From assembly GCF_038397775.1 (NCBI RefSeq), contig NZ_CP151650.1, positions 3,596,001 to 3,660,000 on the forward strand: a DNA stretch of 64,000 bases. The letters run 5' to 3'. A model generated the notes under the pieces. The model was not told where the DNA came from, searched no databases, and saw only the letters and a program-made list of their open reading frames with translations. Positions 1-64,000 of this stretch are shown here, one piece after another. Source of the DNA: Pseudomonas sp. RC10. GTDB lineage: Bacteria; Pseudomonadota; Gammaproteobacteria; Pseudomonadales; Pseudomonadaceae. Position numbers and translations under genes: made by a program. Each line of letters begins with the position of its first letter. Within the stretch, counting starts at the first letter, position 1.

Positions 1-1296
1 CAGTTGAAGCGGGCGAGGGTGACCATCACCAACCGAGTGGTCTGCACCCGTTTGCTCACCGATGAGGAAGGTGCAGTGAACGGCGTCATGGGGTTCGACT
101 GTCGCACCGCCGATTTCTACGTGATCAAAGCCAAGGCCGTGATCCTCTGCTGCGGCGCTGCCGGGCGACTGGGCCTGCCGTCGTCGGGTTACCTGATGGG
201 CACCTACGAAAACCCGACCAACGCAGGCGACGGTTATGCAATGGCCTATCACGCCGGTGCAGAACTGGCGAATCTGGAGTGCTTCCAGATCAACCCGCTG
301 ATCAAGGATTACAACGGCCCCGCGTGCGCGTACGTGACCGGCCCCTTGGGCGGCTACACGGCCAACAACAAGGGCGACCGCTTCATCGAGTGCGACTACT
401 GGAGCGGCCAGATGATGTGGGAGTTCCACCAGGAACTTGAAAGCGGCAACGGTCCGGTGTTTCTCAAGCTCGATCACCTGGCTGAAGAAACCATCCAGAA
501 CATCGAGGAAATCCTGCACAGCAACGAGCGCCCGAGTCGTGGGCAGTTTCACGCCAATCGCGGCACCGATTACCGCAGCCAGATGGTGGAGATGCACATC
601 TCGGAAATCGGCTTTTGCAGCGGGCATTCCGCCTCGGGGGTGTGGGTCAACGAGCGTGCGGAAACGTCGGTCAAGGGCCTGTATTCAGCGGGCGACATGG
701 CAGCCGTCCCGCACAATTACATGCTCGGCGCGTTCACGTATGGCTGGTTCGCCGGCAACAACGCGGCGGATTACGTCGCGGTGCGGGATTTCAGCAGCGT
801 TGATGCGCAACAGATCGAACGCGAAAAGGCGCGGGTCTATGCGCCTCTGGATCGCGAACACGGCCTGCCACCGGCGCAGGTCGAATACAAGCTGCGGCGC
901 TTTGTGAACGACTATCTGCAACCGCCAAAAGTGACCAAAAAGATGCAGATCGGCTTGCAGCGCTTTGATGACATCGAGCGCGATCTCGACCAACTGAAAG
1001 CCAACAATGCTCACGAACTGATGCGGGCCATGGAAGTCAGCGTGATCCGTGACTGCGCCGAGATGGCCGCCCGCGCTTCGCTGTATCGCACTGAAAGCCG
1101 TTGGGGCCTTTACCACCACCGCGTCGATCATCCACTGCGCAACGACCGCGACTGGTTCTGCCACACGCACCTGAAGAAAGACGAAGACGGCCGCATGGTC
1201 AGTTTCAAGAAGCCGGTCGAGCCTTACATCGTGGCGTTGGACGCCGACGAAATGCTCGCCTATGACCGCCTGCGCGTGGGGGCTGACGCTGCCTGA
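1..1296 (+). CDS. AprA/fumarate-reductase-like FAD flavoprotein subunit (5' partial)
   Basis: The frame is open from the first base, so the N-terminal FAD dinucleotide-binding fold lies outside the window. The visible 431 codons look like the catalytic and C-terminal part of the succinate dehydrogenase/fumarate reductase/APS reductase alpha family. A second FAD-contact stretch of the type SVKGLYSAGDMAAVPHNY is seen near residue 225, and a helical C-terminal domain with conserved Arg follows. The partner is surely the two-cluster ferredoxin that starts 59 bases downstream, an AprA-AprB-like pair. The reaction is unknown. The linked TauABC-type importer suggests a small imported anion (sulfonate-like) as substrate, which is inference. 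It could instead be a fumarate-reductase-like enzyme acting on another unsaturated acid. Confidence 0.8.
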   Translation, partial: QLKRARVTITNRVVCTRLLTDEEGAVNGVMGFDCRTADFYVIKAKAVILCCGAAGRLGLPSSGYLMGTYENPTNAGDGYAMAYHAGAELANLECFQINPLIKDYNGPACAYVTGPLGGYTANNKGDRFIECDYWSGQMMWEFHQELESGNGPVFLKLDHLAEETIQNIEEILHSNERPSRGQFHANRGTDYRSQMVEMHISEIGFCSGHSASGVWVNERAETSVKGLYSAGDMAAVPHNYMLGAFTYGWFAGNNAADYVAVRDFSSVDAQQIEREKARVYAPLDREHGLPPAQVEYKLRRFVNDYLQPPKVTKKMQIGLQRFDDIERDLDQLKANNAHELMRAMEVSVIRDCAEMAARASLYRTESRWGLYHHRVDHPLRNDRDWFCHTHLKKDEDGRMVSFKKPVEPYIVALDADEMLAYDRLRVGADAA

Positions 1297-1355
1297 TCCA
1301 GCGTCGCCTGCACCTTTTAGACAGAGAGCGCGATACGCGCCAAGGACACCGTGAA

Positions 1356-1601
1356 ATGGCTTACCAGCCCCAGGAAATCTTCTTCCGCTCCAACGCCCCG
1401 GTCACCGTGGACGAGGACAAGTGCATCGCCGACAAGGGCTGCACGGTATGCGTCGACGTCTGCCCGATGGACCTGCTGGCGATCAATCCCGCGACCCAGA
1501 AGGCTTACATGGCGTTCGACGAGTGCTGGTATTGCATGCCCTGCGAGAAGGACTGCCCGACCGGGGCCGTGAAGGTCGAGATTCCGTACCTGTTGCGCTG
1601 A
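1356..1601 (+). CDS. 2x[4Fe-4S] ferredoxin, AprB-like electron-transfer subunit
   Basis: This 81-residue protein has two cysteine quartets: C23, C29, C32, C36-Pro and C57, C60, C63, C67-Pro, the spacing of an 8Fe-8S ferredoxin domain. It is a short relative of APS reductase beta subunits and lacks their C-terminal tail. The ATG at 1356 is preceded by AAGGA at about 1342. It follows the flavoprotein gene closely and is presumably co-transcribed, carrying electrons to or from the FAD subunit in the cytoplasm. The first quartet has five residues between its first two cysteines instead of the usual two, as in AprB-type proteins. Confidence 0.88.
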   Translation: MAYQPQEIFFRSNAPVTVDEDKCIADKGCTVCVDVCPMDLLAINPATQKAYMAFDECWYCMPCEKDCPTGAVKVEIPYLLR

Positions 1602-1613
1602 TACGTAAACTTT

Positions 1614-1698
1614 GTAGGAGTGAGCTTGCTCGCGATTGCGTCAGGTCAGACACCGTTATGCGTCTGATCCATCTCATCGCGAGCAAACTCACTCCTAC
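1614..1698. repeat. REP doublet (inverted), family GTAGGAGTGAGC
   Basis: Two arms of about 22 bases, GTAGGAGTGAGCTTGCTCGC on the left and its near-exact reverse complement on the right, are separated by about 40 bases that also contain a short inverted repeat (GTCAGAC/GTCTGAT). This is the paired arrangement of Pseudomonas REP/REPIN elements. It lies between the ferredoxin gene and the binding-protein gene of one operon, so transcripts would form a long hairpin here. Confidence 0.85.
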
Positions 1699-1819
1699 AC
1701 GTGAACCTAAAGCCATCCGCCAACCCCGGACGCTGATTCACCCGACACCCCTCGTTTCCCACCGCGCCCGATCGCGGCGGAGACGACACTTCCTATCAAT
1801 GATGCGAGGGGATACATCC

Positions 1820-3229
1820 ATGTTATTGCGCGCCACGCTGGCCGGTTTCGTACTGGCTTCGTTGAGTCTGTCGGTTCAGGCCGAAACCATCCGGATTGCC
1901 ATCGGCACTCAAGACACCACCATCAATTGCGCGGCCGGCGGGCTGCTGATTCGCGAGCTCGGGCTGCTCGACAAATACCTGCCCCATGACGGCAAATACA
2001 AAGACGCGCAGTACCAGGTCGAGTGGAAAAACTTCACCAGTGGGGCGCCGCTGACCAATGAGATGGTGGCGGGCAAACTGGATTTTGGCGCGATGGCCGA
2101 TTTCCCCGGCGCCTTCAACGGCGTCGCGTTCGAAACCGCAGGCAAGCACAGCCTGTTCATCAGCGTGCTGTCGGGCAACATCAAGGGCAGCGGCAACGGC
2201 ATCGTCGTACCGACCGCGTCCACGGCGCAGTCGTTGGCCGACTTGAAGGGCAAAACGATCTCCGTGCCGTTCGCGTCCACTGCCCACGGCATGCTGCTGC
2301 GCGCCGTCGCGGCTCAGGGCTGGGACCCGCTGAAAGACGTCAACATCATCGCCCAGGCGCCGGAAGTCGCAGGTTCTGCGCTGCAAGCCGACAAGATCGA
2401 CGCCCACGCGGACTTCGTGCCGTTCGGTGAACTGTTCCCGAACCGTGGCTTCGCCCGCAAAATCTATGACGGTTCCCAATCCAACACCCCGACATTCCAC
2501 GGCGCGCTGGTGGACGAGAGCTACGCGAAGAAATACCCGGAAATCGTCGTCGCCTACCTGCGCGCCGGAATCGAGGCCAATCAGTTGCTGGCGGCCGAAC
2601 CCGAGAAATACAGCGAGCTGATCGAAAAAGTCACCGGCATCGAGGCCGAAGTCAATTACCTGTTCCACGGCCCTTTGGGCTTGCAGACCCGGGATCAGAC
2701 CTGGAAACCCGAATACCGCCAGGCCGTCGGCACCGCCATCGACACGCTCAAACTGATGAAGAAAGCCGACCGCGGGCTGGACCTGAACACCTTCATCGAC
2801 GACCAATACGTCCGTGCGGCGTACAAGGCATCGGGCGTGGACTACAACGCGCAATTGGCCAACTACGCCCAGTCGCCGCTCAAGGCCAATGACGCGCTGA
2901 CGGGCAAGCCGATCACCGATTTCAGCCACGTCGCCGAAATCTGGGTCAAGGGTGAGCCGAAAGTGCGCCATTACGCCTCGGCCGAATCGGCATTCACGGC
3001 CCTGCAGGCGCTGAACAAGGAAGGCAAGCCGATCCGCGCTGTGTACGCCCAGGCCGAAGACAGCGGCATCAAGCTCTTGGCCGGTCAGGCGTGGTTTGCC
3101 AGTGACAGCAAAGGTCGGTTGAGTGCCTTCCTCCTCAAAGGCCAAGCGCAGCAATTCGCTCAGGCGCAGGGGGGCAAGGTGTTGAACTTCCAGGACGCCA
3201 GCACTCAAGTTGCTGTGGCCAGCCGCTGA
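1820..3229 (+). CDS. ABC transporter substrate-binding protein with NosL-like C-terminal domain
   Basis: A 469-residue secreted binding protein. The signal peptide ends near SVQA/ETIRIAIG. The body belongs to the TauA/SsuA/NMT1-like class of aliphatic sulfonate/nitrate/taurine binding proteins. ATG 1820 is chosen because GAGGGG lies about 9 bases upstream; in-frame ATGs at 1799 and 1802 lack a good site. At 469 residues it is over 100 longer than TauA. Residues about 370-469 (RHYAS..AF, IRAVY, then a QGGKVLNF ending) resemble NosL, a periplasmic copper chaperone. That assignment is from pattern memory and is less certain than the binding-protein call. It feeds the permease and ATPase that follow. 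The gene is bracketed by REP doublets. Confidence 0.85.
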   Translation: MLLRATLAGFVLASLSLSVQAETIRIAIGTQDTTINCAAGGLLIRELGLLDKYLPHDGKYKDAQYQVEWKNFTSGAPLTNEMVAGKLDFGAMADFPGAFNGVAFETAGKHSLFISVLSGNIKGSGNGIVVPTASTAQSLADLKGKTISVPFASTAHGMLLRAVAAQGWDPLKDVNIIAQAPEVAGSALQADKIDAHADFVPFGELFPNRGFARKIYDGSQSNTPTFHGALVDESYAKKYPEIVVAYLRAGIEANQLLAAEPEKYSELIEKVTGIEAEVNYLFHGPLGLQTRDQTWKPEYRQAVGTAIDTLKLMKKADRGLDLNTFIDDQYVRAAYKASGVDYNAQLANYAQSPLKANDALTGKPITDFSHVAEIWVKGEPKVRHYASAESAFTALQALNKEGKPIRAVYAQAEDSGIKLLAGQAWFASDSKGRLSAFLLKGQAQQFAQAQGGKVLNFQDASTQVAVASR

Positions 3230-3235
3230 CCCTTT

Positions 3236-3322
3236 GTGGGAGTGAGCGTGCTCGCGATAAGGGTGGGTGGCATGAAACCGATTCCGCTGACCGGACGCTA
3301 TCGCGAGCAAGCTCACTCCTAC
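3236..3322. repeat. REP doublet (inverted), same family as 1614-1698
   Basis: The left arm begins GTGGGAGTGAGCGTGCTCGC and the right arm is TATCGCGAGCAAGCTCACTC continuing to CCTAC. The arms are about 24 bases with a 39-base spacer. It starts 7 bases after the binding-protein stop codon and ends 46 bases before the permease start. Confidence 0.85.
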
Positions 3323-3368
3323 AGTGGGAGCTGCGTCGTTCGAAGATTGCACACACATGGAGAACGCT

Positions 3369-4151
3369 GTGACTTCACCTTTGCTGCGCTGGTTGCCGAG
3401 AAGCGCATCCATTCTGCTCTGCCTGCTGTTCTGGCAACTGGCAGCGAGCAACCACTGGAATCTAGGGCTGGTGACGTTCGCCAACGTCCCGACGCCGCTG
3501 TCGGTGATCGAGGCTGCGGCCGGACTGGTGGATTCGGGTCGGCTGACGCAGCACCTGACGGCCAGTCTCAGCCGAGTGTTCGCGGGGTATCTGGCCGCCT
3601 TGATCATCGGCGTTGGCCTGGGCGTCATCATCGGCCGTTCGCGCTGGGCGGAAGACGTGCTGCTGCCGCCGTTGGAAGTGCTGCGACCGATTCCGGCCGT
3701 GGCGTGGATTCCGCTGGCGATCCTGATGTTTCCGTCTTCCGAACTGTCGATGGTGTTCATCACCTTCACCGGCGCGCTGTTTCCGATCCTGCTCAACACC
3801 GTGCACGGTGTCGAAGGCGTCGATCCGCGACTGATCGCGTCGGCAAAAAGCCTGGGGGCAGGGCGGCGGGCGATTCTGTTGGAAGTCGTTCTGCCGGGTG
3901 CCGCGCCGAGCATCATCACCGGCCTGGCCATCGGCATGGGCACCTCGTGGTTTTGCCTGGTGACGGCCGAGATGATTTCCGGGCAGTTCGGCATCGGCTA
4001 TTACACCTGGGAGTCGTACACCATCCAGAATTACGCCGACATCGTCGTCGGCATGTTGCTGATCGGCCTGCTGGGCATGGGCAGCAGCCTGTTGATCAAG
4101 CGTGTGGGGCAGTTGTTCACCCCTTGGCACCGACCACGAGGAAAAGCCTGA
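3369..4151 (+). CDS. ABC transporter permease, TauC/SsuC type
   Basis: A 260-residue integral membrane protein of the nitrate/sulfonate/taurine importer permease family. There are about six hydrophobic segments and the cytoplasmic EAA loop, seen as the SAKSLGAGRRAILLEVVLPG-type segment that contacts the ATPase. Three starts are possible. GTG 3369 is preferred because GGAG sits 6 bases upstream; ATG 3357 is in frame but has no Shine-Dalgarno sequence, and ATG 3324 abuts the REP. The stop overlaps the ATPase start (TGATG), so the two are translationally coupled. Confidence 0.9.
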   Translation: MTSPLLRWLPRSASILLCLLFWQLAASNHWNLGLVTFANVPTPLSVIEAAAGLVDSGRLTQHLTASLSRVFAGYLAALIIGVGLGVIIGRSRWAEDVLLPPLEVLRPIPAVAWIPLAILMFPSSELSMVFITFTGALFPILLNTVHGVEGVDPRLIASAKSLGAGRRAILLEVVLPGAAPSIITGLAIGMGTSWFCLVTAEMISGQFGIGYYTWESYTIQNYADIVVGMLLIGLLGMGSSLLIKRVGQLFTPWHRPRGKA

Positions 4152-4999
4152 TGACTGTCGCGACCCACCCCGCAGGCCGCGTGGACATCCACGGCCTCAC
4201 GATTTCCCTGGGCGAAGGGCAGAACGCCTTTCAAGCCGTGCAGGCGCTGGATTGCCAGATCGAGTCGGGGCAGTTCGTCTGCATTCTCGGGCCGTCCGGC
4301 TGTGGCAAGTCGACCCTGCTCGGCGCGCTGGCCGGACACCTGCAGCCGATCGCTGGCAACCTCAGTGTCGATGGCGCTTCGGTCAACGGGCCGTCGCCGC
4401 AACGGGGCATGGTCTTTCAGCAACACACGCTGTTTCCCTGGCGCACCGTTCGCGAGAATGTCGCCTTTGGCTTGAAGATGAGCGGGGTGGGCAAGGCCGA
4501 GCGCCTGTCGGCCGCAGATGAAATGCTCGCCTTGGTGGGCCTCGAAGGGTTTGCCGGGCACTGGCCGAATCAGCTGTCGGGCGGCATGCAGCAGCGGGTG
4601 GAAATCGCCCGCGTGCTGATCAATCGCCCGCGTCTGCTGCTGATGGACGAGCCCTTCGGTGCGCTGGACGCCTTGACCCGCATGAAGATGCAGGCGCTGT
4701 TGCTGGACATCTGGACGCGGATACGCACCACCGTCGTGTTCGTGACCCATGACATCGACGAGGCGCTATTCCTGGCTGACCGGATTCTGGTCATGAGCCC
4801 ACGGCCAGGGCGTTTCATCGAAGACCTGCAACTGGATTTTCCGCGCCCGAGAAGCACTGAGCTGGTGACCCGCCCGGAATTTTCGCGCCTGAAACGGCAT
4901 TGCCTCGAACTGCTGCACCACGAGGACGGTCGGCAGCTGCCACGGCTGAACCCCCTCGGGCTTCCTAACGAACACGACGGACTGCGACTGGCCTTATGA
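4151..4999 (+). CDS. ABC transporter ATP-binding protein, TauB/SsuB type
   Basis: A 282-residue nucleotide-binding subunit. Walker A is GPSGCGKST, a Q-loop follows at FQQHTLFPW, the signature is LSGGMQQR, Walker B is LLLMDEP with a D-loop GALDAL, and the switch His is in FVTHD. These place it in the TauB/SsuB/NrtD group, which energises import of sulfonates, nitrate or taurine-like solutes. It overlaps the permease stop at its start and the HEAT-repeat gene by 4 bases at its end (ATGA). Confidence 0.93.
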   Translation: MTVATHPAGRVDIHGLTISLGEGQNAFQAVQALDCQIESGQFVCILGPSGCGKSTLLGALAGHLQPIAGNLSVDGASVNGPSPQRGMVFQQHTLFPWRTVRENVAFGLKMSGVGKAERLSAADEMLALVGLEGFAGHWPNQLSGGMQQRVEIARVLINRPRLLLMDEPFGALDALTRMKMQALLLDIWTRIRTTVVFVTHDIDEALFLADRILVMSPRPGRFIEDLQLDFPRPRSTELVTRPEFSRLKRHCLELLHHEDGRQLPRLNPLGLPNEHDGLRLAL

Positions 5000-5967
5000 C
5001 TGACCTGACGAGCTATTTTGAAGACATCGACCACCCGGAGATTCTCGCCCTGCGAAGCCGTCTCGAAAACCCGGACGCTGGCGTGCGGCGCATCGCGTTG
5101 ATTGAGCTGGCGGACCTTGAAGAGCCGGAGGGGTTGGACTGGTTGGCAAACCGGCTGGCGTCAGACCCGGCAACCGACGTACGTGCGCAAGCTGCAGCAC
5201 TGCTGGAAGCCTGGGAAGAGCCCGAAGTGGTGCAGGCCCTGTGTGAAGCCTTGACCGACGCCGAGCCTGCGGTGCGTGACGCGGCCGCGCAGAGCCTGAG
5301 CGTGTTGAAAACGGTGGAGGCGGGCCGGGTGATTCTGCCGTGGGCGGGCCACGCTGACGTCAGTGTGCGGACCGCGGCGTTTCGGGCGCTGCGTGAATTA
5401 CGCCTTGAAGACGCCGCGCCTGCCGCGCTTCATGCGTTGGCCGACGAGGATGCTGGCGTGCGTCGCGAGGCCGTTGGGGTGCTGGGCTGGCTGAAGAACA
5501 CCGATGCGCTGGCTGCCTTGGCCACCCTGGCCAGCCAGGACCCTGACAGTGAAGTGCGCCGCGCAGCCACCGGGGCGCTGGGGCTGGCCAGCAACGCCGA
5601 CGTGTTGCCTGCTTTGCGTAAAGCCTTGCAGGACGACGCCTGGCAAGTGCGCGAAGAGGCGGCCACGACGTTGGGTAAGGTGGGGCAACAGGACGCCGGA
5701 CCGGCGTTGATCGACGCGTTGGCGGATGAATACTGGCAGGTGCGGTTGCGTGCCACCCGCAGCCTGGGGCGTTTGCGTCACGTCGAGGCGCTGTGGCCGT
5801 TGGTGGAAGTCTTGACCCACGGCATCAGCAACCTGCGCAAAGAAGCGGCCTTGGCCCTTGGTGAACTGCGCGACGGCCGCGCGCGACCGGCGCTGTTGCA
5901 GCTGGAACACGACGGCGATCCCGAGGTGCGCAAGGCCGTGCGCATCGCCTTGGCGCAACTGCCATGA
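4996..5967 (+). CDS. HEAT-repeat protein
   Basis: 323 residues built almost entirely of about ten PBS-lyase-type HEAT repeats, seen as the recurring pattern VR..AA..LG.L....A...L..AL.D. There is no signal peptide or membrane segment, so it is cytoplasmic. Such alpha-solenoids are protein-binding scaffolds, and in several redox operons they assist maturation or subunit docking. It overlaps the ATPase gene and the next gene by 4 bases each, so it is a true member of this operon. A role as assembly factor for the flavoprotein-ferredoxin pair is inference. Confidence 0.85.
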   Translation: MTDLTSYFEDIDHPEILALRSRLENPDAGVRRIALIELADLEEPEGLDWLANRLASDPATDVRAQAAALLEAWEEPEVVQALCEALTDAEPAVRDAAAQSLSVLKTVEAGRVILPWAGHADVSVRTAAFRALRELRLEDAAPAALHALADEDAGVRREAVGVLGWLKNTDALAALATLASQDPDSEVRRAATGALGLASNADVLPALRKALQDDAWQVREEAATTLGKVGQQDAGPALIDALADEYWQVRLRATRSLGRLRHVEALWPLVEVLTHGISNLRKEAALALGELRDGRARPALLQLEHDGDPEVRKAVRIALAQLP

Positions 5968-6260
5968 TCCCGGCCCCGGTCTCCATCGGCAATTCCACGG
6001 AGCGGCAGCGCCTGAGGTTGAGCTGGCAGGATGGGCGTGAGCAGTACATTGACCATGTGCTGCTGCGACAGCAATGTCCGTGCTCGCAATGCCGGGCGTT
6101 TCGTTTGAGAGGGATGAAGCCGGTGGTTGCGTCTTCGTTATGTCTGATTGAGATCAACCCACAGGGCTACGGGTTGCAACTGGTGTTCAGCGACGGGCAT
6201 CAGCGCGGGATTTACCCGTGGGCGTATTTGGCGGGGTTGGGTCCGGAAAGCACCGCCTGA
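5964..6260 (+). CDS. DUF971 (GBBH-like N-terminal domain) protein
   Basis: 98 residues matching the DUF971 family: R-L-x-W-x-D-G near residue 22, then a CPCSQCR cysteine cluster and the closing SDGHQRGIYPWAYL segment. The same fold forms the zinc-binding N-terminal domain of gamma-butyrobetaine hydroxylase, and stand-alone copies are often found beside Fe-S proteins. It is translationally coupled to the HEAT gene and ends the operon. The partner is unknown; iron-sulfur or zinc delivery to the upstream enzyme is a guess. Confidence 0.85.
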   Translation: MIPAPVSIGNSTERQRLRLSWQDGREQYIDHVLLRQQCPCSQCRAFRLRGMKPVVASSLCLIEINPQGYGLQLVFSDGHQRGIYPWAYLAGLGPESTA

Positions 6261-6279
6261 AGACTGAAATGCAATTACC

Positions 6280-6370
6280 CTGTGGGAGCGAATTCATTCG
6301 CGAAAGATTTGCCAGACGATGGAGATGTATCGGCCGCACCGGCCTCTCGCGAATGAATTCGCTCCCACAG
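6280..6370. repeat. REP doublet (inverted), family GTGGGAGCGAATTCATTCGC
   Basis: Two 24-base arms are perfect reverse complements (CTGTGGGAGCGAATTCATTC and so on), with about 43 bases between them. The core differs from the REPs at 1614 and 3236 (CGAATTCATTCG instead of TGAGCTTGCTCG), so it is a second sequence class. It lies just downstream of the DUF971 gene. Confidence 0.87.
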
Positions 6371-6398
6371 AAGACCGTGCCAAGCGCCCACAAAAAAA

Positions 6399-6421
6399 CA
6401 GCCTCAGGAGGCTGCTTTTTT
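6399..6421 (-). terminator. Rho-independent terminator (bidirectional)
   Basis: A perfect stem CAGCCT/AGGCTG with loop CAGG, flanked by a run of A on the left and six T on the right. On the minus strand it lies 20 bases after the pcs stop codon. On the plus strand it would also close transcripts from the DUF971 operon. Confidence 0.85.
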
Positions 6422-6440
6422 CATCACGACACTGCGAGCA

Positions 6441-7160
6441 TCAATACCGCGCTTTATCAATCCATTCCAGCGACGTGCGCCAGATACAGATCCCCAGGAA
6501 ATACGCCGACATCGCCAGCCACACGCTCAGCACCCACGAGCCGTTGTAGGGATGGTTGATCACCATCAAAAAGCTGCACAAGAACCACACGCTGGTCACC
6601 GCGATGTTGAGCGGCATGAAGCGCCGTACGCGGAACGGGTGGAGGAACTTCATGCGGGTGACGGTCAGCAGCGCCAGGCAGATCACCGTGATGAACGTCA
6701 GCCACGGCGCGGGCGACAGGATGTACACACACAACGCAACCACGTTCCAGGCCGCCGGGAAGCCCACGAAATAATTGTCCTTGCTCTTCATCTCGGTATT
6801 GCAGAAGCAGAACAGCGACGACACCAGAATGATCGAAATCGTCAGCAGCAGGGTGTAGTCGGGGAGGGGAATGTAGCGGTAGATAAACAGGGCAGGGATA
6901 AAGACGTAGGTCAGGTAATCGATGACCAGGTCCAGTACCGAACCGTCAAAATGCGGCAGGACCGACTGCACGTTGACCTTGCGCGCCAGCGAGCCGTCCA
7001 GGCCGTCCACGATCAGCGCGATGCCCAGCCACAGGAGGCACGCCTTGGGCTGGTTATCGAACAGCGCGATGGTCGCGAGGAACGCGAGGACGACGCCGGT
7101 GGCCGTAAAACCATGGGCACCCCACGCTTTGAGCCAGGCGATACGTTGAATTGGAATCAT
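6441..7160 (-). CDS. pcs: Phosphatidylcholine synthase
   Basis: 239 residues, the usual Pcs length, with about eight hydrophobic segments. The CDP-alcohol phosphotransferase signature is present in the Pcs-specific spacing: DGLDGSLAR, then 12 residues, then G-x3-D-x3-D. The enzyme condenses CDP-diacylglycerol with choline in the inner membrane. Start at 7160 (MIPIQ) is chosen because AAGGA lies 5-9 bases upstream; a longer frame to 7268 has no such site. Pcs occurs mainly in bacteria that live with eukaryotes and use host choline. A terminator follows. Confidence 0.93.
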   Translation of the reverse strand: MIPIQRIAWLKAWGAHGFTATGVVLAFLATIALFDNQPKACLLWLGIALIVDGLDGSLARKVNVQSVLPHFDGSVLDLVIDYLTYVFIPALFIYRYIPLPDYTLLLTISIILVSSLFCFCNTEMKSKDNYFVGFPAAWNVVALCVYILSPAPWLTFITVICLALLTVTRMKFLHPFRVRRFMPLNIAVTSVWFLCSFLMVINHPYNGSWVLSVWLAMSAYFLGICIWRTSLEWIDKARY

Positions 7161-7456
7161 GGACGGTCCTTCTGAAAATAAAGCTGGCCCGATCGATTCA
7201 CCGTGGCGGTGACCGTAGACCTGGCCAGAGGTGCAACTATCGACCGGTTGTCGGTCCATAAGGTTCACCTGTCACCTCTACACGGTAGCAGGCGGCGCGG
7301 GGTTTCGTGACGCAATTGTCACATCCCGGCTCGCGATTTACACCCCTTACCGGGTCATTGGTCGGCTGCGGGTGGAAAGAGGCACTATGCTGGCCCCTTT
7401 TGCAGAAAATCCTCGGCAGAATCCACGCCTGATCAGTGACTTAGCCAGGGATTTGC

Positions 7457-7786
7457 ATGCGGATTATCAAGTGGTTTGTGACGTTCTGCGTTCTTTCAGC
7501 CGCTTCCAGCCACGTATTTGCACGGGATTTGAGCAAAAACGAACGTGATCTCTGCACGTGGGGCGCAGGCATCGCCAGCACGGCACAGCAATACAAACTG
7601 GCGGGGCTGACGTTGTACGGAGCCCGGAAAAAGTTTCAGGCCCGGCACTTTCCTCAGCAATGGATGCGCATGAGCGCATTGGGCATCACCGAACAGACGT
7701 ACGACAGCGATTCGCGCATGCGCCCCGAAGGCGTTCGGCAGGTGTACTACGAAGGGTGCACCCGGCACGAACTGGCGCGCCGGTAA
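7457..7786 (+). CDS. Small secreted protein of unknown function
   Basis: 109 residues. An N-terminal signal peptide (MRIIKWFVTFCVLSAASS..FA) is followed by a short, charged mature domain with two cysteines, which could form one disulfide. It is not a family I recognise. It stands alone between pcs (divergent) and the convergent GNAT gene 10 bases away. GGGA upstream of ATG 7457 is a weak Shine-Dalgarno site. Confidence 0.7.
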   Translation: MRIIKWFVTFCVLSAASSHVFARDLSKNERDLCTWGAGIASTAQQYKLAGLTLYGARKKFQARHFPQQWMRMSALGITEQTYDSDSRMRPEGVRQVYYEGCTRHELARR

Positions 7787-7796
7787 TTTAGACCGA

Positions 7797-8366
7797 TCAG
7801 CTCAAACGCTGCATCAGATACGCTTCGCCGGTGACCCTGATCATCGGGTGGGGCGTGATCTGACAGGTCTTCACCACACTGAAACCGTGACGTTCGTAAA
7901 AGCGTCGAGCGCCGGTGTTCTCGGCGTAATCGATCAGGCTCAATCCCTTCAGGCCCATGGCGGCGGCGCGGGCCTGGGCGCTTTCCAGAAACCGCAGACC
8001 GAGCCCCTTGCTCCGCCAGCCTTCGTGCAACGCTAGGCTCGAAATGTACAGCGTGTCAGGGATTTCCATGTCTGCGTAAGGCGCCAGCACCGGATCGGTC
8101 GCCGGTGTCGGGTTCGGGTCTTCGCGCATGGCATAGCTGTGCATCATGCCAATGACCTCGCCATGGGCCTCGGCGATCAGGCAGTTCTGAAAGGAAAAGT
8201 CCACGCCCTCCCTGGCATAACGCCGAGCCCCTACGTCCAGCAGCGCCTCACCGGGCTCCGCCAACTGACTCCAGATGTAATCCGAAGCCCCCTCCGACGT
8301 GATCTGAAACAAACGGGCAATCTCACGGGCATCCGCCGCCGTGGCCGGACGAAACTCGACAGTCAT
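7797..8366 (-). CDS. GNAT family N-acetyltransferase
   Basis: 189 residues. The acetyl-CoA pyrophosphate-binding motif WRSKGLG fits R/Q-x-x-G-x-G/A at about residue 118, after the beta-strand LYISSLAL. The C-terminal NTGARRFYERHGF segment is the conserved GNAT motif B. Substrate cannot be told. Translation starts at the ATG complementary to 8364-8366, with only a weak ribosome site. Confidence 0.85.
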   Translation of the reverse strand: MTVEFRPATAADAREIARLFQITSEGASDYIWSQLAEPGEALLDVGARRYAREGVDFSFQNCLIAEAHGEVIGMMHSYAMREDPNPTPATDPVLAPYADMEIPDTLYISSLALHEGWRSKGLGLRFLESAQARAAAMGLKGLSLIDYAENTGARRFYERHGFSVVKTCQITPHPMIRVTGEAYLMQRLS

Positions 8367-8533
8367 TCACAAGGCTCCACAAGACATTGGGCGCCTGTTA
8401 TAGCGTGGATATTGAAAGGCTCGCCAATGGCCGACGTGGGCGCGTCGCTGGCAGGCTGACAATTGTCGCAATTGGTGGGCAAGAGGTGGGGGAGAAGCGG
8501 TCGGGCGCGCCGTTGCGGCGCACCCGTGCTGAC

Positions 8534-10528
8534 TCAGTGCGGTGCGCGAGGGATGGTTTTCATCAGGTCGGCGGGGCTGATGTGGCCCACGACCGGTGCG
8601 CTGCCGGGTTGTGGCAGGTTGAGGATGTGGCCTTTCATCTTGCCGATGATGTGCATTTCGCACGGCTTGCAGTCGAATTTCAGGGTCAGGACTTCGTCGC
8701 CGTGGATCAGCTGCATCGGTGCCACTTTAGTCTTGACGCCCGTGACGCCCTTGGCCTGTTTCGGGCACAAGTTGAAGGAGAAACGCAGGCAATGTTTGGT
8801 GATCATCACCGGCACTTCGCCTGCTTCTTCGTGGGCTTCGTACGCCGCGTCGATCAGCTTGACGCCGTGGCGGTGGTAAAAGTCGCGCGCCTTCTGGTTG
8901 TAGACGTTGGCCAGGAACGACAGGTGTGCTTCCGGGTAGACCGGCGGCGGACTGGTTTCGGCCTTGCGACCGCCTCGTGGGTGGGCAGCGACGCGGGCGA
9001 CGGTGAGGGCTTCGATGACTTCGCGGCGCAAGGCTTTGAGCTGCGAATTCGGGATGAAGAAGGCCTCGGGCGCGTCGAGTTTGACGTCGACGGCGTGGTA
9101 CTGGGTGGTGCCGAGCTGGCAGAGGAGGTCGCGCAGTTGATCCAGTGCCTGTTCCGGTTTATTGGCGACGCCGAATGGGCCGTCCAGCGAGACGCTGGCG
9201 CTGATGCCTTCCTCACTGGTGGCGGTAACGTCCAGACGCGATTCACGCAGCTGCACCTGCCACGACACACCAATCCGGCGCTCGGCAGAGGTCTTCTGTA
9301 GGGCTTGTTGCCAGTTGTGGTCGAGGTTGCGATTCAGCGGATGATTCGGACGGGCTTTATGCAAGTCCGCTGGCATTTCGTTGGGTTCGACGCGATAGCG
9401 GTAGCGCTTTTCGCCGTCTTCTTCGAATTCACCTTTCGGCTCGGCGATGTTGGCGCGGAAGCCCACCACTTCGCGCTTGATCAGCACGTTGAGGCCGTCG
9501 CCGTTGGTCAACGGGTCATGGGTCACGACTTGAAGGTCGCGCTTGCCGACTTTTTCGACGATGCCCACGGGCAGGCCGGTGAAGGTCGGGGTGTCGAAGG
9601 CGCCGATGTCGATCTTGCGGTCGGTGACGAAATAGTCAGTGCTGCCGCGGTGGAAGGTTTTTTCCGGGTCGGGCAGGAAGAAATGCGCGGTGCGGCCACT
9701 GGAGGCGCGGGCCAGGTCCGGGCGGTCTTCAAGCACGTCGTCCAGGCGCTGGCGGTAATAGGCCGTGATGTTCTTCACGTAGCCCATGTCCTTGTAGCGG
9801 CCTTCGATTTTGAACGAGCGCACGCCGGCTTCGACGAGGGCGCGGATGTTGGCGCTCTGGTTGTTGTCCTTCATCGACAGCAGGTGTTTCTCAAAGGCCA
9901 CGACGCGGCCCTGATCGTCTTTCAATGTATAGGGCAGGCGGCAGGCCTGGGAGCAGTCGCCACGGTTGGCGCTGCGGCCGGTGTGGGCGTGGGAAATGTT
10001 GCACTGGCCGGAAAACGCCACGCACAGGGCGCCATGAATGAAGAACTCGATGGCGGCGTCGGTTTCGTCGGCGATGGCGCGAATCTCTTGAAGATTCAGC
10101 TCACGGGCCAGTACCAACTGCGAGAAACCGGCCTGGTCGAGGAACTTGGCTCGCTCCAGCGTACGAATGTCGGTCTGGGTGCTGGCGTGCAGCTCGATGG
10201 GCGGAATATCCAGCTCCATGACGCCCAGGTCCTGAACGATCAACGCGTCCACGCCTGCGTCGTACAACTGGTGGATCAGCTTGCGCGCTGGCTCCAGTTC
10301 GTTGTCATGCAGGATCGTGTTGATCGTGGTGAAAACCCGCGCGTGGTAGCGACGGGCGAATTCGACCAGCTCGGCGATGTCACTGACTTCGTTGGCAGCG
10401 TTATGGCGTGCGCCGAAGCTCGGGCCACCGATATAAATGGCGTCAGCGCCGTGCAGAATGGCCTCGCGGGCAATCGCCACATCGCGGGCCGGGCTGAGCA
10501 ATTCCAGGTGATGCTTGGGTAGGGACAT
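8534..10528 (-). CDS. rlhA: 23S rRNA 5-hydroxycytidine C2501 synthase (U32 family)
   Basis: 664 residues, close to E. coli RlhA/YdcP (about 650) and much longer than TrhP/YegQ. The U32 signature lies in EFFIHGALCVAFSGQCNIS, followed by GDCSQACR, which supplies further cysteines for the Fe-S cluster. The N-terminal LELLSPARD..AIAREAILHG and the C-terminal KFDCKPCEMHIIGK are characteristic of RlhA. It hydroxylates C2501 of 23S rRNA in E. coli. There is no Shine-Dalgarno sequence, only a run of seven A directly before the start ATG. It is a lone gene. Confidence 0.9.
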   Translation of the reverse strand: MSLPKHHLELLSPARDVAIAREAILHGADAIYIGGPSFGARHNAANEVSDIAELVEFARRYHARVFTTINTILHDNELEPARKLIHQLYDAGVDALIVQDLGVMELDIPPIELHASTQTDIRTLERAKFLDQAGFSQLVLARELNLQEIRAIADETDAAIEFFIHGALCVAFSGQCNISHAHTGRSANRGDCSQACRLPYTLKDDQGRVVAFEKHLLSMKDNNQSANIRALVEAGVRSFKIEGRYKDMGYVKNITAYYRQRLDDVLEDRPDLARASSGRTAHFFLPDPEKTFHRGSTDYFVTDRKIDIGAFDTPTFTGLPVGIVEKVGKRDLQVVTHDPLTNGDGLNVLIKREVVGFRANIAEPKGEFEEDGEKRYRYRVEPNEMPADLHKARPNHPLNRNLDHNWQQALQKTSAERRIGVSWQVQLRESRLDVTATSEEGISASVSLDGPFGVANKPEQALDQLRDLLCQLGTTQYHAVDVKLDAPEAFFIPNSQLKALRREVIEALTVARVAAHPRGGRKAETSPPPVYPEAHLSFLANVYNQKARDFYHRHGVKLIDAAYEAHEEAGEVPVMITKHCLRFSFNLCPKQAKGVTGVKTKVAPMQLIHGDEVLTLKFDCKPCEMHIIGKMKGHILNLPQPGSAPVVGHISPADLMKTIPRAPH

Positions 10529-10643
10529 GTTTTTTTAGTCGGATCGTCACGGTCAAGGCGCGCATTGTAGCGGCGAAATGCCCGAGGGGCATCCATGGAC
10601 TGCCCGATGGCGGAAAACAGAACGCCCCGGCGGACCCAATTCT

Positions 10644-10748
10644 CTGTAGGAGCGAATTCATTCGCGAAAAATGGCTCAGGCGACAGAGGTGTATGGACTG
10701 TGCCGGCCCTTCGTCGGAATGCCGCCCAGAATGAATTCGCTCCTACAG
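10644..10748. repeat. REP doublet with one decayed arm, family GAGCGAATTCATTCGC
   Basis: Left arm CTGTAGGAGCGAATTCATTC then GCGA; right arm GAATGAATTCGCTCCTACAG. The right arm has lost the inner TCGC, so pairing is imperfect near the loop. Same class as 6280-6370. It lies between rlhA and the RidA gene. Confidence 0.8.
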
Positions 10749-10791
10749 GGATACCGGTTCGCCCGGGAAGCATGAATCCTGCCTCGAAACG

Positions 10792-11172
10792 TTAGCCCTT
10801 GGCCGCCATCGCCGTCACTTCCACGCGCATGCCTTCCACGGCAAGCGCCGCAACGCCTACCGCTGCACGCACGGGCCAGGGCTTGGCGAAGAAGCGCTTG
10901 TACACCTCATTGAACGCAGCCCGGTCGGCCATGTCGGTCAAGTAGATGGTCAGGTGCATCACGCGATCCATCGAACTGCCCGCACGTTCCAGCGCGACTT
11001 TCAGCGCCTGAAGGGTGCATTCGCTCTGAGCCGTGATCGTGCCCAGTTCCAGGCTGCCGTCAGCGCGGGTCGGGATCTGCGTGGAGACCATGATGCCGCC
11101 GAACGTCGCAACGTCAGAAGAAATGGAATCCGCGTCTGGATCGGGCAGGAAGGTAACGTGTTGGCTGGACAT
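10792..11172 (-). CDS. RidA family protein (enamine/imine deaminase-like)
   Basis: 126 residues with the RidA/YjgF fold pattern. The PVRAAVGVAAL segment carries the conserved Arg, and the RVEVTAMA end carries the conserved Glu. RidA proteins hydrolyse reactive 2-aminoacrylate-type enamines or act in specific catabolic steps. It is divergent from the SDR gene, with a 142-base shared upstream region, so the two may be co-regulated. Exact substrate unknown. Confidence 0.88.
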   Translation of the reverse strand: MSSQHVTFLPDPDADSISSDVATFGGIMVSTQIPTRADGSLELGTITAQSECTLQALKVALERAGSSMDRVMHLTIYLTDMADRAAFNEVYKRFFAKPWPVRAAVGVAALAVEGMRVEVTAMAAKG

Positions 11173-11314
11173 GAGCGCTCTCTGATGAGGAAACGAAACG
11201 GCACGCCTGAGGCAGCGCAGCCGTTGTGAAGGGGCCGATGATAAAGCAGTCGCGAAATGGTGTAACGTCGCCCGTTTCGATCAGCACTCAAACGCCCACC
11301 CCAGGGAGACAGCA

Positions 11315-12085
11315 ATGAAAGAATTCGAAGGCAAGATCGTTCTCGTCACCGGCGGCTCAAAAGGCATTGGCCTGGCCTGCGCGCAGCAGTTCGCGGCTCA
11401 GGGTGCCCGGGTCGTGATCAGTTCACGCGCCCAGGCCAATATCGACGCAGCGCTGAAGACACTGCCGGGGGCGGTCGGTTTCGCGGCCGATGTTTCCGAC
11501 GAGGCTTTCGCGGCGGCCTTGGTCCAACGCGTGGTGCTGGAGGTGGGGCCTATTGACGTGCTGGTCAATTCGGCCGGCGCGGCAAAACGCTCCCCGCCGC
11601 AACAGCTCACACCGACGTTCTGGCGCGAGGCCATGAACGCCAAGTTTTTTTCGACGATCAACGTCGCGGATCCGGTGGTCAAGCTCATGGCTGAACGCGG
11701 CCAGGGTGTGATCATCAACATCATTGGCGTCGGCGGGAAAGTCGCCAAGCCGATTCACCTGGCAGGCGGCTCGGCGAATGCCGCGTTGATGCTGGCGACC
11801 TCAGGGCTGGGCAATGCCTACGCGGGGACTGGCGTTCGGGTGGTCGGGATCAACCCCGGTTTGACGGAGACGGGTAGGGTGGCCGAAGGGATGGCGGCCG
11901 ATGCAGCCCACGGGGGCATCTCCATGGAGGCGGCCGTCGCCCGCAGCGTGCAGAAAATCCCCATGGGGCGAATGGCCAGGCCGGAAGAGATCGCCGACCT
12001 GGCGCTGTTCCTGGCGTCCGACAAGGCGCGCTACATCACGGGCACCGTGATTGCGATGGATGGCGCCGAGTTCCCGGTCATTTGA
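11315..12085 (+). CDS. SDR family protein lacking the catalytic Ser-Tyr-Lys
   Basis: 256 residues with a clear classical SDR fold: cofactor motif TGGSKGIG (12-19), NSAG (85-88), the structural Asn at 108 and the PGLTET segment. Aligned to ordinary SDRs, the catalytic Ser falls at G138, the Tyr at G151 and the Lys at N155 (LAGGSANAAL instead of YxASK). It therefore cannot use the usual YxxxK proton relay. It may be a divergent oxidoreductase, a lyase/isomerase-like SDR, or a binding protein. GGGAG lies about 6 bases before ATG 11315. It is divergent from a RidA gene. Confidence 0.85.
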   Translation: MKEFEGKIVLVTGGSKGIGLACAQQFAAQGARVVISSRAQANIDAALKTLPGAVGFAADVSDEAFAAALVQRVVLEVGPIDVLVNSAGAAKRSPPQQLTPTFWREAMNAKFFSTINVADPVVKLMAERGQGVIINIIGVGGKVAKPIHLAGGSANAALMLATSGLGNAYAGTGVRVVGINPGLTETGRVAEGMAADAAHGGISMEAAVARSVQKIPMGRMARPEEIADLALFLASDKARYITGTVIAMDGAEFPVI

Positions 12086-12266
12086 GTACAGCGGCATAGC
12101 CAAAGGCTTACACGCGGTTCAGCGAATGTGCCGTATACGTTGCCGTGGGAAAGCCGTACATTGGATCCATCGACTGAAGCACAGGAAGCGCTTCAGAGGT
12201 CAAGGATGATCTGCCATTTGCCCGGAACGCTACCGACAGGATGTTGGAATGGTCTTGATAGCAAAG

Positions 12267-12288
12267 AACCCGCCCAGGCGGGTTTTTT
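12267..12288 (+). terminator. Rho-independent terminator
   Basis: Stem AACCCGC/GCGGGTT with loop CCAG, followed by TTTT. The T tract is on the plus strand, so it terminates rightward transcripts from the SDR gene, 180 bases after its stop. The intervening stretch 12086-12266 holds no credible gene; a short plus-strand frame there runs straight through the hairpin. Confidence 0.8.
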
Positions 12289-12332
12289 ATTGCCTGCGAT
12301 TTACGGCTGGCCGTATCGAATGAAGACGCCGC

Positions 12333-13202
12333 TCACTCTTTGACGTCCATGAACTCCTCGGCCCACGCCACATAGCTTTCCGGCAGAGTGTAAGTGTGGG
12401 TCAGCTCGGTGGCGCTGAGGTTCTCGGTGCTGTGAGTGACCTTGCGCTGTGCACGCAGGCTGTCATAGGTCGCTTTGATCGACGCGAAATACGCCGCGTG
12501 ACCCGCCACCACGATCCGCACACCCAGTTTGGCGAGGCGCTCGCTGTCGCTGAGCTTCGGATTGCCGTAGGTCACCAGCATCAATGGCACGGTCAGCTTT
12601 TCCGAAATCTGCTCCAAGTGATCGAAGTCCTTGATGCCGACCATGCAGATACCGTCCGCACCGGCGTTTTCATACGCCTGCGTGCGCTCGATGATGTCCT
12701 GCACGGGCAGCACGCCAGCGTTGGTGCGGGCGATGATCGAAAGTTCCGGATCCACACGGGCTTCCAGTGCCGCTTTGACCTTGCCGATGCCTTCTTCAAT
12801 AGAGATCAGGTCGGTGGACTTGCGACCGAATTGCGCGGGCAGCAAGGTGTCTTCGATGGTCAGGGCGGCAACGCCTGCGCGTTCCAGCTCCTCGACGGTG
12901 CGCATGACGTTCAGCGCGTTGCCGTAGCCATGGTCGGCGTCGGCAATGAAGGGGAGTTGGGCGACGCGGCCAATGCGCGTGGCCTGTTCAACGAACTCGC
13001 TCAGGGTGATCAGCGCGAAGTCCGGCGCCGCCAGAACCTGCAACGAAGCGACCGAACCACCGAGAATCCCGACTTCGAACCCGAGGTCAGCGGCGATACG
13101 AGCGGACATTGGGTCGAACACGGAGGCGGTTTCGAAGCTGGTGTTGGACGCCAGCAGTTCACGGAAATTACGGCGCAGCGCGGAGTGAGAGATTCTGGAC
13201 AT
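12333..13202 (-). CDS. Oxaloacetate decarboxylase (PEP mutase/isocitrate lyase superfamily)
   Basis: 289 residues, near-identical in pattern to the characterised P. aeruginosa PA4872 enzyme: [39 protein letters not shown] and GADGICMVG. The superfamily metal-binding acids are in the DADHGYGN segment. It decarboxylates oxaloacetate to pyruvate in the cytoplasm without biotin. The start at 13202 ([10 protein letters not shown]) matches the family; a frame extending to 13307 adds an unrelated N-terminus. AGGAAA lies 6 bases upstream. Monocistronic. Confidence 0.9.
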
Positions 13203-13682
13203 TGACGTTTCCTGGTGCTGGCCATCATCGATGAAACGATCTACGCCAATTGAAATGAGCGGCGAGACTAACATGCCGAAAAACCGCAGGTTATGTCGTT
13301 TGAGCATGGGCCATGCCTAAGATACATACCTCCCACCGCGCCGAGAAGCGCGACCTGGCGCTTTCCACCCCCGTAACCGGGAAGCCAGACGCTTCCTGAT
13401 GGGCATCACAGGCGTTATTTGCTGCGTTGATTAAGACAAAGTTAACGCAATAGTTAAATTAAACGTTAATAAGTCGATGAACTTACTTTAATGATGACTT
13501 CATCCGTAAAAGACCGTTGCAGGATATAAGATAATACACATCATCGATTTCAGTAATGTCGCCTATCGATGCTGAGTATTTATCTTCTCATCGTTATTCG
13601 GGAAGAATGATCCCAACAGCAAACGAAACCACCGCTTTGCTAATGACGACTTAATGATCCTTACCTACTTTTGGAGAATCAC
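13203..13682. other. Long, AT-rich intergenic region upstream of a DUF2790 gene
   Basis: 480 bases without a credible gene. The left third has normal composition. From about 13410 to 13660 the sequence becomes clearly AT-rich, with repeated GTTAA/TTAAC motifs (GTTAACGCAATAGTTAAATT and AACGTTAATAAG). Such islands in a GC-rich Pseudomonas genome are typical binding regions for MvaT/MvaU silencers and often mark regulated promoters. No specific promoter can be assigned. Confidence 0.6.
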
Positions 13683-13961
13683 ATGAAATACGTAGCCTTC
13701 GCCGCACTCTCGTTGTTCAGTGTCTTCGCCTCGGCCAATGAGCTGTCCAACACCCAGGCCAGCGCACAGCCAGTGTCTCAAACCGAACAGTACAACCGTC
13801 ACAAAGGCCTCGACGTTGCCAAGGTCACCAGCGTTAAAACCGCTCAAGACCCTGAAAAGTTTGACGGCCTCGTGAAAACTGACCTGACGTATGTTGATAG
13901 CAACGGCGTCACCCATAACCTGGAATACACCACCATGGGTTATGGCCGTCAAAACGGCTGA
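13683..13961 (+). CDS. DUF2790 family secreted protein
   Basis: 92 residues. The signal peptide is MKYVAFAALSLFSVFASA/NE. The mature part has the DUF2790 pattern, HKGLDVAKVTSV..., then LTYVDSNGVTHNLEYTTMGYG. This is a Pseudomonas family of small periplasmic proteins of unknown function, several of which respond to stress or metals. GGAG lies 6 bases before ATG 13683. The gene has its own long AT-rich upstream region and terminator. Unlike many members, this one has no cysteines in the mature protein. Confidence 0.85.
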   Translation: MKYVAFAALSLFSVFASANELSNTQASAQPVSQTEQYNRHKGLDVAKVTSVKTAQDPEKFDGLVKTDLTYVDSNGVTHNLEYTTMGYGRQNG

Positions 13962-13998
13962 TCTCGCTGGGCGATGTTTATATGCTCATAGCAATAAG

Positions 13999-14029
13999 AA
14001 AAACGCTGCGCTAATGACGCAGCGTTTTT
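13999..14029 (+). terminator. Rho-independent terminator (bidirectional)
   Basis: A 12-base stem, AAAAACGCTGCG paired with CGCAGCGTTTTT, and loop CTAATGA. It lies 37 bases after the DUF2790 stop. The A/T flanks let it serve the convergent phosphoesterase gene as well. Confidence 0.9.
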
Positions 14030-14072
14030 GTGTGCGTTATATAAACTTCCTCTGTTATGGCTATCGTCTTGA

Positions 14073-15200
14073 TCATCCCGCCTCGGCTGCCCGCCTGAGC
14101 GTGATGCGTGTCAGTTCCGAAGGCACGCCAAGCCGCAAGGCAAAGCCTGGCCATAGCGCGGTGCCGTTATTAACGTAGAGCTGCAGGCCGTTAACGTCAT
14201 AGAACCCTGACACAAAACCTTCGTTGGCCCGGGCGATGATCAGGTCAAGCGGACGAATCATGCCGCCGTGGGTATGCCCCGACAACTGCAACGCTACGCC
14301 TTGACTCGCGGCAAGCCGAGCGTTGCGCGGCTGGTGGTCCAGCAAAATGATCGGCGTGTGGTCGGGTGCGCCTGCCAGCGCCTGTTTCAGGTCCGGAACC
14401 GGCAAACCGGCCCGTGGAGCGCTCAGGTCGGTGACGCCAGCGAGGACTAAACGAGCGCCGTTGCGCTGGATGAGTGCATGGCTGTTGTTCAGGCGGATCA
14501 TGCCCAGAGACGCGAAATAGCGCATCCATGTTTCGTGATCGAAAAAATACTCGTGATTGCCGGGAATCACATACACCCCATCGGGAGCGTGCAGATTGCG
14601 CAGCGGTTCGACGTCTTGTCTTCGTGCGCTGAGCGGGCCGTCGATGAGGTCGCCGGTGACCACGATCAGATCAACCCCCAGCGCGTTGGAACGATCAACC
14701 ACCGCGTGCGCCCACGGCTGATTAAAGAGGCGACTGATGTGCATATCGGTCAATTGCAGAACGGTATAACCGTCGAATTGCGGCGGCAGGTCTTTAATGG
14801 CCACATCGATGTCCTTGACCGGCGGGACCCGTACCGCCTGATGCACGCCCACAGCCGCCAGTAACAGCGCCGCAGTCCCTATCCCATAGCGCAGCGTGAC
14901 GGGAATCTCCAGCCAGCGGCGACGAACCAGCAGGCTGAGCAGGGCGCCCAGATCAACGACGAGCTGCAACACCGCGATCAGCAGAATCGCGCCGAATGCC
15001 CAGTTGAAAAGAATAATCACCCCACGGGGAAACTCCGGCGAGAACACGCTGCCGGAGGAAAATTTCGCGTACAGGTGGTACTGCGACGCCAGCAACAGGA
15101 CCAGCGCGGCCCCGACTCTGACGGGCAAGGGCCATGGCAGGGGCCAGATGAATCGAACGATCACATACAGGCAAGGCGTGCTGAACATAAGATGAAACAT
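14073..15200 (-). CDS. Membrane-anchored calcineurin-like metallophosphoesterase
   Basis: 375 residues. About four or five membrane segments (residues 1-130) are followed by a YaeI-type phosphoesterase domain. Metal ligands are visible in LTDMHIS (D-x-H), VVTGDLIDG (GDxxD), IPGNHEYF (GNHE) and LSGHTHGG (GHxH). Proteins of this layout cleave phosphodiester or pyrophosphate bonds of lipid precursors such as UDP-diacylglucosamine-like molecules; the substrate here is unknown. It converges on the DUF2790 gene. Confidence 0.9.
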   Translation of the reverse strand: MFHLMFSTPCLYVIVRFIWPLPWPLPVRVGAALVLLLASQYHLYAKFSSGSVFSPEFPRGVIILFNWAFGAILLIAVLQLVVDLGALLSLLVRRRWLEIPVTLRYGIGTAALLLAAVGVHQAVRVPPVKDIDVAIKDLPPQFDGYTVLQLTDMHISRLFNQPWAHAVVDRSNALGVDLIVVTGDLIDGPLSARRQDVEPLRNLHAPDGVYVIPGNHEYFFDHETWMRYFASLGMIRLNNSHALIQRNGARLVLAGVTDLSAPRAGLPVPDLKQALAGAPDHTPIILLDHQPRNARLAASQGVALQLSGHTHGGMIRPLDLIIARANEGFVSGFYDVNGLQLYVNNGTALWPGFALRLGVPSELTRITLRRAAEAG

Positions 15201-15386
15201 CAGGTGGCTCCTGTGTCCGTAATGGCCTGTGCGTCTACCTCGCTAAATGCTGTGAAAGCGCCAGCCCAGAGAGGTTGAGATCAACGGCCAAGGCGATACG
15301 TTCAGAAGCCCCTGTTTTATTCATGGCATGTGCTTCCTGCTGTGAGAGGAGGTACGCAACATCATGCGTGTCCTCGCAGTGCAGGA

Positions 15387-16445
15387 TCAGGCCGCGGTCA
15401 GTGAGGCCATGTCGATCACGAACCGGTAGCGGACGTCGCCGCGCTCCATGCGTTCGAAGGCGTGATTGATGTCCTGGATCGCGATGGTTTCGCAGTCCGG
15501 AACGATGCCTTTACGCGCACAGAAATCGAGCATTTCCTGGGTTTGGGCAATGCCGCCGGAGGGCGATCCGGTGATGCGTCTGCGCCCCATGATCAACGGC
15601 AAGGTGCTAAAGCCTTCCATGTCACCCAGATTGCCGACGATGACCAGCGCGCCGGCCACGTCCAGCAGCCCCAGATAAGGCGACAGGTCGTGGGCGACGG
15701 GAATCGTGTCGATGATCACATCAAAGGCTGACGCGGCGTTAGCCATGGCCTCGTCCGAGGTGGACAGCAGCACATTGTCAGCGCCCAATGCGTACGCCTC
15801 GTCGGCCTTCCCGGACGTGCGGGTGATGACCGTTACGTTGGCGCCCATCGCTGCGGCGAAACGCACGGCCAGATGCCCCAGCCCGCCGATGCCGATGACG
15901 CCCACGCGGCTGCCGGGGCCGACGTTCCATGTGCGCAGCGGGGAGTAAACGGTGATCCCGGCACACAGCAGCGGGCCCGCGAGGGCTGGATCGAGCTTTT
16001 CGGGAAGCGCGAGCACGAAATGGTCTTTGACGACGATGTGTTTGGCGTAACCGCCCAAAGTGATGTCGTGGGTGATCCGGTCCTGCCCGTTATAGGTCAC
16101 GGTCGGGTACTCGCGGCACATTTGCTCTTCGCCGAGTCGGCACTGATCGCAGTGCGAGCAGCTGTCGATGATGGTCCCGACCGCCACGTGCTGCCCGACG
16201 CTGAACCGGCTGACGTCGCGGCCCGTTTCGACCACTTTGCCAATGATCTCGTGGCCCGGCACGCAGGGGTAGTGCGTCTTTTGGAAGGCGCTCCAATCGC
16301 CGCGTGCCTGATGCAGGTCGCTATGGCACACCCCGCAGTAGAGGATTTCAATGGCAACGTCATCCGGCCGCAATTCGCGGCGTTCGAAGGAAAAATGAGT
16401 CAGTGGGCTGTTGGCATTGTGTGCAGCGTATCCATAAGTCTTCAT
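15387..16445 (-). CDS. Zinc-dependent NAD(P) alcohol dehydrogenase (cinnamyl-alcohol-dehydrogenase/YahK type)
   Basis: 352 residues of the medium-chain dehydrogenase family. The catalytic zinc ligands are in CGVCHSDLH and GHEIIG. The structural zinc is held by four cysteines in the CSHCDQCRLGEEQMC run. The nucleotide-binding glycines are in GIGGLGHLAV. YahK-like enzymes interconvert aldehydes and alcohols. Start at 16445 (MKTYGYAAHN) has AGGA upstream. It is divergent from the AraC gene and upstream of a molybdenum hydroxylase set, so a role in processing the same alcohol/aldehyde is plausible. Confidence 0.92.
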   Translation of the reverse strand: MKTYGYAAHNANSPLTHFSFERRELRPDDVAIEILYCGVCHSDLHQARGDWSAFQKTHYPCVPGHEIIGKVVETGRDVSRFSVGQHVAVGTIIDSCSHCDQCRLGEEQMCREYPTVTYNGQDRITHDITLGGYAKHIVVKDHFVLALPEKLDPALAGPLLCAGITVYSPLRTWNVGPGSRVGVIGIGGLGHLAVRFAAAMGANVTVITRTSGKADEAYALGADNVLLSTSDEAMANAASAFDVIIDTIPVAHDLSPYLGLLDVAGALVIVGNLGDMEGFSTLPLIMGRRRITGSPSGGIAQTQEMLDFCARKGIVPDCETIAIQDINHAFERMERGDVRYRFVIDMASLTAA

Positions 16446-16739
16446 CGGTCGAATGTCCTGGTAGGGAGGAGCAATGACCATACGGCTGAATGTCGGCCGC
16501 CTGTCAGCCCGATACTCCCGGGTCATTGCCCGATCCGCTTGGATGACGGGGCTGGAAGAAGGACGTGACAGAGTGCGCTGGCGGGAAACAGGGAACGCGC
16601 CATTATCTCCTCACAATGGCAAGCCAGAGAATCAGGCAATCCCTCGATAGAAATGGGCTAACTTGAAAACGGCGCATGCCTCTACAGTCGTCATGGACGC
16701 AACATCTCCCCATGAACACGGTGATTCAGGTCCCTCATC

Positions 16740-17684
16740 ATGATTGAATTAAACGAGGCGGATGATATCCGGCGTGCCGAAACCGCCGGCATTCGCGAGG
16801 AACTGGCAAACCGCATTGAAAGGTTTCTGAAAAACGATGCCGAGCGCATGACCTCGTTGCCCGGTCTCAGCGTTGCCACGGTTCTGAGGCCGACCGTGCC
16901 CAGTTCATATATCTACGAGCCGAGCATTTCCCTGATCCTTCGGGGGCGCAAGCGCCTGCACCTCGGAAAAACCACCTACATCTATAACGAGTCCCGATTC
17001 CTGCTCACCGCTGTCAACCTGCCAACGGTGACCGAAGTGCTGGACGCGACTCCCGAAGCCCCTTACGTCTCGCTGTTGATGCGACTCGACTTGCAGACGG
17101 CGCGCCAGGTCATGGCCGATGTGGGAACCACCGGTTCAGGCGGCGCTGCCACCGGCATCGGCATGGCCCTCGGACCGGCGACGGTCGAGCTGTTCGATGC
17201 TGTGGGGCGGCTGATCAAGCTGATCGACAACCCACAGGATTTGCTGCATGTCGGGCCGCTCATACAACGCGAGATCATTTATCGGATTCTGGTGAGTTCG
17301 GCAGGGCTTCGCTTTCGAGACACGATCATCGCCGGTACGCAGAGTCAGCGCATCGCCAAGGCCATCGCCTGGCTCCGGGATCACTATATGCAGCCTCTGC
17401 GGATCGAAGACCTCGCGACGCTGGCGGGAATGGGCGTGTCGACGTTGCATCACCACTTTCGGGTCATGACCGCCATGAGCCCGTTGCAGTACCAGAAACA
17501 CCTTCGTCTTCACGAGGCTCGCCGGATTCTGTTGACCGAAGCCGTGGATGCGACGACCGCTGCCGTGCGTGTCGGCTACGAAAGCGCCACCCAGTTCAAC
17601 CGGGAATACAAACGCAGTTTCGGCGCGCCACCTATGCGCGATATCCAATCGTGTCTGGCGGCGGGGAGCCGCGCGACGGAGTGA
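16740..17684 (+). CDS. AraC family transcriptional regulator
   Basis: 314 residues. The N-terminal cupin-like AraC_N domain (YIYEPSISLILRGRK...) is followed by two helix-turn-helix motifs in the last 100 residues (IEDLATLAGMGVSTLHHHF; AVRVGYESATQFNREYKR). It belongs to the subfamily that often controls adjacent alcohol/aldehyde dehydrogenase genes. The 294-base region between it and the zinc dehydrogenase is the probable divergent promoter. Likely regulator of that gene and perhaps of the hydroxylase operon downstream. Confidence 0.9.
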   Translation: MIELNEADDIRRAETAGIREELANRIERFLKNDAERMTSLPGLSVATVLRPTVPSSYIYEPSISLILRGRKRLHLGKTTYIYNESRFLLTAVNLPTVTEVLDATPEAPYVSLLMRLDLQTARQVMADVGTTGSGGAATGIGMALGPATVELFDAVGRLIKLIDNPQDLLHVGPLIQREIIYRILVSSAGLRFRDTIIAGTQSQRIAKAIAWLRDHYMQPLRIEDLATLAGMGVSTLHHHFRVMTAMSPLQYQKHLRLHEARRILLTEAVDATTAAVRVGYESATQFNREYKRSFGAPPMRDIQSCLAAGSRATE

Positions 17685-17962
17685 ATCAGCCCACCCACGC
17701 GCCTCTGGAGTGCAATCCTCCTGAATACTTGCCTAATCCTCCGACCTTTCACGGTATGGATAGAAAACGTCAGAACCAAGGGCTAGAGTTGGGCCACCGG
17801 GAGCCTGTTTCAAAAAACCTGCCTCCCTGCCAGGCATCGCACCTGGCGCCGGCCTTCGACACGCGTCTACGCAGCCGGGAGCCCCCGCCTGTCATCGCTG
17901 CCCGCAGCGCCGCCGTTTAAAAAATCAAAAAGCATAATCAACCGATGATGAGCGGGTGAGCC

Positions 17963-18427
17963 ATGGAATTACGCATTAATCAGAAGACCTATCAAGTCGA
18001 TGCCGACGCCGATACGCCCTTGCTGTGGGTGATTCGCGACGACCTGGGCATGACGGGCACCAAATACGGTTGCGGCCTCGCACAGTGCGGCGCGTGCTCG
18101 GTGCTGGTGGATGGCAACGTCGTGCGTTCCTGCGTGACTCCGGTGGCCGGTGTGGTGGGCCGTGAGGTGACGACCATCGAGGCGATTGAGTCCGATGAAG
18201 TCGGTAAGCGTGTGGTCGCCACGTGGGTCGAGCATCAAGTCGCTCAGTGCGGCTATTGCCAGTCCGGTCAAGTGATGGCCGCCACCGCGCTGCTCAAACA
18301 CACGGCCAAACCCAGCGATGCGCAGATCGAAGCCGCAATGGTCAATCTGTGCCGCTGCGGGACCTATAACGCGATTCATGCCGCTGTCCATGACCTTGCC
18401 GGACAAACCGTGAAGGGGGATGCCTGA
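17963..18427 (+). CDS. Isoquinoline 1-oxidoreductase-type small subunit, 2x[2Fe-2S]
   Basis: 154 residues. A plant-type [2Fe-2S] site is formed by C37, C42, C45 and C57, and a second helical [2Fe-2S] site by CGYC and the CRC motif near residue 135. This is the small subunit of xanthine-oxidase-family hydroxylases of the IorA/NicA type. It passes electrons from the molybdenum subunit to the cytochrome. Its stop overlaps the large-subunit start (TGATG), so the two are coupled. Confidence 0.93.
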   Translation: MELRINQKTYQVDADADTPLLWVIRDDLGMTGTKYGCGLAQCGACSVLVDGNVVRSCVTPVAGVVGREVTTIEAIESDEVGKRVVATWVEHQVAQCGYCQSGQVMAATALLKHTAKPSDAQIEAAMVNLCRCGTYNAIHAAVHDLAGQTVKGDA

Positions 18428-20676
18428 TGAACGTTCGTTTCGATGCCGTCGCCCATCTCATGGGGCAACCCCTGACCGACCCTGTAAACTTTTCTCGCCG
18501 ACGCTTCCTGACCGGTACCGCCGTCGGCGCGTTGGTGTTGGGGTTTGGCTTGCCACTCGGGTCGTCTCGCGTACAGGCCGCTGCTGGGGGCGCAGCAGAG
18601 CGCGGCACCCAAGTGCCTGCGTTTCTGGAAATTCGCCCGGACAACACCGTGCGGCTGCTGTCGCCGTTCATCGAAGGCGGGCAGGGCACGTTCACGGCCA
18701 TGGCGCAGATCGTCGGCGAAGAGCTCGATGCCGACCCTGCCACCTTTATCGTCGAGTGCGCTCCGCCGGGTGAAGCGTATTACGTGATGGAAAACGGCAT
18801 CCGCATCACGGGCGGCAGCATGTCGATCCGGATGAGCTACCCGACCATGCGCCGTCTGGGGGCGCTGGCCCGCGCCATGCTGCTTCAGGCAGGGGCTGAG
18901 GCGCTCAACGCGCCCGTCAGCGAACTGACCACCGAGCCCGGTAAAGTGGTGCACGCGGCCTCGGGTCGGTCCATTCCTTATGGTGAACTGGCGGGCCGCG
19001 CACTGGACTTGCCGGTGCCGGACCCCGCCAGCGTCACGCTGCGCGACCCGAGCCAGTTCCGCTGGATCGGCAAGCCCGTCAAACGCCTCGATGCCTACGA
19101 CAAATCCACCGGCAAGGCGCTCTACACCATCGATCTCAAAGTCGACGGCATGCTCCACGCTGCGGTGCAACACGCGCCGCGCCTGGGCATGACAGTGGGC
19201 GCTCTGCGCAACGAAGACCAGGTCAAGGCCATGAAAGGCGTGCATTCGGTGCACCGTCTGCCCGGCGCCGTGGCGGTGGTCGCCGAGCGTTGGTGGCATG
19301 CCAAGCGTGCCGTGGAAGCGATTCAGGTGGACTGGCAGGAAGCACCGGCCGATTCGACAATGCGCGTGATGCCCGCCGATTTCTCGACCGACGCCTATTT
19401 CAAACGACTGGCCGCTGAGAAAGGCCCGGCTCGCGATGACGAAAACGAAGGCGATGTGGCCGGTACGCTGGCCAACGCCAAGAGCAAAATCGAAGCGACC
19501 TACAACAACCAGTACCTGCACCATGCCCAGTTGGAGCCGCCGTCGGCTCTGGCGCGGTTCAACCCGGACGGGTCGCTGGAGATCTGGCTGCCCAACCAGG
19601 CCCCTGAAATGTTCCAGGCCGACATTGCCAAGCGCTTCGGGCTGGACCCGTCGCGTATCACCCTGCATTCGCCGTTGCTGGGCGGCTTTTTCGGTCGGCA
19701 TTTCCTGTACGACTCGGCCAGTCCGTACCCGCAGGCCATCGAATTGGCGAAAGCGGTCGGGCGTCCGGTAAAAATGATCTGGAGCCGTGAAGAAGAGTTT
19801 TTGCGTGACGTCTTGAGACCCGGCGCAGCGGTCAATTTCCGCGGCGCTCTGGACAATGACGGTTGGCCTGTTGCAATCGAAGCGATCAGCGCGACGGAAG
19901 GGCCGACCGAGGGACTGGCCGGCAAGCAGGGCGACAAGATCGACCCGACAGCCCTTGAAGGGTTGTCTGGCAAGTCCTACGCGATTCCCAACAAGCGCAT
20001 TGCCCAGATCTACGTCAAAGGCTCGGTCACGTTGGGCTACTGGCGCTCGGTGGGTAATTCGCTCAACGACTTCTTCTATGAGTCCTTTCTCGACGAGCTG
20101 GCGGACAAAGGCGGCAAAGACCCGTTCGAATTGCGCCTGCACCTGCTGCGCGACAACAAACGCCTGACGACCTTGCTCAACGCTGTCGGCGAACTCTCGG
20201 GGGGCTGGAAGCGCGGCCCGTTCACCGCTGAGGACGGCAGCAAACGCGCTCGCGGCGTGGCCATGGCGTCGCCGTTCGGCACGCAGACAGCCGTGATCGC
20301 CGAGGTGTCCATCGAGCACGGCCAGGTCAAGGTGCACGACATCTGGCAAGCCATCGACCCGGGCAGCATCGTCAACCCGGCGATTGTCGAGGCGCAGGTC
20401 AACGGCGCGGTGTCGTTGGGGTTGTCTCAGGTATTGGTGGAGGAGGCGGTGTACGTCGACGGTAAACCCCGTGCGCGCAACTACGACTTGTATCCGATTC
20501 TGCCGCCCTCGCGGATGGCACGGGTGCATGTGAAGGTGGTCGAAAGCGGGGAAAAAATGGGCGGCATCGGTGAACCGCCGCTGCCTGCGGTGGCGCCTGC
20601 CGTGGCCAACGCGGTCGCGGCATTGACGGGGCAACGGCCTCGCAGCATGCCCCTGAGCCGATACACTTTTACCTGA
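18427..20676 (+). CDS. Isoquinoline 1-oxidoreductase-type large subunit, molybdenum cofactor binding, Tat-exported
   Basis: 749 residues. A twin-arginine signal (SRRRFLTG, residue about 20) precedes a hydrophobic stretch, so the folded complex is exported to the periplasm. The rest is the xanthine-dehydrogenase-type molybdenum domain of the IorB family. The active-site Glu lies in the C-terminal GGIGEPPLPAVAPA. With the small subunit and the tri-haem cytochrome it should oxidise an aldehyde or N-heteroaromatic compound and send electrons to the respiratory chain. Aldehyde is favoured by the neighbouring alcohol dehydrogenase, but that is inference. Confidence 0.92.
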   Translation: MNVRFDAVAHLMGQPLTDPVNFSRRRFLTGTAVGALVLGFGLPLGSSRVQAAAGGAAERGTQVPAFLEIRPDNTVRLLSPFIEGGQGTFTAMAQIVGEELDADPATFIVECAPPGEAYYVMENGIRITGGSMSIRMSYPTMRRLGALARAMLLQAGAEALNAPVSELTTEPGKVVHAASGRSIPYGELAGRALDLPVPDPASVTLRDPSQFRWIGKPVKRLDAYDKSTGKALYTIDLKVDGMLHAAVQHAPRLGMTVGALRNEDQVKAMKGVHSVHRLPGAVAVVAERWWHAKRAVEAIQVDWQEAPADSTMRVMPADFSTDAYFKRLAAEKGPARDDENEGDVAGTLANAKSKIEATYNNQYLHHAQLEPPSALARFNPDGSLEIWLPNQAPEMFQADIAKRFGLDPSRITLHSPLLGGFFGRHFLYDSASPYPQAIELAKAVGRPVKMIWSREEEFLRDVLRPGAAVNFRGALDNDGWPVAIEAISATEGPTEGLAGKQGDKIDPTALEGLSGKSYAIPNKRIAQIYVKGSVTLGYWRSVGNSLNDFFYESFLDELADKGGKDPFELRLHLLRDNKRLTTLLNAVGELSGGWKRGPFTAEDGSKRARGVAMASPFGTQTAVIAEVSIEHGQVKVHDIWQAIDPGSIVNPAIVEAQVNGAVSLGLSQVLVEEAVYVDGKPRARNYDLYPILPPSRMARVHVKVVESGEKMGGIGEPPLPAVAPAVANAVAALTGQRPRSMPLSRYTFT

Positions 20677-20693
20677 CCTGCGCCGGAGCCTTT

Positions 20694-22040
20694 ATGAATA
20701 ACAGCCGATTCGCAAGAACCGCTGGCTGGCTGGCGTTGCCGTGCCTGGTCGCGGCGGGCCTGCTGGCCTGGTACGTTAACCGCGAGCCCGCCTCGCATCT
20801 GCAAGCTGATCAGACCGCTGACACGGCGCCCGCGTTGGTGACCCGAGGTGAGTACGTCGCCCGGCTCAGTGATTGCGTGGCGTGTCACAGCGTGCCTGGG
20901 GGGGCGCCGTTTGCCGGTGGGCTGGAAATGGCCACGCCACTGGGCGCGATTCATACCACCAACATCACCCCGGACCGGGACACCGGCATTGGCGGCTACA
21001 GCCTGGCGGACTTTGACAGGGCCGTTCGACATGGCGTCGCCCCCGGCGGACGTCGTCTGTACCCGGCCATGCCGTATCCGTCTTACGCCAAGCTCACGGA
21101 CGATGACGTCCGCGCGTTGTATGCGTTTTTCATGAAAGGGGTCGCGCCGGTCAAACAGGCCAACATCGCGAGCGCAATTCCGTGGCCGCTGAACATGCGT
21201 TGGCCCATCGCGTTGTGGAACGGCGTGTTCACCGACGCGGCGCCGTATGCGGCCAAGGCGGGTAAAGACGAACTCTGGAATCGCGGTGCCTATATCGTTC
21301 AAGGCCCGGGCCATTGCGGCAGTTGCCACACGCCGCGCGGACTGGCGTTCAACGAAAAGGCGCTCGACGACTCCGGCACGCCGTTCCTGGCCGGTGCGTT
21401 ACTCGACGGCTGGTACGCGCCCAGTCTGCGCAACGATCACAACACCGGGCTGGGTCGCTGGGACGAGCCGGAAATCGTGCAGTTCCTCAAGACCGGCCGC
21501 AACAAACACGCGGTGGTCTTCGGTTCGATGACCGAGGCCTTCAACAACTCCACTCAGTTCATGAGTGACGGAGACCTGTCGGCGATTGCGCGTTATCTGA
21601 AGTCATTGCCCGGCGACGGCCAACGCGACGGCGCACCTTGGCAGTATCAGGCGGTGTCCGCCGCTGCCCGGCTGGACGTTCCCGGCGCCCACACGTATGT
21701 GACCCGCTGTGCGTCGTGTCATGGGGACGATGGAAAAGGGCAGTCAGAGTGGATGCCACCTTTGGCCGGGGCGACGTCCGCACTGGCGAAAGAAAACGCT
21801 TCGGCCATCAACATCACCCTGAACGGTTCGCAACGGGTGGTCGCGGCTGGCGTCCCGGATGCCTATCGCATGCCGGCGTTCCGCGAACAGCTGTCGGATC
21901 AGCAAATCGCCGAAGTCCTGTCTTTCGTGCGCAGCACGTGGGGCAATCAGAGTGAACCCGTGGACGCGCAGGCAGTCAGCAAACTACGTGAACACACAGA
22001 CCCGGCGAGTAGCAGCCCGATCATTCTGCAAATGCGGTAA
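20694..22040 (+). CDS. Tri-haem cytochrome c, electron acceptor subunit of the molybdenum hydroxylase
   Basis: 448 residues. An N-terminal hydrophobic anchor (GWLALPCLVAAGLLAWYV) is followed by three CxxCH haem-c sites at residues about 61 (CVACH), 208 (CGSCH) and 339 (CASCH). This is the layout of gluconate/alcohol dehydrogenase cytochrome subunits (AdhB-like). It lies 17 bases after the hydroxylase gene and presumably accepts its electrons at the periplasmic face for ubiquinone or oxidase. In the nicotinate hydroxylase of P. putida the equivalent haems are fused to the large subunit. Confidence 0.93.
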   Translation: MNNSRFARTAGWLALPCLVAAGLLAWYVNREPASHLQADQTADTAPALVTRGEYVARLSDCVACHSVPGGAPFAGGLEMATPLGAIHTTNITPDRDTGIGGYSLADFDRAVRHGVAPGGRRLYPAMPYPSYAKLTDDDVRALYAFFMKGVAPVKQANIASAIPWPLNMRWPIALWNGVFTDAAPYAAKAGKDELWNRGAYIVQGPGHCGSCHTPRGLAFNEKALDDSGTPFLAGALLDGWYAPSLRNDHNTGLGRWDEPEIVQFLKTGRNKHAVVFGSMTEAFNNSTQFMSDGDLSAIARYLKSLPGDGQRDGAPWQYQAVSAAARLDVPGAHTYVTRCASCHGDDGKGQSEWMPPLAGATSALAKENASAINITLNGSQRVVAAGVPDAYRMPAFREQLSDQQIAEVLSFVRSTWGNQSEPVDAQAVSKLREHTDPASSSPIILQMR

Positions 22041-22051
22041 GGAGACGCCTG

Positions 22052-23089
22052 ATGGAAAGCATTGACCTTTTGGTGTTGCGCACCGCCCGTGACTGGCTCG
22101 CGGCAGGAGAACACGTGCTGCTGGCGACCGTGGCCCGGACCTGGGGCTCCTCGCCGAGGCCCGTCGGCTCGATGATGGCCCTGCGTAACGACGGTCGCGT
22201 GGTGGGCAGCGTGTCGGGGGGCTGTATCGAAGACGATCTCATCCACCGCTATACCACCGCCTACGGAGGTGAGGGTTTAAGGGGAGGGCACCCGGAAGTG
22301 GTGCGTTACGGCGTCACGGCCGACGAAGCCCATCGTTTCGGATTGCCGTGTGGCGGAACCCTGGAGCTGGTCTTCGAGTTCAACCCTTCCTGGCAATCGC
22401 TGGATGAAGTGTTGGGCCAGCTCGACTCGGGGCATTTGGTGCGTCGGCGCCTGGTGTTGGCGAGCAACGAAGTAAGCCTCGAACACAGCCCTGCACCGGA
22501 GCAGTTCAGCTTTGACGGCCTACAGATGCTCAACACCTTGGGGCCAGGGTACCGCCTGCTCATGATCGGCGCCGGTGCGCTGGCCGAGTACCTGGCCACG
22601 ATGGCGTTGTTCAACGGCTTCAAAGTCACGGTCTGTGATCCGCGTCCCGAGTACGTCGAGACTTGGTCGGTCAGCGGTGTCCAGCGCATCGTCGGCATGC
22701 CGGATGACGTCGTCCGGGATTTCTCGGTTGACCTCAGAACCTGCATCGTCGCCTTGAGCCACGATCCCAAGCTCGACGACCTGGCCTTGCTGGAGGCCTT
22801 GCAGAGTCCGGCATTTTACATCGGCGCCATCGGTTCGCGACGCAACAGCCAACAGCGCCGTGAGCGCTTGATCGAACACTTTGGCGAAACCGAAGCGTCA
22901 CTTCAGCGACTGCGCGGCCCCATTGGCATTTATATCGGCAGCAAGACCCCGGCGGAAATTGCCGTCAGCGTCATGGCTGAAATCCTCGCCGCCAAAAACG
23001 GCGTCGTCCTGCCTCGGGACGTCAGCGTGACCGAGGCCAAGGCGCTGGAAGACCGGGTGACGCTGGAGTTGGAGAAAGAACTGGTGTGA
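22052..23089 (+). CDS. XdhC/CoxI family molybdenum cofactor maturation protein
   Basis: 345 residues. The N-terminal XdhC domain has GSVSGGCIEDDL, with the conserved cysteine, and the C-terminal Rossmann domain has MIGAGALAEYLATMA. XdhC proteins bind, sulfurate and insert the molybdenum cofactor into xanthine-oxidase-type enzymes. It lies 11 bases after the cytochrome gene and matures the hydroxylase of the same operon. Confidence 0.93.
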   Translation: MESIDLLVLRTARDWLAAGEHVLLATVARTWGSSPRPVGSMMALRNDGRVVGSVSGGCIEDDLIHRYTTAYGGEGLRGGHPEVVRYGVTADEAHRFGLPCGGTLELVFEFNPSWQSLDEVLGQLDSGHLVRRRLVLASNEVSLEHSPAPEQFSFDGLQMLNTLGPGYRLLMIGAGALAEYLATMALFNGFKVTVCDPRPEYVETWSVSGVQRIVGMPDDVVRDFSVDLRTCIVALSHDPKLDDLALLEALQSPAFYIGAIGSRRNSQQRRERLIEHFGETEASLQRLRGPIGIYIGSKTPAEIAVSVMAEILAAKNGVVLPRDVSVTEAKALEDRVTLELEKELV

Positions 23090-23183
23090 GGGGCTTCACG
23101 CGCGGGCGACGACACCCGCCTCTCACGGCGCCTCGAAGCCCGTGCAGACTGCGTCGCTGAACAAGCGTGTGTGTCGCGCTGGG

Positions 23184-24134
23184 TCAATCTGCCGATGCAG
23201 TGTCAGGGTTGTCAGCCTCCCTGCTTTCTGCCTTGAGCCAGTCAAGCACGGCGCGAATCTCAGGCGAGCTCTGTTTGCTTGGGGCACAGAGAAAGTGATA
23301 GCCCGTGTCACTTTCCATTTCCTCATCCAGCAATTTGCGAAGCGTACCGGTGCGCAGTTCATCAGAAATGTGCGATGTCCTGGCCATCGCGACGCCCAGT
23401 CCTCGAATCGCCGCCGAGACGGCCATGTTGGAGTGAGGCACGACCAGCACGCAATTGAGCGAGGAGGGTGCCAGTGCGTGTTTCTCAAGCCAGTAATCCC
23501 AGGAAGGCGTCGATATCTGCTCGCCATTGGCCATGTTCCGGGAACGCAGAATGACCGGGAACTTGATCACGTCTGCGGGGGTTGCGGGAGGGCCGATTCG
23601 GTCAATCAGGGCAGGGCTGCACACCGGGAAAATCCGTTCAGGAAGCACGAACTCGGCGTAAAAGCCCGGCCATGTGGCGTCGCGGGTTTCCAGGCGTATG
23701 GCGGCTTGTCCGCTGGCATTATCGAATCGCGAGAAATCCTCGGTGTTGAGTTGAATACGGATGTCGGGATGCCTGGCGTAGAAGGCGGGCAGGCGAGGGA
23801 TCAACCAGGTGTTGGCGAACGAGTCGTGTACGAACAGCTCGATCAGCGATGTGCCCTGAGCATTTCGCTCGAAGCGCGTGGCGAGGGCGGCAAAATCCTT
23901 CAGGAACTGGCGCACGACAGGGAGCAGTTCGATGCCAGCCTGCGTCACGACCATCGCACCTGCAGTGCGGTCAAACAGCTCGGCGCCCAGTATTTCCTCC
24001 AGTTGCCTGACCTGGTGGCTGATCGCGCTTTGCGTGACGTGCAACTCCAACGCCGCCTGCGAAAAATTCAGGTGTCGAACGCAGGCCTCAAAACCCCTGA
24101 GCGCGGCCATCGAGGGGAATTTCCTAGCGGCCAT
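23184..24134 (-). CDS. LysR family transcriptional regulator (GcvA-like)
   Basis: 316 residues. The N-terminal winged helix (FSQAALELHVTQSAISHQVRQLE) is followed by a substrate-binding domain of the GcvA-like subgroup (NTWLIPRLPAFYARHPDI). It is divergent from an MFS gene with only 102 bases between them, so it most likely controls that transporter. Confidence 0.92.
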   Translation of the reverse strand: MAARKFPSMAALRGFEACVRHLNFSQAALELHVTQSAISHQVRQLEEILGAELFDRTAGAMVVTQAGIELLPVVRQFLKDFAALATRFERNAQGTSLIELFVHDSFANTWLIPRLPAFYARHPDIRIQLNTEDFSRFDNASGQAAIRLETRDATWPGFYAEFVLPERIFPVCSPALIDRIGPPATPADVIKFPVILRSRNMANGEQISTPSWDYWLEKHALAPSSLNCVLVVPHSNMAVSAAIRGLGVAMARTSHISDELRTGTLRKLLDEEMESDTGYHFLCAPSKQSSPEIRAVLDWLKAESREADNPDTASAD

Positions 24135-24236
24135 TGCCGAGCCTCAACTGGACATTCATAGGGCATAAAATCCTTTCATTAACGACCGTTTCCCGCGTCG
24201 GGACAGAATAGCTTTTCCCTGCCGCGAACACTCACC

Positions 24237-25457
24237 ATGACCTCATCAGCTCCCGCGCCTGACGTCCCGCATACTAAACGAACATCACGTAAAAATGCGC
24301 TCACCGCCGCCTGCGCGGCCCATGCCACGCACGATGGTTTGTGCGATCTGGTGTATGTGTTCCTGCCGGTCTGGCAGGACATGTTCATGCTCGGCTATGT
24401 GTGGCTGAGTGTGCTCAGAAGCGCTTATGCCTTGACGCTGGCCGTGTTGCAAATACCGGTGACCTCGTTGACAGCGAACGTTCGTCCGGTCCATTTGCTC
24501 GTCGGGTCGACCGCTGTCACCGCGCTCGGCTGGTTACTGGCGGGGCTGGCCGGGAGCGCCGTCGGGTTGGGTGCCGCACTGGTGGTCGCCGGGATCGGCG
24601 CGAGCGTGCAACACCCCGTGGCGTCCGCCATGGTGTCACGGGCCTACGGCAGCGGGGCCAAGCGGCCGCTGGGGATCTACAACTTCGCGGGGGATGTTGG
24701 CAAATCGGTGCTGCCAGCTTCAGCGGCGGTACTGCTCACCTATGGCTCGTATCGTAATGTGATCTTTTTCTACGCGGGCGTGGGCGTGTTCGCGGCGTTA
24801 TTGATCGGAGCGCTCCTTAAAAGGACTGACACCGTTCACACGTCGCCTGAGCCGAGCCGTCCGGCAAGCGATACCAACGGCGTGACCGAGACACCGGGCG
24901 CCTTTCGGGCACTGCTCGCCACCGCGATACTGGACAGTGCTGTGCGCATGGGATTTCTCACCTTTCTTCCGTTCATCATCAAGTCCAGCGGCGGCTCGTT
25001 GGCTCAAACGGGCGTGGGCCTGACGCTGGTCTTCATCGGCGGCGCCGTGGGCAAGTTTTGTTGCGGCTGGATGGCAGACTCACTCGGCAGCACCAGAGCA
25101 ATCATGCTGACGGAGGTCGCGACCGCGCTGCTCATCGTGCTGGTGCTGACGACACCGCTGACGATCGCCATGCTGACACTGCCGTTCCTGGGGGTGGTGT
25201 TGAACGGCACATCTTCCGTGTTGTACGGCGCGGTCACCGACGTGGTCGATACACCCGGACACGCCCGAGCTTTTTCAGTGTTTTACACCGGAACCATTGG
25301 CGCTGGCGCGCTGGCCCCGGTGCTCTATGGCTATGTGGGTGATCACGCAGGTATCGCGGCGGCTGTCATCGTCATAGCGGTCACGGCGGCCGTGTCGTTT
25401 TTGCCGGTCACCATAGCGACCCTCCGGCATCCTGAAGGGGTGGGTGAATCGCGATGA
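24237..25457 (+). CDS. MFS transporter (fosmidomycin-resistance-like subgroup)
   Basis: 406 residues with about 12 membrane segments. The start AAHATHDGLCDLVYVFLPVW resembles the first helix of Fsr-type efflux proteins, and GSGAKRPLGIYNFAGDVGKS is the equivalent of their central conserved segment. Export of a toxic compound is likely; the substrate is unknown. It is divergent from a LysR gene and converges on a recombinase gene, 10 bases away. Confidence 0.85.
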   Translation: MTSSAPAPDVPHTKRTSRKNALTAACAAHATHDGLCDLVYVFLPVWQDMFMLGYVWLSVLRSAYALTLAVLQIPVTSLTANVRPVHLLVGSTAVTALGWLLAGLAGSAVGLGAALVVAGIGASVQHPVASAMVSRAYGSGAKRPLGIYNFAGDVGKSVLPASAAVLLTYGSYRNVIFFYAGVGVFAALLIGALLKRTDTVHTSPEPSRPASDTNGVTETPGAFRALLATAILDSAVRMGFLTFLPFIIKSSGGSLAQTGVGLTLVFIGGAVGKFCCGWMADSLGSTRAIMLTEVATALLIVLVLTTPLTIAMLTLPFLGVVLNGTSSVLYGAVTDVVDTPGHARAFSVFYTGTIGAGALAPVLYGYVGDHAGIAAAVIVIAVTAAVSFLPVTIATLRHPEGVGESR

Positions 25458-25467
25458 ATGTGAGGGC

Positions 25468-26772
25468 TCAATCACGCTCCCTCATGGGCAGCCGTTTTGC
25501 CGAATACGCGCGTTTTTCGTCCTCGGAGTTGTAGTAGACGTTCTGGGTCGTGCTGAGGCTGTTGTGCCGCAAATCGACCTGAAGGTCTTTCATGTCGCGA
25601 TGGGGCGCATCGAACGTCGCCGAGGTGTGCCTCAACCAATGCAAAGATGCCGCACGCAAGCGTCCAACGTCTTCATCTGCCCAGTTTTCCGCCTGCATCC
25701 GCTCCAGTGCCCGGTCGAATACCTCTTGCAGCAACACCCGGATATGTCGATCCGACAACCCGGCGCGCCCTCGTTGCGTCGCGATCAACGGGGTGGTTTC
25801 GCGGAAACCGGGCAACGGCGACAGGCCCTGATGCACCCGCCAACGCTTGAGGTAGTTCTCGACGTAGTCGTCCCGCACGCTGATTTTCCCGGCCTTGTTG
25901 CCTTTGCCAACCACGTGATACCACCAGTTGCCCGCGCCATCCTTGCGCATGTCGCCCATGCTCGGCGTCCAGTTCTCACGCCCGACCAGATCGGAAACCC
26001 GCAAATACATCGCAAAAATCGTCGCCACGATGAACAGCGTGCGTTCATATCTAGCATCCTGGGAGGCCAGCAACTCGGCTGTTTCCAGCACAAAGTCCCA
26101 CTGCAATGAGGTCAGAATGCGCGTGTCGGCGTCGCCCGTGGTGCGCTGCTTGTACTTGCTCTTCTGTTTAACTGCCTTGAACGGATTGTGCTCACAGAAA
26201 CCCTCATCGATGGCATGCTGAAAAAAGCTGCCGCAGACCGCAAATATCTGCGCGATCGAGCCTTGCGCAGGCTTGTAATGGTCCTGAAGGAGAGGGCGGT
26301 TGTCCTCGTTGGCGCGCTTGCGTTCCTCTTTGGAAGCCGACTGACTGAAAGGCCGCCAATCAGGGTTCAACACCGACGTATCACTCGCCAGCTTCTTGCG
26401 ACCACCGACCCGCAAGAAGCGAGATTTCACGACTGGGCCGACCCAGGCGGGATCGGGTGCGAGGCAGAACTCCAGAAACGATTCGGCGTGAGTGCGGCGC
26501 ATGTCCAGCAGGGAAACGCGAGACTTGAGCAGGGTCCATAGCAACAGGCGCTCAACGTGCGTGCGGTAGGAATTGAACGTAGACTCGTTGCCGGCATAGG
26601 ACTTCAAGAAACCCCGCACGGCGCGATAGCCCTCAAAGGCCTGCAATTCGGCGGGAAACTGTTCAAGATAGGCCGTGACGGCGGGCAGTTCCTCCTTGAG
26701 CGAACTGAAATTCAGCTCGACGAAGCGGGCAAAAGTCTCGAATAACGGGTGCGGCGTCGAAGGCGTGGACAT
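25468..26772 (-). CDS. Tyrosine recombinase/phage integrase family protein
   Basis: 434 residues. The C-terminal catalytic domain has the full set: R258 (MYLRVSDL), K290 (VVGKGNK), H378-x-x-R381 (HWLRH), H403 (LRHNS) and nucleophile Y413 or Y414 (NVYYNS). The N-terminal half (residues 45-210) is a SAM-like core-binding region, interrupted by a charged insert around 140-170. It is a solitary chromosomal recombinase: no phage, plasmid or excisionase genes are next to it. Composition resembles its neighbours. Inverted repeats lie 61-96 bases before its start. Confidence 0.9.
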   Translation of the reverse strand: MSTPSTPHPLFETFARFVELNFSSLKEELPAVTAYLEQFPAELQAFEGYRAVRGFLKSYAGNESTFNSYRTHVERLLLWTLLKSRVSLLDMRRTHAESFLEFCLAPDPAWVGPVVKSRFLRVGGRKKLASDTSVLNPDWRPFSQSASKEERKRANEDNRPLLQDHYKPAQGSIAQIFAVCGSFFQHAIDEGFCEHNPFKAVKQKSKYKQRTTGDADTRILTSLQWDFVLETAELLASQDARYERTLFIVATIFAMYLRVSDLVGRENWTPSMGDMRKDGAGNWWYHVVGKGNKAGKISVRDDYVENYLKRWRVHQGLSPLPGFRETTPLIATQRGRAGLSDRHIRVLLQEVFDRALERMQAENWADEDVGRLRAASLHWLRHTSATFDAPHRDMKDLQVDLRHNSLSTTQNVYYNSEDEKRAYSAKRLPMRERD

Positions 26773-26832
26773 TGAAAATCGCTTGCAGAAGGCTCTGGAA
26801 TGGTCGTGATGATCCTATGCGGAGCAGTATTG

Positions 26833-26868
26833 TGCAATATCCGGGTCTGACAGTTATCGGATATTGCA
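26833..26868. repeat. 11-base inverted repeat upstream of the tyrosine recombinase
   Basis: TGCAATATCCG (26833-26843) and its exact reverse complement (26858-26868) are separated by 14 bases. A third, one-mismatch copy of the motif, GCAATATCTGG, lies at 26914-26924 in direct orientation. The position just upstream of a recombinase gene suits either its own operator or a recombination site; the 14-base spacer is wider than the 6-8 bases usual for core sites. Confidence 0.75.
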
Positions 26869-26976
26869 AACGCGTCAATCCGGCTACCTGAATGCCGATT
26901 CCAGCGAATTTCCGCAATATCTGGCCCAACCCTTATTGGCATGTGTCGTTGCATCCGATAAGCAATCACTGTGTGC

Positions 26977-27264
26977 TTAAATCCCTTTCACGCATTTCCG
27001 GACATCGTCATCAATGACGTTCCCTGGCTTGATGCAGTCCTGAAGCGGCTTGCGGTCTTGAAGCTCATCGAACTCGACCCGTTGTCTGTTTCGGCATTGT
27101 TTGTCCAGTGCCAGGCCGAACGGAGAATGATCAACCTTGAGAGATTCGCACAGCGTTGCGTTGGCGAATGTTGACGCCTGACTGGCGACGGTGTGTGCGA
27201 TGGAAACCACAGAGCCCGCGTTGAAGCTTGCGCAGATGAGCAGCGCGGCGAGTACGCGATTCAT
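26977..27264 (-). CDS. Small secreted cysteine-containing protein, unknown
   Basis: 95 residues. A signal peptide (MNRVLAALLICASFNAGSVVS) is followed by a short mature protein with three or four cysteines (LCESL, KQCRN, QDCIK, KCVKG), suggesting disulfides in the periplasm. AAGGA lies 6 bases before the start codon at 27262-27264, which supports translation. I do not recognise the family. Confidence 0.65.
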   Translation of the reverse strand: MNRVLAALLICASFNAGSVVSIAHTVASQASTFANATLCESLKVDHSPFGLALDKQCRNRQRVEFDELQDRKPLQDCIKPGNVIDDDVRKCVKGI

Positions 27265-27607
27265 TGTGCATCCTTGATCTGGGCGTGAGCGTTAGCGCTG
27301 AGTCGATGTTGCTCAGCCTGACGTGAGGTGTGGAGAAATTCGTGATGGAGAATGAGGGGTGGTGCTGAGGATAAACGCCGAGGTAGCGATTTGAGGACTG
27401 GACGCCCAAGGATGGAATTTGGGGGTTCTGAGCGTTGCAAAGCGTCACACTCACCACCCAGTGCGGACACAGACTGTTACGTATAATGTATATTATGTTA
27501 AATGATGTAACTGGAATGGACCTTGCCGGTCCCTCACACAGGTTCCAGGCAGACACGTTGAGGCTATTACTCGCTTACTACGAAACATCGTCCCCCCGCC
27601 GTCACCT
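27265..27607. other. Intergenic region without a recognised gene
   Basis: 343 bases between the small secreted protein (its upstream side) and the 3' end of the AraC gene. An AT-rich patch at about 27470-27520 (TATAATGTATATTATG) could hold the promoter of the leftward secreted-protein gene or an unseen small RNA. A minus-strand open frame through it has no signal sequence, ribosome site or recognisable pattern. Confidence 0.5.
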
Positions 27608-28546
27608 CTAATGCGAAGAGACGAAGATCGAGGGTGTACTGGGCTCAGGTAATGCATATGTCGCTTTCATCCACGCGACCTCCGCATGAGGCGTGCGACC
27701 GAAGAAGCGTTTGAATTCCCGACTGAATTGCGAGGCGCTTTCGTAGCCGACATCGAACGCCGCGGCTGCCGCCGAAACATCGTTACGCAACATCAGTAAA
27801 CGTGCCTGGTGCAGCCGCGTCGACTTCAGGTACTGCATGGGGGAAGAGTCAGTAACCGTTCTGAAGTGCAGATGGAAATTGGGGACGCTCATGCTAGCCT
27901 CCTGCGCCAGTGCTTCCACGTTCAACTGCTCCTGATAAGAGCTGTGGATTTTGCGGATGGCGCGAGTGACTTTGCCGAAGTGCCCCTGCTTACTGAGTGC
28001 AGCGCGCATGGAGCCGCCCTGCTCGCCGGCGATGATCCGATAATAAATCTCGCGAACCAGCGACGGGCCGAGGATCTGCGCATCGACCGGGTGAATCATG
28101 GCGGCAAGAAAGCGCAGGGTGGACTCACGCAAACGGTCGTCCATCGGTGAGGAATACATGCCCTTTGGGGGAGCTGCCGTCGGGCCGAATGTCTCATCGA
28201 TCTCCAGAATCAGCTCGCCCGCCAGCTTGAAATCCAGTCGCATGTATACAGCAAACATGGGTTCTTCTTCGCTGGCGTCGGTTTCCATCGTGAACGGCAC
28301 CGGCACCGACACCACCAGATAGTGCTGGGCGTCGTAAATGTAGACGTCGTCCCCCAGGTAACCGCGCTTGCGGCCCTGACACAAGATCACAATGCCAGGC
28401 TCATAGAGCACGGGTGTGCGGGTCAGCGGCCGGTTTGAACGCAAAAAACGTATGTCATCCAGGGGACTCAGGTTGTAGCCTTCGAGCGGTGCCAGTTGCT
28501 CCATCAACTGGACCATGCGCTCAGTCGTTTGTGCATCATTGCTCAT
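27608..28546 (-). CDS. AraC family transcriptional regulator
   Basis: 312 residues of the same subfamily as the gene at 16740. The N-terminal AraC_N domain contains VLYEPGIVILCQGRKRGYL, and the C-terminal pair of helix-turn-helix motifs ends in VGYESASQFSREFKRFFG. A consensus AGGAGG lies 7 bases before the start, unusually strong for a regulator. It is the last gene of the leftward series of CoA-catabolic genes, 72 bases after the LysR gene, but may act on targets elsewhere. Confidence 0.9.
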   Translation of the reverse strand: MSNDAQTTERMVQLMEQLAPLEGYNLSPLDDIRFLRSNRPLTRTPVLYEPGIVILCQGRKRGYLGDDVYIYDAQHYLVVSVPVPFTMETDASEEEPMFAVYMRLDFKLAGELILEIDETFGPTAAPPKGMYSSPMDDRLRESTLRFLAAMIHPVDAQILGPSLVREIYYRIIAGEQGGSMRAALSKQGHFGKVTRAIRKIHSSYQEQLNVEALAQEASMSVPNFHLHFRTVTDSSPMQYLKSTRLHQARLLMLRNDVSAAAAAFDVGYESASQFSREFKRFFGRTPHAEVAWMKATYALPEPSTPSIFVSSH

Positions 28547-28618
28547 GTTCGATCCTCCTGCTCGCCGCGTTCAGTTATCAGTAGAGCGGTCAAGGCTTCC
28601 CATTGTGATGGGTGAGCT

Positions 28619-29518
28619 TCATTCAGCCCGCTGGCTGAGCCATTCACGAAACGTGCTGAGCGCCGTGGATTCGGGTTTGTTCACTGGCCAGGCGAAGTAA
28701 TACGAAAAGCTTTGCCGATCGATAACCAGGTCGAAGGGCATGCGCAGCAATCCGGCCTCGAGCTCTTTACTCACCAGCGACTTCTGAGCGATGGCCACAC
28801 CGTGGCCTTCGATAGCGGCCTGGTATGCCAGTAGCGAGGTTTCGTAGCGCATGCCTCGGTACGGGTTGACTTGAGGCACACCCGCTTCACGCAGCCACAA
28901 CGCCCAGTCGTCCAGCCGGGCGAGGGAATGCAAGAGCACCTGATCGACGAGCTCTTCGGGGGCTCGCAGATCCGACGCAAAACTCGCGCTCACCACAGGC
29001 ACCAACTCGTTGCGGGTCAGCATCTGGGTGCCGATCCCCGGCCAGTCGCCGCCGCCCAACTGGATGCCGCCGTCGACGTCTTCGTGCTCGAAATCCAGCG
29101 CGGCAGGTGACGTGGTCAGCTGCACGTCAATGGCCGGGTGCGCAATATGGAACCCCGCCAAGCGCGGAATCAGCCAGCGCACCGCGAAGGTCGCCGGTGC
29201 ACGAATCTTCAGCAATTGACGCCGCGTCGAGCCACCGACAATGGCATTGGTGGACTCGCGCAGGGCGTTGAACAACGGCACGATATCCGCCAGATAACGC
29301 TCGCCTGCAGCCGTCAACTCCAAGCCCGTAGGCATGCGCCGGAAAAGTTGCACAGACAGATAATCCTCCAGCGCCTTGATCTGTCGGCTTACCGCGGCTG
29401 GCGTCACTGACAGTTCATCCGCCGCACGGGTGACGCTGAGCGAACGACCCGTGGCCTCGAACGCCTTGAGCGGGTTGAGCGGCGGCAAGGGGCGAGAATG
29501 GGCGCCGTTGATGTTCAC
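28619..29518 (-). CDS. LysR family transcriptional regulator (GcvA-like)
   Basis: 299 residues with helix-turn-helix LSVTRAADELSVTPAAVSRQ and a GcvA-type effector domain. It sits 36 bases downstream of the MHS transporter in the same direction, so it is probably transcribed with the CoA-transferase/hydratase operon that it may control. Confidence 0.92.
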   Translation of the reverse strand: MNINGAHSRPLPPLNPLKAFEATGRSLSVTRAADELSVTPAAVSRQIKALEDYLSVQLFRRMPTGLELTAAGERYLADIVPLFNALRESTNAIVGGSTRRQLLKIRAPATFAVRWLIPRLAGFHIAHPAIDVQLTTSPAALDFEHEDVDGGIQLGGGDWPGIGTQMLTRNELVPVVSASFASDLRAPEELVDQVLLHSLARLDDWALWLREAGVPQVNPYRGMRYETSLLAYQAAIEGHGVAIAQKSLVSKELEAGLLRMPFDLVIDRQSFSYYFAWPVNKPESTALSTFREWLSQRAE

Positions 29519-29554
29519 TGAGAATCTCCAGGCTGTCAGAGCGGATCGACGGGC

Positions 29555-30880
29555 CTATTGAGTATCGGAACTGCGCTTGCGGTCAATGCGCACACCCCAG
29601 ATCGCTGCAACCAGGATGCACGGTAGCAGCGACACGATCGAATAGACGATGCCGGCCAGCGGGTTGCCACTCCAGTTCACCAGCGCCAGGCTGATCATGG
29701 GCAGAAAACCGCCGAACAGGATGTTGCCAATCTGCTGCGAAAGCCCGAAGCCAGTGGTTCTGCTCTGCGGCGGAAAACTGTCAGCGATGAACGCAGGCAG
29801 CGGCGCCATGACCATCGCCGTCAACGCAGCGAGCAACGTGATGCACGCGATCAACCCTGGCCAGGCCTGAATCTTGGCCGAAGCGACAATCTGCGCAAAA
29901 CACGGATACGCGGCACCCGCCCACAACACCATGCCGACCAACATGATCCACGCCCGCCCATACCGGTCGCTAAGCGCGCCGAACAGCGGATACAAGGGCG
30001 CTGCAATGAGGATGGCGACGCCGACGCACAGGTTCGCTTCGAACACCGGCACGGCCAGCACGTTCTGCAGGAAATACAGCATGTAGATGATCGAGGTATA
30101 CAGGGTGACGGACGTGCCCCCTTGAGCACCGAATACCGCCACCAGAAGGTTCTTCCATGAGGCACGGCTGGTCAGGGTGTCCGCCAGTGGCGAGCGAGAT
30201 ACACCGCCCTCCTCCTTGAGCGCCTGGAAGACGGGCGTCTCTTCCATCCCCAGGCGAATGTAGGTCGCGACCAGCACGATCGGCGCCGAAACAAGAAAAG
30301 GCACCCGCCAGCCCCAGGCAGCAAAGTCGGCGGGTGTGAGGTAAACATTGAGCAAGGAAACCACCAGAAGCGCCAGCAACAAGCCCAGGCTGGCGGTACT
30401 CTGCAAGAAACTGGTAAACAGACCGCGCCGCTCTCGGGGCGCATGCTCCATGACATACACCGCCGCCGAACCGTACTCGCCACCCAGGGCAATCCCCTGA
30501 ATGATGCGCAGCACAAGCAGGCACACCGGCGCGAAGATCCCCGCCGACTGATAGGTCGGCAAACACCCCATCAGCACGGTCGACGTTCCCATCAGCACCA
30601 GGGTGATGACGAACGCGCGTTTGCGCCCGATGCGATCAGACATGGGACTGAAGATCAGCGTGCCCAGCGGTCGCGCCAGGTAGGCAACGCCGAACGTTCC
30701 CGCCGTGAGAATCGACGAAACGAAGGGGTCGAACTCAGGCAAAAACAAGGCACGCAAGGTGCTGCCCAAGGCGACATAAACGAGGAAGTCATAGTATTCG
30801 AGCATGGTGCCGAAGCTGGCCGTGCCAACCACGCGTGACATGCTGGGCCGGTAAGATGCGGCGGTTGCGGCGATGTCCAT
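29555..30880 (-). CDS. MFS transporter, metabolite:H+ symporter (MHS) family
   Basis: 441 residues, about 12 membrane segments. The MHS/ShiA/ProP-type marks are present: ARPLGTLIFSPMSDRIGRKR in the loop 2-3 region and GGEYGSAAVYVMEHAPRERRG. These import carboxylates, betaines or shikimate-like acids with protons. It is in the operon of a CoA transferase and two hydratase-fold enzymes, so it likely imports their acid substrate. AACAATAA directly precedes its ribosome site. Confidence 0.9.
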   Translation of the reverse strand: MDIAATAASYRPSMSRVVGTASFGTMLEYYDFLVYVALGSTLRALFLPEFDPFVSSILTAGTFGVAYLARPLGTLIFSPMSDRIGRKRAFVITLVLMGTSTVLMGCLPTYQSAGIFAPVCLLVLRIIQGIALGGEYGSAAVYVMEHAPRERRGLFTSFLQSTASLGLLLALLVVSLLNVYLTPADFAAWGWRVPFLVSAPIVLVATYIRLGMEETPVFQALKEEGGVSRSPLADTLTSRASWKNLLVAVFGAQGGTSVTLYTSIIYMLYFLQNVLAVPVFEANLCVGVAILIAAPLYPLFGALSDRYGRAWIMLVGMVLWAGAAYPCFAQIVASAKIQAWPGLIACITLLAALTAMVMAPLPAFIADSFPPQSRTTGFGLSQQIGNILFGGFLPMISLALVNWSGNPLAGIVYSIVSLLPCILVAAIWGVRIDRKRSSDTQ

Positions 30881-30891
30881 TGATATGGTCC

Positions 30892-30899
30892 TTATTGTT
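30892..30899 (-). promoter_or_regulatory. Candidate Crc/Hfq site (AAnAAnAA) at the MHS transporter ribosome site
   Basis: On the minus strand AACAATAA directly precedes the AGGA ribosome site of the transporter gene. AAnAAnAA is the Pseudomonas catabolite-repression motif bound by Hfq/Crc near start codons. Confidence 0.55.
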
Positions 30900-30934
30900 A
30901 TGGGGCTACAGCGAAAGATCGATGAGTACGGTCG

Positions 30935-31726
30935 TCACTGTGTCGATGCAAGGAACGCTTTAACGGCAGCCTTGTGCTCAGCGCCGCAAAGCAAGATGGC
31001 TTGAACGGCGCCTGCTGATTCCAACGCTTGAGGCAGGTCGCTGCTCGCGGCCTGACGCACCAGGCGCTTGGCCAGGCGCAAGGCCTTGGGCGGCGCACTG
31101 GCAATGGTCGTTGCCAGTTGCTCGACGGTGCTGTCGAGCTCATCGGCGTCGACCACCCGGTTGATCAGCCCCATCTGCAAGGCTTCTTCAGCGGTGTGGA
31201 ACTGGCTGGTCAGCGTCATTTCCATCGCTTTGGCCAGCCCGACTGCACGGGTCAGGAACCACGCGCCGCCGATGCCCGAGATCAACCCGAGACGCAAAAA
31301 GCTTTCAGCCAGTCGCGCGCCTTTCACGGCAACCCGCAGGTCGCACATCAGGCTCAGGTCGAGCCCCGCACCAATGGCCGAGCCGTTGATGGCAGCGATC
31401 ACCGGGACGTCCACCGCTTGCATCGCCAGCGTAATGCGGTGCAGGTAACGGCGCAGACTCTCGAGCACGTCCTCGGTGGCGCCCTGCATCAGGTCTTCGC
31501 CGCGCTGCATGTCTTTGACGTTGCCGCCGGTGCAGAAATGCCGACCACTGCCGCGCAGCACCACGCAATGAACATCCGGACGGCCATTAATGCCTTCCAG
31601 TGCCTCGGCCAGGGCCACGCACATCGGCGTTGTCAGGGCGTTGCCGGTGTCGCTGTCGTTGAGGGTCAGGTACAGGACAGCACCACGTTGTTCGATCAGT
31701 ACCAGATCGTGTTTTTCAGGATTCAT
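30935..31726 (-). CDS. Enoyl-CoA hydratase/isomerase family protein with altered active site
   Basis: 263 residues with the crotonase fold (oxyanion-hole segments HFCTGGNV and IGAGLDL). Compared with true hydratases, the first catalytic Glu is D123 and the second Glu position is F143 (AESFLRLGL in place of GQPEIKLGL). It is therefore unlikely to be a standard hydratase. An isomerase or a hydrolase/decarboxylase-like member is more probable. It lies 30 bases after a canonical hydratase gene. Confidence 0.88.
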   Translation of the reverse strand: MNPEKHDLVLIEQRGAVLYLTLNDSDTGNALTTPMCVALAEALEGINGRPDVHCVVLRGSGRHFCTGGNVKDMQRGEDLMQGATEDVLESLRRYLHRITLAMQAVDVPVIAAINGSAIGAGLDLSLMCDLRVAVKGARLAESFLRLGLISGIGGAWFLTRAVGLAKAMEMTLTSQFHTAEEALQMGLINRVVDADELDSTVEQLATTIASAPPKALRLAKRLVRQAASSDLPQALESAGAVQAILLCGAEHKAAVKAFLASTQ

Positions 31727-31756
31727 GAAACATGCTCTCTAAGGGTCGTCGGTTTT

Positions 31757-32533
31757 TTATCGATGGTTGAAATGCGGTACACGTCGCTCCAGAAACGCCT
31801 CGCAACCCTCGCGCTGGTCGTCGAGTGCGAAGCAGCCGTGAAAAGCGCTGCGCTCGTAGGCGAGTCCTTCCGCCAGCGACGTCTCGAAGGCTCGGCAGGT
31901 GGCAGCCTTTACTGCCATCAGCACCGGCAACGAATGCCGCGCGATTGACTGCCCGATCGCCAGCGCCGCATTAACGACGTCCACGTCCGGCACCACTCGG
32001 GATACCAGGCCCGCCGCCAATGCCTGGGCAGCGGTGATGGATTCACCGGTCAGGTTCATTTCCATGGCCAACGACTTGCCGACCGCACGCGGAAGACGCT
32101 GAGTTCCTCCTGCGCCGGGCACCAGGCCGAGCTTGATTTCCGGCTGACCGAAGACCGCGGTTTCGCCCGCCACGACGATGTCGCAGATCATCGCGAATTC
32201 GCAGCCGCCGCCCAGTGCGTAGCCGCGCACGGCCGCCACCAAGGGTTTGCGCAGCGTGCTGACGCGCTGCCATTCAGCCGCCAGGAAGTTTTCATTGACG
32301 GCTCGGGCGTACGTCATCTGCGCCATGGCTTGAATGTCTGCGCCCGCGGCGAAGGCACGGGCCGAGCCCGTCACGACAATCGCCCGCGTCTGGGTGTCTT
32401 CATCCAGCGTTTGCAGGGTATCGCCCAGTGCAGTCATCAGCTCATGGGTCAGGGGGTTCAGCCCGTTGGGACTGTTCAGGGTAACCAGGGCGACAGCGCC
32501 CCGATGCTCAAGGGTGACAAAGGGCGTGGTCAT
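31757..32533 (-). CDS. Enoyl-CoA hydratase
   Basis: 258 residues. Oxyanion hole AFAAGADI, and both catalytic glutamates are present: E112 in GGGCEFAM and E132 in GQPEIKLG, followed by GAGGTQRLPRAVGK. This matches classical crotonases that hydrate 2-enoyl-CoA. Its start overlaps the CoA-transferase stop by 4 bases (ATGA), so the two are coupled and should act in sequence: CoA activation, then hydration. Confidence 0.93.
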   Translation of the reverse strand: MTTPFVTLEHRGAVALVTLNSPNGLNPLTHELMTALGDTLQTLDEDTQTRAIVVTGSARAFAAGADIQAMAQMTYARAVNENFLAAEWQRVSTLRKPLVAAVRGYALGGGCEFAMICDIVVAGETAVFGQPEIKLGLVPGAGGTQRLPRAVGKSLAMEMNLTGESITAAQALAAGLVSRVVPDVDVVNAALAIGQSIARHSLPVLMAVKAATCRAFETSLAEGLAYERSAFHGCFALDDQREGCEAFLERRVPHFNHR

Positions 32534-33741
32534 GCGCAGGACTCCTGACGTGGGCGTACACCGATGGCGCCTGCGGCTTCGAATTCCGCTATCTGGCGTG
32601 CGCTGTATCCCAGTGTTTGCAGAATTTCGAGGGTATGTTCGCCCACGGCAGGGGGCGCGTTGAGCGGCGCGTCGGGATGGCTATTGATGGCAAAGCCCGG
32701 CATGCGCAGTACGCCCGCATCCGCCTGGGGCAGTTCGACTTCAACGCCGCTCTGGCGATAGTGTTCGGTCGCGGTCAGTTCGTCGTACCCTGCCACCGGC
32801 GCGCACAGAATGTCCCGGGCTTCCAGTTGCGGCAGCCAGTGCGCAGAGGCTTCGCCAATGAACCGTTGCTCAAGCAACCGGTGGAGCTGATCTCGATGCT
32901 GCACTCGGCCCGGGTTGTCGATGAAACGTTCGTCCTGCATCAATTCAGGCAAGTCCAGCAGATCGCACAGTGCCGTCCAGCGCACCGGGTGATAGGCCGC
33001 CACCATGATCCAGCCATCGGCGGTCTTGAACGCTTCGTTCGGTGCAGCGTACGGCGCGGCGCTGCCGGTTTTTTCCGGGACCCGCCCGGTCGCCAGAAAA
33101 CTGCTTAACGACAGGTGCTGCAGCATCAATGTGCAGTTGTACAAACTTACATCCAGGTGCTCGCCCTGCCCCTGCCGCCGACGGCCATTGAGCGAAGCCA
33201 GTATCGAGATGGTGGACAGGTAAGCGGTCACCATGTCGGCGATAGGAATCGGCACCTTGGACGGGTCTGAATCAGGACTGCCGAGCATGCTCATCAAGCC
33301 GGTGACGGCCTGAATGATCCCGTCGACACCCGGCCGGTCATGCCAGGTTCCTGTTTGTCCGTAGGCGGACACCGAGCAATAAATGACACCGGGATTGATG
33401 GCCTTGACCGAGGCGTAATCCAGGCCCAGCCGGGCCATCACGCCGGGCCTGAAACTTTCGATGACCACATCGGCATCACGCATCAATTCCAGTGCAATCT
33501 CGCGACCTGCGTCGCTTTTCAGGTCCAGCGCAATCCCTCGCTTGTTGCGGTTCACACTGAGCGAGGTCACGCTCTGACGCTGTTGCCAGGGCGGGCCAAT
33601 GGCGCGCCCCAGCTCACCGTCCAACGGTTCGACCTTGATTACGTCGGCGCCCATGTCACCCAGCAACATGCCGCAGACCGGTCCCGCCACCACGTGCGAA
33701 AAGTCCACGACTTTTATGTCTTTCAAGCTGTTGGTCAGCAT
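32530..33741 (-). CDS. CaiB/BaiF family (type III) CoA transferase
   Basis: 403 residues. VVDFSHVVAGPVCGMLLGDMG, the KVEPLDGE turn and DRPGVDGIIQAVTGLM identify a family III CoA transferase; the Asp in PGVDG is the expected nucleophile. It transfers CoA to a carboxylic acid from another CoA thioester. Start at 33741 (MLTNSLKDIKVVDF) fits the family; the frame runs 48 codons further upstream without similarity. It is coupled to the hydratase gene. Confidence 0.9.
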   Translation of the reverse strand: MLTNSLKDIKVVDFSHVVAGPVCGMLLGDMGADVIKVEPLDGELGRAIGPPWQQRQSVTSLSVNRNKRGIALDLKSDAGREIALELMRDADVVIESFRPGVMARLGLDYASVKAINPGVIYCSVSAYGQTGTWHDRPGVDGIIQAVTGLMSMLGSPDSDPSKVPIPIADMVTAYLSTISILASLNGRRRQGQGEHLDVSLYNCTLMLQHLSLSSFLATGRVPEKTGSAAPYAAPNEAFKTADGWIMVAAYHPVRWTALCDLLDLPELMQDERFIDNPGRVQHRDQLHRLLEQRFIGEASAHWLPQLEARDILCAPVAGYDELTATEHYRQSGVEVELPQADAGVLRMPGFAINSHPDAPLNAPPAVGEHTLEILQTLGYSARQIAEFEAAGAIGVRPRQESCA

Positions 33742-33843
33742 CTTCAACACCCGGTTGCGCACCTGTACGTGCTCGTTTTTGTAATGGGTCGAGGATAGGG
33801 AAAGCCGTCCAAAGGCGGCTATCGACTTTATGAGCAGGGGGGA

Positions 33844-33858
33844 TTGAGTTTTTGTTAA
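33844..33858 (-). promoter_or_regulatory. 15-base motif shared with 35454-35468
   Basis: On the minus strand TTAACAAAAACTCAA lies 103 bases before the CoA-transferase start. The identical 15-mer in the same orientation lies upstream of the OprD gene. It is a candidate operator or promoter element common to the two units. Confidence 0.4.
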
Positions 33859-33940
33859 GCGCCTCGGCAGCGCCCACCAGCACACGTTTTACCCGGGCGG
33901 CAAGCGTCACCGCGTTTGCCGCCCAGGTCGCTGATCAAGG

Positions 33941-35194
33941 TCAGAAAAGCGCAAGCGTGTAGGTCAGGATCAGGCGGTTTTCATCGACGTCACGCGCGAA
34001 GTTGTTGTGCGCCATGCCGTTTCGCCAGCGCACGCCGAAGTGCTTCAACGGGCCGCTTTGGACCAGGTACTGCACCTCGACGTCGCGCTCCCATTCCTTG
34101 CCCTCCTCGCCGCTGGCCAAACGGATGTTGTCCCCGCGCACGTACAGCGTCCTGAACGTCAGGCCCGGGACGCCGAAACGGGCGAAGTCAAGGTCATACC
34201 GCGCTTGCCAGGAGCGCTCCCGGGGCTCGTCGAAGTCATTGATCAACACGAAATTGGGCAGATAGATGTCAGTGCCGTTCACGTAAGGAACAGCGGTGTC
34301 GCCACCGTTGTGGACGGCGCTTAGCGTGACGGCATGGCCTTTGAGGCTGTAGGTGAAAGCACCGCTCAGCGAGTGGCTGTCCACCTTGCCGCCCTTCCCG
34401 GCACCCGCTTCGTCGCTGACGAAATAACGCACATCGCTCTTGAACGTGCCCTCGCCCACTGGCGTGGTATGCACCACTCCAAGGTAGTGCTGGCGGTAGA
34501 TGTCTTCGAGTTCGGCACGCTGGTAGGTCACTGCCAACTGCGGCGAAAAGGTGTAAGTGCCACCGCCCATGGTGAAGTGATCGGATTCAATAATGCCCCG
34601 GAAGCGTCCATTTTTGCTGAACAGCGCTAGGTCCTCCGAGGCGGTCTTCGCCCGGTCGGTTTCGCGGTCGAAACGCACCCCCGTCAGTGAAAGGGATTTG
34701 ATTTCGGTCGAATCCAGGGTGACGCCCTGAAAGGTCTGCGGCAGCATCCGGCCGTTGTTGCCCACCAGCGTCGGTTGCACGGTGGTGAAACCGTTACCTA
34801 ATTTGAGCTCCGTTTTGGACACCCTGATTTTGCCCATCACACCGCCCTTGGAGAATTCAGCCGGTGCGCGCCCGTCACTGTGAACCGGCAACAGGCCGCT
34901 GTTAGTGCGGTCGGGGCTGGAGTCCAGTTTCAACCCCACCATGCCCAGCACATCCAGACCGACGCCTACCACCCCTGAGGTGTAACCCGAGCGGTAATCG
35001 ATCAGAAAGCTCTGCCCCCACTCGTCGCGCTTGCTTTGCCCGGGGCCGTCGCGAAAGTCTCGGTTGAAGTAAAAGTTTTTCGTGATGAATGTCGCTCGAC
35101 TGTCTTCGATGAACCCGTCAGCCCGGACCCCCGCCGCCAAGGCTGAAAGCATCAGGACACCGCCAGTGGCACGCATTGTTTTCTTGTTTTTCAT
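33941..35194 (-). CDS. OprD family outer-membrane porin
   Basis: 417 residues. Signal peptide MKNKKTMRATGGVLMLSALAAGVRA, then GFIEDSRATFITKNFYFNRDF, the OprD N-terminal hallmark. The rest alternates as beta-strands, ends in Phe, and contains the ERSWQARYDLDFA segment. Members admit specific carboxylates or basic amino acids. Start at 35194 has GGAGA 5-9 bases upstream. Position and orientation suggest it imports the substrate of the CoA-dependent operon that follows. Confidence 0.93.
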   Translation of the reverse strand: MKNKKTMRATGGVLMLSALAAGVRADGFIEDSRATFITKNFYFNRDFRDGPGQSKRDEWGQSFLIDYRSGYTSGVVGVGLDVLGMVGLKLDSSPDRTNSGLLPVHSDGRAPAEFSKGGVMGKIRVSKTELKLGNGFTTVQPTLVGNNGRMLPQTFQGVTLDSTEIKSLSLTGVRFDRETDRAKTASEDLALFSKNGRFRGIIESDHFTMGGGTYTFSPQLAVTYQRAELEDIYRQHYLGVVHTTPVGEGTFKSDVRYFVSDEAGAGKGGKVDSHSLSGAFTYSLKGHAVTLSAVHNGGDTAVPYVNGTDIYLPNFVLINDFDEPRERSWQARYDLDFARFGVPGLTFRTLYVRGDNIRLASGEEGKEWERDVEVQYLVQSGPLKHFGVRWRNGMAHNNFARDVDENRLILTYTLALF

Positions 35195-35678
35195 GAGGTC
35201 TCCAACGCTGTTCCCGGGCACGACAATGAATACCGCGCCCTGAAGCCAGCCGGTTTTTATTGTTTAGAGAGAGCTTGATTCGATGCGCCACAAGACCGCA
35301 CGGCATCTCGTTCGCTGAGATGAAGCGCGTGAAATGACAGGGTGTGGAACGCGCTTCTGAATGGGCGTCTGATGACCTGTGCAGTAACCTCTGGCGCGCC
35401 GAGCTTAGAAACATCATGCCCGTCGTCGCTATCGATTTTCTTTCACGTCGGCCTTGAGTTTTTGTTAATCCGGCGGCGTGGCGTGAGGGTGATGCAGGTA
35501 TCGAGGATCACCCCAAATGAGCAGGCGTTGGCGGCGGGTTCGCTCCCAAGGCCAATCCCGGCAATAGGATTAGGCAAGCAATGGAGATAAACCGGCATTC
35601 GCAGCGCAGCCCCCTCACCGTACCGTGGGCCCTCAGCTTTTTCCGCTGAATCGATATTCAACGATTGGAGATCAGCCC
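35195..35678. other. Divergent intergenic region between OprD and aldehyde dehydrogenase genes
   Basis: 484 bases with no credible gene. It contains AACAATAA on the minus strand at 35257-35264 in the presumed OprD leader (63 bases from the start codon), the shared 15-mer at 35454-35468, and the GGAG site of the aldehyde dehydrogenase at 35667-35670. Promoters for both directions should lie here. Confidence 0.6.
35454..35468 (-). promoter_or_regulatory. 15-base motif shared with 33844-33858
   Basis: TTAACAAAAACTCAA on the minus strand, 260 bases before the OprD start; exact copy of the motif upstream of the CoA-transferase gene. Confidence 0.4.
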
Positions 35679-37058
35679 ATGTTAATCGTCTACAACCCCG
35701 CAGATGGCAGTGAAGTCGGCCGTGTTCCACAGAGCGATGCAGCAGCGGTAAACGCTGCCGTCGACCGTACCTGTGCAGCGTTCCCAGAGTGGTCCGGCAA
35801 ACTCGCCAAAGAACGTGGCGACATCCTGCGTCGCTGGTTCGAAAGCGTCAGGGCAGACAAGGAAGCGTTCGCCGAATTGATGTCGAAAGAAAACGGCAAG
35901 TGCCTGACCGAAGCCCGTGGCGAGATCGATTACGGTCTGGGGTTCATCGAGTGGTATGCCGAGGAAGCCAAGCGCGTCTATGGCGACACCATCCCCACCC
36001 ACGACAAGAACGCCTCGGTGATGGTGACCAAAGAGCCGGTCGGCCCGGTCGCCGCCATCACCCCGTGGAACTTCCCGTTCATGATGATCACCCGCAAGGT
36101 CGCCACGGCATTGGCAGCGGGTTGCACTATGATCATCAAGCCGGCGGAAGACACGCCGCTGACGGCATTCAAACTGCTGGAGCACGCCCGCAAAGCCGGC
36201 ATACCGGAAGGTGTACTGGAAGTCGTGGTGGGCGATCCCAAACAGATCGGCGAGATCATCACCTCCGACCCGCGGATTCGCAAAGTCTCATTCACAGGTT
36301 CTACCAACGTCGGCAAGCTGCTGGCGGCACAATGTGCGCAGACCATCAAAAAAATGACCATGGAGTTGGGCGGCAACGCGCCTTTCATCGTGTTCGACGA
36401 TGCCAATATCGATGAAGCAGTGAAGGGGCTGGTGGGCGCCAAACTACGTAACTCGGGCCAGGTGTGCATCTCGCCGAACCGAATTTTCGTGCAGGACACG
36501 ATCATTGACGCTTTCATCGAAAAAGTGAAAGCGGCTGTGATGGCAATCGATGTCGACCAGGGTCTTCGAGAAGACTTCGTGGTCGGTCCGATGATCAACA
36601 AAACCGGTTTCGAGAAAGTCGGGGCGTTGGTCGAACAGGCCAAGGCAGCAGGCGCGACGGTTCTGTTGGGCGGCAAACCCCACGCCAAGGGCGGGTTGTT
36701 CTACGAGCCGACCATCCTCACCGGCCTGACGGACGATTCACCGCTGGCACAGAATGAAATCTTCGGCCCGGTGTTCGCCGTTTACTCGTTCTCGAGCGAG
36801 GAAGAAGTCATCCGGCGCGCCAATCAGACCGAATTCGGCCTCGTTGCCTACGCCTATACCAGTGCACTGGGGCGTTCGCTGCGACTGTCTCGTCAGCTTG
36901 AAGCGGGTATGGTCATCCTCAACTCGGGTTCGGTCGGCACCGTGTCGATTCCGTTTGGCGGCATCAAGCAATCCGGCTATGGCCGTGAAGGCAGCTATTA
37001 CGGCATCGAGGAATACGTTCACGTGAAATACGTGCTGCTCGCCGGCGCACAACTGTAA
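35679..37058 (+). CDS. NAD(P)-dependent aldehyde dehydrogenase (succinate-semialdehyde dehydrogenase-like)
   Basis: 459 residues, shorter at the N-terminus than GabD. Motifs: ITPWNFPFMMITRK, FTGSTNVGK cofactor loop, catalytic Glu in MELGGNAP and catalytic Cys in NSGQVCISPNR. The last is typical of the GabD/semialdehyde group. Start at 35679 has TTGGAG 9 bases upstream. It converges on a MocR regulator gene; GabR/MocR regulators often control such dehydrogenases. Confidence 0.92.
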   Translation: MLIVYNPADGSEVGRVPQSDAAAVNAAVDRTCAAFPEWSGKLAKERGDILRRWFESVRADKEAFAELMSKENGKCLTEARGEIDYGLGFIEWYAEEAKRVYGDTIPTHDKNASVMVTKEPVGPVAAITPWNFPFMMITRKVATALAAGCTMIIKPAEDTPLTAFKLLEHARKAGIPEGVLEVVVGDPKQIGEIITSDPRIRKVSFTGSTNVGKLLAAQCAQTIKKMTMELGGNAPFIVFDDANIDEAVKGLVGAKLRNSGQVCISPNRIFVQDTIIDAFIEKVKAAVMAIDVDQGLREDFVVGPMINKTGFEKVGALVEQAKAAGATVLLGGKPHAKGGLFYEPTILTGLTDDSPLAQNEIFGPVFAVYSFSSEEEVIRRANQTEFGLVAYAYTSALGRSLRLSRQLEAGMVILNSGSVGTVSIPFGGIKQSGYGREGSYYGIEEYVHVKYVLLAGAQL

Positions 37059-37211
37059 TCGTCCCTCGGCGGCGCGAAGTGCCACGATCCATTTCGCGCT
37101 GCCTCTCGCTTCCAGTGCCGACAATGGACGTGCCGCGTCGACATTCAACCATCGATCAAACAACAGAAAACTCGGTATCAGGACGGCAATTGCAATTATC
37201 GGCTACAGCCT

Positions 37212-38696
37212 TCAATGGCGATCTCCCTTCATCGCATCACGCAAACGCTCGATGCCCAGCCGAAATTCCCGCTCATTCAAACTGCCATAACCCAGACGCA
37301 TTGCTTGAACGTCCGAGGGGTCATCGCAGAACATGCTGCCTGGCAGGATCCTGACGTTTCTCTGCAAAGCCAGCTGCGCCAATAGTTGCATGTTCTGTGG
37401 TTGAGAAAATCGAACCCATAGCGCCAAGCCCCCGCTGGGATGGGCGACGTGAACAGTATCCTTCAGGATTTCCTGAACCGCCTGCACCGCTGACTGACAA
37501 CGTTGTTCGTAGACTTTCAGTGCCCGGCGGATATGCCGCTTCAGCTTACCGTTTTGCAATAGCTGTGCAGCCGCCCGCTCGGTAACCGTATTGCCCTGCC
37601 GGTCAATGAGCATGATCTGGTTTGCCAGCCGGTTGATGACCGACGCGGGAGCCACTACATAACCGACTCTCAAACCGGGTGCGAGAATCTTGCTCAAAGA
37701 ACCGACGTAGATGACACGGCCACTTTGATCCATGCTGGCCATGGGTAGCATCGGATTGTGCGAGAAGTGAAATTCGTGATCGTAGTCATCTTCTATCACC
37801 ACGAAATCGAATTGCTCGGCCATGGCTAGCAGGCGCATCCGACGATCAATGGGCATCGTCACTGTGGTTGGGAACTGGTGATGGGGGGTAAGGTAAATAG
37901 CACGGATACGATGGCTGCGGCACACTCGCTCAAGGTCGTCCGGAATCATCCCGAACTCATCTTGCTTGACGCTGTGCACCAGGCCCCCACAGGCTCGAAA
38001 AGCCTCTCTGGCAGGAGGATAGCTCAGTCGCTCCATCGCCACGCCGTCGCCCGCACGTATCAGGATTTTCGCAATCAGATAGATACCCATCTGACTGCCC
38101 CGAACGACGCACAAGGTGTCCTCTTCGGCATTGATAGCCCGCTCGGCTCGGAGCATGGTCGCCAACTCAATTCGCAAGGTGCTTAGGCCACGTGGATCAC
38201 CGTAGCCCATTCGATTACCCCGGGCAGACTCCATAAGCGCGATTCGAAACGCCTTGGACAGGTCTTCAAAGGGGATAAGGCGAGTATCGGGTGCCCCATC
38301 GCTAAAATCCGTTGACTCCTCATCAAGTACGCTCACCGGCAGATGTTCATCACCGTAAGGTAGGTAGGCGGGCTCTGCCAGACGGCCCGACAGTCGTTGT
38401 GCTACTCCCGCCACTCGCTGCTCTTGCTTGAACACCGGAAGCTCCGGCGAAACGAACGTGCCGCGTTTTTCGTGGCTGACCAGCCAGCCTTGGGCTATCA
38501 ATTCATCGTAAGCCAGGATCAGGGTCTTCCGATTCACACCGAGCCGGACCGACAGTTCGCGGGTGCTTGGCAAAGCATCTCCTGCCCGTAATAGCCCCGA
38601 CCTGATACGGTCCGTCAATGCAGCCACGATCTGCATATTGAGCGACGTGCTCGCAGCGCGGTCGATGTCGATACCGATGTCCCAACTGTTTGTCAT
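37212..38696 (-). CDS. MocR family regulator (GntR winged helix fused to PLP aminotransferase-like domain)
   Basis: 494 residues. The N-terminal GntR DNA-binding domain (LRAGDALPSTRELSVRLGVNRKT, residues 35-60) is joined to a type I aminotransferase fold. The PLP lysine is in VGSLSKILAPGLRVGY. MocR proteins sense an amino compound through PLP and control amino-acid, GABA or taurine catabolism. Start at 38696 (MTNSWDIGID) has GGAGAG upstream. It is divergent from the VOC gene, so it is the likely regulator of that gene set. Confidence 0.93.
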   Translation of the reverse strand: MTNSWDIGIDIDRAASTSLNMQIVAALTDRIRSGLLRAGDALPSTRELSVRLGVNRKTLILAYDELIAQGWLVSHEKRGTFVSPELPVFKQEQRVAGVAQRLSGRLAEPAYLPYGDEHLPVSVLDEESTDFSDGAPDTRLIPFEDLSKAFRIALMESARGNRMGYGDPRGLSTLRIELATMLRAERAINAEEDTLCVVRGSQMGIYLIAKILIRAGDGVAMERLSYPPAREAFRACGGLVHSVKQDEFGMIPDDLERVCRSHRIRAIYLTPHHQFPTTVTMPIDRRMRLLAMAEQFDFVVIEDDYDHEFHFSHNPMLPMASMDQSGRVIYVGSLSKILAPGLRVGYVVAPASVINRLANQIMLIDRQGNTVTERAAAQLLQNGKLKRHIRRALKVYEQRCQSAVQAVQEILKDTVHVAHPSGGLALWVRFSQPQNMQLLAQLALQRNVRILPGSMFCDDPSDVQAMRLGYGSLNEREFRLGIERLRDAMKGDRH

Positions 38697-38899
38697 GAGT
38701 GAATCTCTCCAACTTCTGGACCATCCATGTTTTTGAATCTGGATGATTGAAAGGGTCCAGGCAGAAGGTAGCATTTTAGTCATCCCTAGCGCACGGACCG
38801 CATCAAGCTGATGCTTTACGTGAACGCCTGGTAGATAAGCAGACTGCGCAAACGGCGCGGATCTCCGTTGACTAAGTGACCTAGAGGCGAGAAACCAGT

Positions 38900-39331
38900 A
38901 TGCAGACGACCCCACAGCTTCTCCCGTTCCACATTGCGTTTCCTGTGCACGACATTGCCGTTGCCCGCCAATTTTATGGTGAATTGCTCGGTTGCTCCGA
39001 GGGCCGTAGCTCTGCTCAGTGGGTTGATTTCGACTTCTATGGTCATCAGGTTGTCGCTCATCTTGCTCCCGAAGAAACGGGGGTCAGCCCGACCAACAGC
39101 GTTGATGGCCATGGTGTGCCTGTCCGCCACTTCGGTGCGTTGCTGACGATGGAGCAATGGACGGCACTGGCCGACAGGCTCAAGGCGGCGCGCACGCAAT
39201 TCATTATTGAACCGTACATTCGCTTCAAGGGTGAGCCTGGCGAACAGGCCACCATGTTCTTCCTGGACCCAAGCGGCAATGCGCTTGAGTTCAAAGCATT
39301 CGCGGATATAAATAGTTTGTTCGCCAAATAA
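38900..39331 (+). CDS. VOC superfamily protein (glyoxalase/dioxygenase-like)
   Basis: 143 residues, two beta-alpha-beta-beta-beta units: [22 protein letters not shown] at the start and [15 protein letters not shown] at the end, with the metal-ligand His and Glu positions of the family. VOC proteins perform isomerisation, epimerisation or extradiol cleavage. It is the first gene of a rightward set with homoserine-dehydrogenase-like, GATase and aldolase genes. Function cannot be narrowed. Confidence 0.88.
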
Positions 39332-39389
39332 CCCGAACGCCTGAATGGCTTATCCGCACCCGCCTACTTCTGAAAACGAGACGCCCACC

Positions 39390-40388
39390 ATGCGAAGATG
39401 GAACATTGCCATAACCGGCTTCGGTGCTATCGGCAAAGCCGTGGCCCAGATGATCCACCAGCGTAACCAGCGCTATAAGACACTTTACGATGCCGACGTT
39501 CGTATCGTGGCGGTGTGCGGCTCCCGTGCAGGCTTGATCAATCACGAAGGGCTGCCTCTGGATGACTTGGCGACACTGGCATTGCAGCCTGGCCTGACCG
39601 GTGACGGCTTCTTGCAGCGCGCCGGGGCTGACGTCGTGATTGAGGCGGGTCCAACGGATTACCAGACGGGTGGCTCGGGATATCGTTATCTGCGGGAAGC
39701 ATTAATCGCCGGCTCGCATGCCATTTCGATTTCCAAAGGTGCGCTGGTCTTTGACTTTCCAGGCCTCGCAGAGCTGGCTCGGGCCAATGGCGCACAGCTG
39801 AAGATCAGCGGCGCGACTTCCGCAGCGTTGCCGACCATTGACCTGCTGCAATACAACCTTGTCGGTTGCCGGATTCTCGAGATCGAAGGAATCGTCACCG
39901 CGACCAGCAATTTCGTCCTCAGCAAGTTGATGCACGGGGTCAGCTACGCCGATGCAGTCGTTCAGGCGCAACAACTCGGCATGGCGGAGCCGGACCCACG
40001 CTTCGATCTGGAAGGCTGGGACACAGCCTGCAAGATCAATATCTTGGCCAATGCAGGCTTCGGCGCCAGCTTGAAACTCCATGACATCCCTCGCGAAGGC
40101 ATCGATCAGATCACACCTTCAGATATACAGCGTTGGAAGGTCGCCGGTGTCGTCCCCAAACTTGTCGGTCGGATTGACAACACCGGGCCGAGCGTTACGG
40201 CATCGGTAGAGCTGAGAACCTATCCGCTGGACCATCCATTTGCCCAGGTGAGCGCTCGGATGAAGGCAATTCGAGTCAGTACCGACGTCATGGGAGAAAT
40301 CTCTGCCATCGGTCTGACGAGCCCATCTGCCACTGCGGCTGCGGCATTGAAAGACTTCGAGCACTTGCTGATGGCCGCACAGTATTGA
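39390..40388 (+). CDS. Homoserine-dehydrogenase-like NAD(P) oxidoreductase
   Basis: 332 residues. Rossmann motif ITGFGAIGKAV, then the homoserine dehydrogenase segments KGALVFDF, LKISGATSAALPTIDLL, IEGIVTATSNFVLSKL and LEGWDTACKINILAN. It has no ACT domain, unlike housekeeping Hom of Pseudomonas (about 430 residues). Its place among catabolic genes suggests it reduces or oxidises a homoserine-like 4-hydroxy/4-oxo amino acid or related semialdehyde. Start: MRRWN at 39390 is preferred to 39345, but neither has a good ribosome site. Confidence 0.88.
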   Translation: MRRWNIAITGFGAIGKAVAQMIHQRNQRYKTLYDADVRIVAVCGSRAGLINHEGLPLDDLATLALQPGLTGDGFLQRAGADVVIEAGPTDYQTGGSGYRYLREALIAGSHAISISKGALVFDFPGLAELARANGAQLKISGATSAALPTIDLLQYNLVGCRILEIEGIVTATSNFVLSKLMHGVSYADAVVQAQQLGMAEPDPRFDLEGWDTACKINILANAGFGASLKLHDIPREGIDQITPSDIQRWKVAGVVPKLVGRIDNTGPSVTASVELRTYPLDHPFAQVSARMKAIRVSTDVMGEISAIGLTSPSATAAAALKDFEHLLMAAQY

Positions 40389-40468
40389 ATTGAGTTGCGG
40401 TCTTCAAAGTTTTTATCAAATCTTCATCACCACTCCCGCACCGTCAACTGTGCGCAAGAGGAATTCAC

Positions 40469-41197
40469 ATGCGCGTCCATGTCTTGCAACACGCCTTCTT
40501 TGAAGGCTTGGGAAACATTGAAAACTGGCTCAGACAACAAGGGGCCACCATCAGTTATACCCGCCTCTATGAAGCGGCCAAGTTCCCGGCGGTGGAACAG
40601 CTCGATTTAATCATTGCCTTGGGCGGCCCCATGAGTGTCAACGACGAGGCGGAGTTGCCATGGCTTATTCAGGAAAAACAGTTCATTGCTCAGGCGATCA
40701 GGGAAGATGTTGCAGTCTTCGGGATTTGTCTGGGTGCCCAACTCATTGCTTCCGCGATGGGGAAGCGCGTGTATCCCGGCCCTGAAAAGGAAATTGGCTG
40801 GCACCCTATCCATGCCACTGATAATTCTTCAAGCACCTTCAACTTTCCGAACACGGTCAGCGTTTTACATTGGCATGGCGAAACATTCGACCTGCCTGAC
40901 GAAGCAGTCAACCTCGCCGAGAGCGTCGTCTGCAAACACCAGGCTTTCCAGTTGGGGCGTCGAGTCATTGGCCTGCAGTTCCATATGGAAATGACCCGTG
41001 AAAGCATCGAGAAAATGCTTGTTCATTGCGGTGGCGACCTGACGGAAGGCAACTTCGTGCAATCGGAACAGGTCATTCGCGCCGCGTCCAACGAGCGCTT
41101 CAGCGCACTGGAACATCTGATGGCAGAGCTGCTCTCCTATATCACCCAAGGTATCGATAAGCGGTCTGGACACCACCTGCTATCAATGACCCGCTGA
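40469..41197 (+). CDS. Class I glutamine amidotransferase-like protein
   Basis: 242 residues, GMP-synthase-type GATase fold. Nucleophile C87 in GICLGAQL and the H172/E174 pair in LQFHMEM complete the triad; the oxyanion strand is LIIALGGPMSVND. Free-standing members hydrolyse glutamine or gamma-glutamyl amides. AGAGGAA lies about 6 bases before ATG. In this set it may cleave a gamma-glutamylated amine or amide, or supply ammonia; no synthetase partner is next to it. Confidence 0.88.
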   Translation: MRVHVLQHAFFEGLGNIENWLRQQGATISYTRLYEAAKFPAVEQLDLIIALGGPMSVNDEAELPWLIQEKQFIAQAIREDVAVFGICLGAQLIASAMGKRVYPGPEKEIGWHPIHATDNSSSTFNFPNTVSVLHWHGETFDLPDEAVNLAESVVCKHQAFQLGRRVIGLQFHMEMTRESIEKMLVHCGGDLTEGNFVQSEQVIRAASNERFSALEHLMAELLSYITQGIDKRSGHHLLSMTR

Positions 41198-41355
41198 GTT
41201 TCACTTCACGACTCCAACGCTCTTCAAGCAATGCATCTCGATGGCGCCAGAAGCGTTATTGAGCTAACGCCTGCGCGCGTGTAAAGCCACTCGCACGTCG
41301 TTAGAACTCCCCGAACGCAAACTTCGTCAAGTTCCCATGATTCAGAGGATACGGT

Positions 41356-42138
41356 ATGACAACGACACTCGAATTATCCAAGGACCAACTGGTCAGCCAA
41401 GCGTTGAGCCAGATGCAAAACAACCTCGCAGACACGACCTGGACCGCTCGCCAAAAACTGGCGCTGACGTGCCGCATCCTGTTCGAGAACGGACACGATT
41501 CGGGGCTGGCAGGTCAGATCACTGCTCGAGGCCCTACACCAGGCACGTACTACACACAGCAATTAGGCCTCGGATTCGACGAAATCACTGTCGGCAATCT
41601 GCTGTTGGTAGACGAAGATCTCACCGTGCTTGAAGGCAATGGCATGGCTAACCCGGCCAACCGCTTCCACAGCTGGGTGTATCGTGCTCGACCGGATGTG
41701 AACTGCATCATTCACACCCACCCCACTCATGTCGCAGCCTTGTCGATGCTTGAAGTGCCGCTGCAAGTTTCACACATGGATCTTTGTCCTCTGTACGAAG
41801 ATTGTGCGTTTCTTGAAGGATGGCCGGGTATTCCGGTGGGCAACGAAGAAGGCGAACTGATCGCTGGTGCACTGGGCGACAAGCGCGCAGTCCTGCTCTC
41901 GCATCATGGTCAGCTGTCAACAGGGACGAGCATCGAAGAAGCCTGCGTCATTGCGCAACTGATAGAGCGCGCCGCCAGGCTTCAACTCATGGCGATGGCC
42001 GCAGGCGACATCAAGCCTATCCAACCCGAGCTAGGCCGCGAAGCGCACGACTGGATCGCAAGACCCAAACGGTACGCTGCGACTTTCAACTACTACGTCC
42101 GGCAAACCCTGCGTCAGCACGCTGACTGCCTGAGCTGA
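41356..42138 (+). CDS. Class II aldolase/adducin family protein
   Basis: 260 residues. Zinc ligands are H120 and H122 in IIHTHPTH and H183 in LLSHHGQL, the class II fuculose-phosphate aldolase pattern. Family members cleave aldols or decarboxylate. CAGAGGA lies upstream of ATG 41356. It is followed 30 bases later by a DapA-family lyase, so the pathway seems to use two C-C bond enzymes. A second class II aldolase gene lies at 50783 but differs in length and context. Confidence 0.9.
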   Translation: MTTTLELSKDQLVSQALSQMQNNLADTTWTARQKLALTCRILFENGHDSGLAGQITARGPTPGTYYTQQLGLGFDEITVGNLLLVDEDLTVLEGNGMANPANRFHSWVYRARPDVNCIIHTHPTHVAALSMLEVPLQVSHMDLCPLYEDCAFLEGWPGIPVGNEEGELIAGALGDKRAVLLSHHGQLSTGTSIEEACVIAQLIERAARLQLMAMAAGDIKPIQPELGREAHDWIARPKRYAATFNYYVRQTLRQHADCLS

Positions 42139-42168
42139 ATTCACCTCGTTTTCATAAGGAGAGACACT

Positions 42169-43056
42169 GTGTCCACTTCACCCATTCACGGCATCATCGG
42201 TTACACAATCACCCCTTTCTCGGTCGACGGCGACAGCATCAACCTAGACGCGCTCGGACAATCCATTGATCGCCTGATCGCCAGCGGCGTTCACGCTATT
42301 GCGCCGCTCGGTAGCACCGGCGAAGGCGCATACCTGAGCGATTCAGAATGGGACCAAGTCAGCGAATACAGCATCAAGCGTGTGGCCGGGCGCGTCCCTA
42401 CGGTCGTCAGCGTGTCAGACTTGACGACCGCCAAAGCAGTGCGTCGCGCACGATTCGCCGAAGCCCATGGGGCCGACGTTGTGATGGTGCTCCCGGCGTC
42501 CTACTGGAAACTCAGCGAAGCAGAAATCCTCGCTCATTACCGCGCCATTGGTGAGAGCATCGGCCTGCCCATCATGCTTTACAACAATCCGGCCACCAGC
42601 GGCACCGACATGTCGGTTGAGTTGATTCTCCGCATTTTCAATGCCGTTGATAACGTCACTATGGTCAAGGAAAGCACCGGGGATATCCAACGGATGCACA
42701 AGCTGCAATTGCTCGGCGACGGCCAGGTGCCGTTTTACAACGGCAGCAATCCTCTGGCGCTGGAAGCATTCGCCGCAGGCGCCAAAGGTTGGTGTACTGC
42801 TGCTCCAAACCTTATTCCCCAGCTCAATCTCGATTTGTACGCGGCCGTGCTGGCCAATGATCTGCACAAGGCGCGTGCGTTGTTTTATCGGCAACTGCCG
42901 CTGTTGGACTTCATCCTCAAAGGTGGCTTACCGGCGACGATCAAAGCTGGGTTAACCGCCAGTGGCCTCGACGTGGGTAACCCGCGCCTGCCGGTATTTC
43001 CGCTGGCTGATGAAGGCCGTCAGGTCTTGCAAAAACTGCTGACCAGCCTGCGCTGA
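42169..43056 (+). CDS. Dihydrodipicolinate synthase/N-acetylneuraminate lyase family protein
   Basis: 295 residues, TIM barrel. The pyruvate-binding loop is GSTGEG (49-54), Y138 is in LYNNP and the Schiff-base K167 in TMVKEST. Starts with GTG at 42169 after a strong AAGGAG. The housekeeping DapA is normally elsewhere, so this is probably a catabolic 2-oxo acid aldolase or dehydratase. Last gene of the unassigned set. Confidence 0.92.
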   Translation: MSTSPIHGIIGYTITPFSVDGDSINLDALGQSIDRLIASGVHAIAPLGSTGEGAYLSDSEWDQVSEYSIKRVAGRVPTVVSVSDLTTAKAVRRARFAEAHGADVVMVLPASYWKLSEAEILAHYRAIGESIGLPIMLYNNPATSGTDMSVELILRIFNAVDNVTMVKESTGDIQRMHKLQLLGDGQVPFYNGSNPLALEAFAAGAKGWCTAAPNLIPQLNLDLYAAVLANDLHKARALFYRQLPLLDFILKGGLPATIKAGLTASGLDVGNPRLPVFPLADEGRQVLQKLLTSLR

Positions 43057-43327
43057 CTCAACGGCTTGGAGGGCGCCCCTTCTTATACGCACAGACCGCC
43101 TAGAAACCTCAAAGCGGTCGTCACGACAAGTTGGGGTTTTCCAAAATCCGATTGGCTTTAGCCCATCGCCCGTAACAGCGAAGGATGGCTGTCGAGGGAA
43201 CAGTTTTGCATTTGGCAGCCTGGCCAGTTTCGTGGCCGAGCGTGAGCGACCTTGCGAAAAAGCGGGTAGCCCCTGCTTGAGGAGACTCATTCCCCGTGAG
43301 GATAAAAGTGCATGACTCATGTTTCCA

Positions 43328-44272
43328 TCAACCGCTCTTGCCACTCCTCCTGCGCAACAAATCCATGAAGTGCTGCAACGCTCGGCTGACGGGCTCTCCT
43401 TTGCGACGCAGCAAACCGAACGGCGCCATCTGCGCGTTGAGTGTGACGGGTAAGGCTGTGACCAGCCCCATCTTGAGGTAATCGCGCATGGCCGATTCGG
43501 AAAGCACCATCACCGCGTCCGTCAATTGAACCAGTTGTTGCATCGAGTAGACGGAGCTGCATTCGATGATGTCTGCCGGGGTTGGCAGATTCAGTTGTTG
43601 CAGTGCCTGATCGATGGCAATGCGCGCCGGGCTGGTTTCAGGCTGAAGAATCCAGGGCCAATCCTTGACCAGCTCACGCCACTCCAGTTTGCGACGCTTC
43701 GCTAAGGGATGTCCGCGGTGAACGACGGCGATCAGCTGTTCGTTGCCTAACGCTTCAAATTCATACTGTTCTCGCTCGGTCACAAGGTTGCGCCGTGTCA
43801 CTGCGATGTCGATGCGACCTTGTTCCAGTAGCTGGACCACTTGATCGCTGGTGTCTCCCATGATGCGGATGCGCAACTGGGGATTCAGGCCTTTGATCTC
43901 TGCCACGGCGTTCATCACAAGATCGGGTGCTGCTCCCATGATGGTGCCGATGGACAGATACCCGTACCCGCCTTGCTTGCGCACCGCGATGTCGGCAGCG
44001 CAACGGTCCAGGCCGCTGAGCGCCGCTTCTGCAAAGCGCAACAGTTCGCTTCCCAATGCCGATGGACGCATTCCTCTGGGCAGCCTCTCGAACAGTTCGC
44101 AGCCAAACATGTCTTCGATTTCTTGAAGCATTCGCGTTGCCGCGGGTTGCGACATGCTCATGCTGACTGACGCGCGATGCAGATTCAGACTTGAGCCGAG
44201 CACCACCAGCATCTGGAGATGCTTGTAGCGCAGTCGGCCAAAAAGATGGTGAGACGACCGTTCGCTGTTCAT
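43328..44272 (-). CDS. LysR family transcriptional regulator (GbpR-like)
   Basis: 314 residues. RYKHLQMLVVLGSSLNLHRAS, then SMSQPAATRMLQEIE, is the DNA-binding start of the GbpR/CbbR-like branch that often responds to sugars and sugar acids. It is divergent from the rhamnonate operon with two inverted repeats in the 274-base gap, so it is the likely regulator of that operon. In E. coli the equivalent operon is next to an IclR-type regulator instead. Confidence 0.92.
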   Translation of the reverse strand: MNSERSSHHLFGRLRYKHLQMLVVLGSSLNLHRASVSMSMSQPAATRMLQEIEDMFGCELFERLPRGMRPSALGSELLRFAEAALSGLDRCAADIAVRKQGGYGYLSIGTIMGAAPDLVMNAVAEIKGLNPQLRIRIMGDTSDQVVQLLEQGRIDIAVTRRNLVTEREQYEFEALGNEQLIAVVHRGHPLAKRRKLEWRELVKDWPWILQPETSPARIAIDQALQQLNLPTPADIIECSSVYSMQQLVQLTDAVMVLSESAMRDYLKMGLVTALPVTLNAQMAPFGLLRRKGEPVSRALQHFMDLLRRRSGKSG

Positions 44273-44291
44273 ACCGTTTTCCCGAGCGATA

Positions 44292-44324
44292 ACCTTAAGG
44301 TATCGAATATAAGCTTAATTCGAT
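44292..44324. promoter_or_regulatory. Candidate LysR operator: two adjacent palindromes
   Basis: ACCTTAAGGT at 44292-44301 is a perfect 10-base palindrome. ATCGAAT-N9-ATTCGAT at 44302-44324 is a 7-base inverted repeat directly after it. Both lie 20-52 bases upstream of the LysR start and on the operon side of its gene, where LysR-type activators bind. Confidence 0.6.
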
Positions 44325-44359
44325 TGGTCATGCATCGTAACGAGGCATACAGTCGTCTC

Positions 44360-44371
44360 AACAAAAAACAA
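44360..44371 (+). promoter_or_regulatory. Candidate Crc/Hfq site upstream of the leader ORF
   Basis: AACAAAAAACAA contains two overlapping AAnAAnAA motifs (44360-44367 and 44364-44371). It lies just before the GAGGTG ribosome site of the small leader ORF at 44392. Confidence 0.5.
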
Positions 44372-44391
44372 CACCCATTGAGGTGCACACC

Positions 44392-44478
44392 ATGAACGTT
44401 ATTCCCGCCCCCTGTTCATTCGTTGCCTTGCCGGATCGAAGTTCACCGGCCCTCCTCTTTGCGCCTGAGCCCGTTTGA
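44392..44478 (+). CDS. Possible 28-residue leader peptide upstream of rhmT
   Basis: ATG 44392 follows GAGGTG at 8 bases and an A-rich tract; the frame encodes MNVIPAPCSFVALPDRSSPA and eight more residues, then TGA at 44476. It ends 68 bases before rhmT. The good ribosome site and the position at the head of the operon suggest a translated leader. No similarity is recognised and it may be chance. Confidence 0.4.
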   Translation: MNVIPAPCSFVALPDRSSPALLFAPEPV

Positions 44479-44546
44479 GGAGCCTCCCCCCTCCTGTCAT
44501 TCGTTAAACATTACGCAGTCAAATAACTCCAAAAAAGGATACTGAC

Positions 44547-45845
44547 GTGACCACTCTTCCCGCGTCCTTGTTGCGCAAGGTCTCCTGGCGGCTGCTTCCG
44601 TTTCTGCTGCTGATGTACATCATGGCTTTCCTTGACCGCGCCAACGTTGGTTTTGCGAAGCAGGCATTTCAGGCCGACACCGGGATCGGTGATGCGGCGT
44701 TCGCGTTTGGCGCCGGTGTGTTTTTCGCGGGCTACGCGCTGCTCGAAGTGCCGAGCAACCTGATCATGCACAAGGTGGGCGCGCGCTTGTGGATGTGCCG
44801 AATCATGGTCACCTGGGGGCTGATTTCGGCGGCGATGGTCTTCGCTCACACTGAAACCAGCTTCTATGTGCTGCGATTTTTGCTAGGCGTCGCGGAGGCC
44901 GGATTCTTTCCCGGCGTGATCCTTTACCTCACCTACTGGTTCCCTGGCGCCGCGCGCGGCAAGGCCATGGGGTTCTTTTATTTCGGCGCGCCGCTGGCGT
45001 TCATCTTCGGCAGTCCGCTGTCCGGACTGCTGCTGGAGCTGGACGGCGTCCTGGGCAGCCATGGTTGGCAATGGCTGTTCGCCGTCGAGGGTTTGATGGC
45101 GACGGCCGTGGGCATCTGGGCGTATTTCTATCTGGACAACAGGCCTGCCGATGCGAAGTGGCTGACGGCCCAGGAGCGCCATCAGCTTCAGGCCGTGCTC
45201 GACGCCGAGGACAGCCAAAAGCAGTCTCATGGCAGCGTGCTCAAGGTGCTGTTTCAGCCTGCCGTCCTGTACCTGAGCCTGATCTATCTGCTGATTCAAG
45301 CCAGCGTCTACGGCGTGGTGTTTTACTTGCCGAGTCAGGTGGCAGGCCTGCTCGGCACCAAAGTCGGGCTGATGGTCGGTCTGGTCAGCGCCGTGCCCTG
45401 GCTGTGCGCCTTGCTCGCGGCGTGGAAGATACCGGCCATTGCCGACCGAACGGGTCAGCGCCGCACCGTGGCCGCCTTGACCCTGGTGGTTTCGGGGCTA
45501 GGCATCGCGGCGTCCGTCTCTTTTGCCAGTCCGTTGCTGGGCATTTTGGCCCTGTGTTTTGCGGCTTCGGGCTTCATTGCCGTGCAACCGGTGTTCTGGA
45601 CGTTTCCCGGCAGCTTCCTCGCCGGCTCTGCCGCCGCCGGCGCCATTGCGCTAATCAACTCCTTTGGCGCTGTGGGCGGTTTCATTGCTCCCATCCTGAA
45701 AAACTGGGCGGAAGGCGCATTCCACTCACCGGCGGCCGGGCTCTACCTGCTGGCGGTCACGACCCTGATCTCCGCCGCGCTGGTGATGGGCATTCGTCCT
45801 CCTCGCGCGACCCGTTCTCACAAGCAACCCACCTTCCAGATCTGA
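44547..45845 (+). CDS. rhmT: MFS transporter, probable L-rhamnonate permease (anion:cation symporter family)
   Basis: 432 residues, about 12 membrane segments, ACS-type marks [12 protein letters not shown] (helix 1 end) and [20 protein letters not shown]. Starts with GTG at 44547; AAGGAT is 6 bases upstream. It is first of four genes matching the E. coli rhamnonate set, where the MFS gene yfaV/rhmT lies beside rhmD and rhmA. Substrate by context only. Confidence 0.82.
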
Positions 45846-45861
45846 TTCCAAGGAACGCATT

Positions 45862-47046
45862 ATGGCCACTCCAACCATCAAACATGTTCGTGCCTTTGTC
45901 CTTCGCGGGGGCGGCGCCGACTACCATGATCAAGGCGACGGTCACTGGATCGACGATCACATTGCCACGCCCATGAGCAAGTACCCCGAGTACCGCCAAA
46001 GCCGCCGCAGTTTCGGCATCAACGTCCTCGGCACCCTGGTGGTGGAGGTCGAGGATTCCGAAGGCAACGTCGGTTTTGCGGTGACCACTGGCGGTGAGCC
46101 AGCCGCCTATATCGTCGAGAAACACTTGGCTCGCTTCGTCGAGGGCGCCAAGGTCACGGACATCGAGCGGATCTGGGACCAGATGTATTTCTCGTCCCAG
46201 TATTACGGCCGCAAAGGCCTGGTCATCAACACGATTTCCGGCATCGATCTGGCGCTCTGGGACTTGTTGGGGAAAGTGCGCAAGGAACCCGTGCACCAGT
46301 TGCTGGGCGGCGCGGTCCGGGACGAATTGCAGTTCTATGCCACCGGCGCCCGTCCGGACCTCGCGCAGAAAATGGGTTTCATCGGCGGCAAGTTGCCGCT
46401 CCACCACGGTCCGGCCGAAGGTGAGGAAGGTCTGCGCAAGAATCTGGAAGCGCTGGCGGTGATGCGTGAGCGCGTCGGCAAAGACTTCTGGCTGATGCTC
46501 GATTGCTGGATGAGCCTGGACCTGAACTACGCCACCAAACTGGCTCACGGCGCTCAAGAGTTTGGCTTGAAATGGATCGAGGAGGCGCTGTCCCCTGACG
46601 ATTATTGGGGGTATGCCGCGCTCAAAAAAGCGGTCCCGCCGGGCATGCTGGTGACCACGGGCGAACACGAAGCGACACGCTGGGGCTTCCGCATGCTCTT
46701 GGAAATGGGCTGTTGCGACATTATCCAGCCGGACGTCGGCTGGTGCGGCGGGATCACCGAGCTGATCAAGATTTCCGCGTTGGCCGATGCCCACAGCGCC
46801 ATGGTCGTGCCCCACGGCTCTTCGGTGTACAGCTACCATTTTGTTGCAACCCGCACCAACAGTCCGTTCGCGGAGTTTCTGATGATGGCGCCCAAAGCCG
46901 ATCAGGTGGTGCCGATGTTTCACCCACAGTTGTTGGGCGAGCCGGTTCCGGAAAACGGTCGCATGCGCCTGTCCAGACTGGATCAGCCGGGGTTTGGTGT
47001 CACGTTGAATCCCGAGTGCGCGTTGCATCGCCCATACCAGCACTGA
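45862..47046 (+). CDS. rhmD: L-rhamnonate dehydratase
   Basis: 394 residues of the enolase superfamily, closely following E. coli RhmD: [50 protein letters not shown]. The metal ligands are D in MLDCWMS, E in KWIEEALSP and E in [11 protein letters not shown]; the catalytic His is in [12 protein letters not shown]. It removes water from L-rhamnonate to give 2-keto-3-deoxy-L-rhamnonate in the cytoplasm. AAGGAA precedes the start; 16 bases after rhmT. Confidence 0.95.
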
Positions 47047-47068
47047 TTAAGCTCGACAGGAGTTCGAC

Positions 47069-47866
47069 ATGAAAATGCCGCGTAACGCATTCAAAGCCGG
47101 ACTGGCCAAAGGTGAACCGCAATACGGGATATGGGCCGGATTTGCGACGGGCTACGCTGCGGAAATCACCGCAGGTTTTGGCTACGACTGGATGCTCATC
47201 GACGGAGAGCACGCCCCCAATACCGTGCCGTCCATCCTGGCACAACTCCAGGCGGTTGCGCCCTACTCCACTGCGCCCATCGTTCGTGCCGTGGGCCATG
47301 ATCCGGTGCTGATCAAACAGCTGCTGGATGTCGGCACCCAGTCGTTGATGATCCCCATGGTCGAGACGGCCGAACAGGCCCGCGCCCTGGTTCAGGCCAC
47401 CCGCTATCCACCCCATGGTATTCGCGGCGTCGGCGGCGGCCTCACCCGGGCCACGCGTTGGGACGGTGTACCGGAGTACATCAATACCGCCCATGAAGAA
47501 CTCTGTCTGATCGTGCAGATCGAGTCCCGCGCAGGCGTCGACAATGTGGCGGAGATCGCCGCTGTTGAGGGCGTCGATGCGATTTTTATTGGCCCGGCGG
47601 ACCTTTCTACGGGCCTGGGACACATTGGCAATCCATCACACCCGGACGTGCAGGAGAAGATTCGCCGTGCCATTGACGCAACGCTTGCGGCCGGCAAGGT
47701 CTGTGGAATTCTCGCACCCGCTGAAGAAGACGCACGCCGCTACCAACAATGGGGTTGTCAGTTCATTGCGGTGGCCATCGACATCAGCCTGATGCGTCAG
47801 GCGGCGCTCAGCAACCTGGCGCGCTACCGCAACACTGAACAACACGCTGCATCCAAAACCTATTGA
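47069..47866 (+). CDS. rhmA: 2-keto-3-deoxy-L-rhamnonate aldolase (HpcH/HpaI family)
   Basis: 265 residues, HpaI-type class II pyruvate aldolase: [26 protein letters not shown] (active-site Arg region), LIVQIESRAGVDN and [12 protein letters not shown], with metal-binding Glu and Asp in the last two. RhmA (E. coli YfaU) splits 2-keto-3-deoxy-L-rhamnonate into pyruvate and L-lactaldehyde. Assignment as RhmA rather than HpaI rests on its place between rhmD and aldA; a true HpaI-like gene is at 55092. CAGGAG precedes the start. Confidence 0.9.
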   Translation: MKMPRNAFKAGLAKGEPQYGIWAGFATGYAAEITAGFGYDWMLIDGEHAPNTVPSILAQLQAVAPYSTAPIVRAVGHDPVLIKQLLDVGTQSLMIPMVETAEQARALVQATRYPPHGIRGVGGGLTRATRWDGVPEYINTAHEELCLIVQIESRAGVDNVAEIAAVEGVDAIFIGPADLSTGLGHIGNPSHPDVQEKIRRAIDATLAAGKVCGILAPAEEDARRYQQWGCQFIAVAIDISLMRQAALSNLARYRNTEQHAASKTY

Positions 47867-47884
47867 TTGGAAAGGAGCCCGACC

Positions 47885-49318
47885 ATGACGTCAGTACCTG
47901 TGTACGAGAACTACATCAACGGTGAGTTCGTCCCCGGCACCGAGCATTTTGATGTGCTTAATCCTGCCACCGGTGCGCTGCTGGCCAAAGTGCCTGCCTC
48001 GAATGCCGATCACGTCGACCAGGCGCTGTCTGCCGCCCGTTCGGCACAACGGGACTGGGCTCGCAAGCCCGCCAACGAAAGGGCTGGCCACCTGCGTAGC
48101 ATTGCGAAAAAACTGCGTGAAAACGTGCCCCATCTGGCCCGCACCATCACGCTGGAACAGGGCAAAACGTATGGTCTGGCGGAGGTCGAGGTCAATTTTA
48201 CCGCCGACTATCTCGACTACATGGCCGAATGGGCGCGTCGCATCGAAGGCGAGATCATCACCAGCGACCGGCCGGGCGAGAACATCTTCATGTTTCGCAA
48301 ACCGCTGGGCGTCGTCGCGGGCATCCTGCCGTGGAATTTCCCCTTCTTTTTGATTGCCCGCAAAATGGCCCCGGCGCTGGTCACCGGCAACACCATCGTG
48401 ATCAAGCCCAGCGAGGAAACCCCCAACAACTGCTTCGAGTTTGCCCGGTTGGTGGCTGAAACAGACCTGCCGCCAGGCGTGTTCAACGTGGTATGCGGTG
48501 ACGGCCGCGTTGGGGCTGCACTGACGGCGAACCCACGTGTCGACATGATCAGCTTCACCGGAAGTGTTGAAACCGGTGCGCGGATCATGAGTGCCGCCGC
48601 GCCAAACATCACCAAACTCAATCTGGAGCTAGGGGGAAAGGCGCCGGCCATCGTGCTTGCCGATGCGGACATAGCGCTGGCGGTGAAGGCGATCCGCGAC
48701 TCGCGCATTATCAACACGGGCCAGGTGTGCAACTGCGCTGAACGGGTTTACGTCGAGCGCCAAGTGGCGGACGAATTCATTGAAAAAATAAGCGCTGCCA
48801 TGTCCGCCACTCGCTACGGCGACCCATTGGCCGACACCACCGTGGAGATGGGGCCGCTGATCAATCGTCAGGGGCTGGACAGCGTGGCGGCCAAGGTCAA
48901 GAAAGCCCAAGAGCAAGGGGCGTCGCTGGTGACCGGAGGCAAGGTCGCGGACCTTGGGCAGGGATTCCACTTCCAACCGACCGTGCTGACCGGCTGCCGC
49001 GCCGAGATGGAGATCATGCGCAAAGAGATCTTTGGGCCGGTGCTGCCGATTCAAATCGTCGATGATCTGGATGAAGCGATCGCCATGGCCAACGACTGTG
49101 AATACGGGCTGACCTCTTCCCTCTACACACGAGACCTGGGCAAGGCCATGTACGCCATGCGGGAAATCGATTTCGGCGAAACCTACATCAATCGTGAAAA
49201 CTTCGAGGCGATGCAAGGCTTCCATGCCGGGGTCCGCAAGTCGGGTGTGGGTGGGGCTGACGGCAAGCATGGCCTCTATGAGTACACGCATACCCACGTC
49301 GTCTACCTGCAAGCCTGA
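47885..49318 (+). CDS. aldA: Lactaldehyde dehydrogenase
   Basis: 477 residues against 479 in E. coli AldA, with the same distinctive stretches: AEVEVNFTADYLDYMAEWAR, EGEIITSDRPGENI, NTGQVCNCAERVYV and NRENFEAMQGFHAG. The catalytic Glu is in LELGGKAP and the Cys in GQVCN. It oxidises L-lactaldehyde to L-lactate with NAD, completing the rhamnonate pathway in this operon. Start ATG 47885 has AAGGAG 7 bases upstream. Confidence 0.93.
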   Translation: MTSVPVYENYINGEFVPGTEHFDVLNPATGALLAKVPASNADHVDQALSAARSAQRDWARKPANERAGHLRSIAKKLRENVPHLARTITLEQGKTYGLAEVEVNFTADYLDYMAEWARRIEGEIITSDRPGENIFMFRKPLGVVAGILPWNFPFFLIARKMAPALVTGNTIVIKPSEETPNNCFEFARLVAETDLPPGVFNVVCGDGRVGAALTANPRVDMISFTGSVETGARIMSAAAPNITKLNLELGGKAPAIVLADADIALAVKAIRDSRIINTGQVCNCAERVYVERQVADEFIEKISAAMSATRYGDPLADTTVEMGPLINRQGLDSVAAKVKKAQEQGASLVTGGKVADLGQGFHFQPTVLTGCRAEMEIMRKEIFGPVLPIQIVDDLDEAIAMANDCEYGLTSSLYTRDLGKAMYAMREIDFGETYINRENFEAMQGFHAGVRKSGVGGADGKHGLYEYTHTHVVYLQA

Positions 49319-49324
49319 TCCGCT

Positions 49325-49357
49325 GAGGGGCATTTCTGCGCGAGCGTGATGCCCCTC
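49325..49357. terminator. Hairpin after aldA, possible terminator
   Basis: GAGGGGCAT (49325-49333) pairs with ATGCCCCTC (49349-49357) around a 15-base loop, 7 bases after the aldA stop. There is no T-run, so it may be an mRNA-stabilising stem or a weak terminator for the two convergent operons. Confidence 0.45.
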
Positions 49358-49428
49358 CTCGTCCTTTCCCTAGCGCTGTGTCAGCGCATCCCGTCCCTTG
49401 ACCAAACTCCCCGGTCCGGAGCGTTTGG

Positions 49429-50736
49429 TTACCGATTCACCTGCTGCTTCGACAACGACAGGCACACCCCGGCGGCCAGCACCAGCGCAGCGGCGATGAC
49501 GTAAAGCGCATAGTCGGTGGAGGACGTTGCATCCTTGACCCAGCCGATCATGTACGGGCTGGCGAAACCCGCGAGGTTGCCGATGGAGTTGATCATCGCG
49601 ATTCCGGCAGCGGCAGCGGCGCCGTTGAGAAACGCAGGCGGCAGGCACCAGAACTGACTCATGCCGCTCATGACGCCCATCGCGCCAATGGCCAGCGACA
49701 TCGTCAACAGCACCGGGTTTGCGCCGGCCCAGGTGGCGAGCACCAGTCCGAAAGCGCCGACCAGCGCCGGAATCGCGGCATGCCAGCGACGTTCGCGGTG
49801 CAGGTCAGAACGACGACCGATCATGATCATGGCGATGGCCGCACAGGCGTAGGGGATGGTGGTGATGATCGAAACCGTCGCCGCACTTTGAATGCCCGCG
49901 CCTTTGATCAGCGAAGGCAGCCAGAACGTGATCCCGTTAAGGCCCATCATCAGCCCAAAATACCCCAGGCTCAGCAGCCAGACCATTTTGTTTTTGAAGG
50001 CGCCGAACGCCGAGTGATCATCGGATTGCGTGGCCTCGGCCGCAAGGTTCTGTTGCAGCGTGCGCTTCTCGTCCTGAGTCAGCCATTTCGCATCGTCGAT
50101 CTTGTCCTGAAGGTAAAACAGCACGGCAATCCCGGCCAGCACCGAGGGAATCGCTTCCAGAAAGAACAACCACTGCCAGGCCGAATGCCCATGCCAGCCT
50201 TGGGTCGTTGACATGATCAGCCCGGACAGCGGCCCGCCAATCACACCCGCCATGGGAATCCCGGTGAGAAACATGGCCGTGATTTTTCCGCGCCGGGAAG
50301 ACGGGAACCAGTACGTCAGGTACAGCAAGATGCCCGGTACGAACCCGGCCTCGGCCACGCCGAGCAGGAAACGCAGCACATAGAACATCATCGGCGTCGT
50401 CACGAACACCATGCAGGCGGAAATGATGCCCCAGGTGATCATGATCCGGGCGATCCATCGGCGGGCTCCGACCTTGTGCAGCAGGATGTTGCTGGGGACT
50501 TCGAACAGGAAATACCCCAGAAAAAACACCCCGGCGCCAAAGCCGTAAATGGTTTCACTGAACCCCAGATCATCGAGCATCTGGAGTTTCGCGAACCCGA
50601 CGTTGACCCGATCCAGGTAGGCGAACACGTAACACATGAAAAGGAACGGCAGGAGCCTGAGGGTCAGGCGCCCATAGAGTCGGTCGTGCGTGCGCGTTTC
50701 GCCGGTCGCGAAAACGGCGGGGGCTGCTTCGGCCAT
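49429..50736 (-). CDS. MFS transporter, anion:cation symporter family
   Basis: 435 residues, about 12 membrane segments, with the ACS marks YLDRVNVGFAKLQ and [20 protein letters not shown]. It follows a class II aldolase gene in the same direction 46 bases away; the pair should take up and cleave one hydroxy-acid-type substrate. Start at 50736 (MAEAAPAVF) has GGGAG 8 bases upstream, and AACAATAA lies just before that. Confidence 0.9.
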   Translation of the reverse strand: MAEAAPAVFATGETRTHDRLYGRLTLRLLPFLFMCYVFAYLDRVNVGFAKLQMLDDLGFSETIYGFGAGVFFLGYFLFEVPSNILLHKVGARRWIARIMITWGIISACMVFVTTPMMFYVLRFLLGVAEAGFVPGILLYLTYWFPSSRRGKITAMFLTGIPMAGVIGGPLSGLIMSTTQGWHGHSAWQWLFFLEAIPSVLAGIAVLFYLQDKIDDAKWLTQDEKRTLQQNLAAEATQSDDHSAFGAFKNKMVWLLSLGYFGLMMGLNGITFWLPSLIKGAGIQSAATVSIITTIPYACAAIAMIMIGRRSDLHRERRWHAAIPALVGAFGLVLATWAGANPVLLTMSLAIGAMGVMSGMSQFWCLPPAFLNGAAAAAGIAMINSIGNLAGFASPYMIGWVKDATSSTDYALYVIAAALVLAAGVCLSLSKQQVNR

Positions 50737-50751
50737 CGGTCTATCTCCCAC

Positions 50752-50759
50752 TTATTGTT
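50752..50759 (-). promoter_or_regulatory. Candidate Crc/Hfq site at the MFS ribosome site
   Basis: AACAATAA on the minus strand, directly before the GTGGGAG ribosome site of the transporter at 50736. It fits AAnAAnAA. Confidence 0.55.
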
Positions 50760-50782
50760 ATTGTCAGGACGGGGATGCGGGT

Positions 50783-51625
50783 TCAGTCGAACATGTCCGG
50801 CTGGGTCTCGACGAGGTCGCTCCACAGGGTCTGGAAATGCAGCCAGCCGATGTATTCGCTGCCCACATGCTCGCGGCTGTAACGCGCACGCTCTTCAGTC
50901 ACCAGTTTTGGCGTCGCCCCAGTGGCCTCGATCAGCAGCTGCTGCTGGCAGCAACGCTCCAGCGCGATGAACCAGAACGCCGCCGAATCGATGCTGTGGC
51001 GGCTGGCCGTGAGCAGGCCGTGATTCTGGTGAATGGCGGCTTTCACCCCGGCAAACGCGTTGGCGACCTTGTTGCCGCCCTGCACTTCCACGGCCACTTT
51101 CCCTGCTTCATCGCTGATCACCACGTGGTCCTCGAAGAAGGCGCAGGCGTCCTGGGAAATGGGCAGCAGAGGCTTGGCCAGAGACGCGAACGCCGTGCCA
51201 TAGACGGTGTGCGCGTGGCACATGGCGACGATGTCCTGATGCTGCTCGTGCACCGCCGCGTGCAACACGAACCCGGCGCGGTTGATCGCGTAGCTGCCCT
51301 CGACCACATTCCCGTGGTGGTCGGCGCAGATCAGGTTCGACACCTTGACCTTGTTGAAATGCACGGCCATCGGGTTGGTCCAGTACAGGTGCGCATGCTC
51401 AGGATCGCGGACCGTCAGGTGACCGGCGAAGCCGTAATCCAGGCCATGAATCGCAAAGGCACGGCAGGCGGCGACCAGGCGTTCCTTGAGGTGCTGGCGC
51501 TGTTCCGCGTGGCTGGAAAATACGGGAAGCTCGGGAAACGTCAGCCCTGCCTGATCAGGCTGATAGATCGAGACTTTTTCGGGCTTTTGAACTGCTTTCA
51601 ACGGCAAATCCAAGACTTCAGACAT
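50783..51625 (-). CDS. Class II aldolase/adducin family protein
   Basis: 280 residues. Zinc ligands lie in AMCHAHTVYG (H-x-H) and in HQNHGLLTA; the substrate loop is DYGFAGHLTVRDPEH. The pattern is closer to the adducin-like aldolase/decarboxylase group than to the protein at 41356. ATG 51625 is chosen over a GTG at 51634 because GAGG is 9 bases before it. First gene of a two-gene unit with the MFS transporter; a LysR gene is divergent. Confidence 0.9.
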   Translation of the reverse strand: MSEVLDLPLKAVQKPEKVSIYQPDQAGLTFPELPVFSSHAEQRQHLKERLVAACRAFAIHGLDYGFAGHLTVRDPEHAHLYWTNPMAVHFNKVKVSNLICADHHGNVVEGSYAINRAGFVLHAAVHEQHQDIVAMCHAHTVYGTAFASLAKPLLPISQDACAFFEDHVVISDEAGKVAVEVQGGNKVANAFAGVKAAIHQNHGLLTASRHSIDSAAFWFIALERCCQQQLLIEATGATPKLVTEERARYSREHVGSEYIGWLHFQTLWSDLVETQPDMFD

Positions 51626-51639
51626 ATCAGGCACCTCAT

Positions 51640-51647
51640 TTATTGTT
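51640..51647 (-). promoter_or_regulatory. Candidate Crc/Hfq site at the aldolase ribosome site
   Basis: AACAATAA on the minus strand just upstream of GAGG, the ribosome site of the class II aldolase at 51625. It fits AAnAAnAA. Confidence 0.55.
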
Positions 51648-51741
51648 AGGGAGATTGCGCGGCAGCGTTCGCTTCAGGCGTAAAGGAAGCGTCGCGCTTG
51701 AGGGCCATGATCGGCACGCGGAGCATCCTTGACAAACGATG

Positions 51742-51772
51742 TCTATGCATAGAAGCATGAACACCATTCATG
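51742..51772. promoter_or_regulatory. Candidate LysR operator: two palindromes
   Basis: TCTATGCATAGA (51742-51753) is a perfect 12-base palindrome. CATGAA-N5-TTCATG (51756-51772) follows two bases later. Both lie in the 174-base gap between the divergent aldolase and LysR genes, 28-58 bases before the LysR start. Confidence 0.6.
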
Positions 51773-51799
51773 GATTAACGATTTAACGGGACATAACTG

Positions 51800-52684
51800 A
51801 TGCGACGCATCCCCAATTTTGTGCTGTTGCGCGCCTTTGAAGCCGCCGCCCGGCTGGAAAGCTTCACCCAGGCGGGAGAAGAGCTTCATCGTTCACAATC
51901 CGCGATCAGCCATCAGGTCAAAGAGCTGGAGGAATACTTCGGCCGTCCGCTGTTCTACCGTCGAAACCGACGTGTCGAACTGACCGCCGAAGGGAAGCGT
52001 TTCTACGACAGCCTGGAGCGGGTTTTCGACGTGCTCGAAGCGGCCTGCCAGGACGTCTCGCTGGAGCGCGGCGCACAAGTCCTCGCACTGCATTGCGCCC
52101 CCAGTCTGGCGGCAAAATGGCTGGGGCCGCGCCTGCCGGAGTTCACGCAGCAACACCCGGACATCACCATTCGCTTGTCCACGGGCGCCGAACCCATCGA
52201 CCTGATTCAGATGCGCGAGATAGACCTCACCATTTCGTACAAGACGGCCGTCAGCCGGTCTGGCATCGTGGTGCAGCCGATGGGTGTCGAGCGGATCATC
52301 CCGATGGTGGCGCCATCTTCCTTGCGGGCCGACCTTTCGGCCCGGGAATTGGCGACCCGCCTGACCCTGATCGATTCGCAACTGAGCCGCGTGACGTGGA
52401 AAGACTGGTTCAAGCTCAACGGGCTGACCTTTCCGGATCGGCCAAGGCAGTCGTTCGACCGGGGCGCCCTGGCCATTTCCGCCGCCGTCGACGGCATGGG
52501 GATTGCGTTGGAAACCGTGCGACTGGCCGAACGCGAGTTGGCCAGCGGCGCCTTGATCGAGCTGGGCGCGGGGCAGTTCAAGGCCATCGAGTGCGAAACG
52601 CACTTTCTGTCCTGCCGCACGAGTGAGCGCAATCTCGAAAAAATAAAGCTGTTCTCCCACTGGCTGTTCAGCAAGATCCACTAG
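51800..52684 (+). CDS. LysR family transcriptional regulator (GcvA-like)
   Basis: 294 residues. Helix-turn-helix ESFTQAGEELHRSQSAISHQ and a GcvA-type effector domain (SLAAKWLGPRLPEF). It is divergent from the class II aldolase/MFS pair, whose expression it most likely controls, with two palindromes between them. Confidence 0.92.
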   Translation: MRRIPNFVLLRAFEAAARLESFTQAGEELHRSQSAISHQVKELEEYFGRPLFYRRNRRVELTAEGKRFYDSLERVFDVLEAACQDVSLERGAQVLALHCAPSLAAKWLGPRLPEFTQQHPDITIRLSTGAEPIDLIQMREIDLTISYKTAVSRSGIVVQPMGVERIIPMVAPSSLRADLSARELATRLTLIDSQLSRVTWKDWFKLNGLTFPDRPRQSFDRGALAISAAVDGMGIALETVRLAERELASGALIELGAGQFKAIECETHFLSCRTSERNLEKIKLFSHWLFSKIH

Positions 52685-52758
52685 GCCATAGGAAAAGAGG
52701 CATGCCCTCCTCCCCAGTCGCCTGGGGGGGCACGGTTCTGAACGTCGGCATGTTCGGG

Positions 52759-53148
52759 TCAGAGCTCTCCCGTCAGAAACTGGGCGCGGCCATGCCCGAA
52801 GCTCCAGTCTGCATCCGAGTTGGTGACGATGGACACCATCAGGTCGGACGGCTCGATGCCGCAACGCTCTTTGAGCAACTGAGCCAACAATTGGTAGAAC
52901 CTGGTTTTCGACTCCTCGGTACGGGGTCGGCTCACCGCCCTGATGACCACCACGTTGTGGGTCCGTGGGATATCCAGCCCCGTGTCCTCGACGATCAATC
53001 GCCCCGGACGCCGTTCGTTGACGATCTGGTAACGATCGCGCTCAGGCACCTGGAACGCGTCGACCATGGCGCGGTGCACGGTATCCAGAAGGGTTTGAAG
53101 CTGCTCATCCGAGCGGCCTTCAATCAGGTCAATCGTGATCAGTGGCAT
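52759..53148 (-). CDS. Tautomerase family protein (4-oxalocrotonate tautomerase-like)
   Basis: 129 residues starting MPLITIDLIEGRS, so the mature protein has the catalytic N-terminal proline of the family. It is about twice the length of classic 4-oxalocrotonate tautomerase, as in the fused-subunit/MSAD-like groups. GAGG lies 8 bases before the start, which supports 53148 over a frame extending to 53352. It is divergent from a LysR gene. Substrate unknown; enol-keto isomerisation or dehalogenation are possible. Confidence 0.88.
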   Translation of the reverse strand: MPLITIDLIEGRSDEQLQTLLDTVHRAMVDAFQVPERDRYQIVNERRPGRLIVEDTGLDIPRTHNVVVIRAVSRPRTEESKTRFYQLLAQLLKERCGIEPSDLMVSIVTNSDADWSFGHGRAQFLTGEL

Positions 53149-53220
53149 GACAGTTACCTCGACAGTGACTAAGGGGTGTGCCCGGTCTTGGCCAGGCGAT
53201 AAAGCGACGATAGCCCTTTG

Positions 53221-53276
53221 TATTGTTCTGGACGAGATGGGATTATTGAATTCATTGTTTCCTGTAGAGAACAATA
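53221..53276. repeat. Long-spaced inverted repeat in a divergent promoter
   Basis: TATTGTTCT (53221-53229) and its reverse complement AGAACAATA (53268-53276) enclose 38 bases, with the palindrome TGAATTCA near the centre (53247-53254). The right arm ends 5 bases before the LysR start codon at 53282. A candidate regulator binding region for the tautomerase/LysR pair. Confidence 0.5.
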
Positions 53277-53281
53277 GAATC

Positions 53282-54217
53282 ATGCAGAAATCTGACGCGG
53301 AAGGCCTGTGGTCACACATCCACTGGCTGGCGATTCTGGAAGAGGTCGGCACCTATACGGCTGCCGCCACGCGCTTGGGGGTCAGTAAATCAGCGGTGAG
53401 CCAGCGGATTTCAGAGCTCGAAAAAGCCACCGGGCATCGTTTGGTGCAACGCACGACCCGCAGCGTTCGCCTGACGGATGCGGGGCAGTCTCTGGTCCGG
53501 GAAGTCCGTGGCGCGTTCGCGCACATTGCCGACAGTTTTTCTCAAGTGAGGGATTCCGCCGGGGCCGTACGCGGTCTGGTGAGGCTCACCGCGCCAGTGG
53601 CTTTCGCTCGCCAACACCTCGTGCCTCGGCTGTCCGGGTTTCTTGCGCGCCACCCAGACGTGCGCGTGCAACTGGACGTCTCGGACCATCTCAGTTCCAT
53701 GGCGGCTGAAGGGTATGACCTGGCGGTGCGCCACAGCTATCAGGTGCCCGACACTCATGTCGCCTGGAAACTCTGCGATACACGATCGGTCCTGGTGGCC
53801 ACCCCTGCCTACCTCGCAACCCACGGCCAACCCGATAACCCGATGGGGCTGGTTGATCACAATTGCCTCTTTTACCCACGCGGCGTGGATGCCCCCGCCT
53901 GGATGTTTGAACGTCCCGCCAAGGGAAAGCGCGCCGGGGAACGCCTGACGGTGCCCATCACCGGGAACTTCGCGACCAACAACAGCGAGGCGCTCCGCGA
54001 TGCCGCGCTTCAACATCTGGGGATCGCCCTGCTTCCAGACTTCAGCGCGCAGGCCGCCCTGGACAATGGGTCGCTCGTCCCGGTGCTGGGGCATTGGGCG
54101 CTGAAAGGCGCATTCGCCGAAGAGATTTATCTGATTCGCCCCTATTCTCGCCAGATCCCTCGTTCGGTGACCGCGCTGGTGGAATACTTACGGTCATGTT
54201 TCCACACCGGCTTTTAG
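53282..54217 (+). CDS. LysR family transcriptional regulator (CrgA-like)
   Basis: 311 residues from MQKSDAEGLWSH. Helix-turn-helix TYTAAATRLGVSKSAVSQRISELE is followed by the CrgA-type effector domain (VRLTAPVAFARQHLVPRLSGFL). The frame is open for 49 codons further upstream, but that part overlaps the tautomerase gene and has no family similarity. No clear ribosome site is seen. It probably controls the divergent tautomerase gene. Confidence 0.88.
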   Translation: MQKSDAEGLWSHIHWLAILEEVGTYTAAATRLGVSKSAVSQRISELEKATGHRLVQRTTRSVRLTDAGQSLVREVRGAFAHIADSFSQVRDSAGAVRGLVRLTAPVAFARQHLVPRLSGFLARHPDVRVQLDVSDHLSSMAAEGYDLAVRHSYQVPDTHVAWKLCDTRSVLVATPAYLATHGQPDNPMGLVDHNCLFYPRGVDAPAWMFERPAKGKRAGERLTVPITGNFATNNSEALRDAALQHLGIALLPDFSAQAALDNGSLVPVLGHWALKGAFAEEIYLIRPYSRQIPRSVTALVEYLRSCFHTGF

Positions 54218-54254
54218 AGCGACCCATGAATGCCAACCTCGGTAGCGCTGATAC

Positions 54255-55010
54255 ATGAAAGACGAATCTCCTAAAACCGACGTCGGCCCATCGACCTCCC
54301 CGGCGACCGGGCCAGGCACAGGTGCTGGTGCAGGCAAACGGGCGCCACGCGCTGCACAAGCCAAACCCGTTCACGCCGTCCAGTGCGAAGACGGCCTGGT
54401 GAGGCCGCCGTGGGCGACGACCGATCCGCTTCTGCGCGATTACTACGACACCGAGTGGGGCATGCCTGTGCGTGACGAACGAGGGCTCTTTGAGCGCCTC
54501 AGCCTTGAGGCGTTTCAGTCCGGGTTGTCCTGGGTCACCATCCTGCGTAAACGTGAAGCCTTCCGGCGTGCGTTCAAGCAGTTCGATCCGGAGCTGGTCG
54601 CATCATTCGATGAGCGCGACATCGAGCGCCTCATGGCCGATGCCGGGATCATTCGCAACCGCGCGAAGGTGTTGGCGACGATCAAAAACGCCCACGCGAC
54701 CCTTGCGCTTCGCGAACGCGGTGGCCTGGCGGCATTCATCTGGTCGTTCCAGCCCAAAGTAACGCCCGAGCCTCAGACCATGGCCGAGGTACCGACCACC
54801 TCGCCCGAGTCGTTGGCGCTGAGCAAAGCGTTGCAGAAAGCGGGGTTCGCCTTCGTGGGACCGACGACGATGTACGCCTTGATGGAAGCCACCGGCATCG
54901 TGGACACCCACCTGATGCAGAGTCACCGCCGTGGCAGCTCCGGGGTGTGGAGCAGCTCTGTTGTACCACGCCATGGGGGTCGCTCAGCGCCTGGCGCGCC
55001 TCGAACATAG
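54255..55010 (+). CDS. tag: DNA-3-methyladenine glycosylase I family protein without the zinc-site residues
   Basis: 251 residues. The Tag fold is clear: PPWATTDPLLRDYYDTEWG, then LFERLSLEAFQSGLSWVTIL with the catalytic Glu, KREAFRRAF, and a GFAFVGPTTMYALMEATG end. An Ala/Gly/Pro-rich N-terminal extension of about 45 residues is unusual. Of the E. coli zinc ligands (Cys4, His17, His175, Cys179), the first is Pro, the second Tyr (YYDTEWG) and the last Ser (HLMQSH); only His175 is kept. Base-excision repair of 3-methyladenine is the family role. The start has no good ribosome site. Confidence 0.87.
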   Translation: MKDESPKTDVGPSTSPATGPGTGAGAGKRAPRAAQAKPVHAVQCEDGLVRPPWATTDPLLRDYYDTEWGMPVRDERGLFERLSLEAFQSGLSWVTILRKREAFRRAFKQFDPELVASFDERDIERLMADAGIIRNRAKVLATIKNAHATLALRERGGLAAFIWSFQPKVTPEPQTMAEVPTTSPESLALSKALQKAGFAFVGPTTMYALMEATGIVDTHLMQSHRRGSSGVWSSSVVPRHGGRSAPGAPRT

Positions 55011-55091
55011 GGCGCTACCTGCCGTCGTCCCTTCCGCTGTCGAGGCGCAGCCGTCGGTAGACCGATGCAGCGACAGGCCACCGTTGGGTGC

Positions 55092-55880
55092 TCAATACCC
55101 GCCAGTCGGCGACGGCGGCGTATCCAGACTCTTGAATCGGCTGGACAACGCCTTGAGGCCGCGCATCAGTACCGTCGTATCGACACCCACGGCAACAAAC
55201 GTCGCGCCCAGCTCCAGATAGCGCCGTGCAAGACGTTCGTCGGGGGTGAGAATGCCCGCCGCTTTGCCCGCTTCGCAGATCCGCAGGATGGCCTGTTCGA
55301 TGGCGTCCTGCACGTCGGGGTGCCCGGGGTTGCCCCGATGGCCCATCGCAGCCGAGAGATCGGCGGGACCGATAAAGACCCCGTCCACGCCCTCGACCGC
55401 GATGATCGCGTCAAGGTTGGCCAGGCCTTCCAGGCTTTCCACTTGCACCAGCAGGCACACCGCGTCGTCCGCCTGATCCAGGTAATCCGCGATGGCGTTC
55501 CAGCGAGACGCCCGGGCCATGCCACTCCCCATGCCGCGAATGCCCTGAGGCGGATAGGTCACGGCACGCACCAGCGCTCGCGCCTGGTCAGCGGTGTCGA
55601 CCATGGGCACCAGCAAGGTTTGCGCGCCGATGTCGAGCAGTTGCTTGATCAGTGCAGCGTCGCCGGACATTGGGCGCACGATAGGCCGGGATCGATAAGG
55701 CGCGACCGCCTGCAACTGGCTCAGCACACTGCGCAGGTCATTGGGCGCATGTTCGCCATCGATCAGCAGCCAATCGAAACCGGCATTGGCCGCCAGCTCG
55801 GCAGAATAAGGATCTGCCAGTCCCAGCCACAGGCCGATCTGCGGTTGGCGTGCCATCAGGCGCTGTTTGAATTCGTTCAT
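55092..55880 (-). CDS. hpaI: 4-hydroxy-2-oxoheptanedioate aldolase-like (HpcH/HpaI family)
   Basis: 262 residues following E. coli HpaI closely: [50 protein letters not shown]. The metal-binding Glu and Asp lie in LVQVESLEG and FIGPADLS. It cleaves 4-hydroxy-2-oxo acids to pyruvate and an aldehyde. It lies 32 bases after hpaH in the same operon. The actual substrate may differ, since no homoprotocatechuate dioxygenase is present here. Start at 55880 (MNEFKQRL) has AGGTGA upstream. Confidence 0.92.
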
Positions 55881-55912
55881 GGTCGTCACCTGTGGTGGAA
55901 AAACAAAGCGGG

Positions 55913-56731
55913 TCAGGCGAAGTGGCACGACACCGTGCCGAATTCGCCGTAATCAGCCATGACGGTGTCGCCACGGACCACATCGATGGGCCGGATGAAC
56001 GACCCGGCGAGGATCACCTGCCCGGCCTCCAGCCCCACGCCGTGGGCGTGCAGTCGGTTGACCAGCCAGGCCACGCCGTACGCCGGGTGGTTCAACACGC
56101 CGGCGGCCAGTCCCGTTTCCTCGACCTCGCCGTTTTTGCTGACGATGGCACCGATCCGGCGGATGTCCGCGTCGACGAGGCCCGGCTTGAACGCCCGTCC
56201 GCCGAGAATGATCGCGGCATTGGCCGCGTTGTCGCTGATGGTGTCGAGCACCGTGCGCGTGCGTCCGGTCTCGCTGTCCCGGCGCTGGATGCGTGCATCC
56301 AGCACTTCCAGCGCGGGGGTGATGTAGGCCGTGGCCTCCAGCACGTCGAACAGCGTACAGTCCGGCCCGGACAGCGGCTTGCTCAACACGAACGCCAGTT
56401 CCGCCTCGATTTTCAGTTCAATGAAACGCTCAGTCGGAATGCGTGCGCCGTCGGCGTAAAACATGTCGTCCAGCAACACGCCAAAATCCGGTTCATCGAT
56501 GTTCACCGCGCGACGCATGGCGTTGGACGTCAGGCCGATCTTGTGCCCCTTCACCTGGCGGCCCGAGGCGACTTTGTGTTCGATCCACGCCGATTGAATG
56601 GCATAGGCGTCCGCCAGGTTCATGTCCGGGTATTGCAGGGAAAACTGCCGGCATTGCTGGCGGTGCTGTTCAGCGTGCGCCAGTTGGCTGGCGGCGTGCC
56701 GCGTTTGTTCAAGCGTGAGCACCGGCGTCAT
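55913..56731 (-). CDS. hpaH: 2-oxo-hept-4-ene-1,7-dioate hydratase-like
   Basis: 272 residues, close to E. coli HpaH (267): [45 protein letters not shown] with the metal-binding Glu pair, and [13 protein letters not shown]. It adds water to 2-oxo-4-enoic diacids before aldol cleavage by HpaI. Start overlaps the preceding FAH-family gene by 4 bases (ATGA). Confidence 0.93.
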
Positions 56732-57594
56732 GATTCCTGCTCCACGGGGTTGCGCAGCACGCCCACGCCCACCACCTCGACTTCCACCACGTCCCCCGGT
56801 TGCAGGAAACGCGGCGGGTCGAAACGAATTCCTGCCCCAGTCGGCGTGCCGGTCACGATCAGGTCACCGGTTTCCAGCGTGGTGAACGTCGAAAGGTAGG
56901 CAATCAGGTGGCCGAAATCGAACATCAAACGGGCCGTCGTGTCCTCTTGGCGCAGTTCGCCGTTCACGCGCGTGAGCAGATGAAGATTGCCGAAGCCCTC
57001 AGGGAATTCGTCAGCCGTTACCACCCACGGCCCATAGGAGCCGGAACGGTGGAAGTTTTTGCCTTGGGTCACGTTAAATTTGGCGTGGTGCACCCAGTCG
57101 CGAATCGTGCCCTCGTTGACGCAGGTCAGGCCGCCGATATGAGCCAGCGCCTGATCGTCCGGGATGCGGCGACCGCCCTGGCCAATGACGATACCAATCT
57201 CCCCTTCGTAATCCAGCTGCCGGGACTCATGGGGCTGGAGCAACGCTTGATCCGGCGCAGAAAACGAATCCGGCACGCGCATGAAAATGCTCGGGTATGT
57301 CGGCAGCTCGCTGCCGTCCTTGTATTCGGCATTGCGCTGCGCGTAGTTGACCCCGATGCAGAAAATCTTTTTCGGCGCCGGGACCGGCAGTTGCAACGTG
57401 ACGGCGGACAACGGGCAGTCCGCCTGAGCGCCTGTGACCAGGGTTTTGACCTCGGCAAGCACTTGAGCCGGTGCACCCAGCAGCGCGGCGACGCCGCCAA
57501 GCTCCGGAAAGCGCTGACCGAGATCGATCACGCCGTCGTCAACCACGGCGCCCCACGTGCTGATACCTGCGTGCGTGTACGTGATCAGTTTCAT
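56728..57594 (-). CDS. Fumarylacetoacetate hydrolase family protein
   Basis: 288 residues. KIFCIGVNYAQRNAEY, QLDYEGEIGIVIG (metal-binding Glu residues) and GDLIVTGTPTGAG define a single-domain FAH protein. Relatives act as 2-hydroxyhepta-2,4-diene-dioate isomerase/decarboxylase (as HpaG) or acylpyruvate hydrolase. E. coli HpaG is a two-domain fusion about 430 long, so this is not its full equivalent. It overlaps both neighbours by 4 bases. Confidence 0.9.
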   Translation of the reverse strand: MKLITYTHAGISTWGAVVDDGVIDLGQRFPELGGVAALLGAPAQVLAEVKTLVTGAQADCPLSAVTLQLPVPAPKKIFCIGVNYAQRNAEYKDGSELPTYPSIFMRVPDSFSAPDQALLQPHESRQLDYEGEIGIVIGQGGRRIPDDQALAHIGGLTCVNEGTIRDWVHHAKFNVTQGKNFHRSGSYGPWVVTADEFPEGFGNLHLLTRVNGELRQEDTTARLMFDFGHLIAYLSTFTTLETGDLIVTGTPTGAGIRFDPPRFLQPGDVVEVEVVGVGVLRNPVEQES

Positions 57595-58478
57595 GGCTCA
57601 AATCCAAAGAGGTGTGCAGGGTTGGTGACCAGAATGCGCTGCAACGTCGCGGGCTCAGGAGCGAAGCGATACAGCAGCTCCATCAACGCCCCTTCGTTCG
57701 GCGGTTGTTTCGTTGAGAGGGGGTGCGGCCAGTCGCTGCCCCACAGGCAACGTTCGGGTGCAGCGGCGATCAGCGTCTGGGCGAGCGGCAGAACGTCGTC
57801 CCACGGTTCGCCTTGAGTCGAGATTTTTTCGGACAGCGACAGCATCACCCAGAAGTGGCCTTCGCCCAGCAGTCCCAGCACCCTGTCGAGACTCGGGTCA
57901 GTTCGCCCCAGCGAGGGTTTGGCGCGCCCCATGTGATCGATGACCACCGGCACTTTGAGGTGTTCGAAATCCTTCAATTGCTCGACGACGCCGTCCGCCG
58001 AAGGCTGCACTTTGACGTACCAGCCCAACTCGGCAACGAGGTCCAGCGCCCGGCGCAGTTCTGCCGGGGAAAAATTGATGCCCAGCCCGGCGCGGCTGAA
58101 CCGCGCACCGCGCACCCCGGCGTCGTTCAGGCGTTGAAGCTGGCGGTCATGGCCGTCCATCAACACGGCGGCGTTTGCACAGCCTGCGTAACGACGGGGG
58201 CCACCACCGGCATTCAGGCCTTCGAGGGCGTCCAGCACCACGCTGTGGTCGGCGCCGTAGGTGGTGGCCTGCACGATCACACCGCGCTGAATGCCCAATG
58301 TGCGATGCAGATCGCGGGCCACTTCCCACGTGGCGGACGGCATGCTGTACGCAGCTTCCGGCTGGATAGGGTAACGGTCCCGAGGGCCGAACACATGAAA
58401 CTGGCTATCGCAGGACAACGCCGGCGGCAGGGGCACCGGTGCTCGGGGACGGGGATCAAACGGCAGGTAGTCAGGCAT
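57591..58478 (-). CDS. Amidohydrolase superfamily protein (2-pyrone-4,6-dicarboxylate lactonase/LigI-like)
   Basis: 295 residues, TIM barrel. DSQFHVFGP replaces the usual H-x-H, VVIDHMGR and LWGSDWPHP carry the later metal or catalytic residues. This matches the LigI/D-galactarolactone isomerase-like group, which opens lactones. It is first of the four-gene unit, so a lactone may be the entry compound. Start at 58478 (MPDYLPFDP) fits the family; the ribosome site is weak. Confidence 0.85.
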   Translation of the reverse strand: MPDYLPFDPRPRAPVPLPPALSCDSQFHVFGPRDRYPIQPEAAYSMPSATWEVARDLHRTLGIQRGVIVQATTYGADHSVVLDALEGLNAGGGPRRYAGCANAAVLMDGHDRQLQRLNDAGVRGARFSRAGLGINFSPAELRRALDLVAELGWYVKVQPSADGVVEQLKDFEHLKVPVVIDHMGRAKPSLGRTDPSLDRVLGLLGEGHFWVMLSLSEKISTQGEPWDDVLPLAQTLIAAAPERCLWGSDWPHPLSTKQPPNEGALMELLYRFAPEPATLQRILVTNPAHLFGFEP

Positions 58479-58661
58479 GGGGTGTGCTCGTGTTGGAGAA
58501 CCTGATCCGACTGTAAGAACGGCTCGGCAGCCCAGCAACGGGCCTCTTGAATTTGATTCCGGCTGGTGGACTCTTTGCAGGGATGCGGCTTGTAGCACCG
58601 CGGCAGGGGTCGCTATCAATAACGTCACCCTTCTGCCTTATCGCGTTTTGCGGAGTACCTC

Positions 58662-59069
58662 ATGAGCCATCGCCAGACCATTCACCTGGATCAGTTTTCC
58701 CACACCAATCCGATTCCGGCCGCCTGCCGCCGCGGCCCGCTGCTGATGACCGGCGTTATCAATGGGAACGACCCGAAAACCGGGGATTTGCCCGAGGACC
58801 TCGAAACCCAATGCCAGCACATGTTCAGCCACATCAACGCCATCTTGCAGGCCGCCGGCGCCCTTCCGGACGACATGGTGAAAATGACCGTCTGGATGCA
58901 GGACCGGGATCAGCGCGGCCCCTTGAACGCGCAGTGGCTCAGCCTGTTTCCTGATCCGGACAACCGCCCGGCACGCCACGCCATTCAGGCCGCGACGCCC
59001 TCAAAATTTCTGATCCAGTGTGAGTTCACCGCGTGGGTCGATGAAACCCGCACCCCACAGGCCAGATAA
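58662..59069 (+). CDS. RidA family protein
   Basis: 135 residues with the RidA fold; the conserved Arg is in NRPARHAIQ and Glu in IQCEFTAW. GGAG lies 6 bases before ATG 58662. It is divergent from the lactonase/FAH/HpaH/HpaI operon and precedes an IclR regulator. Some catabolic RidA proteins are 2-aminomuconate deaminases, which would fit a ring-cleavage-like pathway; that is inference. Confidence 0.87.
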   Translation: MSHRQTIHLDQFSHTNPIPAACRRGPLLMTGVINGNDPKTGDLPEDLETQCQHMFSHINAILQAAGALPDDMVKMTVWMQDRDQRGPLNAQWLSLFPDPDNRPARHAIQAATPSKFLIQCEFTAWVDETRTPQAR

Positions 59070-59141
59070 AAGTCCACGGTGCGGAACAAAATCTTCCGCC
59101 ACGGCTGTTCAGGACGTGTGAGCCGCACCACTATGCAGAAC

Positions 59142-59177
59142 AACGTGAAGTGCAACGTGAAGAGCAACGTGAAGACC
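59142..59177 (+). repeat. Three tandem 12-base repeats upstream of the IclR gene
   Basis: AACGTGAAGTGC, AACGTGAAGAGC and AACGTGAAGACC follow each other without gaps, and AACG begins a fourth. They lie 58-93 bases before the preferred IclR start. If an earlier start were used they would encode NVK-x repeats. Confidence 0.85.
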
Positions 59178-59234
59178 AACGCCGCATCCATCGCGGGCCC
59201 GTTCAACCGACCGACCACCCGCTTCGAGGCGCCG

Positions 59235-60035
59235 ATGAGCCGTCAGCCAACACCCACTGACATGAGTGACAACACGTCGACAGTGCGCTCGCTGACCCGA
59301 GCCTTTCAGGTGCTGCGCATCCTGGCTTTGGGCCAGGAGCAAGGCATGCGGCTGGTCGACGTGGTGCGTCACACGCAACTGTCGCGGCCCACGGTGCACC
59401 GCCTGCTGCAAGCGCTGATCGATGAAAATGCGGCGGAACAGGACCCGGTGACCCGCCGCTACCGGGTGGGCGGAGAGATTTCCATGCTGGCGCTGGCCCG
59501 CCCTTCCCGATCGCCGCTGCGCAAACTGGCTGAGCCGCATTTGCAGTATTTGAGCGATCAACTGGGCGACACGGTGTTCATTACTGTGCGCAGCGGTCGA
59601 GACTCGGTGTGCCTGGACCGGCGTCTCGGCAGCTACCCCATCAAGGTGATGTCCATCGACGTCGGCACCCGTCGGCCTTTGGGTGTCGGCGTCGCCGGTG
59701 TGGTGCTGCTGTGCGGCCTGCCCGATGAAGAGGCCGAATACCTGCTGCAACTGGACAAGGCGCGGCTGGAGACGTCCAACCTCACCATCGAAGAGATCAA
59801 ATCACGCATCACCGCCGCCAAGGCCCGAGGGTTTGCTTATGCCGCGCAAGGCGTCACCCAAGGCACGGCCGCTGTTTCGGTGCCGATTTACGGGCCTGCG
59901 GGCGAGATCGTCGCCGCTTTGAGCGTGGCCGCTGTCGCCAGCAACCTGACGCAAGACCGGGTGCCCGCGACAGCCGCCGTGTTGGTCGAACAGGCCGCCT
60001 TGATCAGCAAACGCCTCACCGCCCGAGAGCACTAG
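59235..60035 (+). CDS. IclR family transcriptional regulator
   Basis: 266 residues from MSRQPTPTDM. The winged helix (MRLVDVVRHTQLSRPTVHRLLQ) precedes an IclR effector domain (VGTRRPLGVGVAGVVLL, AVSVPIYGPAGEIVAALSVA). ATG 59235 is preferred because GAGG lies 5 bases before it and the length fits the family. The frame extends back to 59079 through the tandem repeats without IclR similarity. It likely controls the HpaIH operon and the MFS gene downstream. Confidence 0.9.
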   Translation: MSRQPTPTDMSDNTSTVRSLTRAFQVLRILALGQEQGMRLVDVVRHTQLSRPTVHRLLQALIDENAAEQDPVTRRYRVGGEISMLALARPSRSPLRKLAEPHLQYLSDQLGDTVFITVRSGRDSVCLDRRLGSYPIKVMSIDVGTRRPLGVGVAGVVLLCGLPDEEAEYLLQLDKARLETSNLTIEEIKSRITAAKARGFAYAAQGVTQGTAAVSVPIYGPAGEIVAALSVAAVASNLTQDRVPATAAVLVEQAALISKRLTAREH

Positions 60036-60088
60036 TTCGCACGTTCAACTGCACCAATCCGCTTCATTCCGATTTCTGTTCCCACTCG

Positions 60089-60096
60089 AATAATAA
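60089..60096 (+). promoter_or_regulatory. Candidate Crc/Hfq site at the MFS ribosome site
   Basis: AATAATAA fits AAnAAnAA and is directly followed by GAGG, the ribosome site of the MFS gene at 60109. Confidence 0.55.
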
Positions 60097-60108
60097 GAGG
60101 AACCGTAG

Positions 60109-61422
60109 ATGCGCACCGACCTGCATCGCTCTGTCGTAGAACCCGCCGTGTCCAGCCCGGACGCGCTCTTGAACCGGATCGCCTGGCGTATCCTGCCGTT
60201 CCTGTTCATCTGCTACGTCCTGTGCAACATCGACCGCTCGAACGTCGCCATCGCACACCTGGAATTCAGTGCCGAGATTGGCCTGAGCGCAGCACAGTAC
60301 GGGCTGGGCGCATCGCTGTTTTTCATCGGCTACATCCTCTTCGAAGTGCCCAGCAACATGATGCTGGAACGCTTCGGCGCACGGTTCACCCTGACCCGGA
60401 TCATGGTGCTGTGGGGGCTGGTTACGGCGGGCTTCATGCTGGTCCAGAGCGTGGGCGGGTTTTACCTGGCGCGTATCCTGCTGGGCATCGCCGAGGCCGG
60501 GTTTCTGCCAGGCATGATCCTTTACCTCAGCTACTGGTTTCCGGCATCACGGCGCGGCCGGATCACCTCGTGGTTCACCCTGGGGATTCCCGTTGCCGGG
60601 GTCATCGGCAGCCCGCTGTCGAGTTTCCTGATGGTCTATTTCGACGGCTGGCACGGTCTGAGCGGCTGGAAATGGATGTTCATCATGGAAGGCGGCATCA
60701 CCGTGCTATTGGGCGTGCTGGCGTGGGTCGTACTCGATGACAAACCCTCCACCTCGAAACACCTGAACAGCGACGAAAAACAGACGCTGATCGACGCCAT
60801 CGAACGCGAGCAGACCGGCCCCCGCGAAACCGTCGTCAACCACCGATTGCTGACTACGCTGCGGTCACCCGTGACCCTGGCGCTGGGCTTCGTCTACTTC
60901 GCCATCGTCATGTCGATGGTCGTGCTGAATTATTGGGCGCCGTCCTTCATCAAGGAAGCGGTCGGCGGCACCACCAGCACGATTGCCATGCTGTCGGCAG
61001 GCCTGTACGCCGTGGGTGCGCTGGGCATGATTGTCATGGGCTGGTTGTCCGATCGCTACATGCAGCGACGCCGCTTCGTCGCCGCCGCCCTGGTGGCAGG
61101 CGCTCTCGCCTACAGCGTCATCGCTTCGCAATGGGTATCGGGTTTCAGCTCGTATTCGGTGCTGATGCTCGCGGCCTTTTTCACCTATGGCGCGATGCCG
61201 GTGTTCTGGAGCATCCCGGCGTCGGTCATGAGCAAACAACAGGCCGCCATCGGCATCGCCGCGATCAGCGCACTGGCCAACGTCGCGGGCATGATCGGTC
61301 CGGCGATCATCGGCTGGTCGAAAAGCGCCACCGGTTTCTATGCTGCTGGCATTTATCTGATCGCGGTGACGCTGTTGCTGGGAGCGGTGGTCGTGATGCT
61401 CAGGTATTCGAAACCTGCTTGA
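60109..61422 (+). CDS. MFS transporter, anion:cation symporter family
   Basis: 437 residues, about 12 membrane segments, with ACS-family marks CNIDRSNVAIAHLEF and GIAEAGFLPGMILYLSYWFP. It lies 73 bases after the IclR gene and probably imports the acid handled by the HpaIH/FAH/lactonase operon. GAGG is 8 bases before ATG. Confidence 0.92.
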   Translation: MRTDLHRSVVEPAVSSPDALLNRIAWRILPFLFICYVLCNIDRSNVAIAHLEFSAEIGLSAAQYGLGASLFFIGYILFEVPSNMMLERFGARFTLTRIMVLWGLVTAGFMLVQSVGGFYLARILLGIAEAGFLPGMILYLSYWFPASRRGRITSWFTLGIPVAGVIGSPLSSFLMVYFDGWHGLSGWKWMFIMEGGITVLLGVLAWVVLDDKPSTSKHLNSDEKQTLIDAIEREQTGPRETVVNHRLLTTLRSPVTLALGFVYFAIVMSMVVLNYWAPSFIKEAVGGTTSTIAMLSAGLYAVGALGMIVMGWLSDRYMQRRRFVAAALVAGALAYSVIASQWVSGFSSYSVLMLAAFFTYGAMPVFWSIPASVMSKQQAAIGIAAISALANVAGMIGPAIIGWSKSATGFYAAGIYLIAVTLLLGAVVVMLRYSKPA

Positions 61423-61446
61423 GAGGTTAAAAGATAGAGGGCGGGT

Positions 61447-62439
61447 TCAGCCTCCTGTCATGTTCATGAAGCGCACCACTTGGACGTCGCCTTGAGGGTC
61501 GAACTCATGCCGGAGCGGCTTGCTGCGCAACGCGTCCTGCACGGCCTCGATCAACGGTCCGTCAACCAACGGGTGGCGCCGTAGCAACGCGCGCAGGTCG
61601 AGGGCGTTTTCATGGCCGAGGCATAACAGCAAACGCCCTTCGACGGTCATGCGCACCCGATTGCAACTGGGGCAAAAGTTGTGGCTGTGGGGCGAGATAA
61701 GACCGATTCGGGTGTCCGGATGGTCGGTCAGACGCAGGTAGCGCGCCGGGCCACCGCTGCTTTCCAGACTTTCATGCAGCGAAAACTCACGGGCAATGAG
61801 TTGCTGAACCTCATCGCTGGAACAGAACGCCTCTTGCCGCGCCCGACCCACTTCCCCCAGCGGCATTTCTTCGATGAAGGCGATGTCGATGCCCTGTCCG
61901 ATGGCGTAGCGCACCAACGGCAGCACCTCATCCAGATTGCGTCCCTTCATGACCACGCAGTTTAACTTGACCCGCTCGAATCCGGCCCTTGTTGCGGCCT
62001 CGATCCCGCGCAGCACCTGATCGAGATCGCCGTGACGAGTGATCGCCCGAAAGCGCTCTGGGTCCAGGCTGTCGAGGCTGATGTTCAGGCGTTTGACACC
62101 GGCCTCTGCCAGAGGCCGCGCCAGCCGCTGCAATTGCGAGCCGTTGCTGGTCATCACCAACTCGCGCAGCCCTGGCAACGCTGCGATGCGGCGGCACAGC
62201 TCGACAATGCCAGGGCGAACCAGGGGCTCACCTCCGGTCAGCCGTATCTTGCGCACGCCCAGTCCCACGAACACGGCGGCCACCCGATGCAGTTCCTCAA
62301 GGCTGAGCACCTGTTGGCGGGGCAGGAAGGTCATGTGTTCGGCCATGCAATACACGCAGCGAAAATCACAGCGGTCGGTCACTGACAGCCGCAGGTAATC
62401 GATGTGTCGACCAAAGCCGTCCTGCATTACCGTGTTCAT
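61447..62439 (-). CDS. moaA: GTP 3',8-cyclase (molybdenum cofactor biosynthesis)
   Basis: 330 residues. The radical-SAM cluster is C24, C28, C31 (CDFRCVYC), the C-terminal cluster lies in [10 protein letters not shown] and LLLCLG, and the protein ends in the conserved double glycine (MTGG) needed for activity. It makes the first intermediate of molybdopterin. Last gene of a nar-type operon (narI, isomerase, moaA), so it probably supplies cofactor during nitrate respiration. Start at 62439 has GGAGG upstream. Confidence 0.95.
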
Positions 62440-62452
62440 GTTCTGCCTCCAG

Positions 62453-63349
62453 TTACTGCACGAGCGGCGAATCGGCGCCTTGCAGCTGAATGCCGCGGAT
62501 ATCCGCTGCACCGATGAGGGTTTGCAGGTACTGCACCACCGCTTTCTGCCACACCCCTTGCTGCAACAGATTGCGGATGGAGGGTGCGACGGCCTCGTAG
62601 GGCAACGGCTGACCTTCGGCCCGCTGATCGACGCTGATCACATGCCAGCCATAACGGCTCTCCAACGGCGCGTCGGCCAAACCGGTCGGCAAGGCGAACA
62701 ACTGACGTTCGAGCTCCGAAACGGTCTGGCCCTTGCTGATCTGCCCCAGAGACCCTCCCTGTGCCCTCGACGGGCACGCGGAATGGGCCTTCGCCAGTTC
62801 CGCGAATTGCTCGGGAAACTGGCTCAATTTCTGTTGCAACGCTTCTGCCTGGGTCAACGCCAGGCTGCGGGCCTCATCGTCGTCCGGGGCACATTCGAGC
62901 AGAATGTGCCGCACCGCCAGCAAGGGCGCGCTGTGGAAGCGCACCCGGTTGCGTTCGTAGTAACCCTGACAGGTGGCCTCGTCGCAGACGGGCACCGGCA
63001 CTTCACGTTCCAGCAGTAACCGCGTGGCCGCTTCCTCCTCGTTTTCCCCTGGACCGATCTGCAATGACAGGCCCAGCGCAGCGATCCGTTGCTGCAACAG
63101 CTCACGGATCACCAATGCCCGCGCCGCACTGTAGACCGCCTCTTCACGACTGCCCGCCGGGTGATATTGCACTTCCAGCGCCATGGCCTGAGGGGTGATC
63201 GGCACCTCGTTGACCGAGACGATGGGCCATTCCTGCTCGCTGCTGGCAATCACCTCGGCGTGAGGGGCCGGCGACTCCGACGCAGCGGCACTCAACGGTT
63301 CTTGAGGCGCACAGCCGCAACCGCTGCCGCATCCACATGCTTCTGACAT
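62453..63349 (-). CDS. Parvulin-type peptidyl-prolyl isomerase of the nar operon (NifM/PpiC-like)
   Basis: 298 residues. The rotamase domain at about 140-240 has [25 protein letters not shown] and [11 protein letters not shown]. The N-terminus is a Cys/Gly cluster (CGCGSGCGC, residues 5-13) followed by a low-complexity linker. The same gene lies between narI and moaA1 in P. aeruginosa (PA3871). There is no signal peptide, so it acts in the cytoplasm, probably in folding of the nitrate reductase. AGGAG is 5 bases before ATG. Confidence 0.92.
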
Positions 63350-63359
63350 GATCGTCTCC

Positions 63360-64000
63360 TTACGCTTTCTGCCGAACGATTTGATAGCGCCGACCGAGGT
63401 ACCAGATCGGCGCGCTGACCACGTGCACCAACCGCGTGAACGGGAACAGCACGAACAGCGTCAGCCCCAGAAACACGTGCAGCTTGTACACCAGGCTGAC
63501 CGGCGCGATGGCGGCCGCGGCCTCTTCAGGACGCAATAGCACCGTGTTCTGCGCCCACTCGGCGAGCAACACCATGACCGAGCCGTCCAGGTGTTGGGTG
63601 GAGGCGACAATCGTCAGCAGACCCAGCACCAACTGAGCCAGCAGCACCAACAGAATCAGGATGTCCGACACGCTCGACGTCGCACGAACCCGTGGGTCGG
63701 TGAGCCGTCGATGAATCAGCATGAGCAACCCGATCAGGCACAACCCGCCAAAAATGCCGCCGGAAACCATGGCCAGCAGCTGCTTGTTTTCAGTGCTGAT
63801 GACCGTGTGGTAGATCGCCGCCGGGGTCAGTAGACCGACGAAATGTCCGGCCAGCACGAACAACACCCCGATGTGAAACAGGTTGCTCGCCAAGCGCATG
63901 CCCTTGTTGGAGAGCATCTGGCTGGACCCGGCTTTCCAGGTGTACTGCGAGAGGTCGAACCGCGCCCAACTGCCGATCAGGCAGACGGCCAGTGCCACGT
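63360..64000 (-). CDS. narI: Respiratory nitrate reductase gamma subunit (5' partial)
   Basis: At least 212 residues are visible; only the first few are cut by the window edge. GSWARFDLSQYTWKAGSSQML, the haem-ligand histidines in LFHIGVLFVLAGHF and LVYKLHVFLG, and FTRLVHVVSAP match NarI, the cytochrome b subunit that takes electrons from quinol to NarGH. Five membrane helices in the family, most visible here. It stops 10 bases before the isomerase gene. narGHJ should lie just beyond the right edge. Confidence 0.95.
   Translation of the reverse strand, partial: VALAVCLIGSWARFDLSQYTWKAGSSQMLSNKGMRLASNLFHIGVLFVLAGHFVGLLTPAAIYHTVISTENKQLLAMVSGGIFGGLCLIGLLMLIHRRLTDPRVRATSSVSDILILLVLLAQLVLGLLTIVASTQHLDGSVMVLLAEWAQNTVLLRPEEAAAAIAPVSLVYKLHVFLGLTLFVLFPFTRLVHVVSAPIWYLGRRYQIVRQKA

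Follow-up and report, generated by a model that had tools for sequence, protein, structure and literature searches.

The window analysed here, a stretch of 64,000 nucleotides from Pseudomonas sp. RC10, begins inside a cluster of seven co-directional genes on the plus strand, which encode an AprA-like flavoprotein, a ferredoxin, a substrate-binding protein (SBP), the permease and ATPase of an ABC importer, a HEAT-repeat protein and a DUF971 protein (Table 1). Gene coordinates confirm the account given in an earlier note, in which the seven genes share one direction and the last four (permease, ATPase, HEAT and DUF971) overlap by 1–4 bases, the individual overlaps being 1, 4 and 4 bases. The cluster starts upstream of the window, together with an Lrp/AsnC regulator, beyond which lies a divergent cysteine desulfurase gene. 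The permease start at 3357 is the chosen, likely ATG of a frame that is open from 3324. The intergenic gaps 1602–1819 and 3230–3356 both contain inverted repeats, for which “REP-like” is used as a descriptive label; because these repeats occupy the gaps, the sequence makes a single transcript for the whole cluster no more than likely.

Table 1. Genes of the cluster and the inverted repeats around them (window coordinates unless a genome position is given).
Feature	Position	Strand	Remarks
AprA-like FAD flavoprotein, 577 aa, NCBIfam PRK08275	G000:C1:3595563, 438 bases before window base 1, to 1296 (window part 1..1296)	+	
Dicluster [4Fe-4S] ferredoxin, 81 aa, AprB-like	1356..1601	+	Pfam Fer4_7; DECW tryptophan
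REP-like inverted repeat, ferredoxin/SBP gap	1613..1699	.	24-nt arms, 96% complementary
TauA/SsuA-like SBP with C-terminal NosL-like domain	1820..3229	+	
REP-like inverted repeat, SBP/permease gap	3230..3328	.	30-nt arms, 87% complementary
ABC permease, BPD_transp_1, NtrB/SsuC/TauC type	3357..4151	+	Profile matches
ABC ATPase, TauB/NrtCD type	4151..4999	+	Profile matches
HEAT-repeat protein	4996..5967	+	Matches C-terminal part of FAD-HEAT fusion PRK13800
DUF971 (PF06155) protein with CPCSQC motif	5964..6260	+	Profile match, alignment
REP-like inverted repeat 3' of cluster	6280..6370	.	27-nt arms, 96% complementary

The flavoprotein, its ferredoxin and the importer

Families, cofactor ligands, active-site residues, conservation and co-occurrence were computed. 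The flavoprotein belongs to NCBIfam PRK08275 (NF006131; 1144.6 bits, cut-off 587) and scores below the cut-offs of the AprA, SdhA and NadB equivalogs, reaching 187.8 bits against 641.75 for the AprA profile TIGR02061 and 304.3 against 557 for PRK06854. Its closest solved chain is the alpha subunit of the Methanothermococcus PAPS reductase (8a8o). In a tree of 24 rows (a first set of 31 minus AprA_L174, which was in the wrong frame, the very long L097 and five family rows), PRK08275 adjoins five AprA proteins and one PAPS-reductase-like protein from Ilyobacter at a fork supported 100/100, apart from SdhA, NadB and an Asf-like protein of the same host; PRK08275 as one clade is neither rejected nor proven (p-AU 0.378). 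The AlphaFold model of the flavoprotein (mean pLDDT 42.6, 9-row alignment) was too poor for use.

Comparison with AprA revealed that N74, H398 and H446 are retained as N60, H355 and H384, while W234 and F448 are replaced by Y215 and Y386 and R265 by L246, and none of these six positions varies among the 14 family members compared. The stretch on the nucleotide side, around Q145, is changed as well. The numbering of H398, the roles of the AprA residues and, in part, the choice of N74, W234, R265 and H398 as active-site residues are assumed here. As Arg265, which we take to be the residue thought to bind the anion, has been lost, the pocket is unlike those of known sulfite-releasing flavoenzymes. 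The catalytic Arg of SdhA, presumably that of the RGEGG loop of SdhA/fumarate reductase, is absent at its position in the six family rows of the alignment. Across phyla, the active-site residues of PRK08275 are conserved at 63% overall identity.

The window ferredoxin carries eight Cys as ligands for two [4Fe-4S] clusters plus a Trp, as in the AprBA/PAPSR architecture, and the DECW motif is present in all 34 extracted ferredoxins; with its 81 residues it scores 36.8 bits against the AprB profile TIGR02060 (length 132, cut-off 135.65). A Trp of this kind has been proposed as an electron carrier in PAPS reductase (PMC10322725, in excerpt). The AprAB-like pair put forward in the earlier note is supported, and placement of the flavoprotein inside a characterised family, which that note named as grounds for rejecting its reading, was checked and is not borne out by the equivalog profiles. 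The pair resembles AprBA and the PAPS reductase of Methanothermococcus thermolithotrophicus (MtPAPSR, PDB 8a8o) in joining an FAD subunit to a two-[4Fe-4S] ferredoxin with Trp and in keeping the Asn and His near FAD, and AprA and the Ilyobacter protein occupy neighbouring branches of the tree, which does not include MtPAPSR itself. It differs in lacking Arg265, in the altered nucleotide stretch, in its short ferredoxin and in lying beside an importer and HEAT/DUF971 genes rather than sulfate activation enzymes.

A Tau/Ssu-type importer, as had been suggested, is supported by the family profiles and by the SBP, whose best solved relatives in a family-profile search are TauA and SsuA. The SBP scores under the curated TauA/SsuA cut-offs (81.2 bits for TauA profile TIGR01729, cut-off 304.25). 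Ligand residues of TauA and SsuA were taken from excerpts of PMC6906117 and PMC3839906 and compared in 25 of the 30 extracted SBPs (omitting L005, L074, L133, L135 and L107, whose match is weak). Q30 and G61 of the TauA sulfonate cradle (SsuA Q36 and G68) correspond to Q31 and G75, retained in 25/25, and the site of G79, a main-chain ligand, is A or G at SBP position 93 in 25/25. The site of TauA T132/SsuA S141 (SBP 154) carries T in 15 of the 25 proteins and A in the other 10, which was counted against a sulfonate, and the TauA amine ligands E106 and D205 are N126 and H227 throughout. Judged by these residues, the SBP appears to preserve the larger part of the sulfonate cradle known from TauA and SsuA, including its Gln and Gly residues, but with the amine ligands of TauA replaced and, unlike TauA and SsuA, with a probable NosL-like tail added. 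This tail spans profile positions 361–468; the window SBP reaches 17.2 bits with NosL PF05573 (gathering score 24), and the family profile matches NosL 7og7 at E 7e-5. An AlphaFold model of the SBP (mean pLDDT 43.1, 7-row alignment) was too poor for use; a Foldseek run on the SBP gave no match at E <= 0.001, and its weak top rows (SsuA, TauA, DszB) are no independent evidence.

Gene neighbourhood and the HEAT and DUF971 proteins

Co-occurrence was counted at 34 diverse loci chosen by their flavoprotein. All 34 carry the ferredoxin and the HEAT protein; at one of them, in the actinobacterium Tsukamurella (L095), HEAT protein and flavoprotein form a single chain. All three importer genes occur at 29 and DUF971 at 26. 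Among the best 80 of 590 matches, which are close loci and no random sample, the full gene set stands in the same order in 76, the other four lying on contigs that end early. The conserved gene set is not chance, and the doubt raised earlier, that the genes might not co-occur in other genomes, is answered by both sets of loci. The system is widespread yet patchy, being present in 21 of 398 genomes of the phylum.

The regulators beside the operon are GntR, Lrp or Crp/Fnr; GntR accompanies 79 of the 80 close loci and Lrp the window strain, whereas a LysR-domain protein directly adjoins the operon only in cyanobacterial L094 and L106. Clustering of neighbours at 115 loci was swamped by antisense frames, and among labelled families only the core families, GntR, Lrp, ferredoxin-NADP reductase (FNR) and Crp/Fnr stood out. 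FNR lies nearby at 10/34 loci and FdxA at 6/34, L104 being the query source for both. FNR was not found at the remaining 24, including all nine unannotated loci of the window's own class; as an electron donor in Pseudomonas it is therefore a candidate only.

The HEAT protein scores 86.7 bits against PRK13800, far under the whole-fusion cut-off of 1196, and the DUF971 protein 71.4 bits against PF06155 (gathering score 22.8). In HCF101, an Fe-S scaffold, DUF971 is the third and last domain and carries a CxCxxC motif; its role there was termed elusive in 2021 (PMC7980591, in excerpt). The CPCSQC of the window protein fits this motif, which is absent from four rhizobial-type rows of the alignment. 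The earlier note had linked DUF971 to the zinc domain at the N-terminus of gamma-butyrobetaine hydroxylase; of the two relatives this is the less relevant one, and the Cys motif is missing in rhizobial orthologues. Since DUF971 is also the third domain of HCF101, Fe-S maturation fits better than carnitine synthesis. Three of the eight loci without DUF971 carry an Mrp/NBP35 protein; at the three cyanobacterial loci this FSCA-ParA protein lies 3' of the HEAT gene. The operons share with the HCF101 and Mrp-NBP35 Fe-S carriers either the DUF971 domain or an FSCA-ParA protein, but the domains united in HCF101 are divided between lineages here, and the Fe-S role in these operons is putative. The suggestion that HEAT and DUF971 proteins act as assembly factors is plausible.

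Proposed function and alternatives

We tentatively propose, as a reading that may well prove wrong, that the cluster is a sulfur-acquisition module in which a ferredoxin-driven enzyme of the APS-reductase type frees sulfite from an imported sulfonate other than taurine. The TauABC/SsuABC-type importer with its NosL-tailed SBP would import a small oxyanion, most likely such a sulfonate. A cytoplasmic flavoprotein/dicluster-ferredoxin complex, built like APS/PAPS reductase, would be fed by ferredoxin that FNR reduces with NADPH; electrons would cross two [4Fe-4S] clusters and the tryptophan to FAD, and the substrate would be cleaved reductively at FAD N5 to give sulfite. The HEAT and DUF971 proteins (or Mrp/NBP35 at the three cyanobacterial loci) may insert or shield the Fe-S clusters and help to put the complex together. 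It is the substrate class, the reductive direction, sulfite as product and the chaperone roles that we infer. Against this explanation count the loss of Arg265, the lack of FNR at 24 of the 34 loci and of the DUF971 Cys motif in the rhizobial-type rows, and the chemistry itself, since we know of no flavoenzyme that cleaves an unactivated C-S bond. In its favour, a YeiH-type protein occurs at 8/34 loci (six only 29–32% identical, one the query source) and a TauE/SafE “sulfite exporter” at 3/34 (two of them query sources); the absence of exporters from most loci speaks against it.

More doubtful is the wider claim of an O2-independent desulfonation widespread in aerobic bacteria and cyanobacteria, in which a flavin N5 reductase of sulfonates or S-sulfo-compounds on the APS-reductase scaffold would be served by a dedicated importer and a dedicated pair of Fe-S maturation proteins (HEAT with DUF971 or Mrp). 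If the module works as proposed, a conserved enzyme of the APS-reductase type, supplied by a sulfonate-type importer of its own, would represent another desulfonation chemistry, and a protein labelled “fumarate reductase/succinate dehydrogenase flavoprotein” in databases would be explained. The aerobic routes of sulfonate-sulfur release known to us use oxygenases or specific lyases. Sulfate esters and sulfonates are described as the major organic sulfur forms in soil (PMC4267179, in excerpt).

The nearest described analogue is Asf, which serves arylsulfonate use in Pseudomonas putida S-313. The published asf cluster (asfRABC) consists of an SBP, an ABC transporter, a reductase/ferredoxin pair and a regulator, and an asfA mutant lost the use of aromatic sulfonates and retained that of aliphatic ones (PMC4267179, in excerpt). 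With the same parts list, the window pair could be an electron relay that feeds a separate SsuD-type monooxygenase doing the desulfonation, as proposed for AsfA/AsfB; we regard this as rather unlikely. Elsewhere in the host genome (G000:C1:about 3,511,800-3,518,100) lies another cluster, Asf-like, with an SBP, a flavoprotein, a ferredoxin-like protein, another SBP and a flavin monooxygenase; its parts other than the flavoprotein were identified by eye. At two of the 14 annotated loci (L091 and L100), moreover, the gene just downstream of the operon encodes a flavin monooxygenase or LLM oxidoreductase, which favours such a relay over sulfite release by the flavoprotein itself. No monooxygenase, however, is annotated in the other 12 stretches, where annotation is incomplete (20 further stretches are unannotated), and the active-site conservation exceeds what a mere relay needs. 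Between the window flavoprotein and its Asf-like counterpart in the host, identity is only 29%, and the window protein groups with the AprA/PAPS-reductase-like proteins instead; for S-313, the comparison was made with the published description of the cluster. The window operon also adds HEAT and DUF971, and its regulator is Lrp rather than LysR-type. Among the best 120 of 582 matches listed for the host's Asf-like protein, none is named AsfA. A Cupriavidus metallidurans megaplasmid pair (L097) was considered as the published AsfA/AsfB (PMC2864759, in excerpt) and set aside, its position not fitting the locus-number estimate. Closer to the estimated place, 120 kb scanned crudely for motifs contained no recognisable flavoprotein/ferredoxin pair.

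Two further alternatives appear improbable to a similar degree. Dehydrogenases and oxidases are common in the SdhA/NadB superfamily, and enzymes of the FNR type can run in either direction, so that the flavoprotein might dehydrogenate an imported compound, with ferredoxin and FNR passing electrons to NADP+ or respiration; but the SdhA catalytic Arg is missing, and the L104 FNR is nearest PRK10926 (170.8 bits, cut-off 390), which we take to be a type usually reducing ferredoxin. Alternatively, the importer might be of the NMT1 type and bring in a substrate that is no sulfur compound, such as an amide, a ureide or a nitro compound. Amidase genes adjoin three of the 34 loci (L105, L107 and L140) and hint at an amide-bearing substrate, against a sulfonate; the operon of L140 is bordered by an amidase/allophanate-hydrolase-like/ABC set, and a set of this type in the host (G000:C1:about 1,801,680-1,808,170) contains its nearest copy of the GntR regulator that precedes the operon in other Pseudomonas. 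Against this stand the small number of such loci, the retained cradle residues and TauA/SsuA kinship of the SBP, and a thin set of sulfur-type neighbours, namely the YeiH and TauE proteins, a rhodanese and 3-mercaptopropionate dioxygenase at one of the 14 annotated loci, and a cysteine desulfurase confined to L005 and the window strain. That the enzyme is a genuine assimilatory APS or PAPS reductase, as the closest solved chain would suggest, is scarcely credible given the profile scores, the loss of R265 and of the stretch around Q145, and the 14 annotated stretches, in which ATP sulfurylase/APS kinase is not annotated, unlike the Ilyobacter PAPS-reductase-like locus.

The earlier note knew of no assigned function for this gene combination, and no description of the operon was found in the open-licence literature (titles and abstract openings; subscription papers lay outside its scope), the excerpt of PMC8079746 mentioning ssu and tau genes only. 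For the proposed sulfite-releasing module, IsrBHDK isethionate reductase with SsuCAB of Rhodobacter capsulatus offers a parallel, an oxygen-independent reductase with a sulfonate importer that releases sulfite (PMC11423573, in excerpt), but it is a nitrogenase-like enzyme of a different fold. The presence of DUF971 in a bacterial operon makes the domain accessible to deletion and its Fe-S client to identification.

Operon layout, regulators and distribution

In the 6.71-Mb genome of Pseudomonas sp. RC10, the operon encodes, in order, an FAD flavoprotein (PRK08275), a dicluster ferredoxin, an NMT1/SsuA-type binding protein (SBP), a permease, a TauB-type ATPase, a HEAT-repeat protein and a DUF971 protein, as assigned with Pfam and NCBIfam; the first gene starts 438 bases before the window. 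The earlier description of seven co-directional genes, the last four overlapping, was borne out, with overlaps of 1, 4 and 4 bases among the permease, ATPase, HEAT and DUF971 genes. Inverted repeats, here labelled REP-like, are found in the ferredoxin/SBP gap, in the SBP/permease gap and 3' of the DUF971 gene.

Among the best 80 of 590 stretches matched by the flavoprotein, all from Pseudomonas except one labelled Paucimonas, 76 contain the complete seven-gene set in the same order, and the other four are contigs that end early. A wider sample of 34 diverse loci comprised 14 plasmid stretches chosen from 60 listed and 20 other genomes of the phylum, two of which apparently overlap with the 80 close loci. 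The ferredoxin and the HEAT protein are present in all 34, the three transporter genes in 29 and DUF971 in 26; as the profiles were built from these same loci, presence is partly circular, and absence is not. Co-occurrence in other genomes, one of the two points on which the earlier note had left its proposal to be judged, was found at both ranges. The operon is a real, conserved system, apparently uncharacterised so far, and its flavoprotein family is patchily distributed (21/398 genomes drawn from the phylum; 10/212 genera).

Neighbours in the wider sample include ferredoxin-NADP reductase (10/34), FdxA-type ferredoxin (6/34), YeiH-type transporters (8/34, six of these matches at only 29-32% identity) and TauE/SafE-type transporters (3/34), all counted with the query-source loci included. 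The reductase was found in none of the nine loci of the window's own class within the 20 phylum genomes. A GntR regulator lies 5' of the flavoprotein gene in 79 of the best 80 of 590 loci. The host has instead an Lrp/AsnC regulator and, further upstream, a divergent cysteine desulfurase (Pfam, NCBIfam), an arrangement shared, among those 80, by the single locus L005, which is 99% identical to the host locus; in the host and this near relative, GntR has been swapped for Lrp/AsnC.

Coordinates of the operon and related features (G000:C1, host contig; L-numbers, individual loci)
Feature	Coordinates	Host position	Content
Operon	1-6260 of window, + strand	window spans G000:C1:3596001-3660000	seven genes
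Host, just upstream of window	L004:8621-10447		Lrp/AsnC and divergent IscS-like cysteine desulfurase replacing the usual GntR
Host Asf-like cluster	L163:8827-15115	G000:C1:about 3,511,800-3,518,100	SBP, FAD flavoprotein, 126-aa ferredoxin-like protein, second SBP, DmoA/NtaA-like flavin monooxygenase (members other than flavoprotein assigned by eye)
Host amidase cluster	L177:2681-9174	G000:C1:about 1,801,680-1,808,170	SsuA-type ABC transporter, allophanate-hydrolase-like protein, amidase; open GntR frame at cluster end
Further host PF06155 (DUF971) matches		G000:C1:6395304; G000:C1:4549499	
Paraburkholderia	L100:16631-20743		operon, then LLM flavin oxidoreductase, class II aldolase, 3-mercaptopropionate dioxygenase, rhodanese
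Nostoc edaphicum	L107:9971-17377		HAD hydrolases, methyltransferase, GNAT and VOC protein between flavoprotein and ferredoxin
Acidithiobacillus caldus pTcM1	L092:10102-14035		core, then FdxA and 3.4-kb FAD-dependent oxidoreductase gene
Ilyobacter plasmid pILYOP02	L166:3378-8709		APS kinase, PAPS-reductase-like alpha subunit, ferredoxin, CysD, GTP-binding protein in one group

The redox pair and the binding protein

Of the NCBIfam equivalogs, the flavoprotein clears the cut-off for PRK08275 (1144.6 bits) and falls short of those for AprA, SdhA and NadB. Among solved structures, the alpha subunit of PAPS reductase (8a8o) is its closest relative, with AprA second. In a tree of 24 proteins, the family adjoins five AprA sequences and a PAPS-reductase-like protein from Ilyobacter, separate from SdhA, from NadB and from the Asf-like protein of the host; both forks have 100/100 support, and terminal branches are long outside the family. 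Alignment to AprA showed that N74, H398 and H446 are conserved, that W234 and F448 are replaced by Tyr and R265 by Leu, and that the catalytic Arg of SDH is absent; all six AprA-aligned residues are invariant in 14/14 family members. The ferredoxin, 81 aa long, contains eight cysteines; a DECW tryptophan is present in 34/34 loci. A Trp of the PAPS reductase beta subunit has a proposed role in electron transfer to FAD (PMC10322725). Together, these residues suggest an electron path resembling the one in APS reductase and a pocket of the flavoprotein's own. The 63-64% identity between Pseudomonas and cyanobacterial flavoproteins argues for one strict substrate.

The SBP profile matched TauA (E 6.9e-26) and SsuA best among solved chains. 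TauA binds sulfonate through Gln30, main-chain Gly61, Gly79 and Thr132 and the amine through Glu106, Thr132 and Asp205 (PMC6906117), and SsuA uses Gln36, Gly68, Gly86 and Ser141 (PMC3839906). With positions assigned by hand from the printed profile alignment, the Gln and first Gly are conserved in 25/25 SBP orthologues; all 25 have Ala or Gly at the second Gly position, and the Thr/Ser site holds Thr in 15 of them and Ala in the other 10. Glu106 and Asp205 are replaced throughout by Asn and His. Since the sulfonate sites are mostly kept and the amine ligands replaced, the predicted ligand is read as having a sulfonate-like head group and a non-amine tail. Profile positions 361-468 also match NosL (7og7, E 7e-5); the window SBP alone reaches 17.2 bits against Pfam NosL, under the threshold of 24.

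Proposed reaction and its rivals

The system is a variant of the APS-reductase type, with a sulfonate as candidate, and probable, substrate. The proposal accounting for most parts is reductive sulfite release: electrons would pass from reduced ferredoxin through the AprB-like ferredoxin to FAD, and the imported sulfonate would be cleaved. Isethionate reductase (Isr) is a precedent for a working pathway made up of a sulfonate importer and a reductase; genes for a cysteine desulfurase, a rhodanese protein and an FAD oxidoreductase are induced at the Isr locus as well, and isethionate growth required none of them (PMC11423573).

The main rival is an Asf-like relay, in which flavoprotein and ferredoxin would pass electrons to a monooxygenase; a flavin monooxygenase or LLM oxidoreductase lies directly 3' of the operon in 2/14 plasmid loci. 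A nitrogenous substrate would fit the amidase neighbours in 3/34 loci and a GntR/amidase/ABC set at another host site, where the GntR frame (248 aa) shares 69% identity with the GntR beside the operon in locus L006. A further rival would make the flavoprotein an oxidative enzyme.

HEAT and DUF971 proteins

The HEAT protein most likely acts on the flavoprotein enzyme, because the two are fused in Tsukamurella (L095, the one fusion among the 34 loci) and because its match in NCBIfam is the tail portion of the fusion PRK13800. In the Fe-S scaffold HCF101, DUF971 is the domain at the C terminus and carries a CxCxxC motif (PMC7980591). The motif occurs in the window protein as CPCSQC and is missing from four rhizobial-type alignment rows, as it is from some HCF101 groups. 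The likeliest role predicted for the HEAT and DUF971 proteins is Fe-S maturation. In three cyanobacterial loci, all among the eight without DUF971, an Mrp/NBP35 protein (FSCA and ParA domains) lies 3' of the HEAT gene; it carries the other two HCF101 domains, DUF971 being the third.
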